Shown: in pieces, positions 1-64,000 of the stretch
Numbering within the stretch: position 1 is the stretch's first letter
Layout of the letters: each line of letters opens with the position of its first letter
Assembly: GCA_020723285.1 (NCBI GenBank)
Contig: DYJE01000017.1
Location: 1 to 64,000 of the forward strand
DNA: 64,000 bases
From: Desulforapulum autotrophicum
Lineage (GTDB): Bacteria; Desulfobacterota; Desulfobacteria; Desulfobacterales; Desulfolunaceae
Reading direction: 5' to 3'
Translations under genes and position numbers: made by a program
The notes under the pieces: model-generated
Told to the model about the DNA's origin: nothing
Database searches by the model: none
The model's input: only the letters and a program-made list of their open reading frames with translations

Positions 1-48
1 GTACACACTTTTTTCTTCAGTTATGATCATTCGGGCAATGCGCGGCAT
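1..48 (-). CDS. REP-associated tyrosine transposase (RAYT), N-terminal fragment at window edge
   Basis: Only the first 16 codons lie in the window; the gene continues off the left edge. On the minus strand an AAGGAG ribosome binding site six bases before the ATG leads into MPRIARMIITEEKSVY. The pattern MPR-(I/L/K)-AR at the extreme N-terminus is typical of the Transposase_17 / IS200-like RAYT family, single-copy Y1 transposases that mobilise palindromic REP elements. The catalytic HUH and tyrosine residues are outside the window, so activity cannot be judged. REP-like palindromes do occur in this window (62057-62277), but no direct link to this gene can be shown. Confidence 0.6.
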   Translation of the reverse strand, partial: MPRIARMIITEEKSVY

Positions 49-109
49 AGGCAACTCCTTGATAAAGGTTCCTTAAAAGATCCTGTATGGAAACACATAT
101 CAAGGAACA

Positions 110-189
110 TTACAAGAAGATTTATTATCGGCCTGTCCCTTATTTTCCTGTTACAAGAAGATTTATTATCGGCCTGTCCCTTATTTTCC
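110..189. repeat. Tandem duplication of a 39-bp unit (41-bp period)
   Basis: The 39 bases at 110-148 are repeated exactly at 151-189, separated by two bases. The unit begins TTACAAGAAGATTTATTATC and ends in a pyrimidine-rich stretch. It lies upstream of the RAYT-like start at 48. Two copies only, so not a CRISPR array; possibly a transposase recognition remnant or simple slippage duplication. Confidence 0.85.
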
Positions 190-378
190 CTGCTTTAACC
201 GTACTTGACGTTTGATTTTGATTGTTTTTCTCTGTAGTATCCATGTTGACAAGATTCTGTTTGTTTTTGGAAGAACACTCCATTTAATCTAACGGAATCC
301 TCGTCATTTTTCTATATAAATCAGTATTTTATATTGCTTTTTTGCTCCATTTTTTATGTCAGAAAGTTGAGTTGAATC
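190..378. other. AT-rich intergenic stretch before the GNAT gene
   Basis: Markedly AT-rich with many T runs compared with the GC-richer genes to the right. It presumably holds the promoter of the GNAT gene, but I see no convincing -35/-10 pair and no RNA gene or reading frame. Confidence 0.4.
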
Positions 379-786
379 ATGAAAATCCAAGAAATGGTCA
401 TTGATGATTATCCGCATGTAAAAGGCTTGTGGCTTGAGAGCGAATTAAGTGAAGAGCCCGAAGATGAGAAAGAAGAAGTTGAATCTTTGCTAAAATCTTC
501 GCAAGGGGCGGGGTTTGTAGCGAAAAAAAATGGAAAGATTGTTGGAGCCGCTTTATGTGGCAGTGATGGGAGGTATGGATATATTCATCATTTAGCAGTT
601 TCAAAGTCCATACGCAAACAGGGTATTGGAAAATCCTTAGTTGAAGAATGTGTCCGTTTTTTAAAGCGGCGGCATATTCTAATCATGGTTAGAAAAAACA
701 ACGAAATGGGTAACAAATTTTGGAGCCATATGCAATTTCAAGATGCTGATTGGGTCAAAGTTCAATTTATTAAAACAAATCAGTGA
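379..786 (+). CDS. GNAT family N-acetyltransferase
   Basis: A 135-residue single-domain GNAT acetyltransferase, which would move an acetyl group from acetyl-CoA to an unknown amine. The acetyl-CoA pyrophosphate-binding motif A is visible as IRKQGIGKSLVEECVRFL (R/Q-x-x-G-x-G/A) after the beta-strand YIHHLAVS around residues 68-90. Length fits the smallest members of the family. Substrate is not predictable. The gene and its flanks are AT-rich and sit between the RAYT-like gene and the GC-richer TetR/GRE locus, which suggests recent acquisition. The ribosome binding site is weak (gttgagttgaatc). It converges on the epimerase/SDR gene. Confidence 0.85.
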   Translation: MKIQEMVIDDYPHVKGLWLESELSEEPEDEKEEVESLLKSSQGAGFVAKKNGKIVGAALCGSDGRYGYIHHLAVSKSIRKQGIGKSLVEECVRFLKRRHILIMVRKNNEMGNKFWSHMQFQDADWVKVQFIKTNQ

Positions 787-873
787 GGTTGATTATGGCC
801 TGGTCATCGCGTCTACTTTAATAAGATCAGGCCTATTGTTGTTATTCGTTACTCAGACGGCGACAAATTGAAA

Positions 874-904
874 GGGCGAGACCGATGAAACCGAGGCCTC
901 GCCC
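874..904. terminator. Hairpin between convergent genes
   Basis: GGGCGAG (874-880) pairs with CTCGCCC (898-904) across a 17-base loop. It lies between the GNAT stop (786) and the stop of the convergent reductase (929). No U-run follows on either strand, so this is only a candidate bidirectional terminator. Confidence 0.35.
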
Positions 905-928
905 ATCTTTCGAAGATCGATTCTTCCA

Positions 929-2806
929 TTAACGTTCAGCCGGATCCGGCTGTTTTCTTTTTGCCCACCAGGCTGCGGCGGCCACCAGCAGATCCGAGGG
1001 ATATCGGGTGAGGAGGCCGTTGCTGACGCGGTGGTTGAAGTAGAGGGATTTGGCCGCGATACCTGGAATCACCAGGAAGGTTTTCTTACGGATGCCTTTG
1101 ACGATAGCCAGGGCCACTTCGTCGGGCTCCAGAAGTCCGGCGAGGTTTTTAACGATCCGGGCTTCGGCGGGCAGGGTTTTGGCTTCCTCCTCGATAAGGG
1201 GCGTCCGGACTTCCGGCGGACATACCAGGGTCACCCAGATGTTGTATCGTTTCAGTTCGCTCCGCAGGCATTCGCTCATCCCCACCAGGGCATACTTGGT
1301 GGTGCCGTAAAGGCTGTAACCGTACATGCCGATGAGCCCCGCCATCGAAGCGATGTTCACCACCTGGCCCGAACCTTTGGCTTTCATGGCGGGAAGAACG
1401 GCGCTTACGGTGTTCCGCGTTCCGTACACGTTGATTTTCATGGTTTTGTCGAACTGGTCGTAGCTGATGTTTTCAAAACGGTCACCCACACCCACCCCGG
1501 CGCTGTTGATGAGGATATCCGGCGCTCCGAAACGGCCGATGGCCTCATCGATGGTCTTTTTGACGTCGTCGTTGTCCGCCACGTCCATGGGCAGGGAATC
1601 GATGCGCTGGGCTGGCAGCACGGCCTTGTTTTTCAGGTCATGAACCACCGCGTCAAGCCGGGCCTTGCCCCGTGCGAACAGCACGAGATCGCATCCCTGC
1701 TCCGCCAGATGACGGGCTGTGGCAAGGCCGATGCCGCTGGACCCGCCGGTGATGTAGGCCATTTTCCCAGCAAAAAAAGGCGGGTTTGTTTTCAGGGCCT
1801 GCGCCATGTTTTTTTCCATATAGGCTTTAGTCCGGGCCAGCCCTTCGGCGTAAGTGATTCGTGGCTGATATCCCAGTTCGCTTTTTACACGGTCATGGGG
1901 TATCCGGTTGTCCGACCCCACAAGATTCAGCGCCTCACGGGTGATGGGCGGGCGTTTTTTGATATTCAGACCTTTCCAGATCCCTTCACAGCACACGGCG
2001 GCCATGGCGGCCACGAACCGGGGAATGGATCCGGGTTTTTTTGCGCTGATCATGGCGGCGATGTCGGAAAAATAGTCGTTCCAGGTGACGGGAAGTCCGT
2101 CGCAGGCGTTGTAGGCCCGGCCCAGAGCCGCGTCGGTCGATGCGGCAAGGAGAATGATGTCCGCCACGTTGTCCACGTAGGCCAGTCCCGCGTTCATCGT
2201 GCCGCCCGAAATCAGTCCCGGCGATCCGCTTTTTAGGACCGTCACCACGTCATGGAGCCAGGGGCCGGAGCCCGGGCCGTATACGTTGGCGGGCCGGACC
2301 ACCGACAGCTTCATGCCCCGGTTGTGGTGGTATTCGAAGGCCAGCTTTTCCTGGGCCTGCTTGGTCCGGCTGTAGGGTCCGAAGGTGTTGCCGTATCCCG
2401 TATCTTCAAAACAGCTCTGAGTTCGGATCTTGTCCCCGTAAACCACGATGCTTGAAACAAGCACCACACGGGCGTTGTTGGCAAGGGCCTGCTCGAACAC
2501 ATGACGGCTGCCCTCCACGGTGTATTCCCAGTACAGACGTTCATCGCCCCAGTCCGAAACCACGGCGGCCAGGTGGATGATGGTGCCCGCCCCTTTGGCC
2601 GCGCTTTCCACGGCCACGCTGTCCGAAATGCTTCCCCGGATCACGGTGACGTGGCCTTCCCAGGTGGAAGGGGTGGTTTCATCGGGCAGGACCAGTGCCA
2701 TGACGCTGATGTTTTCGGAAAGAAGTCTGTCCATCACGCGGCGGCCGATAAAGCCGGTGGCCCCTGTAACCAGCACGGGCTGGGCCATGGTTCTGATGTC
2801 GATCAT
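929..2806 (-). CDS. Fused NAD-dependent epimerase/3beta-HSD-like and short-chain dehydrogenase protein
   Basis: Two complete Rossmann reductases in one 625-residue chain. Residues ~8-340 are an extended SDR (epimerase / 3beta-hydroxysteroid dehydrogenase type) with VTGATGFIG and the YSRTK active-site motif. Residues ~345-625 are a classical SDR with TGGSSGIG, the NSAGVG motif, catalytic Ser in NIASM and Y-x3-K in YGTTKYAL; its FARG..RLD segment resembles 3-ketodihydrosphingosine-reductase-like SDRs. I start it at 2806, where GGGAG precedes ATG; an upstream in-frame extension to 2950 runs through a repeat element and is unlikely. It is downstream of the GRE-activase operon in the same orientation, across 290 bp carrying two inverted repeat elements. 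A role in reducing a keto-lipid or similar hydrophobic substrate is inference. Confidence 0.85.
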   Translation of the reverse strand: MIDIRTMAQPVLVTGATGFIGRRVMDRLLSENISVMALVLPDETTPSTWEGHVTVIRGSISDSVAVESAAKGAGTIIHLAAVVSDWGDERLYWEYTVEGSRHVFEQALANNARVVLVSSIVVYGDKIRTQSCFEDTGYGNTFGPYSRTKQAQEKLAFEYHHNRGMKLSVVRPANVYGPGSGPWLHDVVTVLKSGSPGLISGGTMNAGLAYVDNVADIILLAASTDAALGRAYNACDGLPVTWNDYFSDIAAMISAKKPGSIPRFVAAMAAVCCEGIWKGLNIKKRPPITREALNLVGSDNRIPHDRVKSELGYQPRITYAEGLARTKAYMEKNMAQALKTNPPFFAGKMAYITGGSSGIGLATARHLAEQGCDLVLFARGKARLDAVVHDLKNKAVLPAQRIDSLPMDVADNDDVKKTIDEAIGRFGAPDILINSAGVGVGDRFENISYDQFDKTMKINVYGTRNTVSAVLPAMKAKGSGQVVNIASMAGLIGMYGYSLYGTTKYALVGMSECLRSELKRYNIWVTLVCPPEVRTPLIEEEAKTLPAEARIVKNLAGLLEPDEVALAIVKGIRKKTFLVIPGIAAKSLYFNHRVSNGLLTRYPSDLLVAAAAWWAKRKQPDPAER

Positions 2807-2843
2807 GTTCGTTTCTCCCAGTTTGAAGGGTTGTTTAAAGAAT

Positions 2844-2924
2844 ATGCCTCCGGCGGCCCTTCCGGGGGACCAGCTTCCCCACGTTCGTGAGGACAAGCTT
2901 GAAAAGCTGGACAAACAGGTTGGG
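2844..2924 (+). repeat. GC-rich dispersed repeat, copy A
   Basis: Begins ATGCCTCCGGCGGCCC, then TTCCGGGGG, then a variable stem-loop (AAGCTTgaAAAGCTGG). The same core occurs inverted at 3016-3064, direct at 61883-61932 and degenerate inverted at 62311-62337. It lies just upstream of the start of the epimerase/SDR gene. Confidence 0.75.
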
Positions 2925-3015
2925 GATAGATACTGTGACCGAATGGCCATCTTGCCCCAATAAATGTCAATAAAAACTGTTGGTTAATTATGGATTAAAT
3001 CCATAATCCGTTTTG

Positions 3016-3064
3016 TCAAACTTTTTCAAAAAGTTTGGCCCCCGGCAGGGCCGCCGGAGGCATG
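3016..3064 (-). repeat. GC-rich dispersed repeat, copy B (inverted)
   Basis: Read on the minus strand: CATGCCTCCGGCGGCCCTG, then CCGGGGGCC, then the stem-loop CAAACTTTTTgAAAAAGTTTG. The GC core matches copy A while the stem-loop is different in sequence but ends in the same TTTTgAAAA tip. Between A and B there is also a short AT palindrome, TTATGGATTaAATCCATAA (2988-3006). Confidence 0.75.
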
Positions 3065-3097
3065 AAATTCTTTGAATTAACACAATCTGCAAACGGT

Positions 3098-4039
3098 CTA
3101 TCCGGCATTCACCACCGATATTCCATAATCCTGGTAAATGCTCTGGCAGCGTTCGAGAACCCCGCCGTCTGAAAACGAGGTCATGGCCTTGTCCTTTTTG
3201 TATGGATCGTCGACACCCACCTTGTCGCTTTTTTCGTGCCAGAGGGGGTTGTAGGCCAGAAGGGCCGCCCGGGTGACGCTTAAGGCGCTCAGAAATTCCG
3301 CAAGGGCCCGGATGTTGTCTTCGGTGTCCGTGATGCCGGGTATGAGAGGGGTCCTGGGCAGGAGAACCTTGCCGTCACGCGCCGCCGTTTTCAGAAGCGC
3401 CTTGAAATTTTCCAGAATCCGGGAGTTGGGAAGGCCGCAGAACTGCTGATGTTTTCTGCTGTCCATGATTTTCAGATCGTAATACATCGCATCCACATGA
3501 GGGTAGACCTGCGCCATGAACCGGGTGAGATCGAAGCTGCCGCAGGTTTCCAGAAGGGTGTGGATGCCTTCGTGTTTCAGGGCCTTCAGAAGATCCGAGG
3601 CGAAATCCATGAACAGCGTGGCCTCGCCGCCGGACAAGGTGACCCCGCCGCCGGAGGTGTCGTAAAAGGGCTTGTCCGGCAGGATTTTGTTCATGATGGC
3701 GTCGACGGTCATGGATTTTCCCACCGGTTCCAATGCCCCGGACGGGCAGACATTTGTGCAGAGGAAACACAAGGTGCAGCGGGTTCTGTCCACGTACAGG
3801 GGATGGGTTTTGGACAGGGCTTTTTCCGGGCAGATTTTGCGGCATTCCCCGCAGTCCACGCAGAGCTTGCCGTCAAAGGCGATTTCCGGCCCGGCTTTCC
3901 GGCTTTCCGGATTGTGGCACCACACGCAGGAAAGGGGGCAGCCTTTGAAAAACACCACTGAACGGATGCCCGGCCCGTCATCCAGGCTGTTGCCTTTGAT
4001 TTCAAGGACAAGCGGAGTTTTCTGTGCTTCATCGGTCAT
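3098..4039 (-). CDS. Glycyl radical enzyme activating enzyme (radical SAM, 8Fe ferredoxin insert)
   Basis: Generates the glycyl radical on the neighbouring GRE by reductive cleavage of S-adenosylmethionine. In 313 residues: radical SAM motif CPLSCVWC (C34, C38, C41), then a two-cluster ferredoxin insert with CVDCGECRKICP (C60-C70) and CTLCFLCTNVCP (C88-C98), then SGGEAT, the SAM-binding GGE motif. The insert is the arrangement found in activases of dehydratase/lyase-type GREs, unlike the short PFL activase. Start 4039 chosen for the AAGGAG eight bases upstream; an ATG overlapping the GRE stop (ATGA at 4084) is the alternative. It follows the GRE by 41 bp, so they are co-transcribed. Confidence 0.92.
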   Translation of the reverse strand: MTDEAQKTPLVLEIKGNSLDDGPGIRSVVFFKGCPLSCVWCHNPESRKAGPEIAFDGKLCVDCGECRKICPEKALSKTHPLYVDRTRCTLCFLCTNVCPSGALEPVGKSMTVDAIMNKILPDKPFYDTSGGGVTLSGGEATLFMDFASDLLKALKHEGIHTLLETCGSFDLTRFMAQVYPHVDAMYYDLKIMDSRKHQQFCGLPNSRILENFKALLKTAARDGKVLLPRTPLIPGITDTEDNIRALAEFLSALSVTRAALLAYNPLWHEKSDKVGVDDPYKKDKAMTSFSDGGVLERCQSIYQDYGISVVNAG

Positions 4040-4080
4040 AACGGATTCTCCTTTTACCGAAACCATCATCTTTTGAGCGG

Positions 4081-7038
4081 TCATCGTCCGAACTCCGCCC
4101 GCTCCACCAGTTCGGTCTGCATGTTCCGGTTGAGACTCACGAAATAGGCGTTGTATCCCGAGATCCGAACCATGAGGTTCTGGTGGTTTTCGGGGTGGAT
4201 CATGGCGTCTTTCAGGGTTTCCGACGACACCACGTTGAGCTGCATCTGCATGCCGCCCATGTCGCAATATGCTTTGGCGTAGGATGTCAGGGTGTCCACG
4301 GTCCTTTCGTGGCTTTCGCCGGGGGCGGGCACCACTTTCACATTGAAGGCGATGTTGTTGTTCATGTTTTTCGGGTCAAGACCCGCCACGTCCCGGAGGT
4401 TCGAAAGGATGTTTTTCGAGGCGTGGGGTTCGGGGGTGAGCCCCGGTGTAAAGGCCTTTCCGGCGAGGCGGCCCGAGGGCAGGGCCCCGGTGAGGGTCCC
4501 GAACGCCACATGGTTGGACATGGACCAGAATCCGGCGGTGTAGCGTCCTCCACGGTAGTTGGTCTGCTCCGCAAAGATGTCGTGGGCCAGCTTGGCCACG
4601 CGGTTGGCCATGGCAAGGGCTTCGGCATCGCCGGAGCCGAACAGGGGTACCTTGGTCTTGATCAGGGCCAGAAGCCCGGGATGATGTTCGAAATTGCCGT
4701 TCACCGCAGTCCAGAGTTCGGCAAAGGTGACTTTCTTTTCCTCGAACACCAGTTTTCTGATGGCCATCATGGAATCGGTGATGTCGGCAAGGCCGATGCA
4801 GGCCGTGCCCGAGGAGTTGTAAACCGCGCCGCCCTGGGTCACATCCTTTCCTTTGTGAAGGGGGCCTTCCATCAGCGCCGAAATGTAGGGCGTGGGGCGA
4901 AGGGCCTGGTGGGCCTCGCCGAGATAGTTGTTGTACTGACAGGTCAGGCCCGCAAGAAACCTGAGCTGTTCGGCAAATGCGTTGAAAAAGGATTCGAAAT
5001 CCGTGAAGTCGCCGTTTGCAACGCTCCCGGTTTGGGGGCCCAGATTCCAGCGCATCAGGGGATGCCGTCCGTTGTTCAGGGCCATTTCAAGAGCTGCCAC
5101 CATGTTGAACATCATGCAGTTCGTATGGCCGATGTGGCGCCCCGAAAGGGTGGGCTCCACGCAGCCCGTGGCGGACCAGTCCCTTAAATGTTCCGCAGGA
5201 TAGTCGAATTCGGCGAGGGACTCCATCACCGCCTCGTCATGATGGATGGACGGGGTGGACAGGGTGTTCACGTTCACTTCACAGAGCCTTCGAAGATACG
5301 TCCGGCTGTTCTTTTCCCGGCTGTACCTGGCGTTGACGTTGGGGTCCCTGATGCCGAGCATTTCCGTGACTTTGAGGAAAATGTAGGTCATGTCGTTCAC
5401 GGCGTCTTCGCCTTTAGGGGTCACGCCGCCCAGGGTGATGGCCTGGTCCGAGGAACTGCCGCCGAACAGGTGGTTGCCGATATCCGGGATCAGGGGGAGA
5501 TGGTCGGTGCAGCGCATGAAAAAGCAGCCGATCAGCTCCACGGCGTGGCGGATATAGGCCTTGCGCGCTTCTGGTGTTTCACATCGCTCCATGTCGGCCT
5601 TGAAATAGGGCTGGAGCCACTGGTCCAGGCGGCCCAGCGAAAAACCCGCGTTGGTGTTTTCCATATGGACGCCGATCCAGATGATCCACAGGGCGTTCAC
5701 CGCTTCGTCCAGCGTGGCGCAGGGGTTTTCCGGCACGCGGCGGCAGATGGCCGCGAGGTGTTGGAGTTCGGCTTTGCGTAAGGGATCGGGCTCCTGTGCG
5801 GCCAGGCGCTCCGCCTCGGTGGCCAGGTTCTTCGCATAGGCCTCGATGCCGGAAAGGCAGATTTCCATGGCCTCAAGGAGATGGTTCTTTTCATCGCTTG
5901 AATCCGGGGTATTGGTCCGTTCCTTTTCAATGTCTGCCCGGATGCCGGAGGTCCCCAGAGCGAGGATTTTTGGGTAATGGAGAATGGTGTGGGACAGGGC
6001 CACGGTTTTCCAAAGGAAACAGGCGGCGAACCGTTCGTCCAGCTGCTGGCAGGTGGGGTTGCCTTTGGTGCTCCGTACCCATTCCCTGAAGTTCCGGTTC
6101 AGCCAGAACGGAAAAATCCGGGTATGAAGGGCTTCGACGGTGTCTGCTGAGATTTCGTAAGGGTTCAGGGGCCGGTGCGGCGCGGTGAGAAGCTCACCCC
6201 AGATCATGGTCCCGTGGGCGTCGGGGTACAATACCACCCCGATTTCCTGGGGCGTGGTGGTGCCCGCGATGAGGTCGTTTTCACGGATCCGGGGTTTTTT
6301 GTGTTCCATCAAGTATTTGAAGGCCCGGGCCTGGCGGAGTTCGGGGACGTGGGGGCTGCCGTCCCGGTCCGTTTCAAAGCCGTTCTCCCTGAACCAGCGG
6401 GTCAGGATGTCCGGGCGTTCATGGCAGAGGGCGGGTTTTGTTTTGAAATGGAGGGTGAGAAAGGTTTTCAGCCGGGGGAAATCGTCGAGGCCCATGTCCG
6501 GAAGATAGGGGTCGTCGAGAAACAGGACGCCGGGGTCTTCCTGGGTTTCAGTCCGGAGCTGGGGGAGCTTTCGTGAGTCGATGCAGGTTTTTGAAGCCTT
6601 ATCAACATCGTAATGCCGGTTTTCCGCCCGGGTTTCCTTTTTGAGTTTGGCGATCTGGATGGGTTTAAGAAGAAGGGACAGGTAAAAGTTGATCACCTGG
6701 AGATGGCCCAGGTTCCCCAGGGTGAGCATTCGGTTTTCCATGAGTGCGATCATCAGCTTGTTGGGCGGTTCCACCGCCGCCTCCTTCAGCGCCTGCTCGT
6801 CCTTGAACACCAGCATGGCGTCGGGTTTTGCAGGCATCCTTCCTGTCACCCGGACCTTGCCGCCCTTGAAAATCAGGGCCTGGGCCACGGATCCGTTTTC
6901 CGTTTTTACACCGAAGGTGAAGTCAATCCAGCCGTCCGCAGACCGGAGATACCGGTTCAAGGCTTTGCGGTGATTGAAATTCGCGGCGAAAAACCGCAAA
7001 AAAAGTGACGTCAGTGTGTTGCTGATTTGTTTTCCCAT
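4081..7038 (-). CDS. Glycyl radical enzyme with N-terminal SCP2-like lipid-binding domain
   Basis: A 985-residue glycyl radical enzyme, about 150 residues longer than ordinary members. The C-terminal radical loop VRISGYNAYF carries the radical glycine (G961), and the active-site cysteine lies in SATGCVEPT (C626). The G-C-V-E signature with Glu two residues after Cys is that of the dehydratase/C-N or C-S lyase branch (glycerol and propanediol dehydratase, CutC, IslA), not PFL (CCVS). Residues ~1-130 do not belong to the GRE fold: they read like an SCP2 sterol-carrier domain (GKVRVTG..PAKPDAMLVFKDE...LMENRMLTLGNLGHL). A GGGG-rich ribosome binding site precedes the ATG. TetR sits upstream and the activase downstream. 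No microcompartment or cut genes are nearby. Substrate unknown; the lipid-binding domain suggests a hydrophobic one, by inference. Confidence 0.9.
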   Translation of the reverse strand: MGKQISNTLTSLFLRFFAANFNHRKALNRYLRSADGWIDFTFGVKTENGSVAQALIFKGGKVRVTGRMPAKPDAMLVFKDEQALKEAAVEPPNKLMIALMENRMLTLGNLGHLQVINFYLSLLLKPIQIAKLKKETRAENRHYDVDKASKTCIDSRKLPQLRTETQEDPGVLFLDDPYLPDMGLDDFPRLKTFLTLHFKTKPALCHERPDILTRWFRENGFETDRDGSPHVPELRQARAFKYLMEHKKPRIRENDLIAGTTTPQEIGVVLYPDAHGTMIWGELLTAPHRPLNPYEISADTVEALHTRIFPFWLNRNFREWVRSTKGNPTCQQLDERFAACFLWKTVALSHTILHYPKILALGTSGIRADIEKERTNTPDSSDEKNHLLEAMEICLSGIEAYAKNLATEAERLAAQEPDPLRKAELQHLAAICRRVPENPCATLDEAVNALWIIWIGVHMENTNAGFSLGRLDQWLQPYFKADMERCETPEARKAYIRHAVELIGCFFMRCTDHLPLIPDIGNHLFGGSSSDQAITLGGVTPKGEDAVNDMTYIFLKVTEMLGIRDPNVNARYSREKNSRTYLRRLCEVNVNTLSTPSIHHDEAVMESLAEFDYPAEHLRDWSATGCVEPTLSGRHIGHTNCMMFNMVAALEMALNNGRHPLMRWNLGPQTGSVANGDFTDFESFFNAFAEQLRFLAGLTCQYNNYLGEAHQALRPTPYISALMEGPLHKGKDVTQGGAVYNSSGTACIGLADITDSMMAIRKLVFEEKKVTFAELWTAVNGNFEHHPGLLALIKTKVPLFGSGDAEALAMANRVAKLAHDIFAEQTNYRGGRYTAGFWSMSNHVAFGTLTGALPSGRLAGKAFTPGLTPEPHASKNILSNLRDVAGLDPKNMNNNIAFNVKVVPAPGESHERTVDTLTSYAKAYCDMGGMQMQLNVVSSETLKDAMIHPENHQNLMVRISGYNAYFVSLNRNMQTELVERAEFGR

Positions 7039-7068
7039 AATCCCCCCTTCATGATCGATGTTTGACCG

Positions 7069-7740
7069 TTAGAACAGGCGTTCCCCCCGGTCGATACGCT
7101 GTTTCAGATCGGATATCTGGAAGGTGAGTTCCAGAGTCCGCCGTTCGACAAAATCCTCCACATCCTCCAGGACTTCGTGCAGCAGGCGGCTGTTGCACAG
7201 CGTCACCAGGCCGTGGAGGTCAGACCAGAACCGCACGATCTGGTGCAGCACAAAGGCCCTCTTTTTTTCTCCACCCGCCGGAAGGTAGGCGTCGATGGGT
7301 TCCATGAACATGGAAAGGCACCGGAGGGCGTTCTCCTTTTCCTGCCGGGCCACCGGTTCGATGCCGGTGCCCACGTAATCCAGGTATTTGGGTGTGTGCA
7401 GGTTGAACATGATGTCGTAATAGCTGGGATACGTCCGGCCAAAAGCCACATAGGCCCGGATCATTGCTGCGAACCGGGTTTCGAGATCCTCGATGTCCCC
7501 CGCGCCCTCCGTCAGATGGCTGTGGAGCTTTTCAAACCCCCGCATCCGGATCATCAGGTTCAGTTCATCTTTGTTGGTGTAGTAATTGTAGATGGTGGTG
7601 GCAGTGACGCCCAGGCGTGATGCAATTTTCCGGACGCTGAGGTTGTTGAACCCTTCGTCGATGATGATGTCAAGGGCGGTATCCAGGATTTTTTCCCGTG
7701 TCTGTTCCAGCATTTCCGCACTCATGGGCGCTTTGGGCAT
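7069..7740 (-). CDS. TetR/AcrR family transcriptional regulator
   Basis: A 223-residue repressor. The N-terminal HTH reads ILDTALDIIIDEGFNNLSVR then IASRLGVTATTIYNYYTNKD, the classic TetR recognition helix (TTIYNYYTNKDEL). The remaining ~150 residues are the variable ligand-binding and dimerisation domain. Start 7740 is set by AAGGAG seven bases upstream; a longer in-frame extension would cross the operator. It is first in the operon with the GRE (30 bp downstream) and activase, so it most likely controls them and itself through the two palindromes at 7759-7783. Ligand unknown, probably the GRE substrate or a CoA/lipid derivative (inference). Confidence 0.92.
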   Translation of the reverse strand: MPKAPMSAEMLEQTREKILDTALDIIIDEGFNNLSVRKIASRLGVTATTIYNYYTNKDELNLMIRMRGFEKLHSHLTEGAGDIEDLETRFAAMIRAYVAFGRTYPSYYDIMFNLHTPKYLDYVGTGIEPVARQEKENALRCLSMFMEPIDAYLPAGGEKKRAFVLHQIVRFWSDLHGLVTLCNSRLLHEVLEDVEDFVERRTLELTFQISDLKQRIDRGERLF

Positions 7741-7756
7741 AACGTCTCCTTGTTTG

Positions 7757-7796
7757 AATAACAGTGTTAAAATAACAGTGTTATTTTTAAAGTCAA
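7757..7796 (-). promoter_or_regulatory. TetR-GRE operon promoter with two palindromic operators
   Basis: Two exact copies of the palindrome TAACA-N-TGTTA (7759-7769 and 7773-7783), 14 bp centre to centre. On the minus strand a TTGACT -35 (7796-7791) and TATTTT -10 (7774-7769) with 16-bp spacing enclose or overlap both. This arrangement is what a self-repressing TetR protein would use. Seen directly; the regulator assignment is inference from position. Confidence 0.65.
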
Positions 7797-8060
7797 GAAT
7801 TTTTCGTTTTATACGGGCATCAAGAAATAGCCCACTGAATTTTTTATTGATTCCATGAATGAAATGTGGGATTGTCACAGCGGATGATGGTGGGGAACCA
7901 TAAACCTTGAACGACAGATAAAGAACCACCAGGTCTCATCATTATATCATTCAATCAGATCCATGAACGGTAACCCTTGGCCCATGATCGTGATGGCCAA
8001 CTCCGGGATGCTACCGCTTGATGAGGCCATTCAAACAAAGGTTATGCAGGGGTAAGAGAC

Positions 8061-8480
8061 ATGAAGCTGACGCTTGTGCGGCAGGAACGCAGGAAACATG
8101 AACGATACACCATCGAGGGCCCGGTGTATGCCGCAGTGGGCCCTGAATTTCAGTGGATGGGACACATTGTGAACATCAGCCGGAGCGGGGTGGCCTTCAC
8201 GTACGTCAAACAAAAAGACGGTGCACCGGTACAGGGTGAAACGCACATCCAGCTCAGCGACAACGACGATGCGCTGGGGGTTTTTCCGTTCATTTCCATC
8301 AGCGATACGGGCGGCGACATGGCCGATCCGTACAGTTCCGTAGAAATTCGCTATCATCGCGGACGGTTCGGCCGCCTTGACGCCCAGCAGAAAACAAAAC
8401 TGATGTCGCTCATCGCGATGAAGGCTGCCGTCGAAAGCGATCACCCGTCACCCTCCCTGGCGGAACGCTCCCGCCGTTAA
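8061..8480 (+). CDS. PilZ domain protein
   Basis: A 139-residue protein that is essentially a single PilZ domain, the c-di-GMP receptor fold. The two binding signatures are present: the basic RQERRKHERY near residue 8-17 (R-x3-R) and NISRSGVAF around residue 40 ((D/N)-x-S-x2-G). No membrane segment. It is preceded by a 120-bp gap after the TetR promoter region and stands alone. A second PilZ protein is 3 kb away at 11096-11485. What it regulates cannot be told. Confidence 0.8.
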   Translation: MKLTLVRQERRKHERYTIEGPVYAAVGPEFQWMGHIVNISRSGVAFTYVKQKDGAPVQGETHIQLSDNDDALGVFPFISISDTGGDMADPYSSVEIRYHRGRFGRLDAQQKTKLMSLIAMKAAVESDHPSPSLAERSRR

Positions 8481-8627
8481 CAGAACTCATGACATTTCAT
8501 GCTGCCGGTGGACGAATGCCCGAACGGCAGGCGGGAAAAAAACGTCCCATGTAAAATTTCATCCACTCCGTACAGCATTCACCCCATCGAACACCATAAC
8601 GATTGATTTTATCGACGGTGAACGATA

Positions 8628-8646
8628 CATGTGTGTTTCACACATG
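8628..8646 (+). promoter_or_regulatory. Perfect hairpin directly before the helicase ribosome binding site
   Basis: CATGTGTG-ttt-CACACATG, an 8-bp perfect stem with a three-base loop, ends immediately before the AAAGGA ribosome binding site of the DEAD-box helicase (start 8663). Such a position could modulate translation of the helicase, for example with temperature or by its own binding; this is inference. Confidence 0.5.
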
Positions 8647-8662
8647 AAAGGACAAACGAATA

Positions 8663-9898
8663 ATGAAGTTCGACAAATACCCCATCGCGGAAGAAATCAA
8701 AAAAAACCTGGATCTTTTAGGGTTCAGAAAACCCACGGACATCCAGTTCAAGGCCATTCCGTCGATCCTGAACGGCGAGGACGTTCTTGCGGTGGCCCAG
8801 ACCGGCACAGGGAAAACCGCCGCTTTCGCCATCCCCATCATCGCAAAGATTCACAGCGCAAAATCGAGCAAACGGTCCGTGGGCATCAAATGCCTGGTCA
8901 TGGCGCCGACTCGTGAACTGGCCATCCAGATCGGGGATGTGTTCAACCGCATCGAGCGGCACACGAAAACCAAAACCTTCGCCCTGGTGGGCGGTGTGGA
9001 GCAGGACCCTCAGATCCAGAAACTCCAGGACGGCATCGACATCCTTGTGGCCACGCCTGGCCGGATGTTCGATCTGATCAGCCAGGGGTTTATCCGCATC
9101 GATAAAATCGACACCCTGGTTCTTGACGAAGCGGACCGCATGCTGGACATGGGATTTATCGACGACATCAAATCCATCAAGAAAAAAATCATCCGGCAGC
9201 ACCAGACCCTGTTCTTTTCCGCCACCATCGACAAGGACATCAAGAAGCTGGCCTTTTCCCAGGTGAAGAGTTCGGCCATCCGCATCCAGATTTCTCCGGA
9301 AGACCGGGTGTCAAGGAATGTGTCCCACGCAGTCATGATGGTGGACATGGACGACAAGCGCTTTTTTCTCGAACGCTACATCAACGATCACCCCGATGCC
9401 AAAATCATGGTCTTCGTTCGGACCAAAGTCCGGGCCGAACGGGTGGCCAAGGCCATGGAGCGTGCCGGAATCATGACCGTCACCATCCACGGCGACAAGG
9501 ACCAGAAAGACCGGAACCTGGGGATGAGCGCCTTCCGCCACGGGGAATGCCGGGTTCTTATCGCCACCGACGTGAGCGCGAGGGGCATCGATATCCCGGA
9601 CGTCACCGCCGTGATCAACTACGATCTGCCTAAAGATCCCGAAAACTATGTCCACCGTGTGGGCCGCACAGGCCGTGGCACCCGGAAGGGCGTGGCACTG
9701 TCCTTCTGCAGTTCCTCCGAGCTTCAGGACCTTGAGGCTGTTGAGAAGTTTCTCGAAAAACCTGTGGAACGTCTCACGGTGACGAAGAACGCCTACGAGG
9801 AAACCATTGCCTATCAGGGCACGGGTGATGACGTGATGGCCCTGATCGCGGCCCATGAACAGCATATGGAAAAGAAAAAGAAGCGTAAGGGAAAATAA
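8663..9898 (+). CDS. rhlE: DEAD-box ATP-dependent RNA helicase, RhlE type
   Basis: A 411-residue helicase with all motifs in order: Q-motif (GFRKPTDIQ), Walker A AQTGTGKT, Ia PTRELAIQ, Ib TPGR, II DEAD, III SAT, V TDVSARGID and VI HRVGRTGRG. It has a short lysine-rich tail (EKKKKRKGK) rather than an RNA-binding domain such as DbpA's, which fits RhlE-type helicases acting in ribosome assembly or mRNA turnover, often in the cold. Start set by AAAGGAC upstream of ATG. Monocistronic, with a hairpin in its leader. Confidence 0.93.
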   Translation: MKFDKYPIAEEIKKNLDLLGFRKPTDIQFKAIPSILNGEDVLAVAQTGTGKTAAFAIPIIAKIHSAKSSKRSVGIKCLVMAPTRELAIQIGDVFNRIERHTKTKTFALVGGVEQDPQIQKLQDGIDILVATPGRMFDLISQGFIRIDKIDTLVLDEADRMLDMGFIDDIKSIKKKIIRQHQTLFFSATIDKDIKKLAFSQVKSSAIRIQISPEDRVSRNVSHAVMMVDMDDKRFFLERYINDHPDAKIMVFVRTKVRAERVAKAMERAGIMTVTIHGDKDQKDRNLGMSAFRHGECRVLIATDVSARGIDIPDVTAVINYDLPKDPENYVHRVGRTGRGTRKGVALSFCSSSELQDLEAVEKFLEKPVERLTVTKNAYEETIAYQGTGDDVMALIAAHEQHMEKKKKRKGK

Positions 9899-10002
9899 AA
9901 AAGAAGCTTGCCGCAGAGCTTTCAATCATCGTATATTTTGCCGTTTGCAGGAGGGCACCCGCCCAAGTTTACTCACGTTTCAATTAAAACCATGGGGGAT
10001 TC

Positions 10003-10626
10003 ATGAAAAACGTAATTATCGGTGTTTTATTCGTCGTGTTCCTGTCGTTCAGCGCGTGGGCGGAAGATCCGGCCCAGGAAGCCATCTCAAGCCTTCAGAC
10101 AGCCCAGGGCCTGATCAAAAGCGGGGATACAGCCAAAGCCATCGAGGAGATCAACTACGCCCTGTCCAAATTGAACGAAGTCACGGCCAGCGGCATGATC
10201 AAGTTTATTCCCGCGGCTCCCAAGGGGTTCAAGCTGGAAAGAAAGAGTTCTCAGGGCATGGGTCAGGGTGCCATGGCTGTGGGCAATGCCGGGGCCGAGG
10301 GCGAATACAGCGGCGCCAATGAAGCCAGTGTGAAAATCACCATCGCCACCGGCGGCATGACCGGCAAAATGGGAAGCCTCGCCAGTTTCGGTGCCATGTT
10401 CGCGGGGATTTCCCAGAACAGCGGCGGCAGCGGCAGCAAAAGCGTCCGCATCAAGGGCTTTACCGGAACACTGACCTTTGACGGGGAAAACAAAAGTGGG
10501 AACCTCACCCTCCAGGTGGGTGAAAAGACATCGGTCAACATCGAAGGAAGCAACATAGACAACGAGAACGTCCTCAAATCCTTTGGTGAACTGATGGATC
10601 TCAACGGATTGTCCAAAGCGTTCTGA
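10003..10626 (+). CDS. Secreted protein of unknown function
   Basis: 207 residues with a clear Sec signal peptide: MKNVIIGVLFVVFLSFSAWA, cleavage expected after AWA. The mature part starts with a TPR-like helical pair (PAQEAISSLQTAQGLIKSGD..KAIEEINYALSKL), then a glycine- and alanine-rich middle and a beta-rich end with repeated short strands (GFTGTLTFDGE.., GNLTLQVGEKTSVNIEGS). No cysteine or metal motif. I do not recognise the family. Probably periplasmic. It lies between the helicase and the CbiX-like gene, all on the plus strand but with independent spacing. Confidence 0.75.
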   Translation: MKNVIIGVLFVVFLSFSAWAEDPAQEAISSLQTAQGLIKSGDTAKAIEEINYALSKLNEVTASGMIKFIPAAPKGFKLERKSSQGMGQGAMAVGNAGAEGEYSGANEASVKITIATGGMTGKMGSLASFGAMFAGISQNSGGSGSKSVRIKGFTGTLTFDGENKSGNLTLQVGEKTSVNIEGSNIDNENVLKSFGELMDLNGLSKAF

Positions 10627-10656
10627 TCGTTTAAAAAAGACGGACAGGGCATCAGT

Positions 10657-10689
10657 CCCTGCGGGCGGGCTTTCGGCCATCCCGCAGGG
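10657..10689. terminator. Stem-loop after the secreted-protein gene
   Basis: CCCTGCGGG (10657-10665) pairs perfectly with CCCGCAGGG (10681-10689). It lies 30 bp after the stop at 10626 and before the next ribosome binding site. There is no T-run behind it, so termination is only a guess. Confidence 0.4.
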
Positions 10690-10726
10690 CAAGTTCATCC
10701 ATGATTTAACGGAGAAAGGGGTCTCC

Positions 10727-11089
10727 ATGAAAGCCTTGCTGATCCTCGCACACGGCAGCCGAAAAAAAGAATCGAACGACGAGGTGGTGAAACTGGCTGA
10801 ATCTCTGGATCGAACGGAAAACAGCGGATTTGGCAAGGTCCTCTGCGCTTTCAACCAGTTCAGTGAACCTTCCGCAGAGCGGCAGATCGACATTCTGGCC
10901 GGCCTGGGAGCGACCCATATCACGATCCTTCCGTATTTCATTGCGGGGGGGAGTCATGTGACGGAGGATATTCCACGGCTTGCCGACGAAGCCAGACAGA
11001 ATCATCCGGGGATTGATTTTAAGGTCACCGCCCATCTGGGGGCCTTCGAAGGCGTCAAAGATTTGATCATGCGGGAGGTTGGAGTATGA
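10727..11089 (+). CDS. CbiX/SirB-like sirohydrochlorin chelatase
   Basis: A 120-residue protein of the short CbiX type, which inserts cobalt or iron (or nickel in F430-type pathways) into sirohydrochlorin as a homodimer. The metal/substrate histidine motif LAHGSRKKESN opens the chain, and the second signature PYFIAGGSHVTEDIP (around residues 68-82) supplies the second conserved His. Strong upstream GGAG/GGGG. No other cobalamin or siroheme gene is adjacent. Whether cobalt or iron is the metal cannot be decided. It converges on the PilZ gene with 6 bp between stops. Confidence 0.85.
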   Translation: MKALLILAHGSRKKESNDEVVKLAESLDRTENSGFGKVLCAFNQFSEPSAERQIDILAGLGATHITILPYFIAGGSHVTEDIPRLADEARQNHPGIDFKVTAHLGAFEGVKDLIMREVGV

Positions 11090-11095
11090 TGCGCG

Positions 11096-11485
11096 TCATT
11101 CGTCTTTGGACCGGTGCTTGCTCCTCTGGTAGGCTTTGACGAAAGCGACAATGGCGTCGATCTGCTTGGCTTTGGGGCCGGTGAATTCGATGCCGGACAT
11201 GAAGTATCCCGTGACAGGATCCATGGTGGAGTAGACAAGGCGACCGTCCACTTTCACAGGGTTTCCGTTCAGATCAATGGTCATCAGAAGGACGAACACC
11301 CCTTTAAGGGGATTGGGTGTTTTAAGGAGGATGCCGTTCTGACTGAGGTTGAGGGTCCGGCCTTTCCCTTTTCCCAACGCTTTTCCATCCTGATCGTACA
11401 AGGTGTAATCCACCAGATTCGATGTTTCAATCCTTGGATTTCTGCGATGATCCACCGTTTTTTTGTCCTGATCTGATTGTTCCAT
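11096..11485 (-). CDS. PilZ domain protein
   Basis: A 129-residue single PilZ domain. The c-di-GMP arginine motif is HRRNPRIETSN (residues ~13-23) and the second signature is LNLSQNGILLKT (around residue 50). The SGIEFTGPK segment near the C-terminus is the usual last strand of the PilZ barrel. The gene precedes the degenerate NtrC-like gene by position but both are on the minus strand with the NtrC-like gene upstream (139 bp), so co-transcription is possible. Function otherwise unknown. Confidence 0.8.
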   Translation of the reverse strand: MEQSDQDKKTVDHRRNPRIETSNLVDYTLYDQDGKALGKGKGRTLNLSQNGILLKTPNPLKGVFVLLMTIDLNGNPVKVDGRLVYSTMDPVTGYFMSGIEFTGPKAKQIDAIVAFVKAYQRSKHRSKDE

Positions 11486-11623
11486 GCATTTTTACCCGGT
11501 TATTAGTTCGGTATGTGGTTCATGGTCTCTGTATACCATGGAACATTCAGGGGCTCAAGGGTGAAAATGAACGCTGATCAGCCGCTTAAGGGGCTGGAGG
11601 CCGTTAAGGCCGGACAGGAAAAA

Positions 11624-13072
11624 TCAGTCGGCCACGTCCGCCTGCTTGAGTTTACGCCACAAGGCCCCCCGGCTGATTCCTAAAACCTCCGCGGCTCTTG
11701 AGCGGTTGTTTCCCAGGGCTTTCATGACTTTGATGATATGCTGGAGCTCCACTTCAGCGAGGGTGAGCAGGTTTTGATCCTCGAACAGCTCGGCGTGCTT
11801 GACCGGAGACCGGAATTTTTCAGGAAGATGCCTGAGTTCGATGGTCTGTCCGTCGAGGAGGATTACGGCGCGTTCGATGAGGTTGGCCAGTTCCTGAACA
11901 TTGCCCGGGAAGGCATAGGCTGCGAAGGCGGACAGCACGTCGTCGGCTATGGCTTTGACGGTTTTTTCATATTCCTTGGCGAACTTGTCCATGAAATAGC
12001 TGCAAAGGGGGGCGATGTCGTCCTTCCGCTCCCGCAAGGGGGGGATGGTGATGACGAAGCCAGCGACCTGATCGAAAAAATCAGGATGAAACGCGGAGTC
12101 CCGGACTTCATCGGAGACGGCGAAAGGACAGGCGGCCATGATCCGCACGTCGGCATGCACCGGCTCTTTTCCGCCTTTCCGGGTCATGACGTTGAGATTC
12201 AGTACCCTGGCCAGTTTTTCCTGAGTGTCTGCCGTCATATCCTGGATGTTGTCAAGAAAGATGGATCCGTCGTGGCAGGATTCGATGAGACCGGTCCTGA
12301 GGGGTTTCCGGCTTTCCACGCCCCATAACTCGTTTTCCAGGGTTTCCGGAGACATCATGCCGCAGTTGACACCGATGAACCGGTTGTTTTTCCGGTGGCT
12401 CAAGCTGTGGATGGCACGGGCCACGATTTCCTTGCCCGTCCCGTCTTCACCGATGACCAGAACATGGCTTTCGATCATGGCCGCGTTGGCGATTTTCTTT
12501 TTCAGTGCTTCCATGGACCCTGTGCCGCCGATGAGCCAGTGGGAGTCCCGGTTGTAGAACTTGTTTTCAGGGACGATAAGGTCAAAAGGGTCCTGGGTAG
12601 TTTTGGTGCTCGAAATCTTTTTTTCAGGAACCGGGACGCTGGTAGCCATGGCCGGTGCTTTCGGCGGGGTTTCCTCGGATCCGGTATAGGGAAGAAAAAC
12701 GGCCTTGTCCGATTCATTCATCTTGCGGATGAAGGACCAGAACAGGCGCATGTTGTCTTTTTCAAAATACGCGGTGTGGAGGGCCTCGGCGGCCTGACGC
12801 ATCTTTTTGTTTCCGTAGCCGGTGAGAAGAACGGTTTTGATGTCGGGGTTGATTTTTCGGAGTCTTGCCAGAGTCTCCAGCCCGTCCACCTCCGGCATAT
12901 GAAAATCCACGATGGCCAGGTCCACCTGGTGCGTCCGGCACAGTTCCACAGCTTCAGCCCCGGACGTTGTTTTGAGCGGAATGAAGCCCATGAGTTCGAT
13001 GCGTTTGGACAGGGAATCGAGAAAGCCTTTTTCATCATCGACGATTAAAATTTTTCTGCCACTGAAATCCAC
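11624..13072 (-). CDS. NtrC-like response regulator with degenerate sigma-54 contact loop
   Basis: 482 residues in three parts: receiver (D56 in IVDFHMPEVDG, Lys in YFEKDNM at 105), AAA+ domain, and a C-terminal Fis-type HTH (NNRSRAAEVLGISRGALWRK). The AAA+ domain keeps a Walker A (GEDGTGKE, 208-215), but the sigma-54 loop GAFTGA is absent: the segment after ENELWG reads VESRKPLRTGLIES. Walker B is IFLDNI, with Asn where the catalytic Glu normally stands. It therefore probably binds DNA but may not activate sigma-54 RNA polymerase. It is downstream of the double-receiver protein on the same strand and shares its unusual YFEKDNM motif. Confidence 0.9.
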   Translation of the reverse strand: MDFSGRKILIVDDEKGFLDSLSKRIELMGFIPLKTTSGAEAVELCRTHQVDLAIVDFHMPEVDGLETLARLRKINPDIKTVLLTGYGNKKMRQAAEALHTAYFEKDNMRLFWSFIRKMNESDKAVFLPYTGSEETPPKAPAMATSVPVPEKKISSTKTTQDPFDLIVPENKFYNRDSHWLIGGTGSMEALKKKIANAAMIESHVLVIGEDGTGKEIVARAIHSLSHRKNNRFIGVNCGMMSPETLENELWGVESRKPLRTGLIESCHDGSIFLDNIQDMTADTQEKLARVLNLNVMTRKGGKEPVHADVRIMAACPFAVSDEVRDSAFHPDFFDQVAGFVITIPPLRERKDDIAPLCSYFMDKFAKEYEKTVKAIADDVLSAFAAYAFPGNVQELANLIERAVILLDGQTIELRHLPEKFRSPVKHAELFEDQNLLTLAEVELQHIIKVMKALGNNRSRAAEVLGISRGALWRKLKQADVAD

Positions 13073-13200
13073 GTTAATATCCTGTTGTTTTGAAAATAAC
13101 CGTGACGATCAGGAGGCCCTGTCATTTCGGACGAATTGAAAAATTAAGGAGAACCGCGATTTCTCCATTCGGCCGAAACGACAAAACATATGTTCAAGAT

Positions 13201-13239
13201 CCGGGTTCCCAAGGGGCTGTGCGACCCTTGGGAACCCGG
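13201..13239. repeat. Perfect 15-bp inverted repeat
   Basis: CCGGGTTCCCAAGGG (13201-13215) and its exact complement (13225-13239) enclose a 9-base loop. It lies between the double-receiver gene (stop 13265) and the NtrC-like gene (start 13072). Without a U-run it is either an atypical terminator/attenuator of the minus-strand transcript or a REP-like element. Confidence 0.7.
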
Positions 13240-13264
13240 AATTACTGTACAAAGACCACGGTTG

Positions 13265-14062
13265 TTATTTTTTGTTGGGGTCGATGTCCATGGCGTCCTT
13301 GATGTCGCCGCCGTGGGCCATGCCCACCGCCGCCATGGTGGTTTCGAATTTTCTCATCGCATTCTTGATGAACCCCCAGAAGCTGTTCATGTCGGCTTTG
13401 TCGAAGTAACCCGCTTCGAGGGCCGCAGTGGCTTCTTTCAGTTTGTCATCGCCGTAAGCCGTAAGGAGAACGGTCTGGACATGCTCATCCAGTTCCTTGA
13501 GTTTTGAAACAACCTGAAGGCCTTCCATGTCCGGCAGTCGATGATCCACGACCGCCACATGGATTTTCTTGCCCGCCGCCGCTGAAACGGCTTCAGCACC
13601 GGTTGAAGCGAGAACGGGTGCATAACCTTTCAGTCTGACGCGGTCCGCCATGGACTTCAGGAACATCTCATCGTCATCCACCAGAAGAATGTTGATGGTG
13701 TCGATGGGAAAGCGCATCAGAAATTCCCAGAACCCGCCCATGTTGTCTTTTTCGAAATAGGCGGTGTCAAGGGCCTTGGAGGCGCTTTCGATCTTGTCAT
13801 CACCGTGGGCGGTCAGAAGAACTGTCTTGACGGCAGCGTCCAGTTTCTTGATCTGGGCCACAAGGGATACGCCTTCGGTATCGGGAAGTCTCTGGTCGAT
13901 GATGGCCAGGTATATTTTATTGCTCTTGGCGATGTCAACCGCTTTTTGTCCATCGGTGGCGGTCAGTGTGTTGAAACCTTTGAGTTTGATACGTTCAGCC
14001 AGTGAAAAAAGAAATTTTTCGTCGTCGTCCACCAGCAGGATGTTCAGATTTTCCTTGGTCAT
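13265..14062 (-). CDS. Tandem double receiver-domain protein
   Basis: 265 residues consisting of two CheY-like receivers and no output domain. Receiver 1: acidic pair VDDDEKF, phospho-acceptor D56 in IIDQRLPDTEG, Lys in AYFEKDNM. Receiver 2: VDDDEMF, D173 in VVDHRLPDMEG, Lys in GYFDKADM. The -YFxKxxM- form and the following FWxF segment recur in both and in the NtrC-like protein, in place of the usual K-P pair. It is likely a phosphate acceptor or relay within the cluster. Start 14062 has AAGGAGGG upstream. The neighbours are the DUF1634/TauE pair upstream. Confidence 0.9.
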   Translation of the reverse strand: MTKENLNILLVDDDEKFLFSLAERIKLKGFNTLTATDGQKAVDIAKSNKIYLAIIDQRLPDTEGVSLVAQIKKLDAAVKTVLLTAHGDDKIESASKALDTAYFEKDNMGGFWEFLMRFPIDTINILLVDDDEMFLKSMADRVRLKGYAPVLASTGAEAVSAAAGKKIHVAVVDHRLPDMEGLQVVSKLKELDEHVQTVLLTAYGDDKLKEATAALEAGYFDKADMNSFWGFIKNAMRKFETTMAAVGMAHGGDIKDAMDIDPNKK

Positions 14063-14146
14063 AAATAAACCCTCCTTCAATGTAATGGGCTTTCTTTCAA
14101 AATCATTCGCTTATGCGCTTAGTCGAGTCAAAGTGACCTGCCGGAA

Positions 14147-14575
14147 TCAATGTCCGCCGCTTCCGAAAATCCCGGACGCCGCCAGGGTGAGCACCACGAT
14201 TTCCACAATACTGATGCTCATGTATACCCAGTCCTTCTTTTTGGCAAAGCCGATGACAAGAACGATGAAACAGAAATTGGTCATCAGGGCCAGAAGGCCG
14301 AAGCCCACATAGTTGAGGAAATCCCCTTTATTCAGGAGAGCGACCCAGCCCCAGCCATTCGGGGACTGGGTGATCTGGAGGTATTCGTGGACACCTTTGC
14401 CCCAGTTGGCTGTCAGGACGTCGAAGCTGACATGGGGGGCGATCACGCCGAAGACGTAAAGGCAGTAAAGGATCACCATCAGGGCCAGGCTTGCCCAGAC
14501 GCCCACGGTGAGAATGTTGGCGTAAACGACCTGCTCGGCCGGGGTCTGAAGTCTTGCATCATCTTGAGTTGTCAT
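14147..14575 (-). CDS. DUF1634-like integral membrane protein paired with TauE
   Basis: 142 residues with three hydrophobic segments (around residues 25-47, 88-110 and 115-135). Small membrane proteins of the DUF1634 type are commonly encoded beside TauE/SafE exporters; assignment here rests on size, topology and that neighbourhood. It starts 17 bp after the TauE stop, so the two are one operon. Its role is unknown; a subunit or modulator of the exporter is the obvious idea. Confidence 0.65.
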   Translation of the reverse strand: MTTQDDARLQTPAEQVVYANILTVGVWASLALMVILYCLYVFGVIAPHVSFDVLTANWGKGVHEYLQITQSPNGWGWVALLNKGDFLNYVGFGLLALMTNFCFIVLVIGFAKKKDWVYMSISIVEIVVLTLAASGIFGSGGH

Positions 14576-14592
14576 TGTTATACCTCCTTGTA

Positions 14593-15570
14593 TTAACCGA
14601 GTAAACCAAGGCCAAGGCCTTTGTCAATCGCTTTGAGACCCGCGAAGAAAAGTACGCAGATCACCATGATCCGGATCATTTTGGGTTTGGCCACCGCCAG
14701 CAGCCGAACGCCCACCAGGGAGCCCAGCATCAGGCCGACGATGGACGGCACGGCGATGAGGGGAATGACGCAGCCTTTGTTAAGATAGATCCAGGCCGCC
14801 GAGGTGTCGGTGATGGAAAGAAGGAACTTGCTGGTTCCTACAGCGATTTTCATGGGTGCGCCCATGAGGAGGTTAAGTACAGGGACGTTGGCCCATCCGG
14901 CACCCAGGCCGAACATCCCGGCCAGCATGCCGATCAGAATAAAGAGGAGAAGTCCGGGAATGGTTCTGTGGGTTTTCCAGTCCACGATTTCCTTGGCTCC
15001 GTCATCCCAGTAACAGCCGTTGAACCCAAGGGCCATGCTGATGGCGTCCTGCTTGGTCACCACGGGCTTTTCCGTGTTCTTCGAGAAAAGAAGAAGAAAG
15101 CCGATGCCGGTGATGGTGACGCCCAGGAGGACCTGGATGATGTTGGGGTTGAGATTGGACAGGTGCAGGCCGAGAAGCGCTCCGACAATGGCGAAGGTCG
15201 AGGCGATGAGCGCCACCGGCAGTGCCAGTCGCAGGTTGGCCAGGTTTCGTCTCAGAAGACCGGGACCGGCGGCAAGGGCACCCGCCAGCGCCACCATGAG
15301 CCCTACACCCCTGACAAAGTCGATGTGGAAGGGAAAGAATCCGCTGACCAGGGGCACGTACAGAACGCCTCCGCCCACGCCGGCCAGTACGGCCACGACG
15401 CCAAGGACAAAGCAGAAGACGAGCAGGATCAGGGGCCAGACCCACCAGGGTTTCGTGGATGCGGCAACCGCGATATCAGCCGCATTCTCTGCCAATACCG
15501 GGCTCACATTCATCAGGACTGTCATTACCGCTGCAGCGAAGCAGAAGAATTTGAGCTTGAAGTTCTCCAT
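14593..15570 (-). CDS. TauE/SafE family sulfite/organosulfonate exporter
   Basis: A 325-residue inner-membrane protein. An N-terminal hydrophobic segment (possibly a signal) is followed by about eight membrane segments. The family glycine motif is seen in LAGVGGGVLYVPL near residue 65 and again in GMFGLGAGWANVPVLNLLMG in the second half, the internal duplication typical of TauE/SafE. A long hydrophilic loop (EKPVVTKQDAISMALGFNGC...) separates the halves. Members export sulfite, sulfoacetate or other anions. Good ribosome binding site (AAAGGAG). It is surrounded on both sides by two-component proteins, suggesting regulated anion export or sensing. Confidence 0.88.
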   Translation of the reverse strand: MENFKLKFFCFAAAVMTVLMNVSPVLAENAADIAVAASTKPWWVWPLILLVFCFVLGVVAVLAGVGGGVLYVPLVSGFFPFHIDFVRGVGLMVALAGALAAGPGLLRRNLANLRLALPVALIASTFAIVGALLGLHLSNLNPNIIQVLLGVTITGIGFLLLFSKNTEKPVVTKQDAISMALGFNGCYWDDGAKEIVDWKTHRTIPGLLLFILIGMLAGMFGLGAGWANVPVLNLLMGAPMKIAVGTSKFLLSITDTSAAWIYLNKGCVIPLIAVPSIVGLMLGSLVGVRLLAVAKPKMIRIMVICVLFFAGLKAIDKGLGLGLLG

Positions 15571-15666
15571 TTAAACCACTCCTTTTTTTAACATTTCTGT
15601 TTACAAACGAACCATCTTCATGTATTTGTGTTTATATATTAAACATCAATCAGGGTCAATATAAAA

Positions 15667-16059
15667 ATGTGTTCAAATATAAAACCATATGTCCTGATCA
15701 TAGACGACGAGCAGCGATTCGCCACCATGCTGTCCAAGCGATTATCTCTTCGTGGATATTTATGCGAAGTGGTGTATGATGGGGAATCCGGCCTCGCCAT
15801 GCTGCCGCGTCATCCTTTTAAAGCGGTGATCCTGGATCTTCGCCTGCCCGGCTTGAGCGGCGAGGAGGTTCTTGAGCGTATCAAAATGGAACAGCCCGAT
15901 CTGCCCGTGATCATTCTGACCGGGCACGGTAACGAAAAAGAACGCACCAGATGCATGGGTTTACATGCCCATGCGTTTCTGAACAAACCGGTGGACCTCG
16001 CGCAACTGGTGAGTCTTTTCGAGGAAATCACCGCTGGAAACACGTCGTCAAAGCCTTGA
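15667..16059 (+). CDS. Single-domain response regulator
   Basis: 130 residues, CheY-like: acidic pair IIDDEQ, phospho-acceptor D57 in ILDLRLPGLSG, Thr in LTGHG and Lys in LNKPVD. No output domain. Reads divergently from TauE and is followed by the sensor kinase 13 bp later, so the two are co-transcribed. It presumably takes phosphate from that kinase or passes it on through the phosphotransfer-like protein downstream. Confidence 0.92.
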   Translation: MCSNIKPYVLIIDDEQRFATMLSKRLSLRGYLCEVVYDGESGLAMLPRHPFKAVILDLRLPGLSGEEVLERIKMEQPDLPVIILTGHGNEKERTRCMGLHAHAFLNKPVDLAQLVSLFEEITAGNTSSKP

Positions 16060-16072
16060 GAGATTAATAATA

Positions 16073-17836
16073 ATGATGATAAAAAACCGAAGCACCCGAT
16101 CGTTTTTTGTCCCGAGAAGATGGGTTCCGCGCCCAGGCATGGCCAGTTATTTCACGTTCGGAAACTACCGCCGTGTCTGGATGACACTCATCGTTTCTCT
16201 TTCCATTACCTGTCTGGTTCCACTGTCCATCATCACAGTCATCCACCAGCGGAACGTGGACACGGCCATGAACGTGGAACTCCTTCTGAGGGCCGAACGT
16301 TCGGCGTCAAACGCCAGGCGGACGGTGGGAAATTTTCTCCAGGAACGCATGGATGCCCTTCGGTTCATCGTCAATGAAGTGGGATACGAGAAGCTGAACC
16401 ACACCGAACAGCTCAAAAATGTTCTCCGGAACCTCAAGGTGGGTTTCGGAGGAATTTCAGACCTGGGGATGATTCACGATGATGGCACCCAGGTGGCCTA
16501 CGTGGGGGAATTCAATCTCATGGGCCGGAACTACCGGAACGAGAAATGGTTCAAGGAATGTATGGACAAGGGGCAGTATATCAGCGATGTTTTCAAGGGA
16601 TTCCGCGGGGTGCCCCACATCATTCTTTCCGTGAAATCCGAATCGCCTAAAGGGGAGGTGTTTATCCTTCGGGCCACCCTGGACACAGCCAAACTCATCG
16701 AAACGGTGAGTTCTTACAAGTCCAGCGAATACGCCGACATCTTTCTCATCAACCTCGAAGGTTTCTGCCAGACGCCTTCGTTCAATTACGGCGAGGGAGA
16801 CGGCCTTCACAAGGCCGGTTTCTCGGTGCCTCCGCCCGCGTCCAGAACCCATGCCCTGGAGATCAAGGATTTCAAGGGGGAGCGTTTTATCATGGCATAC
16901 GCCTATATCAACGCCGGCGAAACGGAAACCCCGTTCATCCTTATCAACCTGAAGCGCGACGCGCCCATGGGGACCGTGTGGGACACATCGAAAACCCAGG
17001 CCATCAGGATTTTCTTTGTCAGTGTTTTCGTCATTCTGTTGATTGTCTATCTCACGTCCACGTACATGATCAACCGGCTGTTCATGTCGGACAGCATCAA
17101 GGCCGGCACGCTCAGAGCGGCAGAACACAAGTCTCAGCTTGCGTCCATCGGTCAGCTGGCGGCGGGTGTGGCCCACGAGATCAACAACCCTCTCGCGGTG
17201 ATCAACGAGGAGGCGGGATACCTGATGGATCTCATCGAAATGGACGACGCCCCGCCTGAAAAAACCGAACTTTCCGAACATATCCGTTCGATTCTGGACA
17301 GCGTGGACCGCTGCGGCACCATCACCCGCCAGCTTCTTTTCTTCGCCCGTCAGTTCGATGTAAAAATCATGAACTTCCATCCGGCAGACATCCTGTCGGA
17401 CGTGCTCAAGTTTTACCATAAAGAAGCGGAATACCGGAATATCCGGCTTACCGTGGACGTTTCACCCCGAACGCCGGTCATCGTATCGGACAAGGGCAAG
17501 TTCCAGCAGGTGTTCATCAATCTGATCAATAACGCGTTTCAGGCCATGGAAAACAACGGGGCCCTTTCCATAGCCATCGGCCCCATGGAACCGGATTTTG
17601 TCACCATCACCGTCAGCGACACGGGATGCGGCATTCCTTCGGAAAACCTGAGCCGGATATTCGATCCGTTCTTCACCACCAAAGGGGACAGCGAAGGAAC
17701 AGGCCTGGGCCTTTCCATCACATACGGACTCATGCAGAAACTCAAAGGAAAAATCGATGTCAACAGCAAGGTCGGCAAAGGAACCACATTCACACTGATC
17801 TTTCCGTTGGACATGCAGGGGGATAGCACATCATGA
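16073..17836 (+). CDS. Membrane sensor histidine kinase with Cache-type sensor
   Basis: 587 residues. A first membrane helix (~40-62) and a second (~320-342) bracket a ~260-residue periplasmic domain with Cache-like features (SDLGMIHDDGTQVAYVG, YRNEKWFKEC, ILSVKSESPKGE), a small-molecule sensor fold. The cytoplasmic part has HisKA with GVAHEINNPLAVI (H368), then the HATPase with N box NLINNAF, G1 DTGCGIP, F box FDPFFTTK and G2 GTGLGLS. A complete kinase. The start is uncertain, 16073 having a poor ribosome binding site. Its stop overlaps the next receiver's ATG (ATGA), so translation is coupled. Confidence 0.92.
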   Translation: MMIKNRSTRSFFVPRRWVPRPGMASYFTFGNYRRVWMTLIVSLSITCLVPLSIITVIHQRNVDTAMNVELLLRAERSASNARRTVGNFLQERMDALRFIVNEVGYEKLNHTEQLKNVLRNLKVGFGGISDLGMIHDDGTQVAYVGEFNLMGRNYRNEKWFKECMDKGQYISDVFKGFRGVPHIILSVKSESPKGEVFILRATLDTAKLIETVSSYKSSEYADIFLINLEGFCQTPSFNYGEGDGLHKAGFSVPPPASRTHALEIKDFKGERFIMAYAYINAGETETPFILINLKRDAPMGTVWDTSKTQAIRIFFVSVFVILLIVYLTSTYMINRLFMSDSIKAGTLRAAEHKSQLASIGQLAAGVAHEINNPLAVINEEAGYLMDLIEMDDAPPEKTELSEHIRSILDSVDRCGTITRQLLFFARQFDVKIMNFHPADILSDVLKFYHKEAEYRNIRLTVDVSPRTPVIVSDKGKFQQVFINLINNAFQAMENNGALSIAIGPMEPDFVTITVSDTGCGIPSENLSRIFDPFFTTKGDSEGTGLGLSITYGLMQKLKGKIDVNSKVGKGTTFTLIFPLDMQGDSTS

Positions 17837-18219
17837 AAGTACTTCTCGTGGACGACCAGACCCAGTTCGTCTCTGTTCTGACCAAGCGGCTCAACATGCG
17901 GGGTATCGACGCCACATGCGCGTTTTCACCGGATGAAGCCCTGGCTCTTTCGGATAACGCCCGTTTCGACATCGCCGTGCTCGACGTGAAAATGCCGGGA
18001 TTGAGCGGGATCGAGCTCCGCCGCCTGTTACACAAGAAAAACCAGGACACGAAATTTATCTTTCTTACCGGTCACGGATCGGAAGACAACTATAAAATCG
18101 GTTCGGCGGAGGCGGCGTTTTTTTTACCCAAGCCTCTGAACATCGAAAAACTCATTGAAGCCATCCGCCAGACCGCATCCGAAGAAAAACCTGATCAAAG
18201 CTTTAACGACGAAAGGTGA
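17833..18219 (+). CDS. Single-domain response regulator
   Basis: 128 residues, receiver only: VDDQTQF, D51 in VLDVKMPGLSG, LTGHG and Lys in LPKPLN. It overlaps the kinase stop by four bases and is followed within four bases by the phosphotransfer-like gene. Best read as the kinase's cognate receiver. It has no DNA-binding or enzymatic output. Confidence 0.92.
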   Translation: MKVLLVDDQTQFVSVLTKRLNMRGIDATCAFSPDEALALSDNARFDIAVLDVKMPGLSGIELRRLLHKKNQDTKFIFLTGHGSEDNYKIGSAEAAFFLPKPLNIEKLIEAIRQTASEEKPDQSFNDER

Positions 18220-18222
18220 ATT

Positions 18223-18894
18223 ATGGAAAAATTTATCGAGCTGTTATTCGAAGAAGGACTGTCTTTTTTCGGCCAGATCAACGCCAGCATCTCCCATGAG
18301 CTGAAAAACATCCTGGCCACGGTGTCCGAAACCTCAGGACTCATCAGCGACCTGATCGAAATATCCGAAAGCGGAAAACCCCTGGACATCCAGGCCATCA
18401 AAAACAGCAGCCGAGAAATCGCCGATGAAATCCAGCGGGGCTTCATCACCATCAAGCAGATGAACACCTTCGCCCACAGCGTGGACAACTCGTTCGGGGA
18501 AATCACCCTGACGGACACGCTGGATCTGGTGATCAATCTGTCCCAGTTTCTGAGTTACGCCAGCCAGGTGGAATTCTTCAAGCAGGAAGTGGGCGAGGTG
18601 AAAGTGTTCACCTGTCCCTTCCTTCTTCAGGACCTTCTGTACCAGGTGCTGGCCTTCGCGTACAAACTTACGGGCCATAAAGGCGTGGTCCGGATATCCC
18701 TGGTGAACGAGGAAAAGGAAACCACCATCGTGTTTGAAAACATTCCCCTCGACGAAACCAGGCCTTTTCCGGAAATACGTGTTCAGAAAATCGCCGATGT
18801 CCTGGGAATTTCAACCGGTATCCTCCCCAACCGGACCGGCTTTTTCATTAAAATTCCCCTGACTCTGAAAACCATGTACAAACGCGGCGAGTGA
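18223..18894 (+). CDS. Minimal histidine kinase-like / histidine phosphotransferase-like protein
   Basis: 223 residues, soluble. It opens with a dimerisation helix containing SISHELKNILATVSE, where H25 is in a proper H-box context (S-H-E-L-K-N). The C-terminal ~100 residues have the general look of a Bergerat fold, but I find no N box, no D-x-G-x-G and no G2 loop, so ATP binding is doubtful. This is the architecture of Spo0B/ChpT-type phosphotransferases: a HisKA-like bundle with a degenerate ATPase domain. Placed between two receivers, it may shuttle phosphate between them. The alternative is a decayed kinase. Confidence 0.6.
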   Translation: MEKFIELLFEEGLSFFGQINASISHELKNILATVSETSGLISDLIEISESGKPLDIQAIKNSSREIADEIQRGFITIKQMNTFAHSVDNSFGEITLTDTLDLVINLSQFLSYASQVEFFKQEVGEVKVFTCPFLLQDLLYQVLAFAYKLTGHKGVVRISLVNEEKETTIVFENIPLDETRPFPEIRVQKIADVLGISTGILPNRTGFFIKIPLTLKTMYKRGE

Positions 18895-18932
18895 CCGCAG
18901 ATAACAGGCGGCGGCGTCAAGGAGGTCAAATC

Positions 18933-19379
18933 ATGGCTGATGAAAAAACCATCAAGGTTCTGATCGTGGACGACGAGGTTTCATTTTTGAACGCGGTCTC
19001 CGAGCGCCTTCGCCTGAAGGGTTTCGAGGTCTTTTCAGCCGACAGCGGCGAAAAGGCCCTGGAAGCGGCAGAACAACTGTCGTTTGATGTGGCGGTTGTG
19101 GATCTGCACATGCCGGGGATGACCGGCCAGGAACTCCTTGAAGCCCTCAAAGTGAAGCACCCCTTTCTTCAGGTTCTGATTTTGACCGGTCAGGGCACGG
19201 TCCGGACGGCCATGGAATGCATGCGTCAGGGGGCCGTCACCTACCTTGAAAAACCCTTCAACTTCGATCAGCTGGTGGACGCCGTGGGCGAAGCCTTTAC
19301 CGCGAAGCTGATCAGCCAGTACGAACATCAGGCCAGTGAACTTAAACCCCCGTCCGGTAAAATTTCTGAGAATCAGTAA
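18933..19379 (+). CDS. Single-domain response regulator
   Basis: 148 residues: VDDEVSF, D57 in VVDLHMPGMTG, LTGQG and K in LEKPFN, followed by a short ~25-residue tail with no recognisable domain. Start 18933 is set by AAGGAGG seven bases upstream; the frame is open back to 18891. Last gene of the plus-strand signalling operon; the MITE starts five bases after its stop. Confidence 0.92.
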   Translation: MADEKTIKVLIVDDEVSFLNAVSERLRLKGFEVFSADSGEKALEAAEQLSFDVAVVDLHMPGMTGQELLEALKVKHPFLQVLILTGQGTVRTAMECMRQGAVTYLEKPFNFDQLVDAVGEAFTAKLISQYEHQASELKPPSGKISENQ

Positions 19380-19384
19380 AAATT

Positions 19385-19534
19385 GATGGACTCGTAAAAA
19401 GTCGCCCGATGGCTATGGAAAAAGGCCCAGAGGCAAGGCATAGTGTTTGGCCAGGCGCGAAGGCATACATGTAGTATGTCGAGTGTCTGGCCAAACACTA
19501 TAACGCCGCATATGGGACTTTTTACGACGCCATC
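19385..19534 (+). mobile_element. MITE-like 150-bp palindromic element, copy 1
   Basis: Terminal inverted repeats GATGGACTCGTAAAAAGTC and GACTTTTTACGACGCCATC, with a second inner inverted repeat ATAGTGTTTGGCC / GGCCAAACACTAT. No coding capacity. Flanked on both sides by AAAAATT, a possible 7-bp target duplication. Begins five bases after the stop of the receiver gene. Copy 2 at 45880-46029 is its reverse complement with 6 mismatches, all in the central ~20 bp. The remaining 170 bp up to 19704 hold nothing I recognise. Confidence 0.85.
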
Positions 19535-19704
19535 AAAAATTGAGCGGACACGCTGACGGATGATCCGCAGAGGCCATCGCTGGGGCAGGTCATGAACTGG
19601 GGTAAGGGGAAAACAAGAATCGTGAAACCATGAACCAGGGGGCTGTCAGAATACTTCACGGGTGTTATGAATGTAACAGGGTCGCATCCATGACTGTGCC
19701 ATCG

Positions 19705-20415
19705 TCACGATGATTCACAGCCGTGAAGCTCTCCGCTTTCAAGAGTAAGAACCCGATCGGCTGTGCGGCGTACCTGATCCATGGAGTGGGACACCACGAT
19801 GAGGGTGCAGGTGTTTTTCAGTTCGAGCATCAGATCCTCGATGCCTGCCGCAGCCTTAGCGTCCAGCGAGGACGCGGGTTCGTCAAGAAGAAGAATTTCC
19901 GGTTCGAAAACGAGGGCCCGTGCCATGCACAGCCTCTGCTGCTGACCGCCTGAGAGTTTTCGGGCGTCGTCTTTCAACCGGTCTTTCACTTCATCCCAGA
20001 GATGGACCCGGCTAAGGGCTTTCTCCACCCGTTCCTCCGTGTTTTTCCTTTTTCCTGTTCCTGCCAGTTTCAGAGGGAAGGCCACATTTCCGGCCACGCT
20101 CATGGGAAGGGGGTTGGGGGTCTGGAAAACCATGCCCACGGTCCGCCGCAGTCGGGTGAGCGGCATGGACCGGTGGTGAATATCCCTGAACTCCCCGTCA
20201 AAGCGAATGTTGACACGGCCGGTGACATGGGCCCCCGGAATGGTTTCCCACAGGCGGTTCAGCACCATGAGAAAGCTTGATTTGCCTTGACCCGAAGGGC
20301 CGGTGATGGCGGTGATGGTGTTTTCCATGAACCGGGCTTCGACACGGTTGAGGATGGTTCGTTTTCCATAGGCGAACGAAAGATCGTCGATTCTGATTTT
20401 TTCCATGCGGCTCAT
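19705..20415 (-). CDS. pstB: Phosphate ABC transporter ATP-binding protein (PstB)
   Basis: 236 residues with all ABC ATPase motifs: Walker A GPSGQGKSS, Q-loop FQTPNPLP, signature LSGGQQQR, Walker B ILLLDEPASSLD and the H-loop VVSHSM. FQTPNPLPMSVAGNVAFPLK matches the PstB pattern (F-Q-x-P-N-P-F-P-x-S-I). I start at 20415, where ATG overlaps the pstA stop (ATGA). Energises phosphate uptake with PstS, PstC and PstA. No phoU or phoB follows. Confidence 0.85.
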   Translation of the reverse strand: MSRMEKIRIDDLSFAYGKRTILNRVEARFMENTITAITGPSGQGKSSFLMVLNRLWETIPGAHVTGRVNIRFDGEFRDIHHRSMPLTRLRRTVGMVFQTPNPLPMSVAGNVAFPLKLAGTGKRKNTEERVEKALSRVHLWDEVKDRLKDDARKLSGGQQQRLCMARALVFEPEILLLDEPASSLDAKAAAGIEDLMLELKNTCTLIVVSHSMDQVRRTADRVLTLESGELHGCESS

Positions 20416-21305
20416 AATCCGGGGCCTGACACGGCGGTTCTTGCCGTTGCGATGTTTTTGATGATGAACGAAAAAAGAAACAGCGACGACGTGACCCCGA
20501 AAAGAAGGATCGACGCTCCGTAACCTGTGGCCAGTTCCGCACTGTCCATGTATTGGGACGACACCGTGTAGATGTGAAACGGCAGGGCTTCGTAGTTTCC
20601 GAAAACAGACCGGGGAAGACCCGCAGATGCCGCGACACCGGTGAGCATGATGACGGCGGTGTCTTCGGCGCAACGTCCGATCGAAAGCACCACACCGCTT
20701 AAAATTCCCGGAAGGCTTCGGGGAATGAGGACGTAAAAAAGATTCTGAACCGGGCTGGCTCCCAGGGCAAGAGCGGTAAGCCGGACCTCCGGCGGAAGAT
20801 TCTCAAGGGCTGTCTGAGTGCTTCGGATCAGATAGGGAAGAACGAGAAAGGCAAGGGACAGCGCCGATATCAAAAGGCAGGGGTACAGTTGCCCGGACAC
20901 ATACCGGTGAAGGAAAATCGAGATGGAAAATCCGAAAAGTCCCACCACGATGGATGGCGATCCTGCAAGGATATCGTAAAAAAGGCTGAACATGCGCTTC
21001 AATGCCCCCGACGCGAATTCGGACATGAAAATTCCCGTGCCGATGCCAAGAGGAAGGGCGATGGAAACGGACAGGGCCACCAGCGCGAACGTTCCGGCCA
21101 CGGCGGGAAAAAGGCCGTCAAGAACCGGTCGTCTTAAACAAAGGGCGTCCATGGGGCGGGTGGTTCCAAAGACCAGTTCAAGACCCAGGGAATTCCATCC
21201 TTTCATCACCAGATAGCCTGTGAGCACCATGGTGACGGCCATGAGAATCCCTGCGGCCGCAAAGGCGAAAACGGTAAAGCCGCGCTCGATCCATCGCCTG
21301 CTCAT
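20412..21305 (-). CDS. pstA: Phosphate ABC transporter permease PstA
   Basis: 297 residues, about six membrane helices. The permease EAA-type loop is seen in VRLTALALGASPVQNLFYVL..RSLPGILSG, as in PstA/PstC proteins. Overlaps pstC upstream and pstB downstream by four bases each, which indicates a tightly coupled operon pstS-pstC-pstA-pstB. Confidence 0.88.
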   Translation of the reverse strand: MSRRWIERGFTVFAFAAAGILMAVTMVLTGYLVMKGWNSLGLELVFGTTRPMDALCLRRPVLDGLFPAVAGTFALVALSVSIALPLGIGTGIFMSEFASGALKRMFSLFYDILAGSPSIVVGLFGFSISIFLHRYVSGQLYPCLLISALSLAFLVLPYLIRSTQTALENLPPEVRLTALALGASPVQNLFYVLIPRSLPGILSGVVLSIGRCAEDTAVIMLTGVAASAGLPRSVFGNYEALPFHIYTVSSQYMDSAELATGYGASILLFGVTSSLFLFSFIIKNIATARTAVSGPGL

Positions 21306-22138
21306 GATTCGCTCCTGAACACCGTGTCGATGGCCCTCACGGCCAGGGTGGATAGGGCCGTAAACCCGTAAAGGACAAGGCCGCAGGCAAAAAGGGTTTT
21401 GAATTCGGGGCTATCGAAATCCGAGGCGATCACAAGTGCGATGTGGGCTGTAAGGGTCCGGGCGGGTGAAAAAAGGGAATCCGGCACGGCGATGGCGTTA
21501 CCTGAAATCATCAGCGCGATGAGGGTATCGCCCATGGCTCTTCCCATGCCCAGAATCAGTCCCGTCACCAGCCCTTTTTTCGAAGCGGGCAGAACGACCC
21601 ACAAAAAAGTCTGAACCGGGGTGGCTCCCAGAGCTGTGGCCGCCATGCGGGTTTTCACAGGCACCTGATCAAAGGTGTCGGAAAACGTCAGTATCATGGT
21701 GGGAGAGATGAGTACGGAAAGAAGCAGTGCCGATGAGAGGATACACATGCCCGACCCTTCCCCGGCGAGGTTTCGTATCAGGGGAACCAGGAGAAACACG
21801 CCGATGAACCCGTAGACCACCGTGGGAATGCCTGTCATGGCCTGAACGGTTTTTCGGAGAACAGCCGCCAAAGGCTTGGGGGCCAGTCCGCTGATCAAGG
21901 CGGCCGTGCCCAGACTCAAGGGGAATCCGAACACAAGGGCAAGGGATGAAATGCCAAGGGTTCCAATGATCATGGGATACAGGCCGAAGACTCCGTTCGA
22001 CGGATTCCACGGGCTTGTGAGCATGCTGAAAAAAAGGCCTTCCCTGAACAGGGGAAGGCCGAGAATGATCATGAACAAGACGATGCACACGGACACGCAC
22101 GCGCTGATCACGGCGGATATGAAAAAAAACGGCTTCAC
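21302..22138 (-). CDS. pstC: Phosphate ABC transporter permease PstC
   Basis: 278 residues, six predicted membrane helices. EAA loop: KTRMAATALGATPVQTFLWVVLPASKKGLVTG. The segment GIPTVVYGFIGVFLLVPLIR is characteristic of PstC. It is shorter at the N-terminus than E. coli PstC, as in many anaerobes. Starts ten bases after the pstS stop. Confidence 0.88.
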   Translation of the reverse strand: MKPFFFISAVISACVSVCIVLFMIILGLPLFREGLFFSMLTSPWNPSNGVFGLYPMIIGTLGISSLALVFGFPLSLGTAALISGLAPKPLAAVLRKTVQAMTGIPTVVYGFIGVFLLVPLIRNLAGEGSGMCILSSALLLSVLISPTMILTFSDTFDQVPVKTRMAATALGATPVQTFLWVVLPASKKGLVTGLILGMGRAMGDTLIALMISGNAIAVPDSLFSPARTLTAHIALVIASDFDSPEFKTLFACGLVLYGFTALSTLAVRAIDTVFRSES

Positions 22139-22148
22139 CGATAAAAAC

Positions 22149-22982
22149 CTATTTCACCGGAATGAAGCCATGGGACTCTGCCAGGCTCTGGCCTTCAGCG
22201 CTCATCAGATAATCGAGGAATTTTTTGGCAAGTCCCTTCGGAGTACCTTTGGTATTGCTGTAAAGTCCTCGGGCTATGGGGTATTTTCTTGATTTGACGG
22301 TATCCACAGTGGGGGCCACGCCGTCCATGCTCACCGCTTTGACGGATTTGTCCATATGCCCCACCGACACGTAACCGATGGCGTATGGATCTGTCGCCAC
22401 CGAGGATTTCATGGCGCCGTTAGACGCCACCACAACGGCTTTCGTGGTGATCGGACCTTTGTTCAGGGCCTTTTCACCAAACACTTCACGGGTTCCGCTG
22501 GCTTCATCACGGGTGTAGACGTTGATGGCTTTGTCCACGCCGCCCACCTGGTTCCAGTGCGTGATTTTTCCTGAAAAAATATCTGTGATCTGGGCTTTGG
22601 TCAGCGAGCCCACCGGATTTGCCGGATTCACGGCAACACCCACGCCGTCGATGGCCCATTCGACCATGCTGAGGCCGTATTTTGCGATTTCTTCATCTTT
22701 GGGTTTGCGACCGGAGTTGCCGATATCCACCAGACCTTCACCCACCTGGGTGATGCCCACACCCGAACCTCCGCCGGCAATGGAAATCTGGATGTCGGGA
22801 TTGACGGCCATGATCCGTTTGGCGGCGTCTTTCATCACCGGTATATGAGCCGTTCCCCCTGAAATTTTTAATGATCCTTTTTCACCTTTGAAGCTGTCCA
22901 GGGATCCTGCCATAAGCCCGGTGGGAATCAGAAGAATGAGGATAAAAGCCAGGGCCATGTTTTTAAGTGTCGTTGTCTTCAT
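22149..22982 (-). CDS. pstS: Phosphate-binding periplasmic protein PstS
   Basis: 277 residues with a Sec signal (hydrophobic segment ending near LMAGS). Phosphate-binding signatures are present: ISGGTAHIPVMKDAAKRI, SIAGGGSGVGITQVGEGLVDIGNSGR and the SGT motif in TRDEASGTREVF. These Ser/Thr/Arg residues ligate phosphate in PstS. No lipobox Cys. Start 22982 follows AAGGAG. First gene of the pst operon; no clear Pho box was found upstream. Confidence 0.87.
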   Translation of the reverse strand: MKTTTLKNMALAFILILLIPTGLMAGSLDSFKGEKGSLKISGGTAHIPVMKDAAKRIMAVNPDIQISIAGGGSGVGITQVGEGLVDIGNSGRKPKDEEIAKYGLSMVEWAIDGVGVAVNPANPVGSLTKAQITDIFSGKITHWNQVGGVDKAINVYTRDEASGTREVFGEKALNKGPITTKAVVVASNGAMKSSVATDPYAIGYVSVGHMDKSVKAVSMDGVAPTVDTVKSRKYPIARGLYSNTKGTPKGLAKKFLDYLMSAEGQSLAESHGFIPVK

Positions 22983-23037
22983 GAATGCTCCTTGTGTCAT
23001 TAGGGATTGAATAGTCAATTGTCTATGAATTCAGGAT

Positions 23038-23065
23038 GGTTATCACAGATGCCCTGTGGATAACC
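23038..23065 (-). terminator. Hairpin between the radical SAM gene and pstS
   Basis: GGTTATCACAG and CTGTGGATAACC form an imperfect stem (one bulged G) with a five-base loop. It lies between the stop of the radical SAM gene (23179) and the start of pstS (22982). It may be a terminator or attenuator; no U-run. Confidence 0.35.
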
Positions 23066-23178
23066 AATCGATAATAAGGATAATGACCGATTCATGTATT
23101 GATGAACTTGATAATGAGGGGTGTTGCGGTAATTCAGGGGCTCTGATTCTTAATGCCGAGAAAGTTTGTCGAGGCCAG

Positions 23179-25035
23179 CTATTTGCGGGCTTCCATATCC
23201 CTTAACTGCAAGGACAAAGGCTGGAACTCCGGGGGTTCATGTTTGGATACCCGGCCTTTGAACGCGAATTTCCGGATATGTTTCCTGAACATGGCCCGGA
23301 TATCCTCGTCGTTTTCCATGGCGTAGTACCGCTCATACGAGCCCTTGACCTTCTCCCTTGAATACACCGTTTCGTCGGCGTGGTGGAGGTTGTTGACGAT
23401 CAGCTGGGCCGAGGCGGAAATGAAGGCCTCGTTCAGGCGGTCCCTGAAGGAATGGCGGCCGTTTTTCGTGGGGTGCCGAAAGGCGCGGCGGAACACGAAC
23501 ACCGCGTTTTGAAGCACGTTCCACAAGGAACCGACCCGGCGGATGGCGTCGTAGGTCAGGTGGATCACCACAAGCATGCTGTGCTTAAGGGATTTGGGCG
23601 GAATCCGGTTGCATTCCGAAAGATCGGCGGCGGACAGGGCCAGGAAGTAATCCATGGTGCCTTGCGCGCCGTAGATGTAGGTTTTCTCCTGCTGGGACCG
23701 GATGAAATTCTTCGAGCCCGGAAGGTCCGTCAGCGGACAACCCTGAATGCCGATGCGGTGGGCTTTGCAGAATTCCGCCACCCTGCTTCCGGTGTGGATG
23801 GCCGGGGTGTAGAACCCGTCGTGGGGCAGTCCGAAGATGAACGCCCCGTGGATGGATATGCCGTGGTCCTGGATGATCCGGATCATCCGTGAATAATAGT
23901 CCCGGACGGAAAGGCCGCTGCGGTCGATGGACGGAACGATGCTTTTTCCGAGGCTCACCAGGTTTTCCCGTGAAAGGCTTTCGAACCCGATGAAAAAATG
24001 GATGGCCCCGGAGAGCCTGAGTTTTTCAAGAAGCGCCGGGTTTTCGGCCACGTCGATGGAAATCTGGGCCGCGTAGTTGATTTTGATGTCACTTGAGATG
24101 ATGGCGTCTAAAAGTTCTTCCAGTTTTTCTCCTCCCAGAAGCAGGTTGTCCGGCAGGAAAAAGAAAATCCGGTTGTGGTGGTTCACCCCGTTTCTCTGCA
24201 TGTGACGGATTTCCGCGATGAAGTCTTCGGGGCTCCGGGCTGAGAACGTTCGCTGACGTGCCGGAACGCTGGAAATGGAGCAGAAATGGCAGGAAAAGGG
24301 GCATCCCAGATACGGGGTGATGGGGTTGATGCGGATCAGCTGTTTCACCAGGCCGCCGATGAGGGGGATTTTTTTCAGAAACACCAGCTCCATGGGTTTC
24401 ATGGGCCGGATGTTCGGGGCTCCCCAGACACCGTCTTCCATCATGCGGGTTCCGGTGTATTCGGGTTTGAGGCGATTGTTTTGAAGATCGGACAGAATCT
24501 CCGTGATCACGGCCCGGTCCCCCGGCCCCCTGACCAGGGCCACACGTTCGGGATGGGGAATCCCCTGCCGGATGAAAATCTCCACGTCATCCGCCGCGGT
24601 GGACACATGGATGCCTCCGATGATGACGGGGATTCCCGCCGGGTTTAAAATCCTCGCGATGAGGGCCGCCGTGGGAAAATTGGCGCTCATGCTGGTGATG
24701 AACACGGCTTCGGGTTTTTGCCCCTGATCCGCGATGATACGGTGTATGGGCCGTCTTCGGCAGTCTCCCAGAATTACCGTCGAAAGCGGGTCGGCATAGG
24801 CGATCTGGTTGGCGATGTAGTCCGCGGCCTTGCTTTCAAGAGCCAGGGTGTCCACCATGCCCCGTTTCATCAGGGCGGGATCGAACGCCAGGTAATCCAG
24901 GTACTTGTTTTCAGTGAGTTTTTTCGGATCAAGCCCGGTCACTTCCCGGATCAGGGTGGACATGTCGGGGCACCGCCGGACAAGGTGCATCACATAAACC
25001 GACAAAGGATTGTATACAATGTAGTATCGTTTCAT
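23179..25035 (-). CDS. B12-binding domain radical SAM protein
   Basis: 618 residues. The N-terminal ~200 look like a cobalamin-binding Rossmann domain (AVFITSMSANFPTAALIARIL, then GIPVIIGGIHVSTAADDV). The radical SAM core follows with CPFSCHFCS: C245, C249, C252 bind the [4Fe-4S] cluster. FFLPDNLLL and FIGFESLS are typical of the B12-radical SAM class. The last ~150 residues are Arg/Lys-rich helical sequence with no known domain. Such enzymes methylate or rearrange unactivated carbons in lipids, cofactors or natural products. No partner gene lies beside it (357-bp gap upstream, pst operon downstream), so the substrate is unknown. Confidence 0.87.
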   Translation of the reverse strand: MKRYYIVYNPLSVYVMHLVRRCPDMSTLIREVTGLDPKKLTENKYLDYLAFDPALMKRGMVDTLALESKAADYIANQIAYADPLSTVILGDCRRRPIHRIIADQGQKPEAVFITSMSANFPTAALIARILNPAGIPVIIGGIHVSTAADDVEIFIRQGIPHPERVALVRGPGDRAVITEILSDLQNNRLKPEYTGTRMMEDGVWGAPNIRPMKPMELVFLKKIPLIGGLVKQLIRINPITPYLGCPFSCHFCSISSVPARQRTFSARSPEDFIAEIRHMQRNGVNHHNRIFFFLPDNLLLGGEKLEELLDAIISSDIKINYAAQISIDVAENPALLEKLRLSGAIHFFIGFESLSRENLVSLGKSIVPSIDRSGLSVRDYYSRMIRIIQDHGISIHGAFIFGLPHDGFYTPAIHTGSRVAEFCKAHRIGIQGCPLTDLPGSKNFIRSQQEKTYIYGAQGTMDYFLALSAADLSECNRIPPKSLKHSMLVVIHLTYDAIRRVGSLWNVLQNAVFVFRRAFRHPTKNGRHSFRDRLNEAFISASAQLIVNNLHHADETVYSREKVKGSYERYYAMENDEDIRAMFRKHIRKFAFKGRVSKHEPPEFQPLSLQLRDMEARK

Positions 25036-25392
25036 GGCCCTTTTCGCGGTTGCTCTGGCAACCCCTTTTTCAGTGTCGTTGAAGGAATGGTCAATACATT
25101 CGGTCGGCTCTTCTGGAATCGCCGCACGTTGAACATTTGGGAAAAACAGACCGTGATACGGGAAAGACGGTGGCCAAAGATCGGGTGATACAATATTGGA
25201 CGACCGGCAAAATAATATGATTTAAAAACACATCGGCCGTTGATTGACAATCAAAAAGAACAAGAGAAATGTCTTAAAATTGTAAAACCCCCTGTACGTC
25301 CGGTGAACGACGAGCACAAAAAGGGTTTGCCGGTGCTGGCAGAGGTTTGTGGGGAACGGGCGGTTTTAAGGCGGTGCGAAAGGGATTAAAAA
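25036..25392. other. Intergenic region between radical SAM gene and iclR
   Basis: 357 bp without a supported gene. Thirteen bases upstream of the radical SAM start is a small hairpin, GGTTGC-tctg-GCAACC (25048-25063), in its leader. AT-rich sequence around 25200-25290 probably holds the minus-strand promoter. Nothing else recognised. Confidence 0.4.
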
Positions 25393-26178
25393 TCAGGAAC
25401 CGCCCAGAATCAGAGATGGCGGACAGCCCAGGCTGACGGAAATCTCCGCCGCAGTCTGCCGGAGCACGCCTGTGAGGGCTGACAGATCGGGTCTTTCCAG
25501 AATGTCCGTGCTGCCGGAAAGACTGATGGCTGCCACGGCGTCTCCACTGTCATCAAAAATGGGAGCGGCGATACAGGCCAGTCCTTTGTAGTATTCTTCA
25601 CACTCCCGGCTGAAACCGTCTTTGGCGGCGGCGTCAAGTTCAGCCAGAAGATCGTCTTCCCGGACCAGTGTTTTGGCAGTGTGACGTGTGAGGTTCACGC
25701 TTTCGAAGAACTCGGCGCGGCGCTGGGCGTCGAAGGTGGAAAGAATGGCCTTGCCCACGGCGGAACAATGGGCCGGAACCCTGGGGCCCAGGCCAAGCTG
25801 CCGGAAAAACATGGAATCATCCACTGTGGGAAAAAGGTTCATGGTGATGAGGACCTTGTCCCTGTCCCAGATGGCCAGTCGGACCATCAGCCCGGTTTTG
25901 ACGGACAAGCGCTGGGCGGCTCCACCGCCGACCTGGTTGATTTTAAGGGTTCCCGACAGGAAAATGCCCAGCTCGTATAGTTTGAGGCCCAGGGAGTATT
26001 TCCGGGTTTCCTTGTCGCGTATAAGAAAATCCTGGTCGATCAGCGTCTGGACAAGGCCGTGAATGGTGGGCTTCGGAAGCTTCATCATCCGACTGATTTC
26101 CGTGATGCCCAGCCGGGGCCGTTCGGGAGAGAACAGGGTCAGGATATCGATGGCGCGTTTTACCGATTGTATGGTCAT
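25393..26178 (-). CDS. IclR family transcriptional regulator
   Basis: 261 residues. N-terminal winged HTH: SVKRAIDILTLFSPERPRLG, then ISRMMKLPKPTIHGLVQTL as recognition helix. C-terminal effector (GAF-like) domain includes VPAHCSAVGKAIL and SRECEEYYKGLACIAAPIFD, standard IclR signatures. GGGAG ribosome binding site before ATG. It is divergent from the AGCS symporter, with a palindrome in the shared region, so it may control amino acid uptake; the effector is unknown. Confidence 0.92.
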   Translation of the reverse strand: MTIQSVKRAIDILTLFSPERPRLGITEISRMMKLPKPTIHGLVQTLIDQDFLIRDKETRKYSLGLKLYELGIFLSGTLKINQVGGGAAQRLSVKTGLMVRLAIWDRDKVLITMNLFPTVDDSMFFRQLGLGPRVPAHCSAVGKAILSTFDAQRRAEFFESVNLTRHTAKTLVREDDLLAELDAAAKDGFSRECEEYYKGLACIAAPIFDDSGDAVAAISLSGSTDILERPDLSALTGVLRQTAAEISVSLGCPPSLILGGS

Positions 26179-26330
26179 GTCGTTTCACTCCCTTGTGCGG
26201 ATACCCGCCGGTCTGTCCGGATCCATGCAGCGCGGCCAAGCCAGCCGTTTGGAATCAAATTCCCCCATGACTATTACATCCTGGTCCACCTGTCAAATAC
26301 CAAGATTCTTTCTTTTGGCCGGTTGTTGTT

Positions 26331-26379
26331 CTTAAAATAATTTTAAGGGGTTGACAACATGAGGTCATAAAGAATAGAT
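26331..26379 (+). promoter_or_regulatory. Promoter and palindromic site before the AGCS symporter
   Basis: TTGACA (26351-26356), 17 bp, ATAGAT (26374-26379) is a plausible sigma-70 promoter for the symporter. Directly upstream is the palindrome CTTAAAATAATTTTAAG (26331-26347), a candidate IclR operator positioned for activation or repression in the divergent region. The rest of 26179-26527 holds nothing recognisable. Confidence 0.5.
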
Positions 26380-26527
26380 GAATGTCCGGCGGTGAAAGAG
26401 GGGGGGAATCGAACGAAGATTCGTGTGCAAAGGGCATGAGCCTGCATCGTGGGCGCTTCATCGATCCTTATTTCACCTGGCCTATATCATCATTTTTAAC
26501 CGATTCATTTTTAGGAGGGGGAATCCA

Positions 26528-27874
26528 TTGGAATTTTTTACAAGCTTTCTTAACACCGTCAACAGCTATGTGTGGGGTGTACCCACGCTAGTGCTTCTTG
26601 TGGGAACCGGTCTGTGGCTCACGGTCACGCTGAAGGGTCTTCAGTTCACCCAGCTATTTCATTCACTGTACCTCGCGTTCATCAAACGCCGGGAAGAGAC
26701 GGACGAAGAGGGGGATATCTCCCATTTTCAGGCCCTGATGACGGCCCTTTCGGCCACGGTGGGAACGGGAAACATCGCCGGGGTGGCCACGGCCATCGCC
26801 GCCGGAGGCCCTGGGGCCATGTTCTGGATGTGGGTGACCGGTTTTGTGGGCATGGCCACCAAATATGCCGAAGCGGTTCTCGCCGTTCAATACCGGGAAA
26901 AGGATAAAAACGGAAACATGTGCGGCGGGCCGATGTACTACATCAAAAACGGTCTGGGCTGGAAATGGATGGGGACGCTTTTTGCCATTTTCGCGTCGGT
27001 GGCCGCTTTCGGCATCGGCAACATGGTTCAGTCCAACTCCGTGGCCGAAGCGGTCAAGGCCACGTTCAACGTCCCCACCTGGGCCACGGGAATCGTGATC
27101 ATGGCGTTCACGGCCATGGTTATCCTGGGCGGAATCAAGAGCATCGGCAAAGTGACCTCCGTGCTTGTTCCGGTGATGATCGTTTTCTATGTCGTGGGGT
27201 CGGTGGTGATCCTCGTCATGTTTGCGGACAAGCTTCCCGAAGCCTTCGCCCTTATCTTCCGTCAGGCGTTCACACCCACGGCGGCCACCGGTGGTTTTCT
27301 GGGCTCGACGGTGATGCTCGCGGCGCGCATGGGTATTGCACGCGGGGTGTTTTCCAACGAATCAGGTCTGGGGAGCGCGCCCATCGCCGCCGCCGCAGCC
27401 ATCACCAAACATCCGGTGACCCAGGCCCTGGTGTCCATGACCCAGACCTTTATCGACACCATCATCGTCTGCTCCATGACCGGCCTGGTTCTCATCGTGA
27501 CCGGAGCCTGGAGTTCGGGGAAAACAGGGGCCGAACTGACCACCATGGCTTTTCAGTCCGCCATTCCCGGCGGTGCGCTGATCGTCACCATCGGCATCAT
27601 CCTTTTTGCGTATTCCACCATTCTGGGCTGGTGCTACTACGGTGAAAAATCCATGGAGTACCTTTTCGGTGAAAAGGCGGTTTTCCCCTACAGACTGGTA
27701 TTCGTCCTCTTCGTCATCATCGGAGCCACGATGAAACTCGACATGGCCTGGACCCTGGCAGACATTTTCAACGGATTGATGGCGCTTCCCAACCTGATCG
27801 CTCTTCTTCTGCTCACACCGGTTATCACGAAAATAACCCGGGAATACCTTGAAACGATAAAAAAAGATCAATAG
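26528..27874 (+). CDS. Sodium:alanine/glycine symporter, AGCS family
   Basis: 448 residues, about ten membrane helices. Family signature region [17 protein letters not shown] and the N-terminal [27 protein letters not shown] (the Na+/substrate site of AGCS proteins) are present. I place the start at a TTG (26528) because AGGAGGGG lies seven bases upstream and the product then begins [13 protein letters not shown], as in homologues; the open frame back to 26423 has no good start. Imports alanine or glycine with sodium. Divergent from IclR. Confidence 0.9.
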
Positions 27875-28085
27875 ACCTTGAACCTGAAGGCTTCGCCATG
27901 TGACGGCATCGACCAAAACATGGCGGACCTTCGTTCTTTACGGGTCACTCTTGATCTTGACAGCCCCTTCTAAAATAAGTACTAATTCGCTGACCGGATT
28001 TGGCATGGTCGAAATACACTGAACCGGATGGCCTCACATTCGTCCTGTCCGGGAAGCACTTTCACAAAAGAGTCAGGAGACAGCT

Positions 28086-28382
28086 ATGTTCGGAATGGGC
28101 ATGTCGGAAATTCTCGTCATTCTGGTGATCGCCTTGATTGTCATCGGGCCGAAAAAATTACCCGAAATCGCCAAATCCCTGGGCAAGGCCATGGGGGAAT
28201 TCAAGCGGGCCACCAACGATTTCAAGGAATCCATCACGGTTACCGACCCTCCTCCGTCGTACAAGCCCATCGATGTTTACACCCAGGGAAAAAATGAAAC
28301 GCCAGAAGCGACTTCCCGCGAATCAGCCGACGTTTCTTCACCCGAAACCGACCGTAAGGACCAGACGGACAAAGCCTCATGA
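28086..28382 (+). CDS. tatB: Twin-arginine translocase subunit TatA/TatB
   Basis: 98 residues. FGMGMSEILVILVIALIVIG is the single membrane anchor preceded by the F-G motif, followed by the amphipathic helix KKLPEIAKSLGKAMGEFKRA and a Pro/Thr-rich acidic tail. The LPE hinge and the overlap with tatC point to the TatB role, although one protein may serve as both TatA and TatB. An AGGAG-like site precedes the start. Supports export of the Tat-signal flavodoxin at 32520. Confidence 0.88.
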   Translation: MFGMGMSEILVILVIALIVIGPKKLPEIAKSLGKAMGEFKRATNDFKESITVTDPPPSYKPIDVYTQGKNETPEATSRESADVSSPETDRKDQTDKAS

Positions 28383-29197
28383 CCGGACATGACCAAGACG
28401 ATGATGACAACAGAGTCCCGTTCACAGCCCATCTGGAAGAACTGAGATCCCGCCTTATCACATGTTCCATTGCCGTTGTCATCACCACATGCGTGGCTTA
28501 TGCATTCAAGGAAAAGCTGTTCGACATCCTGACCCGGCCCCTGATCAAGGCCCTGCCCCCGAACCAGGGGAAACTGATCTACACGTCGCTTCCCGAGGCG
28601 TTTTTCACCTACCTCAAGGTGGCCCTGATCACCGGTCTGCTGGCGGCGTCTCCGGTGATCATCTATCAGTTCTGGATGTTCGTGGCCCCCGGCCTCTATA
28701 AAAAGGAACGGCTGTTTCTCGCGCCGGTCATCTTTTTGTCGTTTCTGTTTTTCGCGGGCGGAGCTGTTTTTGGATATTATGTGGTGCTGCCTTTCGGCTA
28801 TTCGTTTTTCGCCGGGTTCACATCGGATACCATTCAGATCATGCCATCCATGAAAGAGTACCTGGGGCTCACGTCCAAGATGCTTCTGGCCTTCGGACTG
28901 GTGTTCGAACTGCCCATCGTGCTTACGGGCATGGCGGCCATCGGGGTCATCACCGCGGATTTCCTGAAGAAAAACAGGAAGTACGCCATCGTTCTCGCGT
29001 TTATCATCGGGGCTGTCCTGACCCCCTCTCCGGATGTGGTCAGTCAGGTGCTCATGGCCGGCCCCCTGATCATCCTTTATGAACTCAGCATATTCGGGGC
29101 CATTTTCTTCGGTAAAAAGGTTAAAGATGAGGAGTCATTGTCTGAAAACAACGGGGGGGATTGCGATAAAAAGAAAGACATAGTTCAGGCCGATTGA
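28379..29197 (+). CDS. tatC: Twin-arginine translocase subunit TatC
   Basis: 272 residues, six membrane helices. The cytoplasmic N-terminal motif HLEELRSRL is the signal-peptide binding site of TatC; FVAPGLYKKERLF and the cytoplasmic loop glutamate region are also present, as is the LTPSPDVVSQ segment between helices 5 and 6. ATGA overlap with tatB. The last ~25 residues are charged and probably cytoplasmic. Confidence 0.95.
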   Translation: MTGHDQDDDDNRVPFTAHLEELRSRLITCSIAVVITTCVAYAFKEKLFDILTRPLIKALPPNQGKLIYTSLPEAFFTYLKVALITGLLAASPVIIYQFWMFVAPGLYKKERLFLAPVIFLSFLFFAGGAVFGYYVVLPFGYSFFAGFTSDTIQIMPSMKEYLGLTSKMLLAFGLVFELPIVLTGMAAIGVITADFLKKNRKYAIVLAFIIGAVLTPSPDVVSQVLMAGPLIILYELSIFGAIFFGKKVKDEESLSENNGGDCDKKKDIVQAD

Positions 29198-29602
29198 TCG
29201 CCACAGTAAGTCGGAATGTGGGTTGAGGGGGATTCATTAACTTCGTTCCTCTGTTTGTATATTCTGTGAATACAGCTGTTTCGGGATTCGCAGCAGAAGA
29301 AGAAACGTCTATGGTTGCTGACGAGGTAACAAACGCATCGATTTTTTCTGTGCGTTACGGCCTGATCGTCAGGGGGTGTGGCAGGCGTTTTTATGTCGCA
29401 ATATTCAGTCGTTGAGATGCTCTCGGTGACCAGATCGACCGTAGATGACGATTGGGAAGAACGGCAGCCGTCATGGAAGGGTGTTTCAGGTCGACTCTTC
29501 ATCATGAGACAGGTTTTTGTTTCCGGGTCTTTTGTATTCATGCTGCGGGTGCCTTTTTTCTTTAAGCCTACTCATCATCGAATGTTTTAATGAAGACCAT
29601 AA

Positions 29603-29655
29603 ATACAACTGTGAGTTGATTTTGTCAATCATAAATACAATTATAAATTGTTTTT
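29603..29655 (+). promoter_or_regulatory. Direct repeats, probable operator of the XRE regulator
   Basis: CATAAATACAA occurs twice about 32 bp apart; each runs into a small palindrome (CAACTGTGAGTTG and CAATTATAAATTG). A TTGATT -35 and AATTAT -10 with 17 bp between lie across them. The XRE gene begins at 29677. The rest of 29198-29600 is AT-rich and I find no supported gene in it. Confidence 0.5.
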
Positions 29656-29676
29656 TAGGCATATTGATAAGGAACC

Positions 29677-30093
29677 ATGGAACAAACGATCACCGAGATT
29701 GACCGCATCATAGGAGAAAGAATCAAAATTTACAGAAAAAATTCCGGTCTGACCCAATCGGATCTTGCCAGAAAAATGGATCTTACATTTCAGCAGATAC
29801 AGAAATATGAAAAAGGGAAATCGTCGATCACGATAAAAAGACTGATGCAGGTCAGTTCCGCGCTGCATGTCCCCTTGCGTCATCTGATTTTTGGAAGTGA
29901 CGATCTGATCGTGTCATCTCCCGCTACCGGCTACGGAGATGACATTATGGACGCTGCAAAGGCCTCTGCGGGTGTTGAAGAGAGTGAAATGCTGTCTTTT
30001 TTCAGAAGAATAAACAATCCCAGAATCCGGCAAGGCATTATAAGACAAATCGAAGGACTGTGGGAACTTGAAAACAATAAGGGAAATACCTGA
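29677..30093 (+). CDS. XRE family transcriptional regulator
   Basis: 138 residues. Cro/C1-type HTH at residues ~10-65: RIKIYRKNSGLTQSDLARKM followed by DLTFQQIQKYEKGKSSITIK. The rest is a short C-terminal helical region (MLSFFRRINNPRIRQGIIRQIEGLW), seen in chromosomal single-HTH regulators. Its 3' end overlaps the radC start by 26 bases, so the two are translated from one mRNA. Likely binds the repeats at 29603-29655. Confidence 0.88.
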   Translation: MEQTITEIDRIIGERIKIYRKNSGLTQSDLARKMDLTFQQIQKYEKGKSSITIKRLMQVSSALHVPLRHLIFGSDDLIVSSPATGYGDDIMDAAKASAGVEESEMLSFFRRINNPRIRQGIIRQIEGLWELENNKGNT

Positions 30094-30739
30094 CATCGAC
30101 AGGCCAAGGGAAAAACTTTTTACGAAGGGTTCTTCCGCCCTGAATGATACAGAACTGCTGGCCCTGATCCTCGGCAGCGGAGGCAAAAGCGTTGGTGTTC
30201 TTGAGCTGGCCCGCCGGGTTCTGGCCTGCTTTGATGAAAAAGGGCTTCCGGCCATCGAGGATCTTACCGCCATCGACGGTGTGGGGCCGGCCAAAGCCTG
30301 CCAGCTGGCGGCTTCCCTGGAATTTTCCCGGAGGCGGCTCATGAAGAAAAACCTGGTGATCCGCAAGGCCCAGGACCTCTATCCCCTGGTGGCCCACATC
30401 GCCGCCAAGAAACAGGAGCATTTCCTCTGCCTTTCCCTTTCCGGGGCCAATGAAGTGATCGCCACCCGGACCATCACCATCGGCCTTCTGAACTCCAGCC
30501 AGATCCATCCCAGGGAAGTGTTCGCCGATGCCATTTCAGACCGGGCCGCCTCGGTGATTTTCGTCCACAACCACCCTTCAGGCGTAAAAGACCCCAGCCG
30601 GGACGACGTGCTGGTGACGGAGCGCCTGTGCAAAGCCGGAGAAATCCTTGGTATCCAGGTTCTGGATCATGTGATCGTCGCTGGCGAGGATATGTTTTCC
30701 TTCAGGGAGTATGGAATGCTGCCGGGAAATGAACGGTGA
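30068..30739 (+). CDS. radC: RadC family JAB/MPN domain protein
   Basis: 223 residues. N-terminal helix-hairpin-helix-like region (PREKLFTKGSSALNDTELLALIL, then AIDGVGPAKACQL), then the JAMM metal site HNHPSGVKDPSRDD with the upstream Glu in HPREVFADAI. Family members are zinc metalloproteins of debated role; the old DNA-repair assignment is not well supported, and they are frequent in mobile and defence contexts. Coupled to the XRE gene upstream; 40 bp before the DUF3786 gene. Confidence 0.93.
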   Translation: MKTIREIPDIDRPREKLFTKGSSALNDTELLALILGSGGKSVGVLELARRVLACFDEKGLPAIEDLTAIDGVGPAKACQLAASLEFSRRRLMKKNLVIRKAQDLYPLVAHIAAKKQEHFLCLSLSGANEVIATRTITIGLLNSSQIHPREVFADAISDRAASVIFVHNHPSGVKDPSRDDVLVTERLCKAGEILGIQVLDHVIVAGEDMFSFREYGMLPGNER

Positions 30740-30779
30740 TCCCCTCGTCCCGCTGCCAAACCCCTTCGGGAGAAAAAGC

Positions 30780-31385
30780 ATGAACCCGAAAATCCCCGTG
30801 TTTGATCAAACGCTGCACGTCTATCACGATAAGATCATGGCCATGTCCTGGGACCCTTTCGCACAAAGCAAGCTGATGAAAGTTGTCGGGGGCCGTCTTG
30901 AGCTGGCATGGTTCAACGAAATTCTGACGCTGGCCGAACAGGGTCTGGTTTCAGGCGATGGATCGGCCGCGCCCTTTGAGACAGGTGTGGTGGTGTACAA
31001 TTACCTCCTCAGATTTCAGGCTGACGGACCGAAGGGGGACGGGTGGATTTCATTCAGGGACATTAGGGATTCCGGCCCTCTGGCCGTCTATTTTGCCGAT
31101 AACGTGGAAAAGAAAATCGCCGAGTGTTTTTCTCTGCAAAGATCCCGGACCCTCTCGGCCTGTAACGCTCTTGGGGGGTATAAACCGGACGACGATCTGT
31201 CCTGCGATATGATCCTGGCATTCGACGTTCTGCCCTCGTTGCGTCTGCTTCTGCTTTTCAATGATTCGGATGACGTTTTCCCCGCATCGTGCAAAGTTCT
31301 TTTCAGCCGAGGGGCAGATGCCGTTCTCGACACCGAGAGTCTCGCCATTTTAGCGGTCATTTTTGCCAATCGGCTGTGTGCATAA
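30780..31385 (+). CDS. DUF3786-like protein
   Basis: 201 residues. The pattern ETGVVVYNYLLRFQADGPKGDGWISFRDIRDSG then a C-terminal segment ending in an FAN helix matches the DUF3786 family of anaerobes as I remember it. Two conserved-looking Cys residues (SACNALGG, LSCDMILAF) are present; some members have been suggested to bind a metal or cluster but none is proven. Start 30780 follows GGGAG. Possibly co-transcribed with radC, converging on the thioredoxin gene. Confidence 0.6.
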   Translation: MNPKIPVFDQTLHVYHDKIMAMSWDPFAQSKLMKVVGGRLELAWFNEILTLAEQGLVSGDGSAAPFETGVVVYNYLLRFQADGPKGDGWISFRDIRDSGPLAVYFADNVEKKIAECFSLQRSRTLSACNALGGYKPDDDLSCDMILAFDVLPSLRLLLLFNDSDDVFPASCKVLFSRGADAVLDTESLAILAVIFANRLCA

Positions 31386-31400
31386 CGGGACAGCCCTGAA

Positions 31401-31838
31401 TCACAGGTGGGCGTTCACCCAGGCCAGAAGGTTTTTGAGATCCACGGCACCGGCTTTCCGGGCCTTTTCCCGTCCGTTCCTGAATATGGCCAGGGTGGGA
31501 ATGCTCTGGATGCGGAAGCGTGAAGCGGTGTGCGGATCGTTTTCCGTGTCGAGTTTCAAAAACCGGGCATGGGGCTCCAGCCTGCCCGCCGCCTCCTGAA
31601 ATACGGGAGCCATCATTTTGCAGGGTCCGCACCAGGGTGCCCAGAAATCCACCACCACGGGCAAGGTGGTTCTTTCGATATGTTTGTGGAAAAGATCCCC
31701 GGAAACCGGGACGGCCTGCCCGCGGAAAAGGGCTTTTTTGCATTTTCCGCAGGTGGGATGTGCGGTGAGTTTTTCTTCCGGAATCCGGTTGACGGCGTTG
31801 CATGCACTGCAGACTAAAGTGTGGGTTGATGTGGACAT
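31401..31838 (-). CDS. trxC: Thioredoxin 2 (TrxC type, with zinc ribbon)
   Basis: 145 residues. An N-terminal zinc ribbon (CSAC at ~10-13, CGKC at ~30-33) precedes a thioredoxin domain with active site APWCGPCKMMAPV and cis-Pro in SIPTLAIF. The zinc module distinguishes Trx2 from Trx1 and is linked to oxidative stress tolerance. Downstream of the FMN reductase by 87 bp on the same strand, so it may be the last gene of the ArsR redox operon. Confidence 0.92.
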   Translation of the reverse strand: MSTSTHTLVCSACNAVNRIPEEKLTAHPTCGKCKKALFRGQAVPVSGDLFHKHIERTTLPVVVDFWAPWCGPCKMMAPVFQEAAGRLEPHARFLKLDTENDPHTASRFRIQSIPTLAIFRNGREKARKAGAVDLKNLLAWVNAHL

Positions 31839-31925
31839 GGCTTCTCCTGATGGTCAGATGTCGGGTTCATGCTTTTCAACATAAAACAGGATCGGGCCGA
31901 TGTCCACATGGGGGTTGAAACCGTT

Positions 31926-32501
31926 TCAGGACTTCATAACCGATGCGGCTGCGGCGTCCGCCTGTTCCAGGAGCTCCGGGATGGCGGCTGTTTCACCGGC
32001 TTCGGATACGCCGCAGGCCCGGATGAGGATGTTGTCTTTAAACCCCATCATGTTCAGGAACATTTCGTATTTGGGATAAATGTCGCTGAACAGGTCTTCG
32101 TTTTCCTGAGCCTGGGTCTGGATGAACACGAGACGCTTTCCCGGTTCAAGGCGGCTGAGATTCGGGTTTGTCAGAAAATCGGGGACCAGGTAGGAATAGG
32201 TCCGGTCGATGAACATCTTCATCTGGGCCGAAACATCCCCAAAGTACACAGGGGTTGCAAGGACAAGGGCGTCGCAGCGGCGGACAGCGTCAAGGACGTC
32301 GGACATGTCGTCTTTCACGACACAGTGATCCTTTTTTGTCTTGCAGCCACCACAGGCCTGACAGCCTTTGATGGAAAGGTTGTTCAGGTGAAACGTGCGT
32401 GTCTCGGCCCCCAGGGATTCGGCTTTTTCGACAAAGCGTGCGGCAAGGGTCGCGCTGTTTCCTTTTTTTCTCGGACTTCCGGTAAGGACGACGATGTTCA
32501 T
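31926..32501 (-). CDS. Flavodoxin-like NAD(P)H-dependent FMN reductase / iron-sulfur flavoprotein
   Basis: 191 residues. FMN-binding loop TGSPRKKGNS at the N-terminus and ATPVYFGDVSAQMKMFIDR are signatures of the NADPH-dependent FMN reductase (flavodoxin-like) family. CQACGGCK-(x5)-C around residues 47-60 resembles the compact cysteine motif of iron-sulfur flavoproteins of anaerobes, so it may carry a [4Fe-4S] cluster. Follows the Tat-exported flavodoxin gene by 18 bp; AAAGGAA ribosome binding site. Likely an electron shuttle or detoxifying reductase. Confidence 0.85.
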   Translation of the reverse strand: MNIVVLTGSPRKKGNSATLAARFVEKAESLGAETRTFHLNNLSIKGCQACGGCKTKKDHCVVKDDMSDVLDAVRRCDALVLATPVYFGDVSAQMKMFIDRTYSYLVPDFLTNPNLSRLEPGKRLVFIQTQAQENEDLFSDIYPKYEMFLNMMGFKDNILIRACGVSEAGETAAIPELLEQADAAAASVMKS

Positions 32502-32519
32502 GGATTTATTCCTTTCATA

Positions 32520-33539
32520 TCACGATGGGTTAGGGGTGCTGAACCATGATTCAGGCTCGGTGATCCGGATGTTGTGCTCTTTTTTAAAGGTGTAAAAGCC
32601 CTGGACTTTGAAAAACAGAAACTCCATGATCATGGCGTTCTCGGGGCAGTTGTTCACACAGCCCAGGCAGGCGACGCATTTTTTTGCGTCGATGGTTCCT
32701 GATTCAAGATCGATGGCGGTAGCCGGACAGCCATGGACGCAAATCCCGCATTCCACGCATTGTGCTTTGTCGATGGCGTGGCGGTTGATCAGGGCTCGTG
32801 TTCCGCGCATGGAGAGTGGACCCTTGATCCACTCCCTGTAATCCAGGTTTTTTTCGTAAGCGGAGGTTCTGCCTTCACGCATGTTCATGGCGATGGTTCG
32901 TGCGAAATCCGCCATGCGGGTGTATGAACGGGTGTCGGGCAGATGGCTGTACTTCATGATCCGGCCTATGTTTCCTGTGGACCAGGTGATGGCGAACGTG
33001 CTCATGTTGCCGAACGTGCTGAGGCCCACCGGTGCTCCGCCTTTCGCGGTCAGAAGATCCAGCAGGGCGCAGGCTGTGTTGTGCTGGTTGCCGCCCTCGC
33101 CGCCAAAGGTGACGAAAGCCGCCACAGGTTTGTCCTGTATTTTTGGAACTGATTTCAGCCAGTTCTGAAAATGGGGCGGGACGTCGTAATAATAGACCGG
33201 CGAACCGGCGACGATGAGATCGAAGCCTGAAACCGAGGGCGGATCGATCTTCCGGTAATCGGTCGCGGTGACGGAAAATCCTTCCTGTTCAAGGATGCTG
33301 GCGATGCATCGGCCCGTCCGTGCCGTGTTGCTCGTCTGACTGTACCAGAGAACAAGGGCTTTTTTACCGGATATGCTGACCATCGGCCTTTGCGTAGAAG
33401 CTTCGGTTGCCGCGCTTTCCTGGCGTTTGTGCGGGTCATGTGATCCGGACATGCCAAGGCCGGTCCCGGCAAGCGTGAGGCCAGCCAGACCGATCCCCCC
33501 GGCTTTAAGGAAACTGCGTCGATCAGGATTGGGGGTCAT
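32520..33539 (-). CDS. Tat-exported flavodoxin plus two-[4Fe-4S] ferredoxin fusion (EFR1 type)
   Basis: 339 residues. The N-terminus RRSFLKAGGIGLAGLTLAG is a twin-arginine signal peptide. A flavodoxin domain follows (LVLWYSQTSNTARTGR phosphate loop; AGSPVYYYDVP), and the C-terminus has two [4Fe-4S] motifs, CVECGICVHGCP and CVACLGCVNNCP. Flavodoxin-ferredoxin fusions (EFR1) are common in anaerobes, but usually cytoplasmic; a Tat signal is notable. Start 33539 overlaps the arsR-type gene by 17 bases, so translation is coupled. Function: electron transfer, possibly at the periplasmic face; partner unknown. Confidence 0.85.
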   Translation of the reverse strand: MTPNPDRRSFLKAGGIGLAGLTLAGTGLGMSGSHDPHKRQESAATEASTQRPMVSISGKKALVLWYSQTSNTARTGRCIASILEQEGFSVTATDYRKIDPPSVSGFDLIVAGSPVYYYDVPPHFQNWLKSVPKIQDKPVAAFVTFGGEGGNQHNTACALLDLLTAKGGAPVGLSTFGNMSTFAITWSTGNIGRIMKYSHLPDTRSYTRMADFARTIAMNMREGRTSAYEKNLDYREWIKGPLSMRGTRALINRHAIDKAQCVECGICVHGCPATAIDLESGTIDAKKCVACLGCVNNCPENAMIMEFLFFKVQGFYTFKKEHNIRITEPESWFSTPNPS

Positions 33540-33861
33540 GGTCAGTTCCTTTCGTGTCCGACAGTGAATCGATACCAAGATTGAACAGCGTCCTGACCTC
33601 CTCAAGGGTTTCCCTCACGGCCCGGGCGATGAGAAATTTGCCCTGGCGTTCGGTGACGATGAGTCCGGCATTCACCAGTTCTTTCAGATGATGGCTCATG
33701 GTGGGGGCTCCGATGGTGAAAGAGCAGGCGATGTCCGTGATAAAACAGCCTTTCCCAGCCATGAAGCCCACATCGCTTTGCCGGGCGATATCCAGGTAAA
33801 GTTCGAGCCGGTTCTGGTTGGAAAGGGCTTTCATGATTTTTGAAGCTTTGGCGGTGTCCAC
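33523..33861 (-). CDS. ArsR/SmtB family transcriptional regulator
   Basis: 112 residues, winged HTH: QNRLELYLDIARQ, then the recognition helix TIGAPTMSHHLKELVNAGLI. Two cysteines just before it (KGCFITDIACSFTIG) could sense metal or redox state, but they are not the canonical ELCVCDL site. First gene of the redox operon. A perfect palindrome just upstream is its likely operator. Confidence 0.9.
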   Translation of the reverse strand: MDTAKASKIMKALSNQNRLELYLDIARQSDVGFMAGKGCFITDIACSFTIGAPTMSHHLKELVNAGLIVTERQGKFLIARAVRETLEEVRTLFNLGIDSLSDTKGTDHDPQS

Positions 33862-33891
33862 AACGATCCTTATAATTTGATATTTTTAAAA

Positions 33892-33907
33892 TTCGATAAA
33901 TATCGAA
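33892..33907 (-). promoter_or_regulatory. Palindromic operator upstream of the ArsR-type gene
   Basis: TTCGATAAATATCGAA: a perfect TTCGAT / ATCGAA inverted repeat with a 4-base spacer, 31 bp upstream of the start of the ArsR-type gene, in AT-rich sequence. Size and position match ArsR-family operators. Confidence 0.6.
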
Positions 33908-34189
33908 ATGAATAGCCGTATTGCCCGGAATTGTCAACCGTGATTTTTAGCCCGAGATTGGGATCGGAATGAAAACACCCCCAAGATGACCCGTCATGAT
34001 AAAATGAATAATGAATTCTAACCCAAACCCATTCGGAAGCCTTGTGGCGAACCTTCGGCCTTTGCCGTGGGATATGAAAAAAACCTAATTCTTTTGTGTG
34101 GATGGCCCGTTTTCCCTGTGCGGGGACAACCCCTGTTTATGCCACCGAACCCGGTTTAAAAAAAAATGAATTGATATTCAGGTATTATA

Positions 34190-34349
34190 TTGACCCCCCG
34201 GTGAAAGTTTGTCATAATACCGCCCTATGCTCGGGGTTGTTTTGCGCTATGTATAACAATATCAGCGGGTTTGGGGCGTTGAACAGCGCTGCCCCACAAA
34301 AAAATGTGCGCGCTTGAAACAGAAATGGTGAGGGCCGTTCCTGTTTCAA
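34190..34349 (+). promoter_or_regulatory. Promoter and structured leader of the acyl-CoA dehydrogenase gene
   Basis: TTGACC (34190-34195), 17 bp, CATAAT (34213-34218) fits a sigma-70 promoter and would give a ~170-nt leader. The leader holds GGGGC..GCCCC (34273-34295) and a 9-bp perfect inverted repeat TTGAAACAG / CTGTTTCAA (34314-34349). These may be regulatory; no known riboswitch class is recognised. 33910-34189 contains nothing I can support. Confidence 0.45.
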
Positions 34350-34396
34350 ATCAAATATTATTATTTACTTAAGTATATTTTAAGGAGAGATGAATT

Positions 34397-36205
34397 ATGG
34401 CACAGCAAATAGCCGATCGTCGGGACCAGGATTTCGTACTTTATGAAATGATCGACATCACCCAGCTTACAGAAACCGAAAAATACGCGGATTTCAACAA
34501 AAAAACCATCGACATGGTTTTGAATGAAGCCAGAAACCTCGCGGTCAAAGAAATTCTTCCCACCCAGAAAACGGGTGATGTTGAAGGCGTCAAACTCGAA
34601 AACGGCAAAGTCAGCGTTCCTCCTTCATTCCACAGACCTTATGAACTGTTCTGCGCAGGTGAATGGGTCGCCATGGCTGACGATCCCTCCGTGGGCGGCC
34701 AGGGTCTTCCCCACGCTGTAGCCCTTGCCTGCGGTGAGCTCTTCACCGGTGCCAACTGCGCGTTCATGATGTACCCCGGCCTGACACACGGTTGCGGAAA
34801 CATCATCTCTTCAGTGGGTTCTGACAAACAGAAAGAACTGTACCTCAAAAAAGTATTCTCCGGCGAATGGGGCGGAACCATGTGCCTCACCGAAGCCAAT
34901 GCCGGTACCGACGTTGGTGCTCTTGAAACCATCGCCACTCCCAATGCGGACGGAACCTACAACATCGTGGGTAACAAAATCTTCATCTCCGGCGGCGACA
35001 GCGATCTCGTTTCCAACGTGATTCACCCCGTTCTTGCCCGTATCGAAGGCGCTCCCGCAGGTACTCGCGGTATCTCTCTCTTTATCGTTCCCAAAATCTG
35101 GGTCAATGATGACGGAAGCATGGGCGAAGACAACGACGTTGTGATCACCGGTGTCGAGCACAAAATGGGTATCCACGGCAACGCAACCTGCTCCATCGCT
35201 TTCGGTGGCAAAGGCAAATGCCGCGGCACACTCATCGGTGACGTGAACAAAGGTATGAAAACCATGTTCCTCATGATGAATGAAGCCCGTCAGGGCGTGG
35301 CCATGCAGGGTCTCGGCTTTGCATCCACTTCTTACATCAACGCCGTGAACTACGCCAAAGAACGCGTTCAGAGCCCGAAACTGACCGACTTCCTCGAAGC
35401 CGCTCCCAAAGCTGCCACCATCATCAACCATCCTGACGTGCGCAGAAACCTCCTCATCATGAAATCCTACGTGGAAGGCATGAGAGCGATGCTGTACTTC
35501 ATGGGCTTCTGCTTCGACAAAGTTCACACTGCGACAGATGCAGCTGAAGTTGACAAATACCAGGGCTTCATCGAAATGATGACCCCCATCGCCAAATCCT
35601 ACTGCACCGACAAAGGCTTCGACGTTTGCGCCCTCGGTATCCAGGTTTACGGCGGTTACGGCTTCATCGAAGAATATCCCCAGGCACAGCTCCTCAGAGA
35701 CTGCAAAATCACCTCCATTTACGAAGGCACCAACGGCGTTCAGGCCATGGACCTCCTCGGTCGTAAACTGGGTATGAAAAAAGGTAAACCCATGATGGAT
35801 CTCATGGGCGAAATCAACAAAGCCATCGCCAACGCCAAAGCCGCCGGTCTTGAAGACCTTGCAGGCAAAGTGGAAGTGGCCCTCGGCAAACTCGGTGAAT
35901 GCGCCATGATCCTCGGCGGCGCAGCCATGAGCGAAAAAGTCCTCGACGCTTTCGGTTCCGCCACACTGTTCCAGGAAGCTGCCGGCGATCTCATGATGGC
36001 CTGGATGCACCTCTGGAGAGCCACGGTTGCCAAAGGCAAAATCGAAGGTGCCAAGAAAAAGGAACAGGCCTTCTACGAAGGTCAGGTTATCACCGCTGAA
36101 TTCTTCATCAACCACATGCTGCCCGTCGGTCTTGGCAAAATGGAAGCTGTCAAAGGTCTGACTTCTTCCATCATGGCTATGCCCGAAGACGCGTTCAACG
36201 CATAA
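34397..36205 (+). CDS. Acyl-CoA dehydrogenase, large C-terminal-extended (DmdC-like) type
   Basis: 602 residues, longer than the ~380 of short/medium-chain enzymes because of a C-terminal extension after the YEGTNGVQAMDLLGRK motif, whose Glu (in YEGTNG) is the catalytic base position. FAD/substrate motifs MCLTEANAGTDVGA and GVEHKMGIHGNATC are present. This is the DmdC-like branch (3-methylmercaptopropionyl-CoA and related dehydrogenases) that is common in anaerobic fatty and aromatic acid degraders. Codon use is strongly biased (AAA, GGC, GAA), suggesting high expression; this also creates a long open frame on the other strand. Strong ribosome binding site (AAGGAGAG) and terminator. Substrate unknown. 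Confidence 0.9.
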   Translation: MAQQIADRRDQDFVLYEMIDITQLTETEKYADFNKKTIDMVLNEARNLAVKEILPTQKTGDVEGVKLENGKVSVPPSFHRPYELFCAGEWVAMADDPSVGGQGLPHAVALACGELFTGANCAFMMYPGLTHGCGNIISSVGSDKQKELYLKKVFSGEWGGTMCLTEANAGTDVGALETIATPNADGTYNIVGNKIFISGGDSDLVSNVIHPVLARIEGAPAGTRGISLFIVPKIWVNDDGSMGEDNDVVITGVEHKMGIHGNATCSIAFGGKGKCRGTLIGDVNKGMKTMFLMMNEARQGVAMQGLGFASTSYINAVNYAKERVQSPKLTDFLEAAPKAATIINHPDVRRNLLIMKSYVEGMRAMLYFMGFCFDKVHTATDAAEVDKYQGFIEMMTPIAKSYCTDKGFDVCALGIQVYGGYGFIEEYPQAQLLRDCKITSIYEGTNGVQAMDLLGRKLGMKKGKPMMDLMGEINKAIANAKAAGLEDLAGKVEVALGKLGECAMILGGAAMSEKVLDAFGSATLFQEAAGDLMMAWMHLWRATVAKGKIEGAKKKEQAFYEGQVITAEFFINHMLPVGLGKMEAVKGLTSSIMAMPEDAFNA

Positions 36206-36228
36206 TGGTTCAGATTTAGAGGTTGTTT

Positions 36229-36265
36229 CGCCGGGCCGTTTCACAACGGCCCGGCGTTTTTTTTT
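36229..36265. terminator. Rho-independent terminator, probably bidirectional
   Basis: CGCCGGGCCGTT-tcac-AACGGCCCGGCG is a perfect 12-bp stem followed by nine T residues. It ends the acyl-CoA dehydrogenase transcript, and its T-run reaches the stop codon of the convergent kinase gene (36264). Confidence 0.93.
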
Positions 36266-38438
36266 ACTTCAAGTCCGCATTCCCGTAACCGTAATACCCG
36301 TATCTTCCGTAATAATCGTAAGTCCCTTTCCGTTCGTCGGCTCCGTTGATGACGAGGCCCGTCACGTGTATCCGCAGATCCCTGAGCTGTTTGACACCTT
36401 TTTTCGCGATGTCGTAGGTCGTTTTGCCTGCACGGGCCACAAGGAGAACGCCGTCGGCCACGTTGCTGAGAATCAGGGCGTCGGAAACTGAAAAGAGGGG
36501 CGGCGAATCCAGGATGATGATGTCGTAATCCACCCTCAGGCGGTCGATAAGGCTCGTGAAACGCCGGGAGCTGAGAAGCTCCGAGGGATCGGGAGGGGTC
36601 GGCCCCGCCGTCAGAAGACTCATGGCCGGGACGGTTGTGATGGAAAGCTCTGTATCCCCGGCGAGATAGGTGCTGAGCCCCAGAGTGTTGGGGACTCCGT
36701 AAACGCTGTGGGTTCTTGGACGCCTCAGGTCGGCGTCCAGAATCAGCACTTTTTTGCCGATCTGGGCCATGGCCGAGGCGATGTTGGACACGGTGGTGGT
36801 TTTCCCTTCCCTGGGAGACATACTTGTCACGAGAAGGCAGGCCGGAGGATGGTCAGCCGAAGAAAGAAGCACGGCTGTCCGGATGGCTTTGTAATTTTCG
36901 GATAATTCGGACAGAGGCTCAAGGGCCACCATGTGCTCCACGTTTTTCTTTTTGCTGCGGAGAAAAGAGATCACGCCAAGCACTGGAACGCCGAGTCGCT
37001 GCTCGGCTTCATCGGCGGATTTGATGGTGTTGTCCAGATAATCGACGAAAAAGGCGAGCCCGATGCCGAAAAGAAGTCCGAGAATGAGGCCGAGGGCGAG
37101 TTTTCGTTTTTTGTGTGTGCTGACCGGCTGATCGGGGACTTTCGCGGCCTGGACCGTCCAGACGTTGACGGTCTGGATTTTTTCAGCCATGGCCTGTTCC
37201 TTGATTTTCGATTCCAGGGCACCGTAAAGATTACGGTTCGACTCAGCGTCACGCTTCAGGATTTTATACTGGATGTATTTGTCGTTGAGATTGTTCGCCT
37301 CGTTTTTAGCCTGGGCCAGAAGCTGGTTCAGGTCCTTTTCATGGGTTTTTGCCAGTTCGTAGTCGTTGGTGATTTCCTGGATCAGGCGTTTCACTTCTTT
37401 GGCGCGGCTTTCTTCAAGCCCTTCGAGGGCGTTCTGGGCCTTGATCATGGACGGGTGTTTGCGGCCGAATTTTCTGGAATACTCGATCACGGTCTGCTCG
37501 GCCCGGATGATGTCCTGACGGAGATCCTGGAGTACCTTGTTGCCTGATATTTCGGGAATGGTTTCGGCCTCGCCGGGCTTCAGGTTTTTCAACGCGTTCG
37601 TGACCGCTTCGAGCTGCTTTCGCTTGGTTTCGGCCTGGGTCAGCTGGCTGCTGAGGGCCGCCATTTTTTCAGGCACGATGGCAATTTTGTCTTCGATGGT
37701 GACGATGTCCTTTTCACGCATGTAGTCGCTCAGGGCTCTTTCTGTCTGTTCCAGCCGGTGACGCTCTTCATCGGCTTTTTTGCTCATCCAGTCCACGGCG
37801 TAGCTGGCGGATTTCATGCGCATGTCCAGAAGTTCGTCGTTGTAGGCTTTGACAAGACCCTCGGCCACCATCTGGGCGATGACTGGGTTTTTGGAGGTGT
37901 AGGCGATTTCGATGATGCGGGTGTCTTTCACCGGAGTGAGTTCGGTGTTCCTGATGATCATTTCGGCGATGACTTCAGCATCGGAAGGGCCGACCCGCTT
38001 TTTTCTCAAGGCTTCGGGAAGAGCGTCGGTGACCGCCTTTTCATCATGGTCACGGCCATTCACAACCCCCTTGAACCATATGGAAACGGCGGAGGGTTTT
38101 TCGCTTTCCGCAAGAAAAAAAAGCTTGTACGTGGTGTCAAGGGCCAGGGACTTCACGACCCGAAGGGCCACTGAGGACCCGGTGATGATATTGGCCTGGG
38201 TTTCGAGAAACTCGGGGTCCCAGGATCTGTAGGCGTACACACTGCTTTCCACCAGCGGGTTGGGGTCGCTTTTTTCCACGAGAATCCGTGTGGTGGACCG
38301 GTAAAGAGGCACACGCGACGATGTGAAGGCTGCGATGACACTTAAAGTGAAAACGATGATGAAGACGGATAAAACCAGGTTCCTTCGTTTGCGGATCACC
38401 CGGATGTAGTCTCTCAAATGAATTTCTTTTTCCTGCAT
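36264..38438 (-). CDS. wzc: Polysaccharide co-polymerase / BY-type tyrosine kinase (Wzc-like)
   Basis: 724 residues. N-terminal Wzz domain with a first membrane helix (~23-40), a long periplasmic coiled-coil region (~200-400), a second helix near 455-475 (LALGLILGLLFGIGLAFFVDY), then the BY-kinase domain: Walker A MSPREGKTTT, Walker A' VLILDADLRRP, Walker B IIILDSPP. The tail is the tyrosine cluster YDYYGRYGYYGYG, the autophosphorylation site. Controls chain length and export of exopolysaccharide with the Wza-like protein 52 bp upstream in the operon. Confidence 0.94.
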   Translation of the reverse strand: MQEKEIHLRDYIRVIRKRRNLVLSVFIIVFTLSVIAAFTSSRVPLYRSTTRILVEKSDPNPLVESSVYAYRSWDPEFLETQANIITGSSVALRVVKSLALDTTYKLFFLAESEKPSAVSIWFKGVVNGRDHDEKAVTDALPEALRKKRVGPSDAEVIAEMIIRNTELTPVKDTRIIEIAYTSKNPVIAQMVAEGLVKAYNDELLDMRMKSASYAVDWMSKKADEERHRLEQTERALSDYMREKDIVTIEDKIAIVPEKMAALSSQLTQAETKRKQLEAVTNALKNLKPGEAETIPEISGNKVLQDLRQDIIRAEQTVIEYSRKFGRKHPSMIKAQNALEGLEESRAKEVKRLIQEITNDYELAKTHEKDLNQLLAQAKNEANNLNDKYIQYKILKRDAESNRNLYGALESKIKEQAMAEKIQTVNVWTVQAAKVPDQPVSTHKKRKLALGLILGLLFGIGLAFFVDYLDNTIKSADEAEQRLGVPVLGVISFLRSKKKNVEHMVALEPLSELSENYKAIRTAVLLSSADHPPACLLVTSMSPREGKTTTVSNIASAMAQIGKKVLILDADLRRPRTHSVYGVPNTLGLSTYLAGDTELSITTVPAMSLLTAGPTPPDPSELLSSRRFTSLIDRLRVDYDIIILDSPPLFSVSDALILSNVADGVLLVARAGKTTYDIAKKGVKQLRDLRIHVTGLVINGADERKGTYDYYGRYGYYGYGNADLK

Positions 38439-38490
38439 GGTTTGTCCGGAACAGAGTAAAGTTTAGGGTTATGGAACGTCAGGCGGGCGA

Positions 38491-39048
38491 TCAGAAAAAA
38501 CTTTCGGGAATCACCACCACATCGCCCGGCAGTACGCGCTCATCCAGAGGGACCCGTTCCCTGATTTCTTTTTTCTCTCCATCCGTCCTGATGATATTGG
38601 CGTATTTTTTAGAGGCCTTGGCCGTGTAGCCGGATGCCATGGTCACCAGAATCATGACGGTGGTGTCTTCGTCCAGTTCATAACGGCCGGGTTTGGAGAC
38701 TTCGCCCAAAATGCTCGCTTTCCGGCTTTTGTATTCATCGATGAACACCGTGATCTGGGGATTGACAAGATACTCCTCCCGGACATATTCGGCGGCCAGT
38801 TTTTTTGAAAGATCCGCCGCTGTAACTCCGGCGGCCTGAATGTTTCCCAGAAAAGGGACTTTGATGGAGCCTTCGTCACTGACCCGTACCGTGAGAGACA
38901 GGTCGTCGTGGCCGTAAACGGAAATGGTCAGGCGGTCTCCGGTGCCGATCTTGAAATCCTGGGCTGCTGAAAAAACGGGGCATGAAAGAATGAAGCTGAA
39001 TATGGCCAGGTATATCAATGAGGTTTTCACTATACTATCGGGTTTCAT
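38491..39048 (-). CDS. Polysaccharide export outer-membrane protein (Wza-like, SLBB)
   Basis: 185 residues, short for the family, so it has one poly-export domain (IGTGDRLTISVYGHDDLSLTVRV) and one SLBB domain (ASILGEVSKPGRYELDEDTTV). A signal peptide is evident (hydrophobic residues ~8-28), with no clear lipobox. It forms or caps the outer-membrane channel for the polysaccharide. In operon between the barrel protein and the Wzc-like kinase. Confidence 0.9.
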   Translation of the reverse strand: MKPDSIVKTSLIYLAIFSFILSCPVFSAAQDFKIGTGDRLTISVYGHDDLSLTVRVSDEGSIKVPFLGNIQAAGVTAADLSKKLAAEYVREEYLVNPQITVFIDEYKSRKASILGEVSKPGRYELDEDTTVMILVTMASGYTAKASKKYANIIRTDGEKKEIRERVPLDERVLPGDVVVIPESFF

Positions 39049-39093
39049 GTGCGTTTACATCTGTCTTGTCTGTTTTTCATGAGTCTCTGCGTG

Positions 39094-40353
39094 TCACAGG
39101 GTGGCTGACATGCTGATGAGCATTGTGTTTTTTGAATAGTCCTCATCCGCGTCTCGTCCCCCGGATCTTACGGTTTCGAAGGTGTATGCCGCGTTGAACG
39201 ACAACCAGTCGTTGTAGATATACGAGAGAGACGGTGAAAAGTCCATGGTCAGATCTTTTCTTGAAAGTCTTCCATAATCCTCGTGATTGTAGAAGAAACT
39301 GAAAAAACCGGAGATTCGCTCTGTGATGGCCTGTTCATACACCGCCAGCAGATTGTTTGACCTGATGAAATAGGCGTTGTCCTCGTCGGTTTCGATGAAC
39401 TCGTTTCGGCCCGTGAGACTGACGGAGCTTCGGCCGGTAACGGCATAGTCGGCTTTCAGTTCCAGCTTGAGGGTGGTGCTGTCCCCGTAGATCGATCGGC
39501 TGAAATCCTTTACGTGATAGCCGGTTTTGAAACTTCCGGTTGTTTTATCCGTGATGTCCCAGCGGACTCCCACCAGGTATTCCTGCTCGATACTGTCGAT
39601 GGATTTTCCCGGATCGGTGCTGTTGTTGTAGTCGATGTCCATCCGGACATATTGAAAGAAGAGGGATGTTTTGGGGAAGATGTCAAAAAAACCATAAGCC
39701 GATAACGTGCGGTCGGTTCGATCCTTGACGTCTGCTTTTCGTTCGTAGTCCACGGCGTAAAGGGAGTAATCCAGCCGGAATTTCAGCTTTTCCGTCGGGG
39801 TGTAGGCTATGGAGGGGCTCAGATAATGTCCTTTGAAATCGATATTGTCAAGATTCTGCTCAATCTCGTCATGGGATGAGACGGACTGGCCCAGGAATTC
39901 CAGGGAAAGGCCGCCGGGCGTGTTGTAAAGGGCATAGCCTTCCACCGTCTGGTTGATGTCGTTATGACGGGTGTTTTTAACATACGTTTCAATTTCGGGA
40001 CTGTAGAGGACATAGGTCTGGTAGCGGACGTCGTCGTTGTCGTTGAAACGGGACAGGGTGACTCCACCCGGCGATTCGGCGGCGGTTTCCACAGCGATGA
40101 CCTGTCTGTCCGCTCCGGGAGCTGCCAGCCAGACGCCGGGGCGTGTGTAGAAAACCATGTCGCTTCGTTTGCTTCCGGAGGAGTCGTAGATATTGTCAGA
40201 CCCTCTGGATTCCAGGGTGATGAAAGGATGGACGTGGTTTTCGTCTCCGAAAAGTCCGCTGAAATCCAGTGCGGCGCAAAGGCCGGGCAGGAAAAGCGAA
40301 CCCAGGCAGAGCAAGGTTGAAACCAGGGTTTGTCCGATCCGGGTAACATTCAT
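39094..40353 (-). CDS. Outer-membrane beta-barrel protein of the exopolysaccharide operon
   Basis: 419 residues with a signal peptide (cleavage near LCAALDF) and many alternating amphipathic beta-strands ending in an aromatic residue, and a C-terminus of short strands (TMLISMSATL). It resembles the EpsL/outer-membrane beta-barrel proteins of EPS clusters, which may form the outer-membrane exit or a docking barrel. Low cysteine and no catalytic motif. Located 45 bp upstream of the Wza-like gene. Confidence 0.75.
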   Translation of the reverse strand: MNVTRIGQTLVSTLLCLGSLFLPGLCAALDFSGLFGDENHVHPFITLESRGSDNIYDSSGSKRSDMVFYTRPGVWLAAPGADRQVIAVETAAESPGGVTLSRFNDNDDVRYQTYVLYSPEIETYVKNTRHNDINQTVEGYALYNTPGGLSLEFLGQSVSSHDEIEQNLDNIDFKGHYLSPSIAYTPTEKLKFRLDYSLYAVDYERKADVKDRTDRTLSAYGFFDIFPKTSLFFQYVRMDIDYNNSTDPGKSIDSIEQEYLVGVRWDITDKTTGSFKTGYHVKDFSRSIYGDSTTLKLELKADYAVTGRSSVSLTGRNEFIETDEDNAYFIRSNNLLAVYEQAITERISGFFSFFYNHEDYGRLSRKDLTMDFSPSLSYIYNDWLSFNAAYTFETVRSGGRDADEDYSKNTMLISMSATL

Positions 40354-40392
40354 GAAATCAGACCTTCGGTGTTCATGGGGTCTATGGTTTTA

Positions 40393-41364
40393 TCAGTATA
40401 CACTCACGTTGCTCCGGTGCTTTTCACTGTCGATGGCGTCCCTTCTGTAATTGGCTCTGCCCGGGTCCGGGGGAGTGTACAAGAGGGCGGTTTTCGCTGT
40501 TTCCAGGGCGGCCGCCAGCGCCCGCCGGTCGATGGTGGGATCTGTGGACGCACAGTCCAGAATCCCTTTGTCGCTGACATTGAGGTCAAAGGCCGCTTTG
40601 ACAACCGGGTAGTAGGCGTTGCTGGACCCCAGAGATGAAAGGATGATGCCACATTCGTCGGACCCGATGGACATGGCCGCCGACGTGGTGGCATAAACGT
40701 CCGCACCGGCACCGATGCAGGCTGCGACCACCTGTCCGATGTCTTTGATGTTGTGCGACAGGGCGGCTTCAAGGATGGCCCTGGGAGGAACACCCGCTTT
40801 GACCGACGTTTCGATGGCCCCGGAAACATTGTGGCTTGACGCGATGGACGCCGACACCACGACCATGGGCTGGGCTCCGGCTTTGAGGCATGAGGTGATG
40901 ACGGTTTCCATGGATGCACCGGCGGTCATGGCGGCCGCAATGATGGTTTCCGTTTCATTGCTTGTGGCCAGAACGGCTTTGAGCACGGTTTCGATGGGGA
41001 CGTTGGCGAGGAAACCGGCCTTGACCACACCGGATGGATCTCGGGTGACCCGTGTCAGGGAACGGAGAACGGGATCCACGGAGTCCCCGTCGATGGCCAT
41101 GGTGGTCTGAATGATCACGTAAACCTGAACTCCAGAGGCCAGGGTTTCCTTGACCACTCGGTCGATAACCGATACATGTTCTCCGTCACCTAAGGAGACC
41201 ACGGCGCTTTGAAGCGCTTTGAACCAGTCTTTGTTCGCCGAGTGGGACGGGGTTCCTGTGCCGGCAAAATAAGTCAGGAATAAAGCAAGGCCCACCATGG
41301 TGATCACCCGTGGCAACGAACCGGGCGGTCTGAAGAATTTGAACATGGGATAAATATGTTTCAT
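40393..41364 (-). CDS. Secreted helical-repeat protein in the exopolysaccharide operon
   Basis: 323 residues; not recognised. After a signal anchor (VITMVGLALFLTYFAGTG) the mature protein is a run of short two-helix units, each around 30 residues, with alanine/glycine corners: AAMTAGASMETVITSCLKAG, SASIASSHNVSGAIETSVKA, EAALSHNIKDIGQVVAACIG, TSAAMSIGSDECGIILSSL. This is a solenoid-like pattern. A C-terminal charged tail follows. First gene in the minus-strand EPS operon, 39 bp before the barrel gene. It may be a periplasmic scaffold or polymer-binding subunit, by position only. Confidence 0.65.
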   Translation of the reverse strand: MKHIYPMFKFFRPPGSLPRVITMVGLALFLTYFAGTGTPSHSANKDWFKALQSAVVSLGDGEHVSVIDRVVKETLASGVQVYVIIQTTMAIDGDSVDPVLRSLTRVTRDPSGVVKAGFLANVPIETVLKAVLATSNETETIIAAAMTAGASMETVITSCLKAGAQPMVVVSASIASSHNVSGAIETSVKAGVPPRAILEAALSHNIKDIGQVVAACIGAGADVYATTSAAMSIGSDECGIILSSLGSSNAYYPVVKAAFDLNVSDKGILDCASTDPTIDRRALAAALETAKTALLYTPPDPGRANYRRDAIDSEKHRSNVSVY

Positions 41365-41751
41365 GGCCTGTATTTCCTTTGTTCTTCACCGGCTGTGACT
41401 GGTCATTCTGCCAGGGTGCTGATGATGTGGACGTTAAGATATCCCCCGGCAAATGAGAAACACCCCATTTTGAGGAAGATCATCGCATGATCATGGAGAT
41501 GAAATCCCCGGCCCATGGCCCTCACAGCTTATGAATTCGGATTGATGGTTGATCTCTACCAGAAAGTTTTTTGAGGGTCAACATATTGTTTATTTACTTG
41601 GAACACAGGGATTGCGGGGTTGTTTGCCGTCTCAATACTCTTTTCCGTCTTGAAGATCATGAGCATTCTCTTATGAAAAGCCCTTTGATTTTCAGGTAGA
41701 AAAGAGGTATAAGCAAAATACTCATCATCATAAAAAGGACTGTAATAGCAG
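41365..41751. other. Divergent regulatory region of the exopolysaccharide locus
   Basis: 387 bp between the minus-strand export genes and the plus-strand assembly genes. It must hold both promoters. AT-rich stretches occur at 41580-41600 and 41700-41730, but no clear operator, sigma-54 site or terminator could be assigned. Confidence 0.4.
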
Positions 41752-44115
41752 ATGATTTCATGGATTTTCAGGCTTTATATCGGAATACTGATCATTGCCC
41801 CTTTATCCCTCGGGGCACGGGAGCCGTCCATTCTTTTCATGCTTGAAATCCTCTGCTTTTCAGGGCTTGCTCTGTATGTTCTGGCGTCTTTGAAAGAGTC
41901 TGCTCCGTTTTACCGGGTTCCGGGCATCATGCCTCTGGGGCTGATGATTTTTTTCATGATTGTCCAGGCGGTTCCTTGGCCGGCGGCTGTCGTCAGATTG
42001 ATTTCACCTTCGGCTTACGATGTGTACAGCCGGACCCTGGGGGTGACGGGCCCGTTCCGGTTCATTACCCTGTCCCTCGATGTCAAAGCCACGATCCTTG
42101 AGACGCTTCGCTTTTCGGCGTATGCCTCTTTCTACATACTGACGGTGCAGCTTCTCAGCGACGGATCACGTTTGAAAAAAACAGTGAGGATTCTCGCATC
42201 TCTCGGAGCGGTGGTGTCGGTTTACGCCCTGTCGGAACGTTTTTTTTCCAACGGAAAAATCTACTGGCTGTTTTCCATTCCACCCGGCAACAACCATGTG
42301 GGGCCCTATGTCTACAAAAACCATTACGCGGGTTTTGTGGAAATGGTTTTTCCTTTGGTTTTCGCGGCGTTTCATTATTACCGGCCCCGGTTCACCTACG
42401 GATCGTTCCGGGAACGGCTGTTCGAAACCCTGACTCGCCCCCATGCCGACGCCCATATTCTTTTCGGGTTTGTCGCGCTTTTGATGGCCACGTCCCAGTT
42501 TGTCAGTCTTTCAAGGGGAGGAATCATCTGCCTCAGCGCGTCGGTGGTTTTTTTTATTGTGGTCAGCCGTTTGAGGTCCAGGGCTGCATCAACACGAACA
42601 GGGCGGAGCCATGCACTGCCCCTGTACTTTTTTCTGGTGGTTCTCTCGGTAAGCTGGTTCGGGTGGGATTCCGTGTTTCAGCGGTTTGAAGATTCCGTCA
42701 ATCAGGGCATCACCCGGATGAACGGACGCCAGATTTTTTGGACGGACAGTCTTGAAATCATAAAGGATTATCCTCTTGCCGGCTCCGGCTTCGGTTCTTT
42801 CGGAGCGGTTTATCCCGGATACCGGACGTTTCCCGGCAATCAGATCGTGGACCATGCCCACAGCGATGCCCTTGAGCTTGCGGCGACCGGCGGAATTGCC
42901 GGGGTTGTGCTTATGAGTTTTTTCCTGATATCCGTGTTGCTGGGCAGCTTGATTCATTATGTCAAACGAAGGGATTCCTGGGCAGTTGCCATGGCCACGG
43001 GGGCCATGTCCGGGGGGCTGGCCATTCTTCTGCACAGCATGACGGATTTCAATTACTTCAGCAACGCCAACGGATTGTACATGTTTTTTCTGGCGGGCTT
43101 TCTTGTGGCGGCTTCCGGAGCCCGGTTCCGGTCAAACGGGCCGCCCCTTGCAGGTTTGATGAAGCCATTTCCGGTCAGGACCCTGGGGGCATTCGCTGTC
43201 GTTTTCATGGCCGTTTCCCTGTGGATCAACCCAGGAATCCTCAATGGCCGTCACGCTTTTTCAGCCCTTGACGGGGTGGTGATCGACGCCGGAACAACCC
43301 GCAAGACCCTTGACAACCTCGGGCTCAAGGCACTTGAAGCTGTCCGCGCAGACCCTCTGGAGGGCCGCTACGCCCTGGCACTGGCCATGGTTCATGACCG
43401 GGCAGGTCAGGCGGAGGCCGCTGAAATGTTATACCGAAAAGCCCTCCGGTTGAAACCTGCCCATGGGGAAACGGCTCAGAAGGCCGGTCGTTTTTACCTT
43501 GCCCGTGGAATCGGGGATCAAGGGGCTAAACTTATGACGGCGAGCCTTGCCCTTTCGAAAAGTGATGTGGAGCTCAGGCGTCACGGGGCGTCTTTCCTTC
43601 TTCACGCGGGCCGGAGAGACGAAGGGTTTGACGTGTTGAAAACCACCGTGGCGCTGGACCCCGGACCGTTCAGTGTTAAGGTCGCCGCAGCCATTATGGC
43701 GGATGCGGGGATTCCCGAAAATCTTTACGAACAGGCCATGCCCCAGTCAACACGGGCGCTGTACCATCTGGCCGATTATTTTGAATCCACAGGCCATGCA
43801 CACCGGGCCATCCAGCTGGAGGCAAAGGCCCTTGATCTGTTAAATCGTGAACACCCTGTTGAAACATGGATGATCACCCGGCCGTACAGAAAACGACTGG
43901 CTCAGGGAGACGCGGAAGGGGCACTTGATGTACTCCGTGCCGGGCTCCAGTACCTTCCGGATGACCCGGAACTTCTCTGTCTGGCCGCAGCGATGTATGA
44001 AAAAATGGGGATCATTCATAAGTCGCATGAATTGTACAATAAAATCCAAGTCGTTGACCCGATGAACCCCTGTCAGAAAAACCCTTCCGCCCCCTTTCCC
44101 AAAGGAAACCGTTGA
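41752..44115 (+). CDS. O-antigen ligase/polymerase (Wzy/WaaL type) with C-terminal TPR region
   Basis: 787 residues. Residues 1 to ~500 hold about eleven membrane helices; a Wzy_C-type motif lies near GSGFGSFGAVYPGYR, followed by HAHSDALELAATGG, the periplasmic loop with the conserved H typical of O-antigen ligases. Residues ~510-787 are soluble TPR-like helices (AEMLYRKALRLKPAHGETAQ; GALDVLRAGLQYLPDDPEL). Polymerises repeat units or transfers polysaccharide at the periplasmic face. First of two plus-strand genes of the EPS locus. Confidence 0.85.
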   Translation: MISWIFRLYIGILIIAPLSLGAREPSILFMLEILCFSGLALYVLASLKESAPFYRVPGIMPLGLMIFFMIVQAVPWPAAVVRLISPSAYDVYSRTLGVTGPFRFITLSLDVKATILETLRFSAYASFYILTVQLLSDGSRLKKTVRILASLGAVVSVYALSERFFSNGKIYWLFSIPPGNNHVGPYVYKNHYAGFVEMVFPLVFAAFHYYRPRFTYGSFRERLFETLTRPHADAHILFGFVALLMATSQFVSLSRGGIICLSASVVFFIVVSRLRSRAASTRTGRSHALPLYFFLVVLSVSWFGWDSVFQRFEDSVNQGITRMNGRQIFWTDSLEIIKDYPLAGSGFGSFGAVYPGYRTFPGNQIVDHAHSDALELAATGGIAGVVLMSFFLISVLLGSLIHYVKRRDSWAVAMATGAMSGGLAILLHSMTDFNYFSNANGLYMFFLAGFLVAASGARFRSNGPPLAGLMKPFPVRTLGAFAVVFMAVSLWINPGILNGRHAFSALDGVVIDAGTTRKTLDNLGLKALEAVRADPLEGRYALALAMVHDRAGQAEAAEMLYRKALRLKPAHGETAQKAGRFYLARGIGDQGAKLMTASLALSKSDVELRRHGASFLLHAGRRDEGFDVLKTTVALDPGPFSVKVAAAIMADAGIPENLYEQAMPQSTRALYHLADYFESTGHAHRAIQLEAKALDLLNREHPVETWMITRPYRKRLAQGDAEGALDVLRAGLQYLPDDPELLCLAAAMYEKMGIIHKSHELYNKIQVVDPMNPCQKNPSAPFPKGNR

Positions 44116-44254
44116 TGATCCGGTGAAAAAAATAGATTTTTTATTCGCTCTTTTTTAAATGGACACTTGACAGGCGCTGTCATTCATTTTATGAGAAGAA
44201 AAAATCCACTATAAAATTCAAACATCTAAATGAGATACACCGGATTGTGCATTG

Positions 44255-45697
44255 ATGGTGAACGAGAAAAGCCAGCTGATATCAAGGCTTGAGGAATTTC
44301 TGGATTTGGTGTTGACGGTCTCGGCCTTTGTGGCCGCCTATTTCATCAAGCGGGATTTCCTGCCCGTGGAATTCAGGGGACTCGCCACCGAACCCAATTA
44401 TTCCATGATTCTCCTGATGGTCATCATCTCATGGTATGTTGTTTTCACAGGATTTTACCGATACGGTTCCTACCGGTCCATGCCCCTTGGAAAAATCATA
44501 GGCAACGTGTTCACATGCGTGCTCATGGGTTTCCTGTTTCTGACTCTGGGGATGTATCTGTTCAAAATCACGGATGTCAGCCGGTCCATGCTTCTCATCT
44601 TTGTCAGTCTCGATTTTTTCTTTCTGGCCGGAACCCGTGTGGCGGTGTTTTATTTTCTCAGATCCATCCGTGAACAAGGCTACAACACCCGGAGTGTGGT
44701 GGTGATCGGTACGAAAGAACGGGCCAAGGACGTCCTTACCGCGGTGTGGAGCCGGCACGGATCGGGCTACAGAATCATCGGATGTCTCGACACGGACCTT
44801 CGGAGTGTGGGCCGTGAAGTCGTTCCGGGCGTTCGTGTGATCGACACCATCTCCCATCTGGAATCGGTGCTCAAGCGCCATGTGGTGGATGAACTGATCG
44901 TGGCCATGCCCGTCAAGCTCATACCGGGAGCCGCGCGTCTCGTGGCCCTTGCGGAAAACATGGGGGTCAGCGTCCGGATCATTCCCGACTGGCAGCTCCA
45001 CGCCCTGATGTATGAACCGGCCATTGCCAAAGTCCATTTCGAGAATTTTCTCGATATTCCCACCATGGCTCTGCACATGGCACCTCCCGAACTGGGGGCC
45101 ATGATGATCAAGCATCTCTTCGATTACGTGGTGTCCGCCGTTCTGCTGGTTCTGACGTCGCCCTTTTTCATCGTCACGGCTCTGGCTGTCAAGCTGAGTT
45201 CCAAAGGCCCGGTTTTCTTTGCTCAGGAAAGGGTCAGCATCCATGGTCGCGTGTTCAGGCTGTACAAATTCAGGACCATGGTGGACAACGCCGACGCCCT
45301 TCTTGACGGGCTGAAACCCCTGAACGAATCCGACGGGCCGGTGTTCAAAATCACCAAAGATCCACGGATCATTCCATACCTCGGAACCTTTTTACGGAAA
45401 ACAGGTCTCGATGAACTTCCCCAGCTGATCAATGTGCTCAAAGGGGAAATGAGCCTCATCGGACCGCGCCCGCCCATACCCAGTGAAGTGGAGAAATACG
45501 AGATCTGGCAGAGGCGGCGGCTTTCCATGAAACCCGGCCTGTCCTGCACCTGGCAGGTTTCTCCCCGCAGGAACGATATCAGTTTCGAAGGCTGGATGCG
45601 CATGGATCTGGACTACATCGACAACTGGTCCGTCTGGCTGGACTGCAAGATCTTTTTCCTCACGGTGCGAACCGTTCTTTTCGGCAGCGGCCGTTAA
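44255..45697 (+). CDS. Undecaprenyl-phosphate sugar phosphotransferase (WcaJ/PssY-like)
   Basis: 480 residues of the poly-isoprenyl-phosphate hexose-1-phosphate transferase family. Four N-terminal membrane helices, a Rossmann-like middle domain (VVVIGTKERAKDVL), then the catalytic Bac_transf domain: AQERVSIHGRVFRLYKFRTM, TGLDELPQL with catalytic Asp-Glu, SLIGPRPP and KPGLSCTWQV. It starts assembly of the polysaccharide by loading the first sugar phosphate on undecaprenyl phosphate. ATG at 44255; a TTG one codon earlier is possible. Confidence 0.93.
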   Translation: MVNEKSQLISRLEEFLDLVLTVSAFVAAYFIKRDFLPVEFRGLATEPNYSMILLMVIISWYVVFTGFYRYGSYRSMPLGKIIGNVFTCVLMGFLFLTLGMYLFKITDVSRSMLLIFVSLDFFFLAGTRVAVFYFLRSIREQGYNTRSVVVIGTKERAKDVLTAVWSRHGSGYRIIGCLDTDLRSVGREVVPGVRVIDTISHLESVLKRHVVDELIVAMPVKLIPGAARLVALAENMGVSVRIIPDWQLHALMYEPAIAKVHFENFLDIPTMALHMAPPELGAMMIKHLFDYVVSAVLLVLTSPFFIVTALAVKLSSKGPVFFAQERVSIHGRVFRLYKFRTMVDNADALLDGLKPLNESDGPVFKITKDPRIIPYLGTFLRKTGLDELPQLINVLKGEMSLIGPRPPIPSEVEKYEIWQRRRLSMKPGLSCTWQVSPRRNDISFEGWMRMDLDYIDNWSVWLDCKIFFLTVRTVLFGSGR

Positions 45698-45879
45698 TCC
45701 TTGTCAGGCGCTTTGCCTCAGGAATGCGTTGTCAATTGCGATCATGTTCAGACCGTTTCAAAAGGCAAAATCGGCGCACTGATCACCTGTCTTTCACGAT
45801 CACGGATGACGGAGGTTGGGCAGGCCATCTGCTTCGCGCTCGACATTCAGCCGTGAACGGAGCATGGACGCTGTTTTTT

Positions 45880-46029
45880 GATGGCGTCGTAAAAAGTCCC
45901 ATATGCGGCGTTATAGTGTTTGGCCAGACACTCGACATACTATATGTATGCCGTAGCAAGTGGCCAAACACTATGCCTTGCCTCTGGGCCTTTTTCCATA
46001 GCCATCGGGCGACTTTTTACGAGTCCATC
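45880..46029 (-). mobile_element. MITE-like 150-bp palindromic element, copy 2 (inverted)
   Basis: Reverse complement of the element at 19385-19534, same length, 144/150 identical by hand alignment. Terminal repeats GATGGCGTCGTAAAAAGTC and its partner ending CGAGTCCATC. Flanked on both sides by TTTTTT. It lies four bases beyond the stop codon (46034) of the sirtuin gene. The 180 bp between 45698 and 45879 show no gene. Confidence 0.85.
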
Positions 46030-46033
46030 TTTT

Positions 46034-46780
46034 TTAAACGATGAGACCCTTGACGGTTTCCGCCAGGGTTTTCAGAACATGACCGGCTTTGCCCTGAAGG
46101 AAACGGTCGCTGATGGAGTGGGAAAGGGGTGTAGGTTCGGGATTGACCTCGATAATAAAGGCGCCGGAGTTTTTGGCGATGACGGGGATCATGGCCGCAG
46201 GCTGGACCACAGCGGAAGTGCCCACCACAATCATCACATCACAGGACGACGCGAGGCTCCGTGACCGGGCCAGACTTTCTTCCGGAATCATTTCACCGAA
46301 AAACACGCAGTCCGGCCGGTAAATGCCGCCGCATGCACACCGGGGAGGAAGCGAGGAAAGGTCGAGACCGGAGGACGGGACGAGGCCGTCACAGTCCATG
46401 CACCGCTGCCAGGCGAAATTTCCGTGGAATTCGATGACGTCGCCGCTTCCGGCCAGCTGGTGAAGCCCGTCGATGTTCTGGGTGATGATGGTGCCGAGCC
46501 GGCCCAGGTTTTCAAGGGCCACGAGGCCCATGTGGCCGTCGTTGGGCCGGGCCTTGTCCAGCATGTCTTTCATCCCGACGAGAAATCCTTTCCAGACTTT
46601 TTCGGGGTTTTTAAGGAACGATCCGATATGGGCGAATTCCATGGGATCGATTTTTTCCCAGAGGCTTCCAGCTCCCCTGAAAGGCGGAATGCCGCTTTCA
46701 ACGGAAATACCGGCTCCGGTAAGGGCAATGACCGAATGAGCCGACGCGATGGCTTCAGCGGATCGAAGGAGAGGGTCCAT
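46034..46780 (-). CDS. NAD-dependent protein deacylase (sirtuin, Sir2)
   Basis: 248 residues. NAD-binding motif GAGISVESGIPPFRG, the TQNIDGLHQLAG motif, catalytic His in EFHGNF and the zinc site CMDC (~20 aa) CACG. Removes acyl groups from lysine using NAD. ATG at 46780 chosen; a TTG at 46804 overlapping the upstream stop (TTGA) would couple translation to the MBL gene. Copy 2 of the MITE lies just after the stop. Confidence 0.92.
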   Translation of the reverse strand: MDPLLRSAEAIASAHSVIALTGAGISVESGIPPFRGAGSLWEKIDPMEFAHIGSFLKNPEKVWKGFLVGMKDMLDKARPNDGHMGLVALENLGRLGTIITQNIDGLHQLAGSGDVIEFHGNFAWQRCMDCDGLVPSSGLDLSSLPPRCACGGIYRPDCVFFGEMIPEESLARSRSLASSCDVMIVVGTSAVVQPAAMIPVIAKNSGAFIIEVNPEPTPLSHSISDRFLQGKAGHVLKTLAETVKGLIV

Positions 46781-46800
46781 GGTGTTGTCCGAACGACGGG

Positions 46801-47640
46801 TCAAAGTGAGAATGAAACGTCGCAGCCTGCGGCAAAGCAGTTCAGGTCAGAGTTTTTATTTCTGATATGGGCCTTGCAGGATTCGACGATGCTGTCCATA
46901 TCCGAATCGGTCCTTTCGGAGTTGATGTGGAAAAGGCCCAGGTTTTTCACTCCGGCTTCGATGGCCATGTCGATGACATCGGTGTACAGGGAATGGCCCC
47001 AGCCTTTTTTTGTTTTGTATTCCTGGGGCGTGTATTCGGCGTCATGAAACAGGAGTTCCGCGCCCATGCAGAATTTCATGTATTCATCCCGTGAAAGGCC
47101 TCCGGGATGGGCGTAACCCAGTTCATTGTCCGTGAGAAACACGAAGGAATGACCACTCTCCGTGAATTTGTAACCGCAGCCGCCGTCGGGATGGTTCAGC
47201 GGTATGGATTCCACAGTGACGGACCCGATGCGGAACGTGGCGGGGCAGCTGTCGATGTAACGGATACTGGCCCTCAAGTCGGAGTAACGCACCGGAAAAT
47301 TGGGGGGTTTCATCAGATTGGCCAGCATGTTTTCAATGTACTGATCGGGAAAGGGGCACCGGTATACGGTGAGTTCCGTCCGGTCCATGAAAAGGGGCTT
47401 GAAGGACGTAAAACCGATCATGTGGTCCCAGTGGGCATGGGTGAAAATCAGATTGTAGCTGAAACGGTTCTGCTCAACGAGGTGATTGCCGAGTCTCCGG
47501 ATACCTGTCCCTGCATCCACGATGATGATATCGTCGTCTTTTGTTCTGATCTCGATACAGGTGGTATCGCCACCGTAGGTGACAAATTCTTTCCCGGAAA
47601 CCGGTATGGAGCCCCTTGACCCCCAGCATGTGATATGCAT
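46801..47640 (-). CDS. MBL-fold metal-dependent hydrolase
   Basis: 279 residues. The metallo-beta-lactamase motif is THAHWDHMIGF (H-x-H-x-D-H), preceded by IIVDAGTGIRRLG and followed by NHPDGGCGYKF, FLTDNELGY and FHDAEYTPQEY, supplying further metal ligands. The pattern is close to the cyclic-phosphodiesterase / PhnP-like branch acting on phosphodiester or cyclic nucleotide substrates. N-terminus MHITCWGSRGSIPVSG is typical of that branch. Upstream of and coupled to the sirtuin gene. Confidence 0.87.
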   Translation of the reverse strand: MHITCWGSRGSIPVSGKEFVTYGGDTTCIEIRTKDDDIIIVDAGTGIRRLGNHLVEQNRFSYNLIFTHAHWDHMIGFTSFKPLFMDRTELTVYRCPFPDQYIENMLANLMKPPNFPVRYSDLRASIRYIDSCPATFRIGSVTVESIPLNHPDGGCGYKFTESGHSFVFLTDNELGYAHPGGLSRDEYMKFCMGAELLFHDAEYTPQEYKTKKGWGHSLYTDVIDMAIEAGVKNLGLFHINSERTDSDMDSIVESCKAHIRNKNSDLNCFAAGCDVSFSL

Positions 47641-47814
47641 GAAAGACCTTTCAGGTATCGGTTATTATCGCAGTTCACACGAGTCCATGAAACGGATATC
47701 AAGCCTATGATAAGCACGGCAGGATAAAAAGCCTTATAGCGGCCTTATTCATGTATATATCTAACATCTAACATATGAAAAGGCTTTTCGTCCACTACTT
47801 CTTTCAGGGTTGAC

Positions 47815-47839
47815 AAAAAACGTCCCTGTTTTATCAGGG
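47815..47839 (-). terminator. Rho-independent terminator of the alpha/beta hydrolase operon
   Basis: On the minus strand CCCTG-ataaaa-CAGGG is followed by ACG and a run of six T. It begins 11 bp after the stop at 47850. The stem is only five bp, so efficiency is uncertain. Confidence 0.55.
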
Positions 47840-47849
47840 TGTTAAGAAC

Positions 47850-48452
47850 TCAAAGCTCTTCTTCGAGACTCTGGCCAAGAGCCTTCATGGTGCCTGAAAA
47901 AAAATGATCCGCGCCTGGAATGACTTTAAATATGGCGTTTTTATTCCAATTTATCAACAGCTTTTTAATATGGCCGGGGGAAGCGTATTCGTCGTTTTCC
48001 CCGGTCACGACCAGGTGAAGGGATGAGGCGAAGGAAAGCTCGCCGAAATCCATGAAATCCACCGGAGGGGAAACAAGAACCACGCGTGAAAAAATATCAT
48101 GACCGCATGCCAGGGCCAGATTGACATACGCCCCGAAGGAATAACCGGCAAGGTCGATGGATGTATGCCCCAGATCCGTGAGAAAGGCGTGGGCCGCCTT
48201 CACGTCGTCCTTTTCCCCAATGCCGTTGTCATGTTCACCGCCGCTCCGGCCCGCACCCCTGAAATTGAAACGCAGCGTGGAATAGCCCATGTCATTGTAA
48301 ATCTTCCGGAGGCATTCCACCACCGGATTGCCCATGTCGCCGCCCATGAGAGGGTGGGGATGGGTGAGCACAACAGCCTTTTCACCAGAGTTTTCGCCGT
48401 ACAGGGCTTCAAGCAGGATACCACCGGAGGAAAAGGTCAGTTTTTTTTCCAT
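47850..48452 (-). CDS. Alpha/beta hydrolase, YqiA/dienelactone-hydrolase-like
   Basis: 200 residues. Nucleophile elbow GYSFGAY (Ser in G-x-S-x-G), acid in TGENDEYASP and His in PGADHFFSG complete a catalytic triad. The N-terminal VVLTHPHPLMGGDMGNPVV and LRFNFRGAGRSGG are signatures of a widespread small hydrolase family of unknown substrate. Starts one base after the RNase D stop (TGACATG), so it is in operon with it. Confidence 0.87.
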   Translation of the reverse strand: MEKKLTFSSGGILLEALYGENSGEKAVVLTHPHPLMGGDMGNPVVECLRKIYNDMGYSTLRFNFRGAGRSGGEHDNGIGEKDDVKAAHAFLTDLGHTSIDLAGYSFGAYVNLALACGHDIFSRVVLVSPPVDFMDFGELSFASSLHLVVTGENDEYASPGHIKKLLINWNKNAIFKVIPGADHFFSGTMKALGQSLEEEL

Positions 48453-48453
48453 G

Positions 48454-49623
48454 TCATTCCTTTTTTCCCGTGTTTGATTTAGCTCTGGATGCTCCGTTTC
48501 GTGTGAGAAGCGACACGATTTTTTCTCCGAACTCCCGGCGCTGCCAGTTTTTCAGGCCCTGAAGCTGGGAAAGCTCGTCCATGCTTCCAGGATTTTTCAT
48601 GGCGATCTCCGTCATAAGGGCTTTGTTGAGGAGGATGGGGGGATCGATGCAAAGGTCCCTGGCCACGGAGTCCCTCCAGGCTTTCAGCCGGTCGATCCGT
48701 TTCGGGACCTCCGGCCGTATCAGCGGTTTTTTCTGCCTTGGATAGGCGGGCCATTGATCTTCGGGTGTATCACAGGCTATCCGGATCTGGGTGATGATCT
48801 CTTCACCGAAACTGTCAACCTGCCTGTCGCTTAAAATTTTCGTCCGGCGGAGTTCGTCCTGGGTTTTGATCCTCAGTTTGGAAATATCGATAAGGGCGGA
48901 ATTGCTGATCACTTTAAACAGCGGCTTATCTTTTTTTTCAGCGACCGTCATCCGGAAAGCGAGAAGCCTTTCGAGGATGGCAAGGGAAAGGCGGTCCAGC
49001 CGCCCTGCTCCCTTGACCCTAAGGAAAAGGGGTTCTCCGTTGGTGCCGGGGCATCTGACCCGGCTTAACAGTTCACATTCCTCACGGACCCACTCGTCAC
49101 GTTTTTTTTCTCTGAGTTCCGAGTCAAGGATGTCCGCAAGGGAAAGAAGATGGATGACGTCCCGGGCTCCGTACTCGATCATTTCAGGGCTTAGGGGGCG
49201 CTGGGACCAGTCTTTTTTCTGGAAGGACTTGTCCAGGTGAACATTGAAACGGTTTTCCAGCACGGAACCCAGGCCCGTTTCCGTGATTCCCAGAAAGCGG
49301 GACGCAAGCTCGGTGTCGAAGAGGTTGTGGATATCGTATCCGTAATCCCGGTTGAGGGACCTGATGTCGTAGTCGCTGCCATGAAAGATTTTACGGATCG
49401 AGGGATCGGCAAACACCGGTGCGAGACAGGACATGTCCGGTATTTTCAAAGGATCGATGACCACGGTGTGGGTTTCCGACGCCATCTGGATCAGACAAAC
49501 TTTTTCCCTGAAGTGGAACATTGAATCTGCTTCCAGGTCCACGGCGATTTTCGAGGACATGGCAAAAGACCGTGAAACGTCTTCAAGGTCGTTGAGGCTT
49601 TCTATAAAACGGTAGGAGAGCAT
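48454..49623 (-). CDS. rnd: Ribonuclease D
   Basis: 389 residues. DEDDy exonuclease: ExoI AVDLEADSMF (D, E), ExoII HGSDYDIRSLNRDYG and ExoIII YGARDVIHLL with Tyr and Asp. C-terminal HRDC-like helices (LERLLAFRMTVAEKKDKPLFK and the second, NPGSMDELSQLQGLKNW) match RNase D. Trims the 3' ends of tRNA precursors. I start at the ATG 49623 preceded by AAGAAG; a TTG at 49644 is the alternative. Confidence 0.9.
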   Translation of the reverse strand: MLSYRFIESLNDLEDVSRSFAMSSKIAVDLEADSMFHFREKVCLIQMASETHTVVIDPLKIPDMSCLAPVFADPSIRKIFHGSDYDIRSLNRDYGYDIHNLFDTELASRFLGITETGLGSVLENRFNVHLDKSFQKKDWSQRPLSPEMIEYGARDVIHLLSLADILDSELREKKRDEWVREECELLSRVRCPGTNGEPLFLRVKGAGRLDRLSLAILERLLAFRMTVAEKKDKPLFKVISNSALIDISKLRIKTQDELRRTKILSDRQVDSFGEEIITQIRIACDTPEDQWPAYPRQKKPLIRPEVPKRIDRLKAWRDSVARDLCIDPPILLNKALMTEIAMKNPGSMDELSQLQGLKNWQRREFGEKIVSLLTRNGASRAKSNTGKKE

Positions 49624-49852
49624 TCGAGCTTCTTTCGTGCGCAATGCCGGGTTCCGGCGTCTGTTTGTTATATCCTTATAAAATTATCGTGAAACCCTTA
49701 TCACTTTTTGAGGACTTATTCAAAAAAATCTTTCAATATCCCGATGTTTTATGGAAGACGATCAAAAATCCCGCCACCAAGGATTTGACTTGACCCCTCG
49801 AAACGTTTAACTTAAGTTGTTCAGGTTAAATTACAAAGGATAAAGGTAAAAA

Positions 49853-51766
49853 ATGATGATTACGATAACACTGCCTGACGGGAACAGGAAAGAGTTCAGT
49901 GAAAAGCCCACCGGCATGGATGTGGCTTTGAGTATTTCCGAGGGGCTTGCTAGAAATTGTGTTGCGGCGGACGTGGATGGAACGTTATTCGATCTGAGCC
50001 GCCCCATCGAAACCGACGCACATGTTCGTCTTTTAACGGTCAAAGACCCGGAATCCCTTGAGATCATGCGTCACAGCGCCGCCCACGTCATGGCCCAGGC
50101 TGTTTCGTCCTTATATAAAGGTGCCAAGCTGACCATCGGACCTGTGGTGGACGACGGTTTTTACTACGACATCGACATGCCTCCGGTTTCCGAAGAGGAT
50201 TTTCCGAAAATCGAAGCTGAAATGAAAAAGATCGTGGACGGGAAAATTCCTTTTGAGCGGACGCTGGTCAGCAAGGCCGAAGCCCTCGATTTCTTTAAAG
50301 ACGATCCGTACAAACTGGAGCTGATCCGCGATCTGGAAGACGGCACCATTTCGCTTTACCGCCAGGGCGACTTCGTGGACCTCTGTCGCGGTCCCCATGT
50401 TCCGCATACGGGAATGGTCAAGGCCTTCAAGCTGATGAGAGTGTCCGGGGCTTACTGGCGTGCGGATCAGGCCAGGGCCCAGCTCCAGCGGCTTTACGGC
50501 ACGGCGTATTTTGACAAGAAGGAACTGGCCCAGTACCTTCACGTCCTGGAAGAAGCCAAAAAACGTGACCACCGGAAACTGGGAGCCCAGTTCGACCTGT
50601 TCAGCTTTCACGACGTGGCACCGGGTATGCCCTTTTTCCACGCCAAAGGCATGGCCATCTGGAACGCCCTGCTGGAATACTGGCGGGAAGAACACCGGGC
50701 CGCAGGGTATGTGGAGACCAAAACCCCCATCATGCTGGACCGCAGTCTGTGGGAGCGGAGCGGTCACTGGGAAAACTACCGGGAAAACATGTATGTCTCC
50801 ACCATCGATGATTTCGATTACGCCATCAAGCCTATGAACTGCCCCGGCGGCATGCTGCTTTACGGGACAACACGGCATTCGTACAAGGATCTGCCTATAA
50901 GGGCCGGTGAAATCGGTCTGGTCCATCGCCACGAGATGAGCGGTGCATTGTCCGGCCTTTTCAGGGTCAGAGCCTTTCATCAGGACGACGCCCATATCTT
51001 CATGACACCGGACCAGATTCAGGACGAAATTTTAGGCGTTCTTCGGTTGGTGGACAGGGTTTACAGTACCTTTGACCTGGGTTTTCACCTGGAGCTGTCC
51101 ACCCGGCCCGAAAAATCCATCGGAACCGACGAAGCCTGGGAAACGGCCACCAGCGGTCTTAAGGGCGCTCTTGACGCCTACGGAAAAGAATACCGGGTGA
51201 ACGAAGGGGACGGTGCGTTTTACGGACCCAAGATCGACATCCATATCAAGGACGCCATCGGAAGGACCTGGCAGTGCGGAACGATTCAGCTGGACATGAA
51301 TCTTCCCGAACGTTTCGATCTTTTCTATATCGGGGCGGACAACGAAAAACACCGGCCGGTGATGATCCACCGGGTCATATACGGATCGGTGGAACGGTTC
51401 TTCGGAATCCTTGTGGAACATTACGCGGGACGTTTTCCGTTGTGGCTCGCTCCGGTTCAGGTGGTGATTCTGCCTATGAACGACGAGCTCGTGGACTATT
51501 CCACAACGGTGAAGAACAAACTTGAGGCGGAAGGACTCCGGGTGGAGCTGGACAGCCGGACGGAAAGCCTGAAGAAAAAAGTCCGTGAAGCCCAGATCCA
51601 GCAGATTCCATTGATCATCACCCTGGGTGAGAAAGAACGGGAAGCGGGCACTCTGTCCGTCAGAACCCTGGACGGCAATGTGAAATACAACGTGTGCATG
51701 GACGAGCTGCTTGAAAAAGCCTTTGCCCATATCAAAACGAAAAAAGCGGATCTCGCCATTGTGTGA
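49853..51766 (+). CDS. thrS: Threonyl-tRNA synthetase
   Basis: 637 residues, the usual length. TGS domain at the N-terminus (ITLPDGNRKEFSEKPTGMDV), the editing domain with HSAAHVMAQAV and the RGPHVPHTG site, class II catalytic domain (YAIKPMNCPGGMLLY with the zinc-binding Cys; HRHEMSGALSGLFRVRAF motif 2; YRPVMIHRVIYGSVERFFG motif 3) and the anticodon-binding C-terminus. ATGATG start with AAAGGATAAAGG upstream. No T-box leader seen in the 200 bp upstream. Drives the following VanZ-like gene by overlap or close spacing. Confidence 0.97.
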   Translation: MMITITLPDGNRKEFSEKPTGMDVALSISEGLARNCVAADVDGTLFDLSRPIETDAHVRLLTVKDPESLEIMRHSAAHVMAQAVSSLYKGAKLTIGPVVDDGFYYDIDMPPVSEEDFPKIEAEMKKIVDGKIPFERTLVSKAEALDFFKDDPYKLELIRDLEDGTISLYRQGDFVDLCRGPHVPHTGMVKAFKLMRVSGAYWRADQARAQLQRLYGTAYFDKKELAQYLHVLEEAKKRDHRKLGAQFDLFSFHDVAPGMPFFHAKGMAIWNALLEYWREEHRAAGYVETKTPIMLDRSLWERSGHWENYRENMYVSTIDDFDYAIKPMNCPGGMLLYGTTRHSYKDLPIRAGEIGLVHRHEMSGALSGLFRVRAFHQDDAHIFMTPDQIQDEILGVLRLVDRVYSTFDLGFHLELSTRPEKSIGTDEAWETATSGLKGALDAYGKEYRVNEGDGAFYGPKIDIHIKDAIGRTWQCGTIQLDMNLPERFDLFYIGADNEKHRPVMIHRVIYGSVERFFGILVEHYAGRFPLWLAPVQVVILPMNDELVDYSTTVKNKLEAEGLRVELDSRTESLKKKVREAQIQQIPLIITLGEKEREAGTLSVRTLDGNVKYNVCMDELLEKAFAHIKTKKADLAIV

Positions 51767-51771
51767 GGGGT

Positions 51772-52167
51772 ATGGAACTCAAACGGAAAGCGATCACGTC
51801 ATGGATACAGCTTGGGGTTTACTGCGCTCTGATTCTTGGCCAGTCTACCCTGCCGCTGCCCATGAAGCAGTTCCACCACGCCGACAAGCTGGCCCATTTT
51901 ATGGCCTATGCGGTGCTGGGCGTTCTCGTTTTCAGGGCCTTACGGTTCATCCCCCAGGGTGACAAGGTTTATTTGAGAATAATCATGGCGGTGGTCATCT
52001 CAGCCCTGGTGGGCTTGAGCGACGAGATCCTCCAGATATTCGTCCCCACCCGGACTCTGGACCGCGTGGATCTGTATTACGATGTGGCCGGATGCTTCAT
52101 CGGCATCCTGGCCTATATTCTGTATAAAATGAACACGAACAAGCCCCCCGATGGAAAAGACTCCTGA
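51772..52167 (+). CDS. VanZ-like family membrane protein
   Basis: 131 residues, four membrane helices. VanZ features: KLAHFMAYAVLGVLVFRAL, then LVGLSDEILQIFVPTRTLDRVDLYYDVAGCFIGI, where the E-x-x-Q-x-F-x-P-x-R-x-x-x-x-x-D pattern is diagnostic. Function unknown; VanZ itself gives weak teicoplanin resistance but most chromosomal homologues have no resistance role. Start uncertain: ATG 51772, or GTG 51763 overlapping the thrS stop. Confidence 0.83.
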   Translation: MELKRKAITSWIQLGVYCALILGQSTLPLPMKQFHHADKLAHFMAYAVLGVLVFRALRFIPQGDKVYLRIIMAVVISALVGLSDEILQIFVPTRTLDRVDLYYDVAGCFIGILAYILYKMNTNKPPDGKDS

Positions 52168-52275
52168 CGGGTGTTTTTGCGTTCAGCCTGCCACCTGTTT
52201 TATAACATGCCTGATATCGGTTCAGGTGCCGATGAGCCGCATTAAAACCGAACATCATCTTTGGAGGACAACCCC

Positions 52276-53172
52276 ATGAGAATTGTGACCCGACCGGATT
52301 TTGACGGCATTGTCTGCGCCGTTCTCCTGAAGGAATTCCTGCCTGAAACCCGGAACGAGGCCATCGCCTGGATCGAACCGGGCACAATCCAGAGGGGCGG
52401 CGCGGATATCCGTCACGGGGATATTCTGGCCAACCTTCCCTACGATTCCAGATGCTCCATGTGGTTTGACCACCATGTGACCAACCGCATTGAAACGCCT
52501 TTCAGCGGTGCCTTTTCCATCGCACCATCCGCCGCCCGTGTGATTTACGATCATTTTGACACAGGACAAAAGGAAAAACACCGGGAGCTTGTGATTCAGG
52601 CCGACAAAGTCGATTCCGCAGACCTCACCGAAGAGGAGGTGATCCGTCCCGAGTCCAATCCGTTCGTTCTGCTTTCCATGACCGTCAACGGACGGCATGA
52701 GGAAGACGAACCTTATTGGAACCGGCTTGTCACACAGCTTGGAGCCTGTTCCATGGATCGTGTGATGGAAGACCCCGATGTGGCGAAACGCTGCCAAACG
52801 GTGGTTGCGCAGAACGCACTATATAAAGATCAGCTTATCCGTAACACACGGATGGAGGGACCGGTGGCGGTGACCGATTTCAGGTCTTTTGAATCAGCGC
52901 CGGAAGGCAACCGTTTTCTGGCCTACAGCCTGTTCCGTGACGCCGTGGTCAGCGTCAAGATCCGCCATGACCAGAAAGACAGAACGTATGTGATCGTCAG
53001 CGTCGGGCACAGCATTTTCAACAGAAACTGCACGGTCAATGCCGGGGAGCTTCTGTCACGGTACAGCGGAGGCGGACATTTCGGCGCGGCGGCCTGCCGG
53101 TTCCATCAGGACATGTCTGAAACGTTCATCGCCGAAATCATCGACATCCTGAGACGCAACGAACCCCTCTGA
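52276..53172 (+). CDS. DHH/DHHA1 family phosphoesterase
   Basis: 298 residues. DHH domain: RPDFDGIVCA (motif I, D-x-D), MWFDHHVTN (DHH motif) and QADKVDSADLTEEE, then the C-terminal DHHA1 part with YSGGGHFGAAACRF (GGGH). The family includes RecJ, inorganic pyrophosphatase and nanoRNase/c-di-AMP phosphodiesterases. Here the N-terminal GIVCAVLLKEF resembles stand-alone exopolyphosphatase-like members; substrate cannot be fixed. Strong GGAGG ribosome binding site; start at 52276. Co-oriented with the CCG Fe-S gene 20 bp later. Confidence 0.9.
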   Translation: MRIVTRPDFDGIVCAVLLKEFLPETRNEAIAWIEPGTIQRGGADIRHGDILANLPYDSRCSMWFDHHVTNRIETPFSGAFSIAPSAARVIYDHFDTGQKEKHRELVIQADKVDSADLTEEEVIRPESNPFVLLSMTVNGRHEEDEPYWNRLVTQLGACSMDRVMEDPDVAKRCQTVVAQNALYKDQLIRNTRMEGPVAVTDFRSFESAPEGNRFLAYSLFRDAVVSVKIRHDQKDRTYVIVSVGHSIFNRNCTVNAGELLSRYSGGGHFGAAACRFHQDMSETFIAEIIDILRRNEPL

Positions 53173-53192
53173 TAACTTTTTTTCGGACGGAC

Positions 53193-54515
53193 ATGAAGCT
53201 CACCGAACTGATCAACGCCCTTGACCAACTTGAAGACGCATGCACCACATGTAACCGCTGCGGCATGTGTCAGGCTGTTTGCCCTGTTTTCAGGGAAACC
53301 GGACGTGAAGGGGATGTGGCCCGTGGCAAAATCGCCCTGGTGGACGGCATCCGGAAAGAAATCCTCACGCGCCCCGGCCATGTGCTGGACCGCCTGAACC
53401 GCTGCCTGCTCTGCGGAGCCTGCCAGCGGAACTGCTCAAGGAAAGCGGATCTGGTCACGGTGTTTCTCAAGGCCCGGCTGATCATCAACGGGTATCTGGG
53501 GCTTTCACATTCCAAACGGCTGGTTTTCAGGGTGCTGCTCCGGCAGCCGGTGCTGTTTGATCGTCTGTCCCGCCTCGTGGGACGGCTTCAAAGATTCCTG
53601 GCAGACGTTCCCCAGGCTTTGGCGGTGTGGAACCGCATAGTACGGATCCCCCGGCTCGCCCTGTTGAACGGAAGAACTCTGATTCCTCCGGCCCGGCAAT
53701 CGTTCCGGGCCACGGTCAGGGACAGGAGCGGGTCCGTTCCCGATGTGGGAGAAAAAAAACCGGCCGTTCTTTTTTTTACGGGGTGCCTGATTGACAAGAT
53801 CATGCCCGAGGTGGGCCGTGCCTGCGTTGAGGTTTTGCGTGACGCGGGAGTCGACGCGCTGTTTGCCGAAAATGAAGTCTGCTGCGGTATTCCCGCGTTG
53901 TCCGCCGGCGACGGGCCGGGATTCTGCCGTCTTGTGGAGCAAAACATCGACGGAATAGGCAACCGGAGTTTCGACGCCCTGGTCACAGCATGCGCCACCT
54001 GCACCTTGACTGTCAGGGACATCTGGCCGTCCCTTTATCAGGGTGGAAAAAAAGACAAGGTTCAGGCCATGGCCGGACGGGTCATGGACATCCACGCGTA
54101 CCTTTTCACCCGGACCGCCCTTCCTAGTATTCTTGGCGCGCTGGAATCGATCCGCAAGCCGGACACGGTGAAAACTCTGACTTACCATGAACCCTGCCAC
54201 CTGAAACAGGGCGGCGTTTCCACGATGATCCGGGACACACTCAAAAGACTTCCGGGTTACCGTTATGTGGAAACAAGAGCCCCCGGAACCTGCTGTGGCA
54301 TGGGCGGCAGTTTCAACCTCAGTCATTACGATCTTTCCTCCCGTATCGGCGAAAGAAAAGCCGAGGACATCGTCAGCTCCGGCGCGGACATCGTCTGCAC
54401 CGCCTGCCCCGCCTGTATGATGCAGCTGAAAGACATGCTTCACAAAACCGGCGCAACGGTGGAGGTCCGGCATGTCATGGAGATTGTTTCGGACGCCCTT
54501 TCCGCGCGGCGTTAA
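53193..54515 (+). CDS. (Fe-S)-binding CCG-domain protein (GlcF/GlpC/heterodisulfide reductase D-like)
   Basis: 440 residues. Two N-terminal [4Fe-4S] motifs, CTTCNRCGMCQAVCP (~residues 15-30) and CLLCGACQRNCS (~70-82), then two CCG domains: LFFTGCLIDKIMPEV..NEVCCGIPALSAG and YHEPCHLKQGG..GTCCGMGGSFNLS. This is the layout of glycolate oxidase GlcF, anaerobic GlpC and HdrD, which take electrons from a flavoprotein or quinone. No FAD-binding oxidase partner gene is adjacent here, so it may act with an unlinked dehydrogenase. DHH gene upstream. Confidence 0.9.
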   Translation: MKLTELINALDQLEDACTTCNRCGMCQAVCPVFRETGREGDVARGKIALVDGIRKEILTRPGHVLDRLNRCLLCGACQRNCSRKADLVTVFLKARLIINGYLGLSHSKRLVFRVLLRQPVLFDRLSRLVGRLQRFLADVPQALAVWNRIVRIPRLALLNGRTLIPPARQSFRATVRDRSGSVPDVGEKKPAVLFFTGCLIDKIMPEVGRACVEVLRDAGVDALFAENEVCCGIPALSAGDGPGFCRLVEQNIDGIGNRSFDALVTACATCTLTVRDIWPSLYQGGKKDKVQAMAGRVMDIHAYLFTRTALPSILGALESIRKPDTVKTLTYHEPCHLKQGGVSTMIRDTLKRLPGYRYVETRAPGTCCGMGGSFNLSHYDLSSRIGERKAEDIVSSGADIVCTACPACMMQLKDMLHKTGATVEVRHVMEIVSDALSARR

Positions 54516-54526
54516 TTCCAGTTCGC

Positions 54527-55198
54527 TTACAAAACAAACCGGATGTATTTGATGGTTTTCCCCACGGCCAGATAACGTTTTTCATACGTGGTGAGAATGG
54601 ACGTGATATCGGTGCCTTCCGCATCCGTGCCGTGAAGGTCGTCCGTATGTTGCAGCACCTTGAACCCGTGGCCGGGAATGCTTTCACGGGAGAATTCGTA
54701 AAGAGCCGCGCTGTCGGTTTTCAGATGCAGGGTGCTGCCGGGCGCGAACACCTGGCTGTATAGTCCGAGAAACCGCCGGGATGTCAGACGCCGTTTGCCG
54801 TTTTCCATGGATTCATGGGGATCGGGGAAGGTGATGTACCCTTCGGAAAAAAAGTGAGGGGGGAAAAAAGCGGCGATGCATTCGATACGAAGTCTGACGA
54901 AACACACATTGGCAAGGCCTTCCGTCATGGCGATCGAGGCTCCCGCCATCATCCGGTCGCTTTTGACGTCCACGCCGATAAAGTTTCTGTCCGGGTATCT
55001 TCGGGCAAGACCCACGGTGAACTCCCCCTTGCCGCAACCCAGCTCCACGGTCACGGGGTTGCCGTTGCCGAAATACGACGCGTCGAACGACGAATCCAGG
55101 ATGAAACTCTTGAAGTCCAGGGTCCGGGGCTGAATGATGTTGGGAAGCTCAAAGGCCGCCGCGTATTTGATCTGTTTCTTTTTTCCCATAGTTCCCAT
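54527..55198 (-). CDS. trmB: tRNA (guanine-N7-)-methyltransferase TrmB
   Basis: 223 residues, class I methyltransferase. SAM motif I VELGCGKGEFTVGLARRYPD, then FIGVDVKSD, and the family motif ITFPDPHESMENGKRRLTS (normally F-P-D-P-W-x-K-x-x-H-x-K-R-R), here with His where Trp is usual. Methylates G46 of tRNA. A second possible ATG is nine bases downstream. It converges on the CCG-protein gene. Confidence 0.87.
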   Translation of the reverse strand: MGTMGKKKQIKYAAAFELPNIIQPRTLDFKSFILDSSFDASYFGNGNPVTVELGCGKGEFTVGLARRYPDRNFIGVDVKSDRMMAGASIAMTEGLANVCFVRLRIECIAAFFPPHFFSEGYITFPDPHESMENGKRRLTSRRFLGLYSQVFAPGSTLHLKTDSAALYEFSRESIPGHGFKVLQHTDDLHGTDAEGTDITSILTTYEKRYLAVGKTIKYIRFVL

Positions 55199-55438
55199 GC
55201 TGCATAAAAAATGACACCCGTATTGAAAGAAACAGTTCTTATCAGCCCGAAGGAAAAACCGCCAGATAAAAAAGAAACCGTTCCTGACAGCCCATGCCCC
55301 ATGAGCCGGGCCGATCGCCTGAACGTGAACAGACCTTTTCCTTATTGCCTTTATAAGGAAAATCTCTTAATAAATGTGGGGTTTTTGATTGATAAACGCA
55401 TTTTCAATAGATACACAGCGTCACAAAGGAGGCGTCAT

Positions 55439-57235
55439 ATGGCTTACGAATACGGTTCAACGGATCTCGACATCCGGAACCCGTTCAAACAGGTGGGACT
55501 TGTTCAGGCGATCCGGGGTGGTGTTGTCAGCATCATGGGGATCTACGCCCTTCTCTCGGTCAAGGGACTGGTTTCGACAAACCAGAAAATCCAGGGTTGG
55601 CTGATGCTGGCCGCAGGGGTTGTTCTTCTTACGGCGGGGCTCACGGCCCTTGGTCGGGGGATTTTTCAGATCATGCGGTTTTTCGTCGGGCGGGGCGTTC
55701 CCACCAGTCTTTCCAAAAATATGGCGAAAAGCGAAGCCCACACCGTGGAAAACGATGTGGCCTACACGGCCCAGCAGATCGAACAGATGCTCCAGGGGCG
55801 GAAAAACCTCACGTTCATCGAACCCACGGACTGGTTTTCCCGGATGATCCATACCCTTTTCCCCAAGCTGATCCTTATGCCCTACACCTACAGGAACATG
55901 GCCCAGCGCGTGGTCAGGGCTCTGGCCATGACCCTCATCGGATTTCTCTGCTTCGGTCTTACCTGGTTTTCCGGAACAACGGGCCTGAGCACCATCAGCA
56001 AAACGCCCATCCTGGACTGGGTGGCCCTGGCCCTCACCCTGTACCTGATCTACACCTGGCTGAGCATCCGCAAACCCCTTGAGCGGAGTCTTCAGCAGAA
56101 CACCGACGTCACAGGCGTCAAGGGGCTGGTGTTCTACATCACCGTGGCCATCCTTTTGCCGTTCGGACTTCTCTATGTCCACGATGAAGTACAGAAACTG
56201 CCCAAACTCCACATGGACCCCAACCTGTTCATCCCCGTGATCTGCGTGCTGGCCGTATTTGTGGCCGCCGCGTTCTTTTTCCTCCTGTTCCAGCGGATGA
56301 ACCAGATCGACCCCAAAACCGAAGTGTCCGAACTCCGGGACAACTGGCAGGAATCCATTCACCCCCAGGAGATTTTCATCAACTTCGAAAGCATCGTTAT
56401 GGCCAACCGAAGGTACAAGGAAGTACCCAACAGGGTCTACCGGGAATTTGACGCCCGGCTTTTCGAAGAAGGAAGCAATGACAAAGGCCATTTCAAAGGC
56501 GAAGTGATTCAGGAGACTCAGCCGGTGTTCAGGCCCGTGGAGCAGGGCGTGGGTTTTTCCGTGGTGCGGATGGCTCTCACCATAGCCGGTCATGTGCTGC
56601 TGGCTCTTGCGGCCTACTGGCTTTACAGAACCGTGGGGAATCTCGAAGGTTTCGAAGCCTTGAAAAAAGGCGCTGAAATGGACGCCAAGATCATGGGCAG
56701 CGTGGGCATCCTGATCATGGGCCTGATCCTCTGGACGTTCGGCAGCATCATGGCCAATTTCGCCCTGGCTTTCTGGGCGGAAATGCAGTTTGAAAGCCTT
56801 CTCGTGTATTTCAAATGCCAGGGCACGTACACCGCGTCCAAGCTCAGTACGGGCACGAGCATCTACGACAGTACCCGGTCCGAAAACACCGTGGTCCGGT
56901 CAAGCCTCACGCCGTGGCTGATCGCCTGCCGCGTCGTGACGTGCAGTTTCGCGGGCTTCGGCATGAAAAACCTGGAATACGCCCGGCACATCATCGAGAT
57001 GCACAAGTCCGACACGGATCTTGCCACCATCGTCGCTGAAATCCGGGAATTTATCCGCAGCCGCCAGGCCATCGCCGGTATCGGCAATGAAAAAGACCTG
57101 GAATCCGCCTCCCAGATCTACCAGATGAATGCCCAGACCCGGGTGGGTTACGCCAAAGCCGAAGCCACAGGCCGGATCGAAGGCATGAAACCTCAGAATT
57201 ACATTCCCGACAACACCGGCGACGATAATCCTTGA
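55439..57235 (+). CDS. Large multi-pass membrane protein of unknown function
   Basis: 598 residues; not recognised. Hydrophobic segments near residues 27-43, 52-78, 158-178, 191-209, 228-246, 262-284 and two more at roughly 365-430 give about eight membrane helices. Two soluble regions follow helices 2 and 6 (KSEAHTVENDVAYTAQQIEQM; an acidic ~80-residue loop), and a ~130-residue C-terminal tail with EFIRSRQAIAGIGNEKDLES. No catalytic motif found. Start 55439 is set by AAGGAGG; the frame is open back to 55211 without a good start. Followed by a perfect hairpin. Monocistronic. Confidence 0.7.
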   Translation: MAYEYGSTDLDIRNPFKQVGLVQAIRGGVVSIMGIYALLSVKGLVSTNQKIQGWLMLAAGVVLLTAGLTALGRGIFQIMRFFVGRGVPTSLSKNMAKSEAHTVENDVAYTAQQIEQMLQGRKNLTFIEPTDWFSRMIHTLFPKLILMPYTYRNMAQRVVRALAMTLIGFLCFGLTWFSGTTGLSTISKTPILDWVALALTLYLIYTWLSIRKPLERSLQQNTDVTGVKGLVFYITVAILLPFGLLYVHDEVQKLPKLHMDPNLFIPVICVLAVFVAAAFFFLLFQRMNQIDPKTEVSELRDNWQESIHPQEIFINFESIVMANRRYKEVPNRVYREFDARLFEEGSNDKGHFKGEVIQETQPVFRPVEQGVGFSVVRMALTIAGHVLLALAAYWLYRTVGNLEGFEALKKGAEMDAKIMGSVGILIMGLILWTFGSIMANFALAFWAEMQFESLLVYFKCQGTYTASKLSTGTSIYDSTRSENTVVRSSLTPWLIACRVVTCSFAGFGMKNLEYARHIIEMHKSDTDLATIVAEIREFIRSRQAIAGIGNEKDLESASQIYQMNAQTRVGYAKAEATGRIEGMKPQNYIPDNTGDDNP

Positions 57236-57241
57236 TAACAA

Positions 57242-57268
57242 GAGGAAAGGGAGATTCTCCCTTTCCTC
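57242..57268 (+). terminator. Perfect 12-bp hairpin after the membrane-protein gene
   Basis: GAGGAAAGGGAG-att-CTCCCTTTCCTC begins six bases after the stop at 57235. No T-run follows, so it may end transcription poorly or act as an mRNA-stabilising 3' end. Confidence 0.55.
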
Positions 57269-57324
57269 ACCCCAATGATGATTCGGATAACGTGTATGTG
57301 ATTGTCCGGTGAATCTAATAAAGG

Positions 57325-57387
57325 TTGACATTGTTGGATTGAATACATATATATGGTCAATAATTGGATAATTGACTATATATATGT
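57325..57387 (+). promoter_or_regulatory. Sigma-70 promoter with 43-bp palindromic operator
   Basis: TTGACA (57325-57330), 17 bp, TATATA (57348-57353): a near-consensus promoter. From 57345 to 57387 the sequence is a nearly perfect palindrome: outer arms ACATATATAT / ATATATATGT and inner arms GTCAAT / ATTGAC around 57366, covering the -10 and the expected start of transcription. The next gene encodes an HTH protein, which is the expected autorepressor. Confidence 0.75.
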
Positions 57388-57396
57388 GGCCAAAAT

Positions 57397-57867
57397 ATGA
57401 AATCCGATCATCAAAAACTTATTCGTGAACAACTGGACATCTCACTGAAGCGTTTTTCGGAACTCCGATATGTCAACCTTCCCCGAAAAGGATGGATACG
57501 TGCGATCCGGGACGCTCTGGGTCTCAGCACGCGTCAGCTGGGACAACGACTGGGTGTCAGCAAGTCACGGGTTACCCGCATTGAACAGGATGAGCTGGCT
57601 GAAAACGTCACCTTCAAAACCATGCGGCGCATGGCCGAAGCTTTGGACTGTGAGTTCGTCTATGGCCTCGTTCCCCGGAGGTCTCTTGAAGAAACATTGA
57701 AAGAACAGGCCCTTCGTGTTGCGGAAAAGCGCTTATCCCGTGTTTCCCATACCATGACGCTCGAAGATCAGGGGCTTTCACCCGACGAGCTGAAAAGCAT
57801 CATTGAAACAGCGGCCGAAGATCTTCTTTGTAACAATCTGAAATCACTATGGGAGCCTGACCGTTGA
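57397..57867 (+). CDS. Mobile mystery protein A (XRE-type antitoxin-like regulator)
   Basis: 156 residues. It matches the protein family known as mobile mystery protein A: N-terminal EQLDISLKRFSELRYVNLPRKGWIRAIRDALGLS then HTH (TRQLGQRLGVSKSRVTRIEQDE) and MRRMAEALDCEFVYGLVP. It is always found with a Fic-domain partner and often on mobile elements. No good Shine-Dalgarno before ATG; the 5' UTR would be ~37 nt. It probably binds the palindrome and neutralises or regulates the Fic protein, whose TTG start overlaps its stop by four bases. Confidence 0.85.
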   Translation: MKSDHQKLIREQLDISLKRFSELRYVNLPRKGWIRAIRDALGLSTRQLGQRLGVSKSRVTRIEQDELAENVTFKTMRRMAEALDCEFVYGLVPRRSLEETLKEQALRVAEKRLSRVSHTMTLEDQGLSPDELKSIIETAAEDLLCNNLKSLWEPDR

Positions 57868-58448
57868 CCTTGGATTGTCCGGACGGTGCCACACCTCTTG
57901 ATTATGATGAAATGAACGGGCTGTTGCTGACCCACATCACCACCCGGGGTGAACTTGACCGATGGGAAATGGAGAATGTTCACCTGGCTTTTCAATGGGC
58001 TGATCGAATCAAACACAAAAACATTACCGATGAAAATTTTTTAAGTCTTCTGCACAAACGGATGTTCGGAAAGGTCTGGAAGTGGGCGGGAACATACCGG
58101 AAATCAGATAAAAATATCGGTGTGTCCTGGGTGGAAATTCCCGTTTACATGAAAATTCTCTGTGACGACGCCAAAGCATGGTCGGAATTCGCCACATATC
58201 CGGCCGATGAATATGCTGCTCGTTTTCATCACCGCCTCGTTTACATCCACCCTTTTGCCAATGGAAACGGACGTCATTCACGGCTTGTGGCGGACCTGAT
58301 TCTTGAAAAAATGTTTGATGCACAACCATTTTCATGGGGCAAGTCAACCCTGACGAAACAGGGCGAGGCCAGAACTGCTTACATCAAAGCGCTGAAAGCC
58401 GCAGATGACCATGATTATTCATTGCTTCTCGATTTTGTCAGGTCATGA
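57864..58448 (+). CDS. Mobile mystery protein B (Fic domain protein)
   Basis: 194 residues. The Fic motif VYIHPFANGNGRHSRL (H-P-F-x-N-G-N-G-R-x-x-R) is intact, so it should catalyse AMPylation or a related nucleotidyl/phosphoryl transfer to a protein hydroxyl. KVWKWAGTYRKSDKNIG is the flap region. N-terminal THITTRGELDRWEMENV is typical of mobile mystery protein B and may be the inhibitory helix segment (T-x-x-x-E), though the next residue is L rather than the usual G/N. TTG start with GGGAG nine bases upstream. Candidate toxin of the pair; target unknown. Confidence 0.87.
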   Translation: MTLDCPDGATPLDYDEMNGLLLTHITTRGELDRWEMENVHLAFQWADRIKHKNITDENFLSLLHKRMFGKVWKWAGTYRKSDKNIGVSWVEIPVYMKILCDDAKAWSEFATYPADEYAARFHHRLVYIHPFANGNGRHSRLVADLILEKMFDAQPFSWGKSTLTKQGEARTAYIKALKAADDHDYSLLLDFVRS

Positions 58449-58459
58449 ATGTCATTATT

Positions 58460-59158
58460 TTATAACGTATCGGATTCCTTGATTTCGATGAACTGGGCCA
58501 GGGTTGATTTTTTAACGTGGGTCAGGGTGATTCGCATTTCGTTGGCGATGTAGGCTTCGATGGCTTTTGCGCCTTTTTCCGGATCTTTGGTGACAAGGGC
58601 GTCCAGTATGACTTTGAAATACTCGAAACTGTCGGTGAGAGAACCGGCTTTGAGCACAATGGCGATGTACTGAAAGCGTTTGAGATTGGGCATGATGCTT
58701 TTCACCACCTGCTTGAGGGCCGGATTTTCCGTGGCCTCGATGGCGATTTCCACACAGCGGATCAACGCATCGTTGAACAGCTTGTAATCGTTCGCCCTGG
58801 CGTGTTTTTCCATTTCCCCATAGATCCCGGCCAGTTCCCGGACCTGTTCATCGCTGCAGTGTTCGATGCAGCGCCGTGTCACATGCCCCAGAAGGAGGAT
58901 GAACATATCGCAATAGTCTTCAATGCTTTTTTCAGTGATGGCTCTGGCGCGTATGCCGCATCGGGGAACAAGTTCCACCAGGCCGGTTTGTTCCAGAATG
59001 CGGAACGCTTCGCGCACCGGTGACCGGCTCACACCCAGTTCCTTTGCCAATTTTTCTTCCATGATCCGTTCGCCCGGAACGATCTTCAGGCTGATCACCT
59101 GATCGATGAGGTATTCGGCGATTTGGTCCGACAGATTTTTCGATGCATTGAACGCCAT
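58460..59158 (-). CDS. GntR family regulator, FadR/FCD subfamily
   Basis: 232 residues. N-terminal winged HTH (GERIMEEKLAKELGVSRSPVREAFRILEQTGLV) and an all-helical FCD effector domain with the metal-binding Asp/His positions partly visible (NDALIRCVEIAIEA). Starts at 59158, divergent from the transducer gene. FCD-type GntR regulators usually respond to organic acids; target is unknown. Confidence 0.92.
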   Translation of the reverse strand: MAFNASKNLSDQIAEYLIDQVISLKIVPGERIMEEKLAKELGVSRSPVREAFRILEQTGLVELVPRCGIRARAITEKSIEDYCDMFILLLGHVTRRCIEHCSDEQVRELAGIYGEMEKHARANDYKLFNDALIRCVEIAIEATENPALKQVVKSIMPNLKRFQYIAIVLKAGSLTDSFEYFKVILDALVTKDPEKGAKAIEAYIANEMRITLTHVKKSTLAQFIEIKESDTL

Positions 59159-59384
59159 ACTGCCCGTCTCTATTCCATGTTCATTGTTTCATAATCAGTT
59201 TCAGGTCGGCTTTTTCCCCGTATGGAAAACTGGGAAAATTTAGCATAGACTTCGGTCAATCGGAACAGTTATTCGTTTTTGAAATCAATAATCGAAAAAT
59301 CACCGGTGCACTCAGCTGCGAAAACAGGGTGTGAAGTCCTTGATAAAAAAATGACGTCAGGTGTCTTGATCCATTACAAACGGG

Positions 59385-59413
59385 TTGCACGCCCCATGTC
59401 TCCGTGTTATACT
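59385..59413 (+). promoter_or_regulatory. Sigma-70-like promoter before the transducer gene
   Basis: TTGCAC (59385-59390), 17 bp, TATACT (59408-59413): both hexamers match consensus well. It implies a ~130-nt leader. The rest of the 392-bp divergent region is AT-rich, with no gene seen. Confidence 0.6.
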
Positions 59414-59550
59414 TTGTCAAAAATCAGCCTGTTACGTTAAAGATCACATCTGTACAAGAAGCCAGTCCAGCCATTTGAAATTCGTTGAAATGAACCTATG
59501 ATGAAGCGTTCTTATACCATCCATGTTGTCTTCAAGCGAGGTTGCCATTC

Positions 59551-61059
59551 ATGAAAAACCGTCATTCAAACAAATCCGAAGGTCTGCTGTCCCTTGAAAC
59601 CCAGTCCTATGTCGATCTTTTTCATCGCGCCCGGGTCTCGGTTATCGCGTATTTCATTCTGTACTGGCTGATGGCCTTGATGACGCCGTTTTACAGCGAC
59701 CACAGCACCCTGGCCCTGACTGCCGGGGGCATCGTCACCGTGCTTGTGGGCTTGCGTCTCGCGCTGTCCATCACCTTCACCGTGGAAAAATTTGAAGTCA
59801 ATCCCGGGAAATGGAAAACCGCATTCAATGTCCTGGTCCTGATTTCGGCTCTGCTCTGGGGCATGCTCAACTTTCTTGTTCTTCATCTTTACGGCATCCT
59901 GACGTATGCCGCCGTTTACAGTCTTGTCATGACCTGCGGCATCGTGGGTGGCGGCGTGAACTCGCTCGCCCCCAATTTCAAACTGATGAAAAAATTCATT
60001 GCCCTTCTGATCATTCCGGCAGGCGTCTGGGGAATTATGCACGGCGATTATAAAACCGCGTTTTTCATGATTCTCTACACCGTTCTCCTTCTTTCCGTGG
60101 CCAGATCCACGGCGGCGTCCTATGTGGGCAACATCACGTCGAATCTTATGATTCATGAACAGAAAGGCAGCATGGAGAAAACCGTGGAGGCCATTACCGA
60201 AGACTCCCAGAAGCTCAAAACCTCGTCCCATGACCTGAGCGATATCGCCAGCACCATGCATGGCACCTCGGTCAACATGTCCGACAGGCTGACAGACATC
60301 GAAAAGGATTCCGGAACCATACACCTGAATGCCGACGCCATTTCCCAGTCCATGGAAGAAATGTCTGAAAGCGTCAATTCCGTCGCAAGCTGTGTGGGCC
60401 AGATGGCCCTTTCCATCAGTGACGTGTCCCAGAGCGCCGGAAATGCCCTTACGGTCACAGCGGAAGCGGTCAGTAAAGCAACCGGAGCCAGTGAAAAAAT
60501 CGAACGGCTCAGTCAGGCGGCCAGAGAAATCGGGACGGTGACGGAGATGATCAACGAAATTTCCGATCAGACCAACCTTCTCGCACTCAACGCCACCATT
60601 GAGGCGGCCCGGGCCGGGGAAGCGGGCAAAGGATTCACCGTGGTGGCCACGGAAATCAAGGAGCTGGCCCGCCAGACAGCGGCGGCCACGCTGAGAATCA
60701 AACAGCAGGTCGAAGGCATTCAGAACTCCACAACGGAAAGTGCGAACAACATCAGTGAAATCACAGGGGTTATCACCACCGTAAACGATATCGTCATGTC
60801 CCTGGCGTCCTCGGTGGAAGAGCAGTCCCTGGTGTCTAAAAACATCGTGGACGACATTGAAAACATATCCCGCAATATGGAAGGGATCCGGGGCCACATG
60901 GTGAACAATGCGGAGCTGATCAAGAATATCGCGGGCAATCTCGGCGAAACAGGCATCATTGCGGCCAAGGTCAAGGAAGGCGGATCACAGGCCCAGGAAA
61001 GCGCCGAAGGTCTCATGGTCATGGCCGACAGGCTGAACAGCCTTGTCAGCTCATTCTGA
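59551..61059 (+). CDS. Methyl-accepting chemotaxis protein with six-helix membrane sensor
   Basis: 502 residues. Residues ~30-205 contain six membrane helices and almost no periplasmic domain. No HAMP domain follows; a helix leads straight into the MCP signalling domain with its hairpin tip ISDQTNLLALNATIEAARAGE and VVATEIKELARQTAAAT. No C-terminal NWETF-type pentapeptide, so CheR would need another docking site. It likely senses a membrane or intracellular signal. ATG 59551 chosen over TTG 59542. Confidence 0.88.
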   Translation: MKNRHSNKSEGLLSLETQSYVDLFHRARVSVIAYFILYWLMALMTPFYSDHSTLALTAGGIVTVLVGLRLALSITFTVEKFEVNPGKWKTAFNVLVLISALLWGMLNFLVLHLYGILTYAAVYSLVMTCGIVGGGVNSLAPNFKLMKKFIALLIIPAGVWGIMHGDYKTAFFMILYTVLLLSVARSTAASYVGNITSNLMIHEQKGSMEKTVEAITEDSQKLKTSSHDLSDIASTMHGTSVNMSDRLTDIEKDSGTIHLNADAISQSMEEMSESVNSVASCVGQMALSISDVSQSAGNALTVTAEAVSKATGASEKIERLSQAAREIGTVTEMINEISDQTNLLALNATIEAARAGEAGKGFTVVATEIKELARQTAAATLRIKQQVEGIQNSTTESANNISEITGVITTVNDIVMSLASSVEEQSLVSKNIVDDIENISRNMEGIRGHMVNNAELIKNIAGNLGETGIIAAKVKEGGSQAQESAEGLMVMADRLNSLVSSF

Positions 61060-61091
61060 CGGCACAGGCCAGGCTTGTCGTTTCATGATCA

Positions 61092-61853
61092 TCACCGGAC
61101 GATAAAACTCCGCAGTGCGGTTTCAAGGCCGTCCAGTTCAGCAGCCGGCGGCAGATCGAAAAAACTCCGCCCTTCCCGGTCGAAATCACGGAGGGTCTCG
61201 TTTTCCCTCATTACGTGGACCAGGGGCAGGGCGTTTTTTTCAAGGATCTGCGATTCTTCAGCGTCATGCTTCACCCGGTTGAAAAGAACCCCGGATTTTT
61301 CATAGGCACAGGCCTCTTTGCCCACGCGAAAGATGGTTTCCGCCACATTTCGTCCTTTGAGGGAACCGTCGGTGACGATGAGAAGATGGCTGACCATGTC
61401 CATGACCCGCCGGTTGATCTGCTCCAGCCCCGCCTCCCCGTCGATGACCACCACGTCGAACTGCCCGGCGATGTCCCGGATCAGCTCTCTCAGAAGCTGG
61501 TTGACCTGACAGTAGCATCCGTCGCCTTCGGGCCGCCCGATGGCGAGAAACGCCAGGTTGTCTTTTTCAGTCAGCGCGGAAAACATGTCGTAATCCAGCT
61601 GGCGTAACAGGTCTTCCTTGTGCACCGGCTCGTCTTTGCCCAGTTTGTCGATGAGATCCTTTCGGATCTGGTCCACGGTTTTCGTCACGGTGATTCCCAG
61701 GGGATAGGAAAGCCCCACCGCCGGGTCCGCGTCAATGGCCAGCACACGTCTGGCCGGATCGGCGGCGAACATCTTCGTTATCAGGGCGCTCATGCTTGTC
61801 TTGCCCACCCCGCCTTTTCCGCAGAGGGCGATGATCACGGGTTTTTGATTCAT
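61092..61853 (-). CDS. CooC-like P-loop ATPase (CO dehydrogenase/ACS nickel insertion)
   Basis: 253 residues. Deviant Walker A GKGGVGKTSMS near the N-terminus, DADPAVGLSYPLG (the switch with Asp), VVVIDGEAGLEQINRRVMD as Walker B with the signature EAGLEH-like motif of CooC, and the LIVTDGSLKGRNVAETI segment. A conserved GDGCYCQ (C-x-C) fits the nickel/zinc-binding Cys pair of CooC. AGGAAC ribosome binding site. It should mature nickel enzymes such as CODH or ACS. The REP cluster and the ACS-like gene lie upstream. Confidence 0.85.
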   Translation of the reverse strand: MNQKPVIIALCGKGGVGKTSMSALITKMFAADPARRVLAIDADPAVGLSYPLGITVTKTVDQIRKDLIDKLGKDEPVHKEDLLRQLDYDMFSALTEKDNLAFLAIGRPEGDGCYCQVNQLLRELIRDIAGQFDVVVIDGEAGLEQINRRVMDMVSHLLIVTDGSLKGRNVAETIFRVGKEACAYEKSGVLFNRVKHDAEESQILEKNALPLVHVMRENETLRDFDREGRSFFDLPPAAELDGLETALRSFIVR

Positions 61854-61882
61854 GGTGTGTTCCTGTCTTGCTGTTTCGATGG

Positions 61883-61932
61883 ATGCCTCCGGCGGCCCTT
61901 CCGGGGGGCCGGATTTTGAAAATCCGGACAAA
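61883..61932 (+). repeat. GC-rich dispersed repeat, copy C
   Basis: Starts ATGCCTCCGGCGGCCC, TTCCGGGGG, then stem-loop CCGGATTTTgaAAATCCGG. Same core as copies A and B with a different stem, just upstream of the CooC start. Confidence 0.75.
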
Positions 61933-62056
61933 TGGATTATGGGACGGGTCGTGCAGCCCATCAATGATCTGTTTATCGTGTCAACTTTTTCAAGCGTTTG
62001 CCCCTGACAGTTCATAGCCGTCAGGTTAATGTATTAAATGATACAATCCGCACCAT

Positions 62057-62277
62057 ATCCCAACGGGATTCCGTATTATAGCCCAGGGTTGCGGCAACGC
62101 CGCTACCCTGGGGTTCAGCGACGATCATGCCCCCAACCCCGACGGGGTTGGGTCCGTATATGGCGAATCATGGAAATGTTGCGCAACCCCGTTGGGGTTG
62201 CAAATCATCATCTGCAATATCCCAGGGTAGCGGCTTTTGCCGCAACCCTGGGCTTTATGCCGAAGCCCCTTTGGGGC
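62057..62277. repeat. REP/BIME-like cluster of six palindromes
   Basis: Six short palindromes in 221 bp: ATCCCaacGGGAT (62057-62069); CCCAGGGTTGCGGC..CCCTGGG (62082-62112); CCCAACCCCgaCGGGGTTGGG (62132-62152); GCAACCCCgttGGGGTTGC (62183-62201); CCCAGGGTAGCGGC..CCCTGGG (62221-62252); GCCCCtttGGGGC (62265-62277). The second and fifth are inverted copies of each other, so the whole block is a large imperfect palindrome centred near 62167. It has no spacers, so it is not CRISPR. Confidence 0.8.
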
Positions 62278-62310
62278 AAAAAATTGATTTTTACCTTTAA
62301 ACTGACAGCT

Positions 62311-62337
62311 ATGCCCGGCAGGGCCGAAGGAGGCATG
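62311..62337 (-). repeat. GC-rich dispersed repeat, copy D (degenerate, inverted)
   Basis: Minus-strand reading CATGCCTCCTTCGGCCC, TGCCGGGCAT retains the core of copy A with changes and lacks the stem-loop. With copy C it brackets the palindrome cluster in opposite orientation. Confidence 0.55.
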
Positions 62338-62354
62338 AAAAACGAGCCTGCCAT

Positions 62355-63077
62355 TCATCCCGCCTTCCGCCGGGCCAGGGTCTCCCGCAGGGCCTTCATT
62401 TCCGAAGCGTCGCTGCACACATCCTGGTATTCGCAGTTGCCGCAGTCTTCCGCCATTTCCGTGGCCATTTTGTTCATGGCCTGGACCAGGCGCGCGGCGC
62501 GGTTTCCTGTTTCTTTCAAGGCCATCACATCATCGCTCGACCGGGTGATGAACAGCACTTCGGCGGCGGCGATGCCGTCCACGCTTTTTAAGGCTGCGAT
62601 CAGGGAAGAACCCAGGTTCCGCAATGAAAAGCCTTTGGCCACCGCCTCCCGGCTGATGCGGCTCCATTCCCGCATGTACTGGGACGTGGCCCGCAGCATG
62701 TACCCTTTGAGGGACAGGGAAAACCGGGTGAGATCCATATTTCTGTAACGTTCGTAAGCCGTGTCTTCACTGCACGGCTCCATGCGGACCATCACGATTT
62801 TCCCGAACGGCAGACGGCCTGATCCGGCCTCCGCGATATCCGGCCCGATGAGGGTGATGGTTTCATCCCGGACCAGACGCTCGTCTTCCGTCCACACGGT
62901 GAAACACAACGACGCGTCGTCGGGGTGGCCCAGTTCCAGGGCGAGATCGGGCAGAAGCACGATGTCCCTGGGGCCTGCTTCGGGCCATGACACCGGGAAT
63001 TCGGCCGTAAACGTCCGGGCCTGATGTAAACGGACAAAATTCCTGATCTCACCGATGGCATCATCGAAAATCTTCAT
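62355..63077 (-). CDS. Stand-alone ACS/CdhC-like domain protein
   Basis: 240 residues. Residues ~45-165 (ELGHPDDASLCFTVWT, ITLIGPDIAEAGSGRLPFG, SREAVAKGFSLRNLGSSL) resemble a non-catalytic region of acetyl-CoA synthase / CdhC; I compare from memory. The A-cluster cysteines of ACS are not present. Instead a short cysteine motif C-x2-C-x5-C (C212, C215, C221 in DCGNCEYQDVC) lies at the C-terminus, a possible metal or cluster site. Start 63077 is set by AGGAGG. The ATG lies one base after the activase stop, so it is coupled to it. Not catalytic as ACS; role unknown, probably in assembly or regulation. Confidence 0.55.
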   Translation of the reverse strand: MKIFDDAIGEIRNFVRLHQARTFTAEFPVSWPEAGPRDIVLLPDLALELGHPDDASLCFTVWTEDERLVRDETITLIGPDIAEAGSGRLPFGKIVMVRMEPCSEDTAYERYRNMDLTRFSLSLKGYMLRATSQYMREWSRISREAVAKGFSLRNLGSSLIAALKSVDGIAAAEVLFITRSSDDVMALKETGNRAARLVQAMNKMATEMAEDCGNCEYQDVCSDASEMKALRETLARRKAG

Positions 63078-63078
63078 A

Positions 63079-63852
63079 TCACGCCTCCTGGGCCAGAAGG
63101 GCCGCGCCAAGGGCTCCGTTGATCTGGGGATCGCAGGCCGTGACGGTTTTAAGGGGAACCCCAAGGCTCAGCCCCAGGGCCTCGAACACCCCAGCGTTTT
63201 TGGCCACCCCGCCGGTCATCACCACGTCGCTTTCGATGATGAGGGACCGGGCCTGGGACGACACCCGGTGGGCCATGGCCCGGAACAGGGCGTTCAGAAT
63301 ATCGCCCGGGTCCTTTTCTTCGTTCACCAAAGACACCACCTCGGTTTCGGCAAAAATCACACACTGGTTGGAGATGGTGAGTTTTTCCTTGAACGTCCGT
63401 CCCGCTTCGCCCATGTCCGCAAGGCCGATGCCCAGGGCATCGGCCATGATTTCCAGGAACCGCCCTGTGCCGGCGGCGCATTTGTCGTTGTAACTGTACT
63501 GAACCACCCGGCCCCGTTCATCCAGCTTGATCACCTTGGAATCCTGGCCGCCGATGTCGATGATGGTCCGGGCCGTGGGGTGATGGAAAAACGCACCCCT
63601 GGCATGGCAGACGATTTCCGATTCCTTCCGGCTCACAAAAGGGATCTGCTGCTGTCCGTAACCCGTTCCAACCATGGACCCGACGCGGTCAAAGCCAAGC
63701 CCGGCCCGTTCAAGGCACAGCGCCATGACCTCCTTCGCCGATTCCACCGGGTCCAGCCGGGCCGGAATGACGACAGAGGCGAGGAGGGTGCTGTTTTCCA
63801 TGACAACGGCTTTGGCTGTGGTGGAACCGAGATCGCATCCGGCGGTGATCAT
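63079..63852 (-). CDS. HgdC/BadF-type [4Fe-4S] ATPase (2-hydroxyacyl-CoA dehydratase/benzoyl-CoA reductase activase-like)
   Basis: 257 residues, ASKHA fold. Phosphate-1 motif GCDLGSTTAKAVV, connect and phosphate-2 IDIGGQDSKVI, and adenosine motif MTGGVAKNAGV. The two cysteines that bridge the [4Fe-4S] cluster between subunits are both present, C125 (DKCAAGTGRF) and C164 (NQCVIFAETEV), spaced 39 as in Acidaminococcus HgdC. It passes low-potential electrons to a partner enzyme at the cost of ATP. The usual dehydratase subunits are not in the window; the next gene is ACS-like. Start 63852 after AAAGGAC. Confidence 0.87.
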   Translation of the reverse strand: MITAGCDLGSTTAKAVVMENSTLLASVVIPARLDPVESAKEVMALCLERAGLGFDRVGSMVGTGYGQQQIPFVSRKESEIVCHARGAFFHHPTARTIIDIGGQDSKVIKLDERGRVVQYSYNDKCAAGTGRFLEIMADALGIGLADMGEAGRTFKEKLTISNQCVIFAETEVVSLVNEEKDPGDILNALFRAMAHRVSSQARSLIIESDVVMTGGVAKNAGVFEALGLSLGVPLKTVTACDPQINGALGAALLAQEA

Positions 63853-63956
63853 GATGATATGTCCTTTTTTAAAAAATGATAAATATTGAATAATCAACGA
63901 TGGTTGTGCATGGGTTGTCGTGAAAGGATATGTTTTCTCAGAGCCATCGTTTTTTA

Positions 63957-63991
63957 ACGTCCAACATCCAACGCTCAACGCCCAACGTTCA
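63957..63991. repeat. Short heptamer-like repeats at the right edge
   Basis: About four imperfect units of CCAACGt/CTCAACG type in tandem (GTCCAACATCCAACGCTCAA, then CGCCCAACGTTCAAT). Seen in intergenic DNA upstream of the activase operon. Confidence 0.5.
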
Positions 63992-64000
63992 ATAAAAGGA

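Follow-up and report, generated by a model that had tools for sequence, protein, structure and literature searches.

What does a glycyl radical enzyme (GRE) act on when its chain begins with a domain resembling sterol carrier protein 2 (SCP2)? The question is raised by a reverse-strand gene of Desulforapulum autotrophicum, found in a window (the whole stretch of DNA that was analysed) of 64,000 nucleotides. The eliminase GREs named in the available parts of two papers act on small soluble molecules, namely glycerol, propanediol, choline, isethionate and hydroxyproline (PMC7077986, PMC8473560). Among the literature matches listed, drawn mostly from papers outside subscription, none linked a GRE to SCP2. 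The terms "glycyl radical" and "sterol carrier protein" co-occur in the available text of a fungal genome paper (PMC9172201). From the analyses below, the substrate of this GRE is probably a long-chain amphiphile and not a small soluble molecule. Coordinates of all features are collected in Table 1.

Table 1. Features of the GRE locus, with their positions in the window and the basis of each assignment
Feature	Position	Strand	Basis
GRE with N-terminal SCP2-like domain, 985 aa, ATG start	4081..7038	(-)	ORF, PF02901, PF01228
SCP2-like domain, residues 1 to about 132	6643..7038	(-)	domain model, Foldseek, VIA, PF02036 tally
Linker, residues about 133-185	6484..6642	(-)	poor conservation in alignment; model confidence partly lower
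GRE catalytic core, residues about 186-985	4084..6483	(-)	PF02901, PF01228, VIA
C626, predicted thiyl radical cysteine of CXE motif	5161..5163	(-)	alignment, 29/29 fused and 6/6 split
E628, glutamate of CXE motif	5155..5157	(-)	alignment, 29/29 fused and 6/6 split
H350, site of CutC Asp216, HypD His160 and GDH His164	5989..5991	(-)	alignment; site comparison in the available part of PMC8473560
K344, near-invariant lysine	6007..6009	(-)	alignment, 27/29 fused and 6/6 split
G961, predicted glycyl radical site	4156..4158	(-)	RISGY at 958; invariant 35/35
GRE activase, radical SAM with ferredoxin insert, ATG at 4039 after AGGAGA	3098..4039	(-)	PF04055, Fer4, TIGR02494
Fused reductase, extended SDR (OleD/HpnA/3beta-HSD-like) and classical SDR, ATG at 2806	929..2806	(-)	PF01370, PF01073, PF00106
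TetR-family regulator, ATG at 7740 after AAGGAG	7069..7740	(-)	PF00440, PF13305, start site
Tandem palindromic operator candidate, two TAACANTGTTA sites 14 bp apart	7757..7785	(-)	motif count
Terminator-like hairpin after activase, 10 pairs, 8 G-C, T-rich tail	3038..3061	(-)	hairpin search

Catalytic core and family placement

Judged by its motifs and domains, the gene encodes a complete GRE of the eliminase class, for which elimination activity is predicted. The Pfam search placed the PFL-like domain (PF02901) at residues 199-847 (E 4e-172) and the Gly_radical domain (PF01228) at residues 863-967 (E 6e-23). The original prediction, made from the sequence alone, had described a complete dehydratase/lyase-type enzyme with C626 in a GCVE motif and the radical at G961. 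This description held: GCVE begins at residue 625 (C626-V627-E628), and C626, E628 and G961 are invariant in our alignment of 29 fused and 6 split relatives. A CXE motif on the Cys loop is given as a feature of GRE eliminases in the available part of PMC8473560. The full-chain model reached a pLDDT of 91.9 and a pTM of 0.92, with lower pLDDT in the linker (76 for residues 141-150 and 74 for residues 151-160). The predicted core matched 1r8w, 2f3o and 9rcp with a VIA Z of 46.8, which places it in the ten-stranded barrel fold; the nearest structures are the propanediol and glycerol dehydratases and 2f3o, at an rmsd of 1.9-2.0.

We compared the pocket with that of glycerol dehydratase (GDH). Asn156, His164 and Asp447 are what we take to be the substrate residues of GDH; the window GRE keeps His164 and has Leu for Asn156 and Asn for Asp447. 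Among the 29 fused relatives, Asn156 is replaced by Leu, Met, Val or Ile in 23, Tyr336 by Ser in 23 and Tyr339 by Asp in 20, the latter two being bulky residues of the diol dehydratase pocket. Other pocket positions have become bulkier (Gly155 to Phe in 26/29, Leu639 to Phe in 24/29 and Tyr640 to Trp in 27/29). At the H350 site, His is found in 24 of the 29 fused and all six split relatives, with E, P or Q in the remaining five fused ones, and all 29 fused relatives have Thr at the CutC T502 site (T639). The K344 column holds Lys in 0 of the 10 reference rows printed; the place of this residue in the pocket is unsure because the alignment to CutC Tyr208 crosses a 2-residue gap.

We then placed the enzyme among known GREs by phylogeny and model scores. 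With family rows trimmed to the catalytic part, the 35 sampled members form one clade (SH-aLRT 100) outside the choline, hydroxyproline, sulfopropanediol, diol/glycerol, PflD, YbiW and PFL references. The GDH and PDD references pair together (SH-aLRT 100) outside this clade. For isethionate lyase, benzylsuccinate synthase and arylacetate decarboxylase, the comparison used scores and structures and not the tree. The best equivalog model, HypD (NF043068), scored 388.3 bits against a cut-off of 1100, followed by CutC (TIGR04394; 372.6 bits against 1050) and the sulfopropanediol dehydratase HpsG (NF048011; 362.1 bits against 1000). The expectation that the GRE would fall outside any family with an assigned substrate was thus borne out for the references used, and the tree places it in an uncharacterised eliminase lineage separate from the reference families. 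Membership in a known family (CutC, HypD, HpsG or the glycerol/propanediol dehydratases), with an accessory domain and a known substrate, would fit the shared class, CXE motif and fold, but the separate clade, model scores of 362-388 bits against cut-offs of 1000-1100 and the differing substrate residues make it very improbable.

We regard as equally improbable a fumarate-adding alkane enzyme of the alkylsuccinate or benzylsuccinate synthase type. Several carriers come from groups with hydrocarbon degraders, and the split lineage has a small separate gene, as such a reading would have it. The sequence is nevertheless closer to dehydratases (phmmer 346 bits to 5i2a against about 200 to BssA or MasD), as is the structure (VIA Z 46.8 to dehydratases against 36-39 to BssA/MasD). 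The CXE motif of eliminases is present, and the separate small protein lacks CXXC in 6/6 examined.

The SCP2-like domain and its pairing with the enzyme

The first ~130 residues had been predicted to be an SCP2 domain. For the N-terminus of the window chain alone (residues 1-144/160), no Pfam family matched at E<=1, and the PF02036 cut-off was not reached. Because this single-sequence search was empty, we used profile and fold comparison. SCP2 (PF02036) was the commonest N-terminal match across the family, detected at E<=1 in 35 of 66 members (best E 2.4e-5) and in none of the other 31; the next family matched 5/66. In a search of the family profile against the PDB, SCP2 ranked first, weakly (E 0.03). 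The domain modelled alone (pLDDT 81.7) matched SCP2 structures in Foldseek with a best E of 4.8e-6 and a query TM of about 0.5, and the 32 matches at E<=0.001 were SCP2 proteins or alkylsulfatase-type hydrolases aligned over part of the chain. VIA gave Z scores of about 10-13 to SCP2 structures over ~100-120 residues (12.7 to 3bdq), 8.4 to CFA synthase and at most 6.8 to Eis and methyltransferase rows. In BFVD, a phage protein was the single match at E<=0.001. The SCP2 assignment therefore stands by fold and by the family-wide HMM tally, and fails by HMM on the window chain itself. In the model, the SCP2 fold spans residues 1 to about 130, and the domain may bind lipid.

In a sister lineage, the SCP2-like domain is encoded as its own small gene beside the GRE. 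The fused and separate forms matched in profile-profile comparison with a probability of 98.6 (E 5.7e-16). The alignment of separate proteins, of only four rows, had no SCP2 match in the PDB (three rows at E of at least 0.34), and searches with single separate proteins matched SCP2 in two of four (E 0.0093 and 0.0064). Other, weak matches of the separate proteins, among them DUF7884 (E 0.001, one protein), SET7_N and ComJ, were dropped as not common to the members.

We searched 194 genomes of the order with the domain profile and counted matches at E<1e-9 as strong. Eight weak matches (E 1.6e-6 to 9e-4) were excluded from the counts; one of these, L181, is without a GRE match. Of the 61 strong matches, 47 fall in long frames and the other 14 in open reading frames measuring 151-207 aa. 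Forty of the 47 long frames were seen to be GREs, the other seven lying outside that inspection. Of the 14 separate genes, 13 come immediately 3' of a split-type GRE; the remaining one sits at the start of its contig and is followed by an activase. Taken together, the domain accompanies a GRE of the same lineage in 53 of the 53 inspected among the 61 strong matches. Records of Desulfatibacillum alkenivorans (L074), Smithella and Desulfosudis are among the carriers; for D. alkenivorans, PMC11150832 states that genetic tools for inactivating its cardiolipin synthase genes are lacking. Since the domain occurs as a separate gene beside the GRE in the sister lineage, the pairing is old and probably functional. 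Selenocysteine encoded by an in-frame TGA in two split GREs was considered and not counted; the TGA of L029 is probably upstream of the start, given that the ORF called for this GRE starts on the 3' side of where the match starts.

A purely structural domain (subunit contact, activase docking, stabilisation or sensing) on an enzyme that is a small soluble diol dehydratase is an alternative that we consider possible, though rather unlikely. It would agree with the closest catalytic structures acting on propanediol and glycerol, with the bulkier residues at several pocket positions, with the pTM of 0.92, which hints at a domain packed against the core, and with similar folds in Eis and methyltransferase rows (VIA Z 6-7), proteins that to our knowledge are not lipid carriers. 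However, the structures of glycerol dehydratase, CutC and HypD are without such a domain, their alignments starting near model residue 160-190. The Asn and Tyr of the glycerol pocket are lost, the SDR neighbours are of lipid type and microcompartment shell genes are absent from the host assembly, all of which speak against this alternative.

Neighbouring genes and regulation

The gene flanking the GRE encodes its putative activase (alternative ATGs at 4066, 4069 and 4084), which scored 283.9 bits with TIGR02494, above the cut-off of 174.35. It has the radical-SAM CX3CX2C and two ferredoxin-type CX2CX2CX3C motifs and would therefore, by motif, carry 8 Fe in its insert plus a third cluster at the SAM site, in line with the predicted link to an 8Fe activase. 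Microcompartment genes had been predicted to be lacking, and the BMC shell protein PF00936 was not detected in the host assembly (97% complete); it was present in 2 of 14 control genomes.

In close relatives, the two parts of the fused reductase (alternative start at 2788) are encoded by genes of their own, located 3' of the activase gene. The closest NCBIfam models for a relative's SDR proteins were OleD/HpnA/SdmB-like and other short-chain reductases, all below cut-off. In the window, the fused SDR gene lies behind the terminator-like hairpin, which is only suggestive because 14 such sites compare with 9.5 +/- 3.1 in shuffles. Of 113 loci, some of which are second copies from one genome, 25 have a classical SDR near the GRE, which in 23 is same-strand and no more than three genes away; 18 have an OleD/HpnA-like SDR, in 17 of them within two genes. 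Nine have an aldehyde oxidoreductase, which in five is encoded on the same strand 1-3 genes to the 3' side; it is contiguous in L051, L061, L062 and L094. Of the named loci, 50 have 4 kb of sequence on either side; within 4 kb on the same strand, these contain an activase (38), TetR (25), classical SDR (13), extended SDR (9) and aldehyde oxidoreductase (4); no partner enzyme is universal among them. Neighbours seen at single loci are an FGGY kinase and a glycerol-3-phosphate-oxidase-type protein (both in L109). CrtI-like oxidoreductases occur near the GRE in L087 and L101, DUF6765 adjoins split-type GREs, and a sulfatase is present in L092/L017; none of these leads served as evidence.

These neighbours also bear on whether the GRE splits the C-N bond of sphingoid-type amino alcohols. 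Such a reaction would release ammonia and a 3-hydroxy aldehyde, and its partner reductases would be KDSR- or CerR-like. The classical SDR presumably resembles 3-ketosphinganine reductase, and an aldehyde oxidoreductase adjoins some copies. We consider this reaction improbable: the near-invariant K344, if it is part of the pocket lining, would sit oddly next to an ammonium group, and no sphingolipid-specific gene was recognised among the annotated neighbours, which are a part of all neighbours, although eliminases include the C-N lyase CutC (available part of PMC8473560).

The gene upstream of the GRE encodes a TetR-family regulator, as had been predicted (matches in Table 1). The operator pattern TAACANTGTTA has two matches in the window against 0.01 expected. 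The candidate overlaps a promoter-like site (7796-7769), itself weak evidence because it is the single find in 700-8100 while shuffles give 3.1. The pattern lies near 13 of 44 TetR ORF starts and not near the other 31; the window's own copy (L001) is counted among the 31 because its called start is too far upstream. Allowing <=2 mismatches, the host genome gave 13 rows, three of them the TetR/GRE promoter itself. The other 10 (nine places, all with two mismatches) compare with five for a reversed control and so are not clearly above it. The sole other palindromic copy (C48, L163 position 5784) was not taken as a second operator target, as it sits between two convergent ORFs.

Proposed reaction and comparison with known systems

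The original proposal that the radical chemistry acts on a hydrophobic or acyl substrate gains indirect support from the domain-GRE pairing, the SDR neighbours and the Ser/Asp changes in the pocket. The reading we favour, with confidence evenly balanced, is that the GRE is a radical eliminase whose amphiphilic substrate has a diol-like head and a long-chain tail; the SCP2 domain would hold the tail, and the product would be an aldehyde or ketone. We infer the following course, from lipid binding through head-group chemistry and a carbonyl product to the roles of the partners and TetR. The SCP2-like domain (fused, or a small subunit in the sister lineage) would take the hydrophobic tail from a membrane or lipid aggregate and present a polar head with a hydroxyl next to a leaving group. 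The likeliest head would be a 1,2-diol, as in an alkyl- or acylglycerol, a glycerol phosphate or a long-chain diol. The activase would generate the G961 radical, and C626, then a thiyl radical, would abstract hydrogen from the hydroxyl-bearing carbon, with E628 accepting the hydroxyl proton. The neighbouring group would leave by direct 1,2-elimination to give an aldehyde or ketone. The linked short-chain reductases would reduce this carbonyl product or, in some lineages, a neighbouring aldehyde oxidoreductase would oxidise it. TetR may repress the unit through the tandem operator.

Points against this amphiphile eliminase are that the partners are not universal, that some pocket positions are bulkier, that H350 is not universal, that the fused SDR lies behind a hairpin and that the window chain is without an SCP2 HMM match. 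A bolder form, which we think quite unlikely, is a first lipid-processing GRE eliminase that would take an alkoxy (or acyloxy or phospho) group or water off the glycerol of alkylglycerols or archaeal/bacterial ether lipids, the SCP2 domain extracting the lipid. If true, it would supply a missing entry step of oxygen-free ether lipid breakdown in sediments, digesters and the rumen.

An SCP2-accompanied GRE clade in several anaerobic lineages suggests that radical elimination acts on a water-insoluble substrate. Anaerobic bacteria may thus degrade fatty molecules by an undescribed route that relies on an oxygen-sensitive radical enzyme. Should the substrate be a glycerol ether or other membrane lipid, the enzyme would bear on lipid breakdown without oxygen. 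The domain, the operator candidate, the neighbouring reductases and the conserved K344, H350 and E628 offer handles for finding the substrate.

Among known systems, the B12-independent glycerol/1,2-propanediol dehydratases (1r8w, 5i2a and 9rco) share the ~780-residue eliminase fold (Z 46.4-46.8, rmsd 1.8-1.9), the CXE motif, the radical glycine and a His at the GDH His164 site. They differ in having 27-29% identity and a separate clade, and their aligned chains leave the SCP2 domain uncovered; relative to GDH, Asn156, Tyr336, Tyr339, Asp447 and Tyr640 are changed in the window GRE. Choline trimethylamine-lyase CutC is likewise an eliminase with CXE and Thr at the T502 site, whereas the window GRE has His for Asp216, belongs to another clade and scores 372.6 bits against 1050. 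The nearest other branches are three GREs whose records give no function, namely Archaeoglobus 2f3o, the host's fourth GRE (C88) and an Acinetobacter plasmid GRE, the tree leaving their fork order open; the C88 (788 aa) and Acinetobacter (about 800 aa) enzymes are without the SCP2 domain. The SdsA1/Pisa1 alkylsulfatases, enzymes of long aliphatic chains, have a domain of the same fold (their residues about 531-664, VIA Z 10.9-13.4), but it sits C-terminally, and their core is different and hydrolytic. The structure of the SdsA1-type alkylsulfatase 2cfz was solved with 1-dodecanol. SCP2 and UbiJ-SCP2 proteins (6h6p, 1ikt and 1c44) share the fold of residues 1-126 at about 8-19% identity, whereas here the domain is fused to, or encoded beside, a GRE in the 53 strong matches inspected.

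The window GRE and its adjoining genes

The glycyl radical enzyme (GRE) comprises a PFL-like domain (residues 199-847) and a Gly_radical domain (residues 863-967), with the Cys loop G-C626-V-E628 and the radical motif RISG961Y, and is complete, as originally predicted. The activase contains radical-SAM and ferredoxin-type cluster motifs; the predicted linkage of an activase and a TetR regulator to the GRE was borne out, with one gene immediately on each side. In agreement with the predicted absence of microcompartment genes, we found no BMC shell protein in the host assembly, which spans 5.44 Mb and is 97% complete. The assembly encodes four PFL-like proteins, among which the paralogues C19 and C75 share the N-terminus of the window GRE (55 and 47% identity) and the protein C88 lacks it.

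Features of the window, with positions or start codons
Feature	Position	Strand or placement	Remarks
GRE	4081-7038	minus strand	ORF, 985 aa
Activase	ATG 4039	directly 3' of GRE	AGGAGA upstream; alternative starts 4066/4069/4084
TetR regulator	ATG 7740	directly 5' of GRE
Fused short-chain reductases (SDRs)	929-2806	behind terminator-like hairpin
Exopolysaccharide gene: tyrosine autokinase-like protein	36264-38438		chain-length/tyrosine-autokinase-type, TIGR01007 above cut-off
Exopolysaccharide gene: polyprenyl glycosylphosphotransferase	44252-45697		TIGR03025 above cut-off

Just upstream of the TetR start lie two TAACANTGTTA palindromes, 14 bp apart (two matches in the window vs 0.01 expected). 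They overlap the sole promoter-like site of 700-8100, which is weak evidence because shuffles give 3.1 such sites in the same stretch. Among relatives, which are not independent of one another, the motif was found near 13 of 44 TetR starts, including that of a Spirochaetes MAG, and not near the other 31; the overall rate would predict ~0.008 per 400-bp stretch.

The SCP2-like domain and its pairing with GREs

The original prediction of a GRE fused to an SCP2-like domain was right, although the N-terminal sequence of the window protein had no Pfam match when searched alone; support came from the family and from the modeled fold. Of 66 family N-termini, 35 matched SCP2 in Pfam at E ≤ 1 (best 2.4e-5; the next family was matched by five) and 31 did not, and in the PDB the top matches of the family profile were SCP2 chains, although with a weak E (0.03). 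Residues 1-160 were modeled with AlphaFold2 (pLDDT 81.7), and in Foldseek the model matched UbiJ-SCP2 (E 4.8e-6) as well as further SCP2 proteins. All 32 matches at E ≤ 0.001 were SCP2 proteins or alkylsulfatase-type hydrolases, the latter aligned over a part of the chain that we take to be their SCP2-like domain. In structure comparison with VIA, the alkylsulfatase part reached Z 13.4 and SCP2-like-2 reached 12.7; CFA synthase (8.4) and Eis/methyltransferase rows (≤ 6.8) followed. We regard the SCP2 fold as established for the model of these residues and as well supported for the family.

The full-length model (pLDDT 91.9) has a pTM of 0.92, so high for a chain of which the extra domain makes up ~14% that it hints at a domain docked on the core rather than free.

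The domain also occurs as a separate gene. In a sister lineage, a GRE without the N-terminus is followed by a small gene (153-178 aa in the first six seen), which usually precedes the activase; its product matches the fused domain in profile-profile comparison (probability 98.6, E 5.7e-16). Searched in six frames with the domain profile, 44 of 194 genomes from the order gave matches; 61 of the matches reach E < 1e-9, and eight weaker ones were left out of the counts. Long frames (465-1074 aa) accounted for 47 of these, and all 40 that were checked are GREs. The other 14 lie in short open frames (151-207 aa), 13 directly 3' of a split-type GRE and one that starts ~200 bases from a contig start and is followed by an activase. 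An activase follows 10 of the 14; none was found in the flanking stretch examined in G002, G004 and G005, and in G070 the flank runs into the contig end. The pairing of domain and GRE is old.

Fused copies also occur in tandem or clusters: three with one activase at L097:8947-18915, two at L082:7608-13551, three at L089 and two at L083, and the single-contig genome G004 carries four fused copies and one split. GREs of the family that appear broken across two frames in single assemblies (L079:192-3239, L180:3347-5819) may reflect errors in sequencing or gene decay. DUF6765 proteins close to split-type GREs (L133:4221-5297, Pfam E 1e-93; L137:13049-14167, 7e-89) may be another partner in the split lineage.

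Neighbors and carriers

Among the best 80 of 86 relatives, 50 loci had 4 kb on both sides. Within that distance and on the same strand, we counted an activase at 38, TetR at 25, a classical SDR at 13, an extended SDR at nine and an aldehyde ferredoxin oxidoreductase at four. A wider count of 113 loci, some of which are second copies from one genome, gave SDRs at 25 (23 within three genes on the same strand), extended SDRs at 18 and aldehyde oxidoreductases at nine. Five of the last are on the strand of the GRE and one to three genes 3' of it, and four of these five are contiguous with the GRE (L051, L061, L062 and L094, of which L061 and L062 are close relatives). In close relatives of the window locus, each of the two SDRs has a gene of its own 3' of the activase. 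The extended SDR of one matched six models at E ≤ 1e-15, all below cut-off; HpnA, OleD and SdmB were nearest, and LegB and dTDP-glucose dehydratase were also among them.

By NCBI ranks of record titles, the same best 80 of 86 relatives comprise 28 Thermodesulfobacteriota, 17 under Myxococcota (mostly titled 'Deltaproteobacteria'), 15 Bacillota, five Actinomycetota, two Bacteroidota, one each of Chloroflexota, Pseudomonadota, Planctomycetota and Spirochaetota, and nine without rank. As most are MAGs, an isolated odd placement may stem from faulty binning.

Relation to known GREs and candidate chemistry

A literature search for GREs linked with SCP2 showed no such paper among those listed. We placed the family in a tree of 53 GREs (quick method, SH-aLRT support only) in which its rows were trimmed to their catalytic portion, which keeps the domain trait itself out of the tree. 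The 29 fused and six split members group in a single clade (support 100, with 100 for the fused and 95 for the split members). CutC, HypD, HpsG, glycerol/propanediol dehydratase, PflD, YbiW and PflB references fall outside it, so the window branch lies outside the substrate-assigned families that the tree included; isethionate lyase, benzylsuccinate synthase and arylacetate decarboxylase were left out. Several backbone forks are open; closest outside the clade are 2f3o, a GRE of Archaeoglobus, and a pair in which the host C88 GRE joins one from an Acinetobacter plasmid. The window GRE scored ≤ 388 bits against full-length-enzyme equivalog models (cut-offs 994-1150) and 457.9 bits against the broad subfamily TIGR01774 (cut-off 678.2). 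The structures nearest to its full model are those of propanediol/glycerol dehydratases and 2f3o (Z 46.8, rmsd 1.9-2.0, ~770-780 residues).

The plasmid GRE of that pair (support 100) lies with an activase at L128:5887-9262 on the mobilizable Acinetobacter towneri plasmid NZ_CP127890.1, and a plasmid of Moraxella osloensis has a similar match. Another, distant GRE-like protein of 838 aa (L078:10533-13049; 30% identity over 684 residues) lies 5.4 kb from an SCP2-GRE; its place in the tree is unsure because it sits on the long PflB branch.

The predicted radical chemistry on a hydrophobic or acyl substrate is plausible. We see an even chance that the enzyme is an amphiphile-specific radical eliminase with a carbonyl product; its substrate would carry a head resembling a 1,2-diol, as alkyl- and acylglycerols do. 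The main rival explanation, which we rate as clearly less likely, is a structural role of the domain.

Active-site residues were mapped through sequence alignment of the 29 fused and six split rows, not on coordinates. PMC8473560 describes the CXE motif as a conserved eliminase feature whose Glu bonds the substrate hydroxyl and IslA-Gln193/CutC-Asp216/HypD-His160 as a common contact site; according to the same paper, migration chemistry seems to be blocked by CutC Thr502. In our alignment, C626 and E628 do not vary (35/35 rows), H350 occupies the contact site (His in 24/29 fused and 6/6 split; Glu, Pro or Gln in five), and T639 stands at the place of Thr502 in 29/29 fused rows, the split rows having Thr (1/6) or Ser (5/6). 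K344 (27/29 fused, 6/6 split) replaces Tyr158 of glycerol dehydratase (GDH) and, across a gap, CutC Tyr208. At the other GDH positions compared, whose roles we assume, the fused rows carry Leu, Met, Val or Ile for Asn156 (23/29), Ser for Tyr336 (23/29), Asp for Tyr339 (20/29), Gly for Ser282 (25/29) and Asn for Asp447 (20/29). A simply enlarged pocket is disfavored, because Gly155, Leu639 and Tyr640 are replaced by Phe (26/29), Phe (24) and Trp (27). Judged from the alignment, the pattern fits direct 1,2-elimination in a reshaped pocket, with a substrate that bears a hydroxyl but is neither glycerol nor choline.
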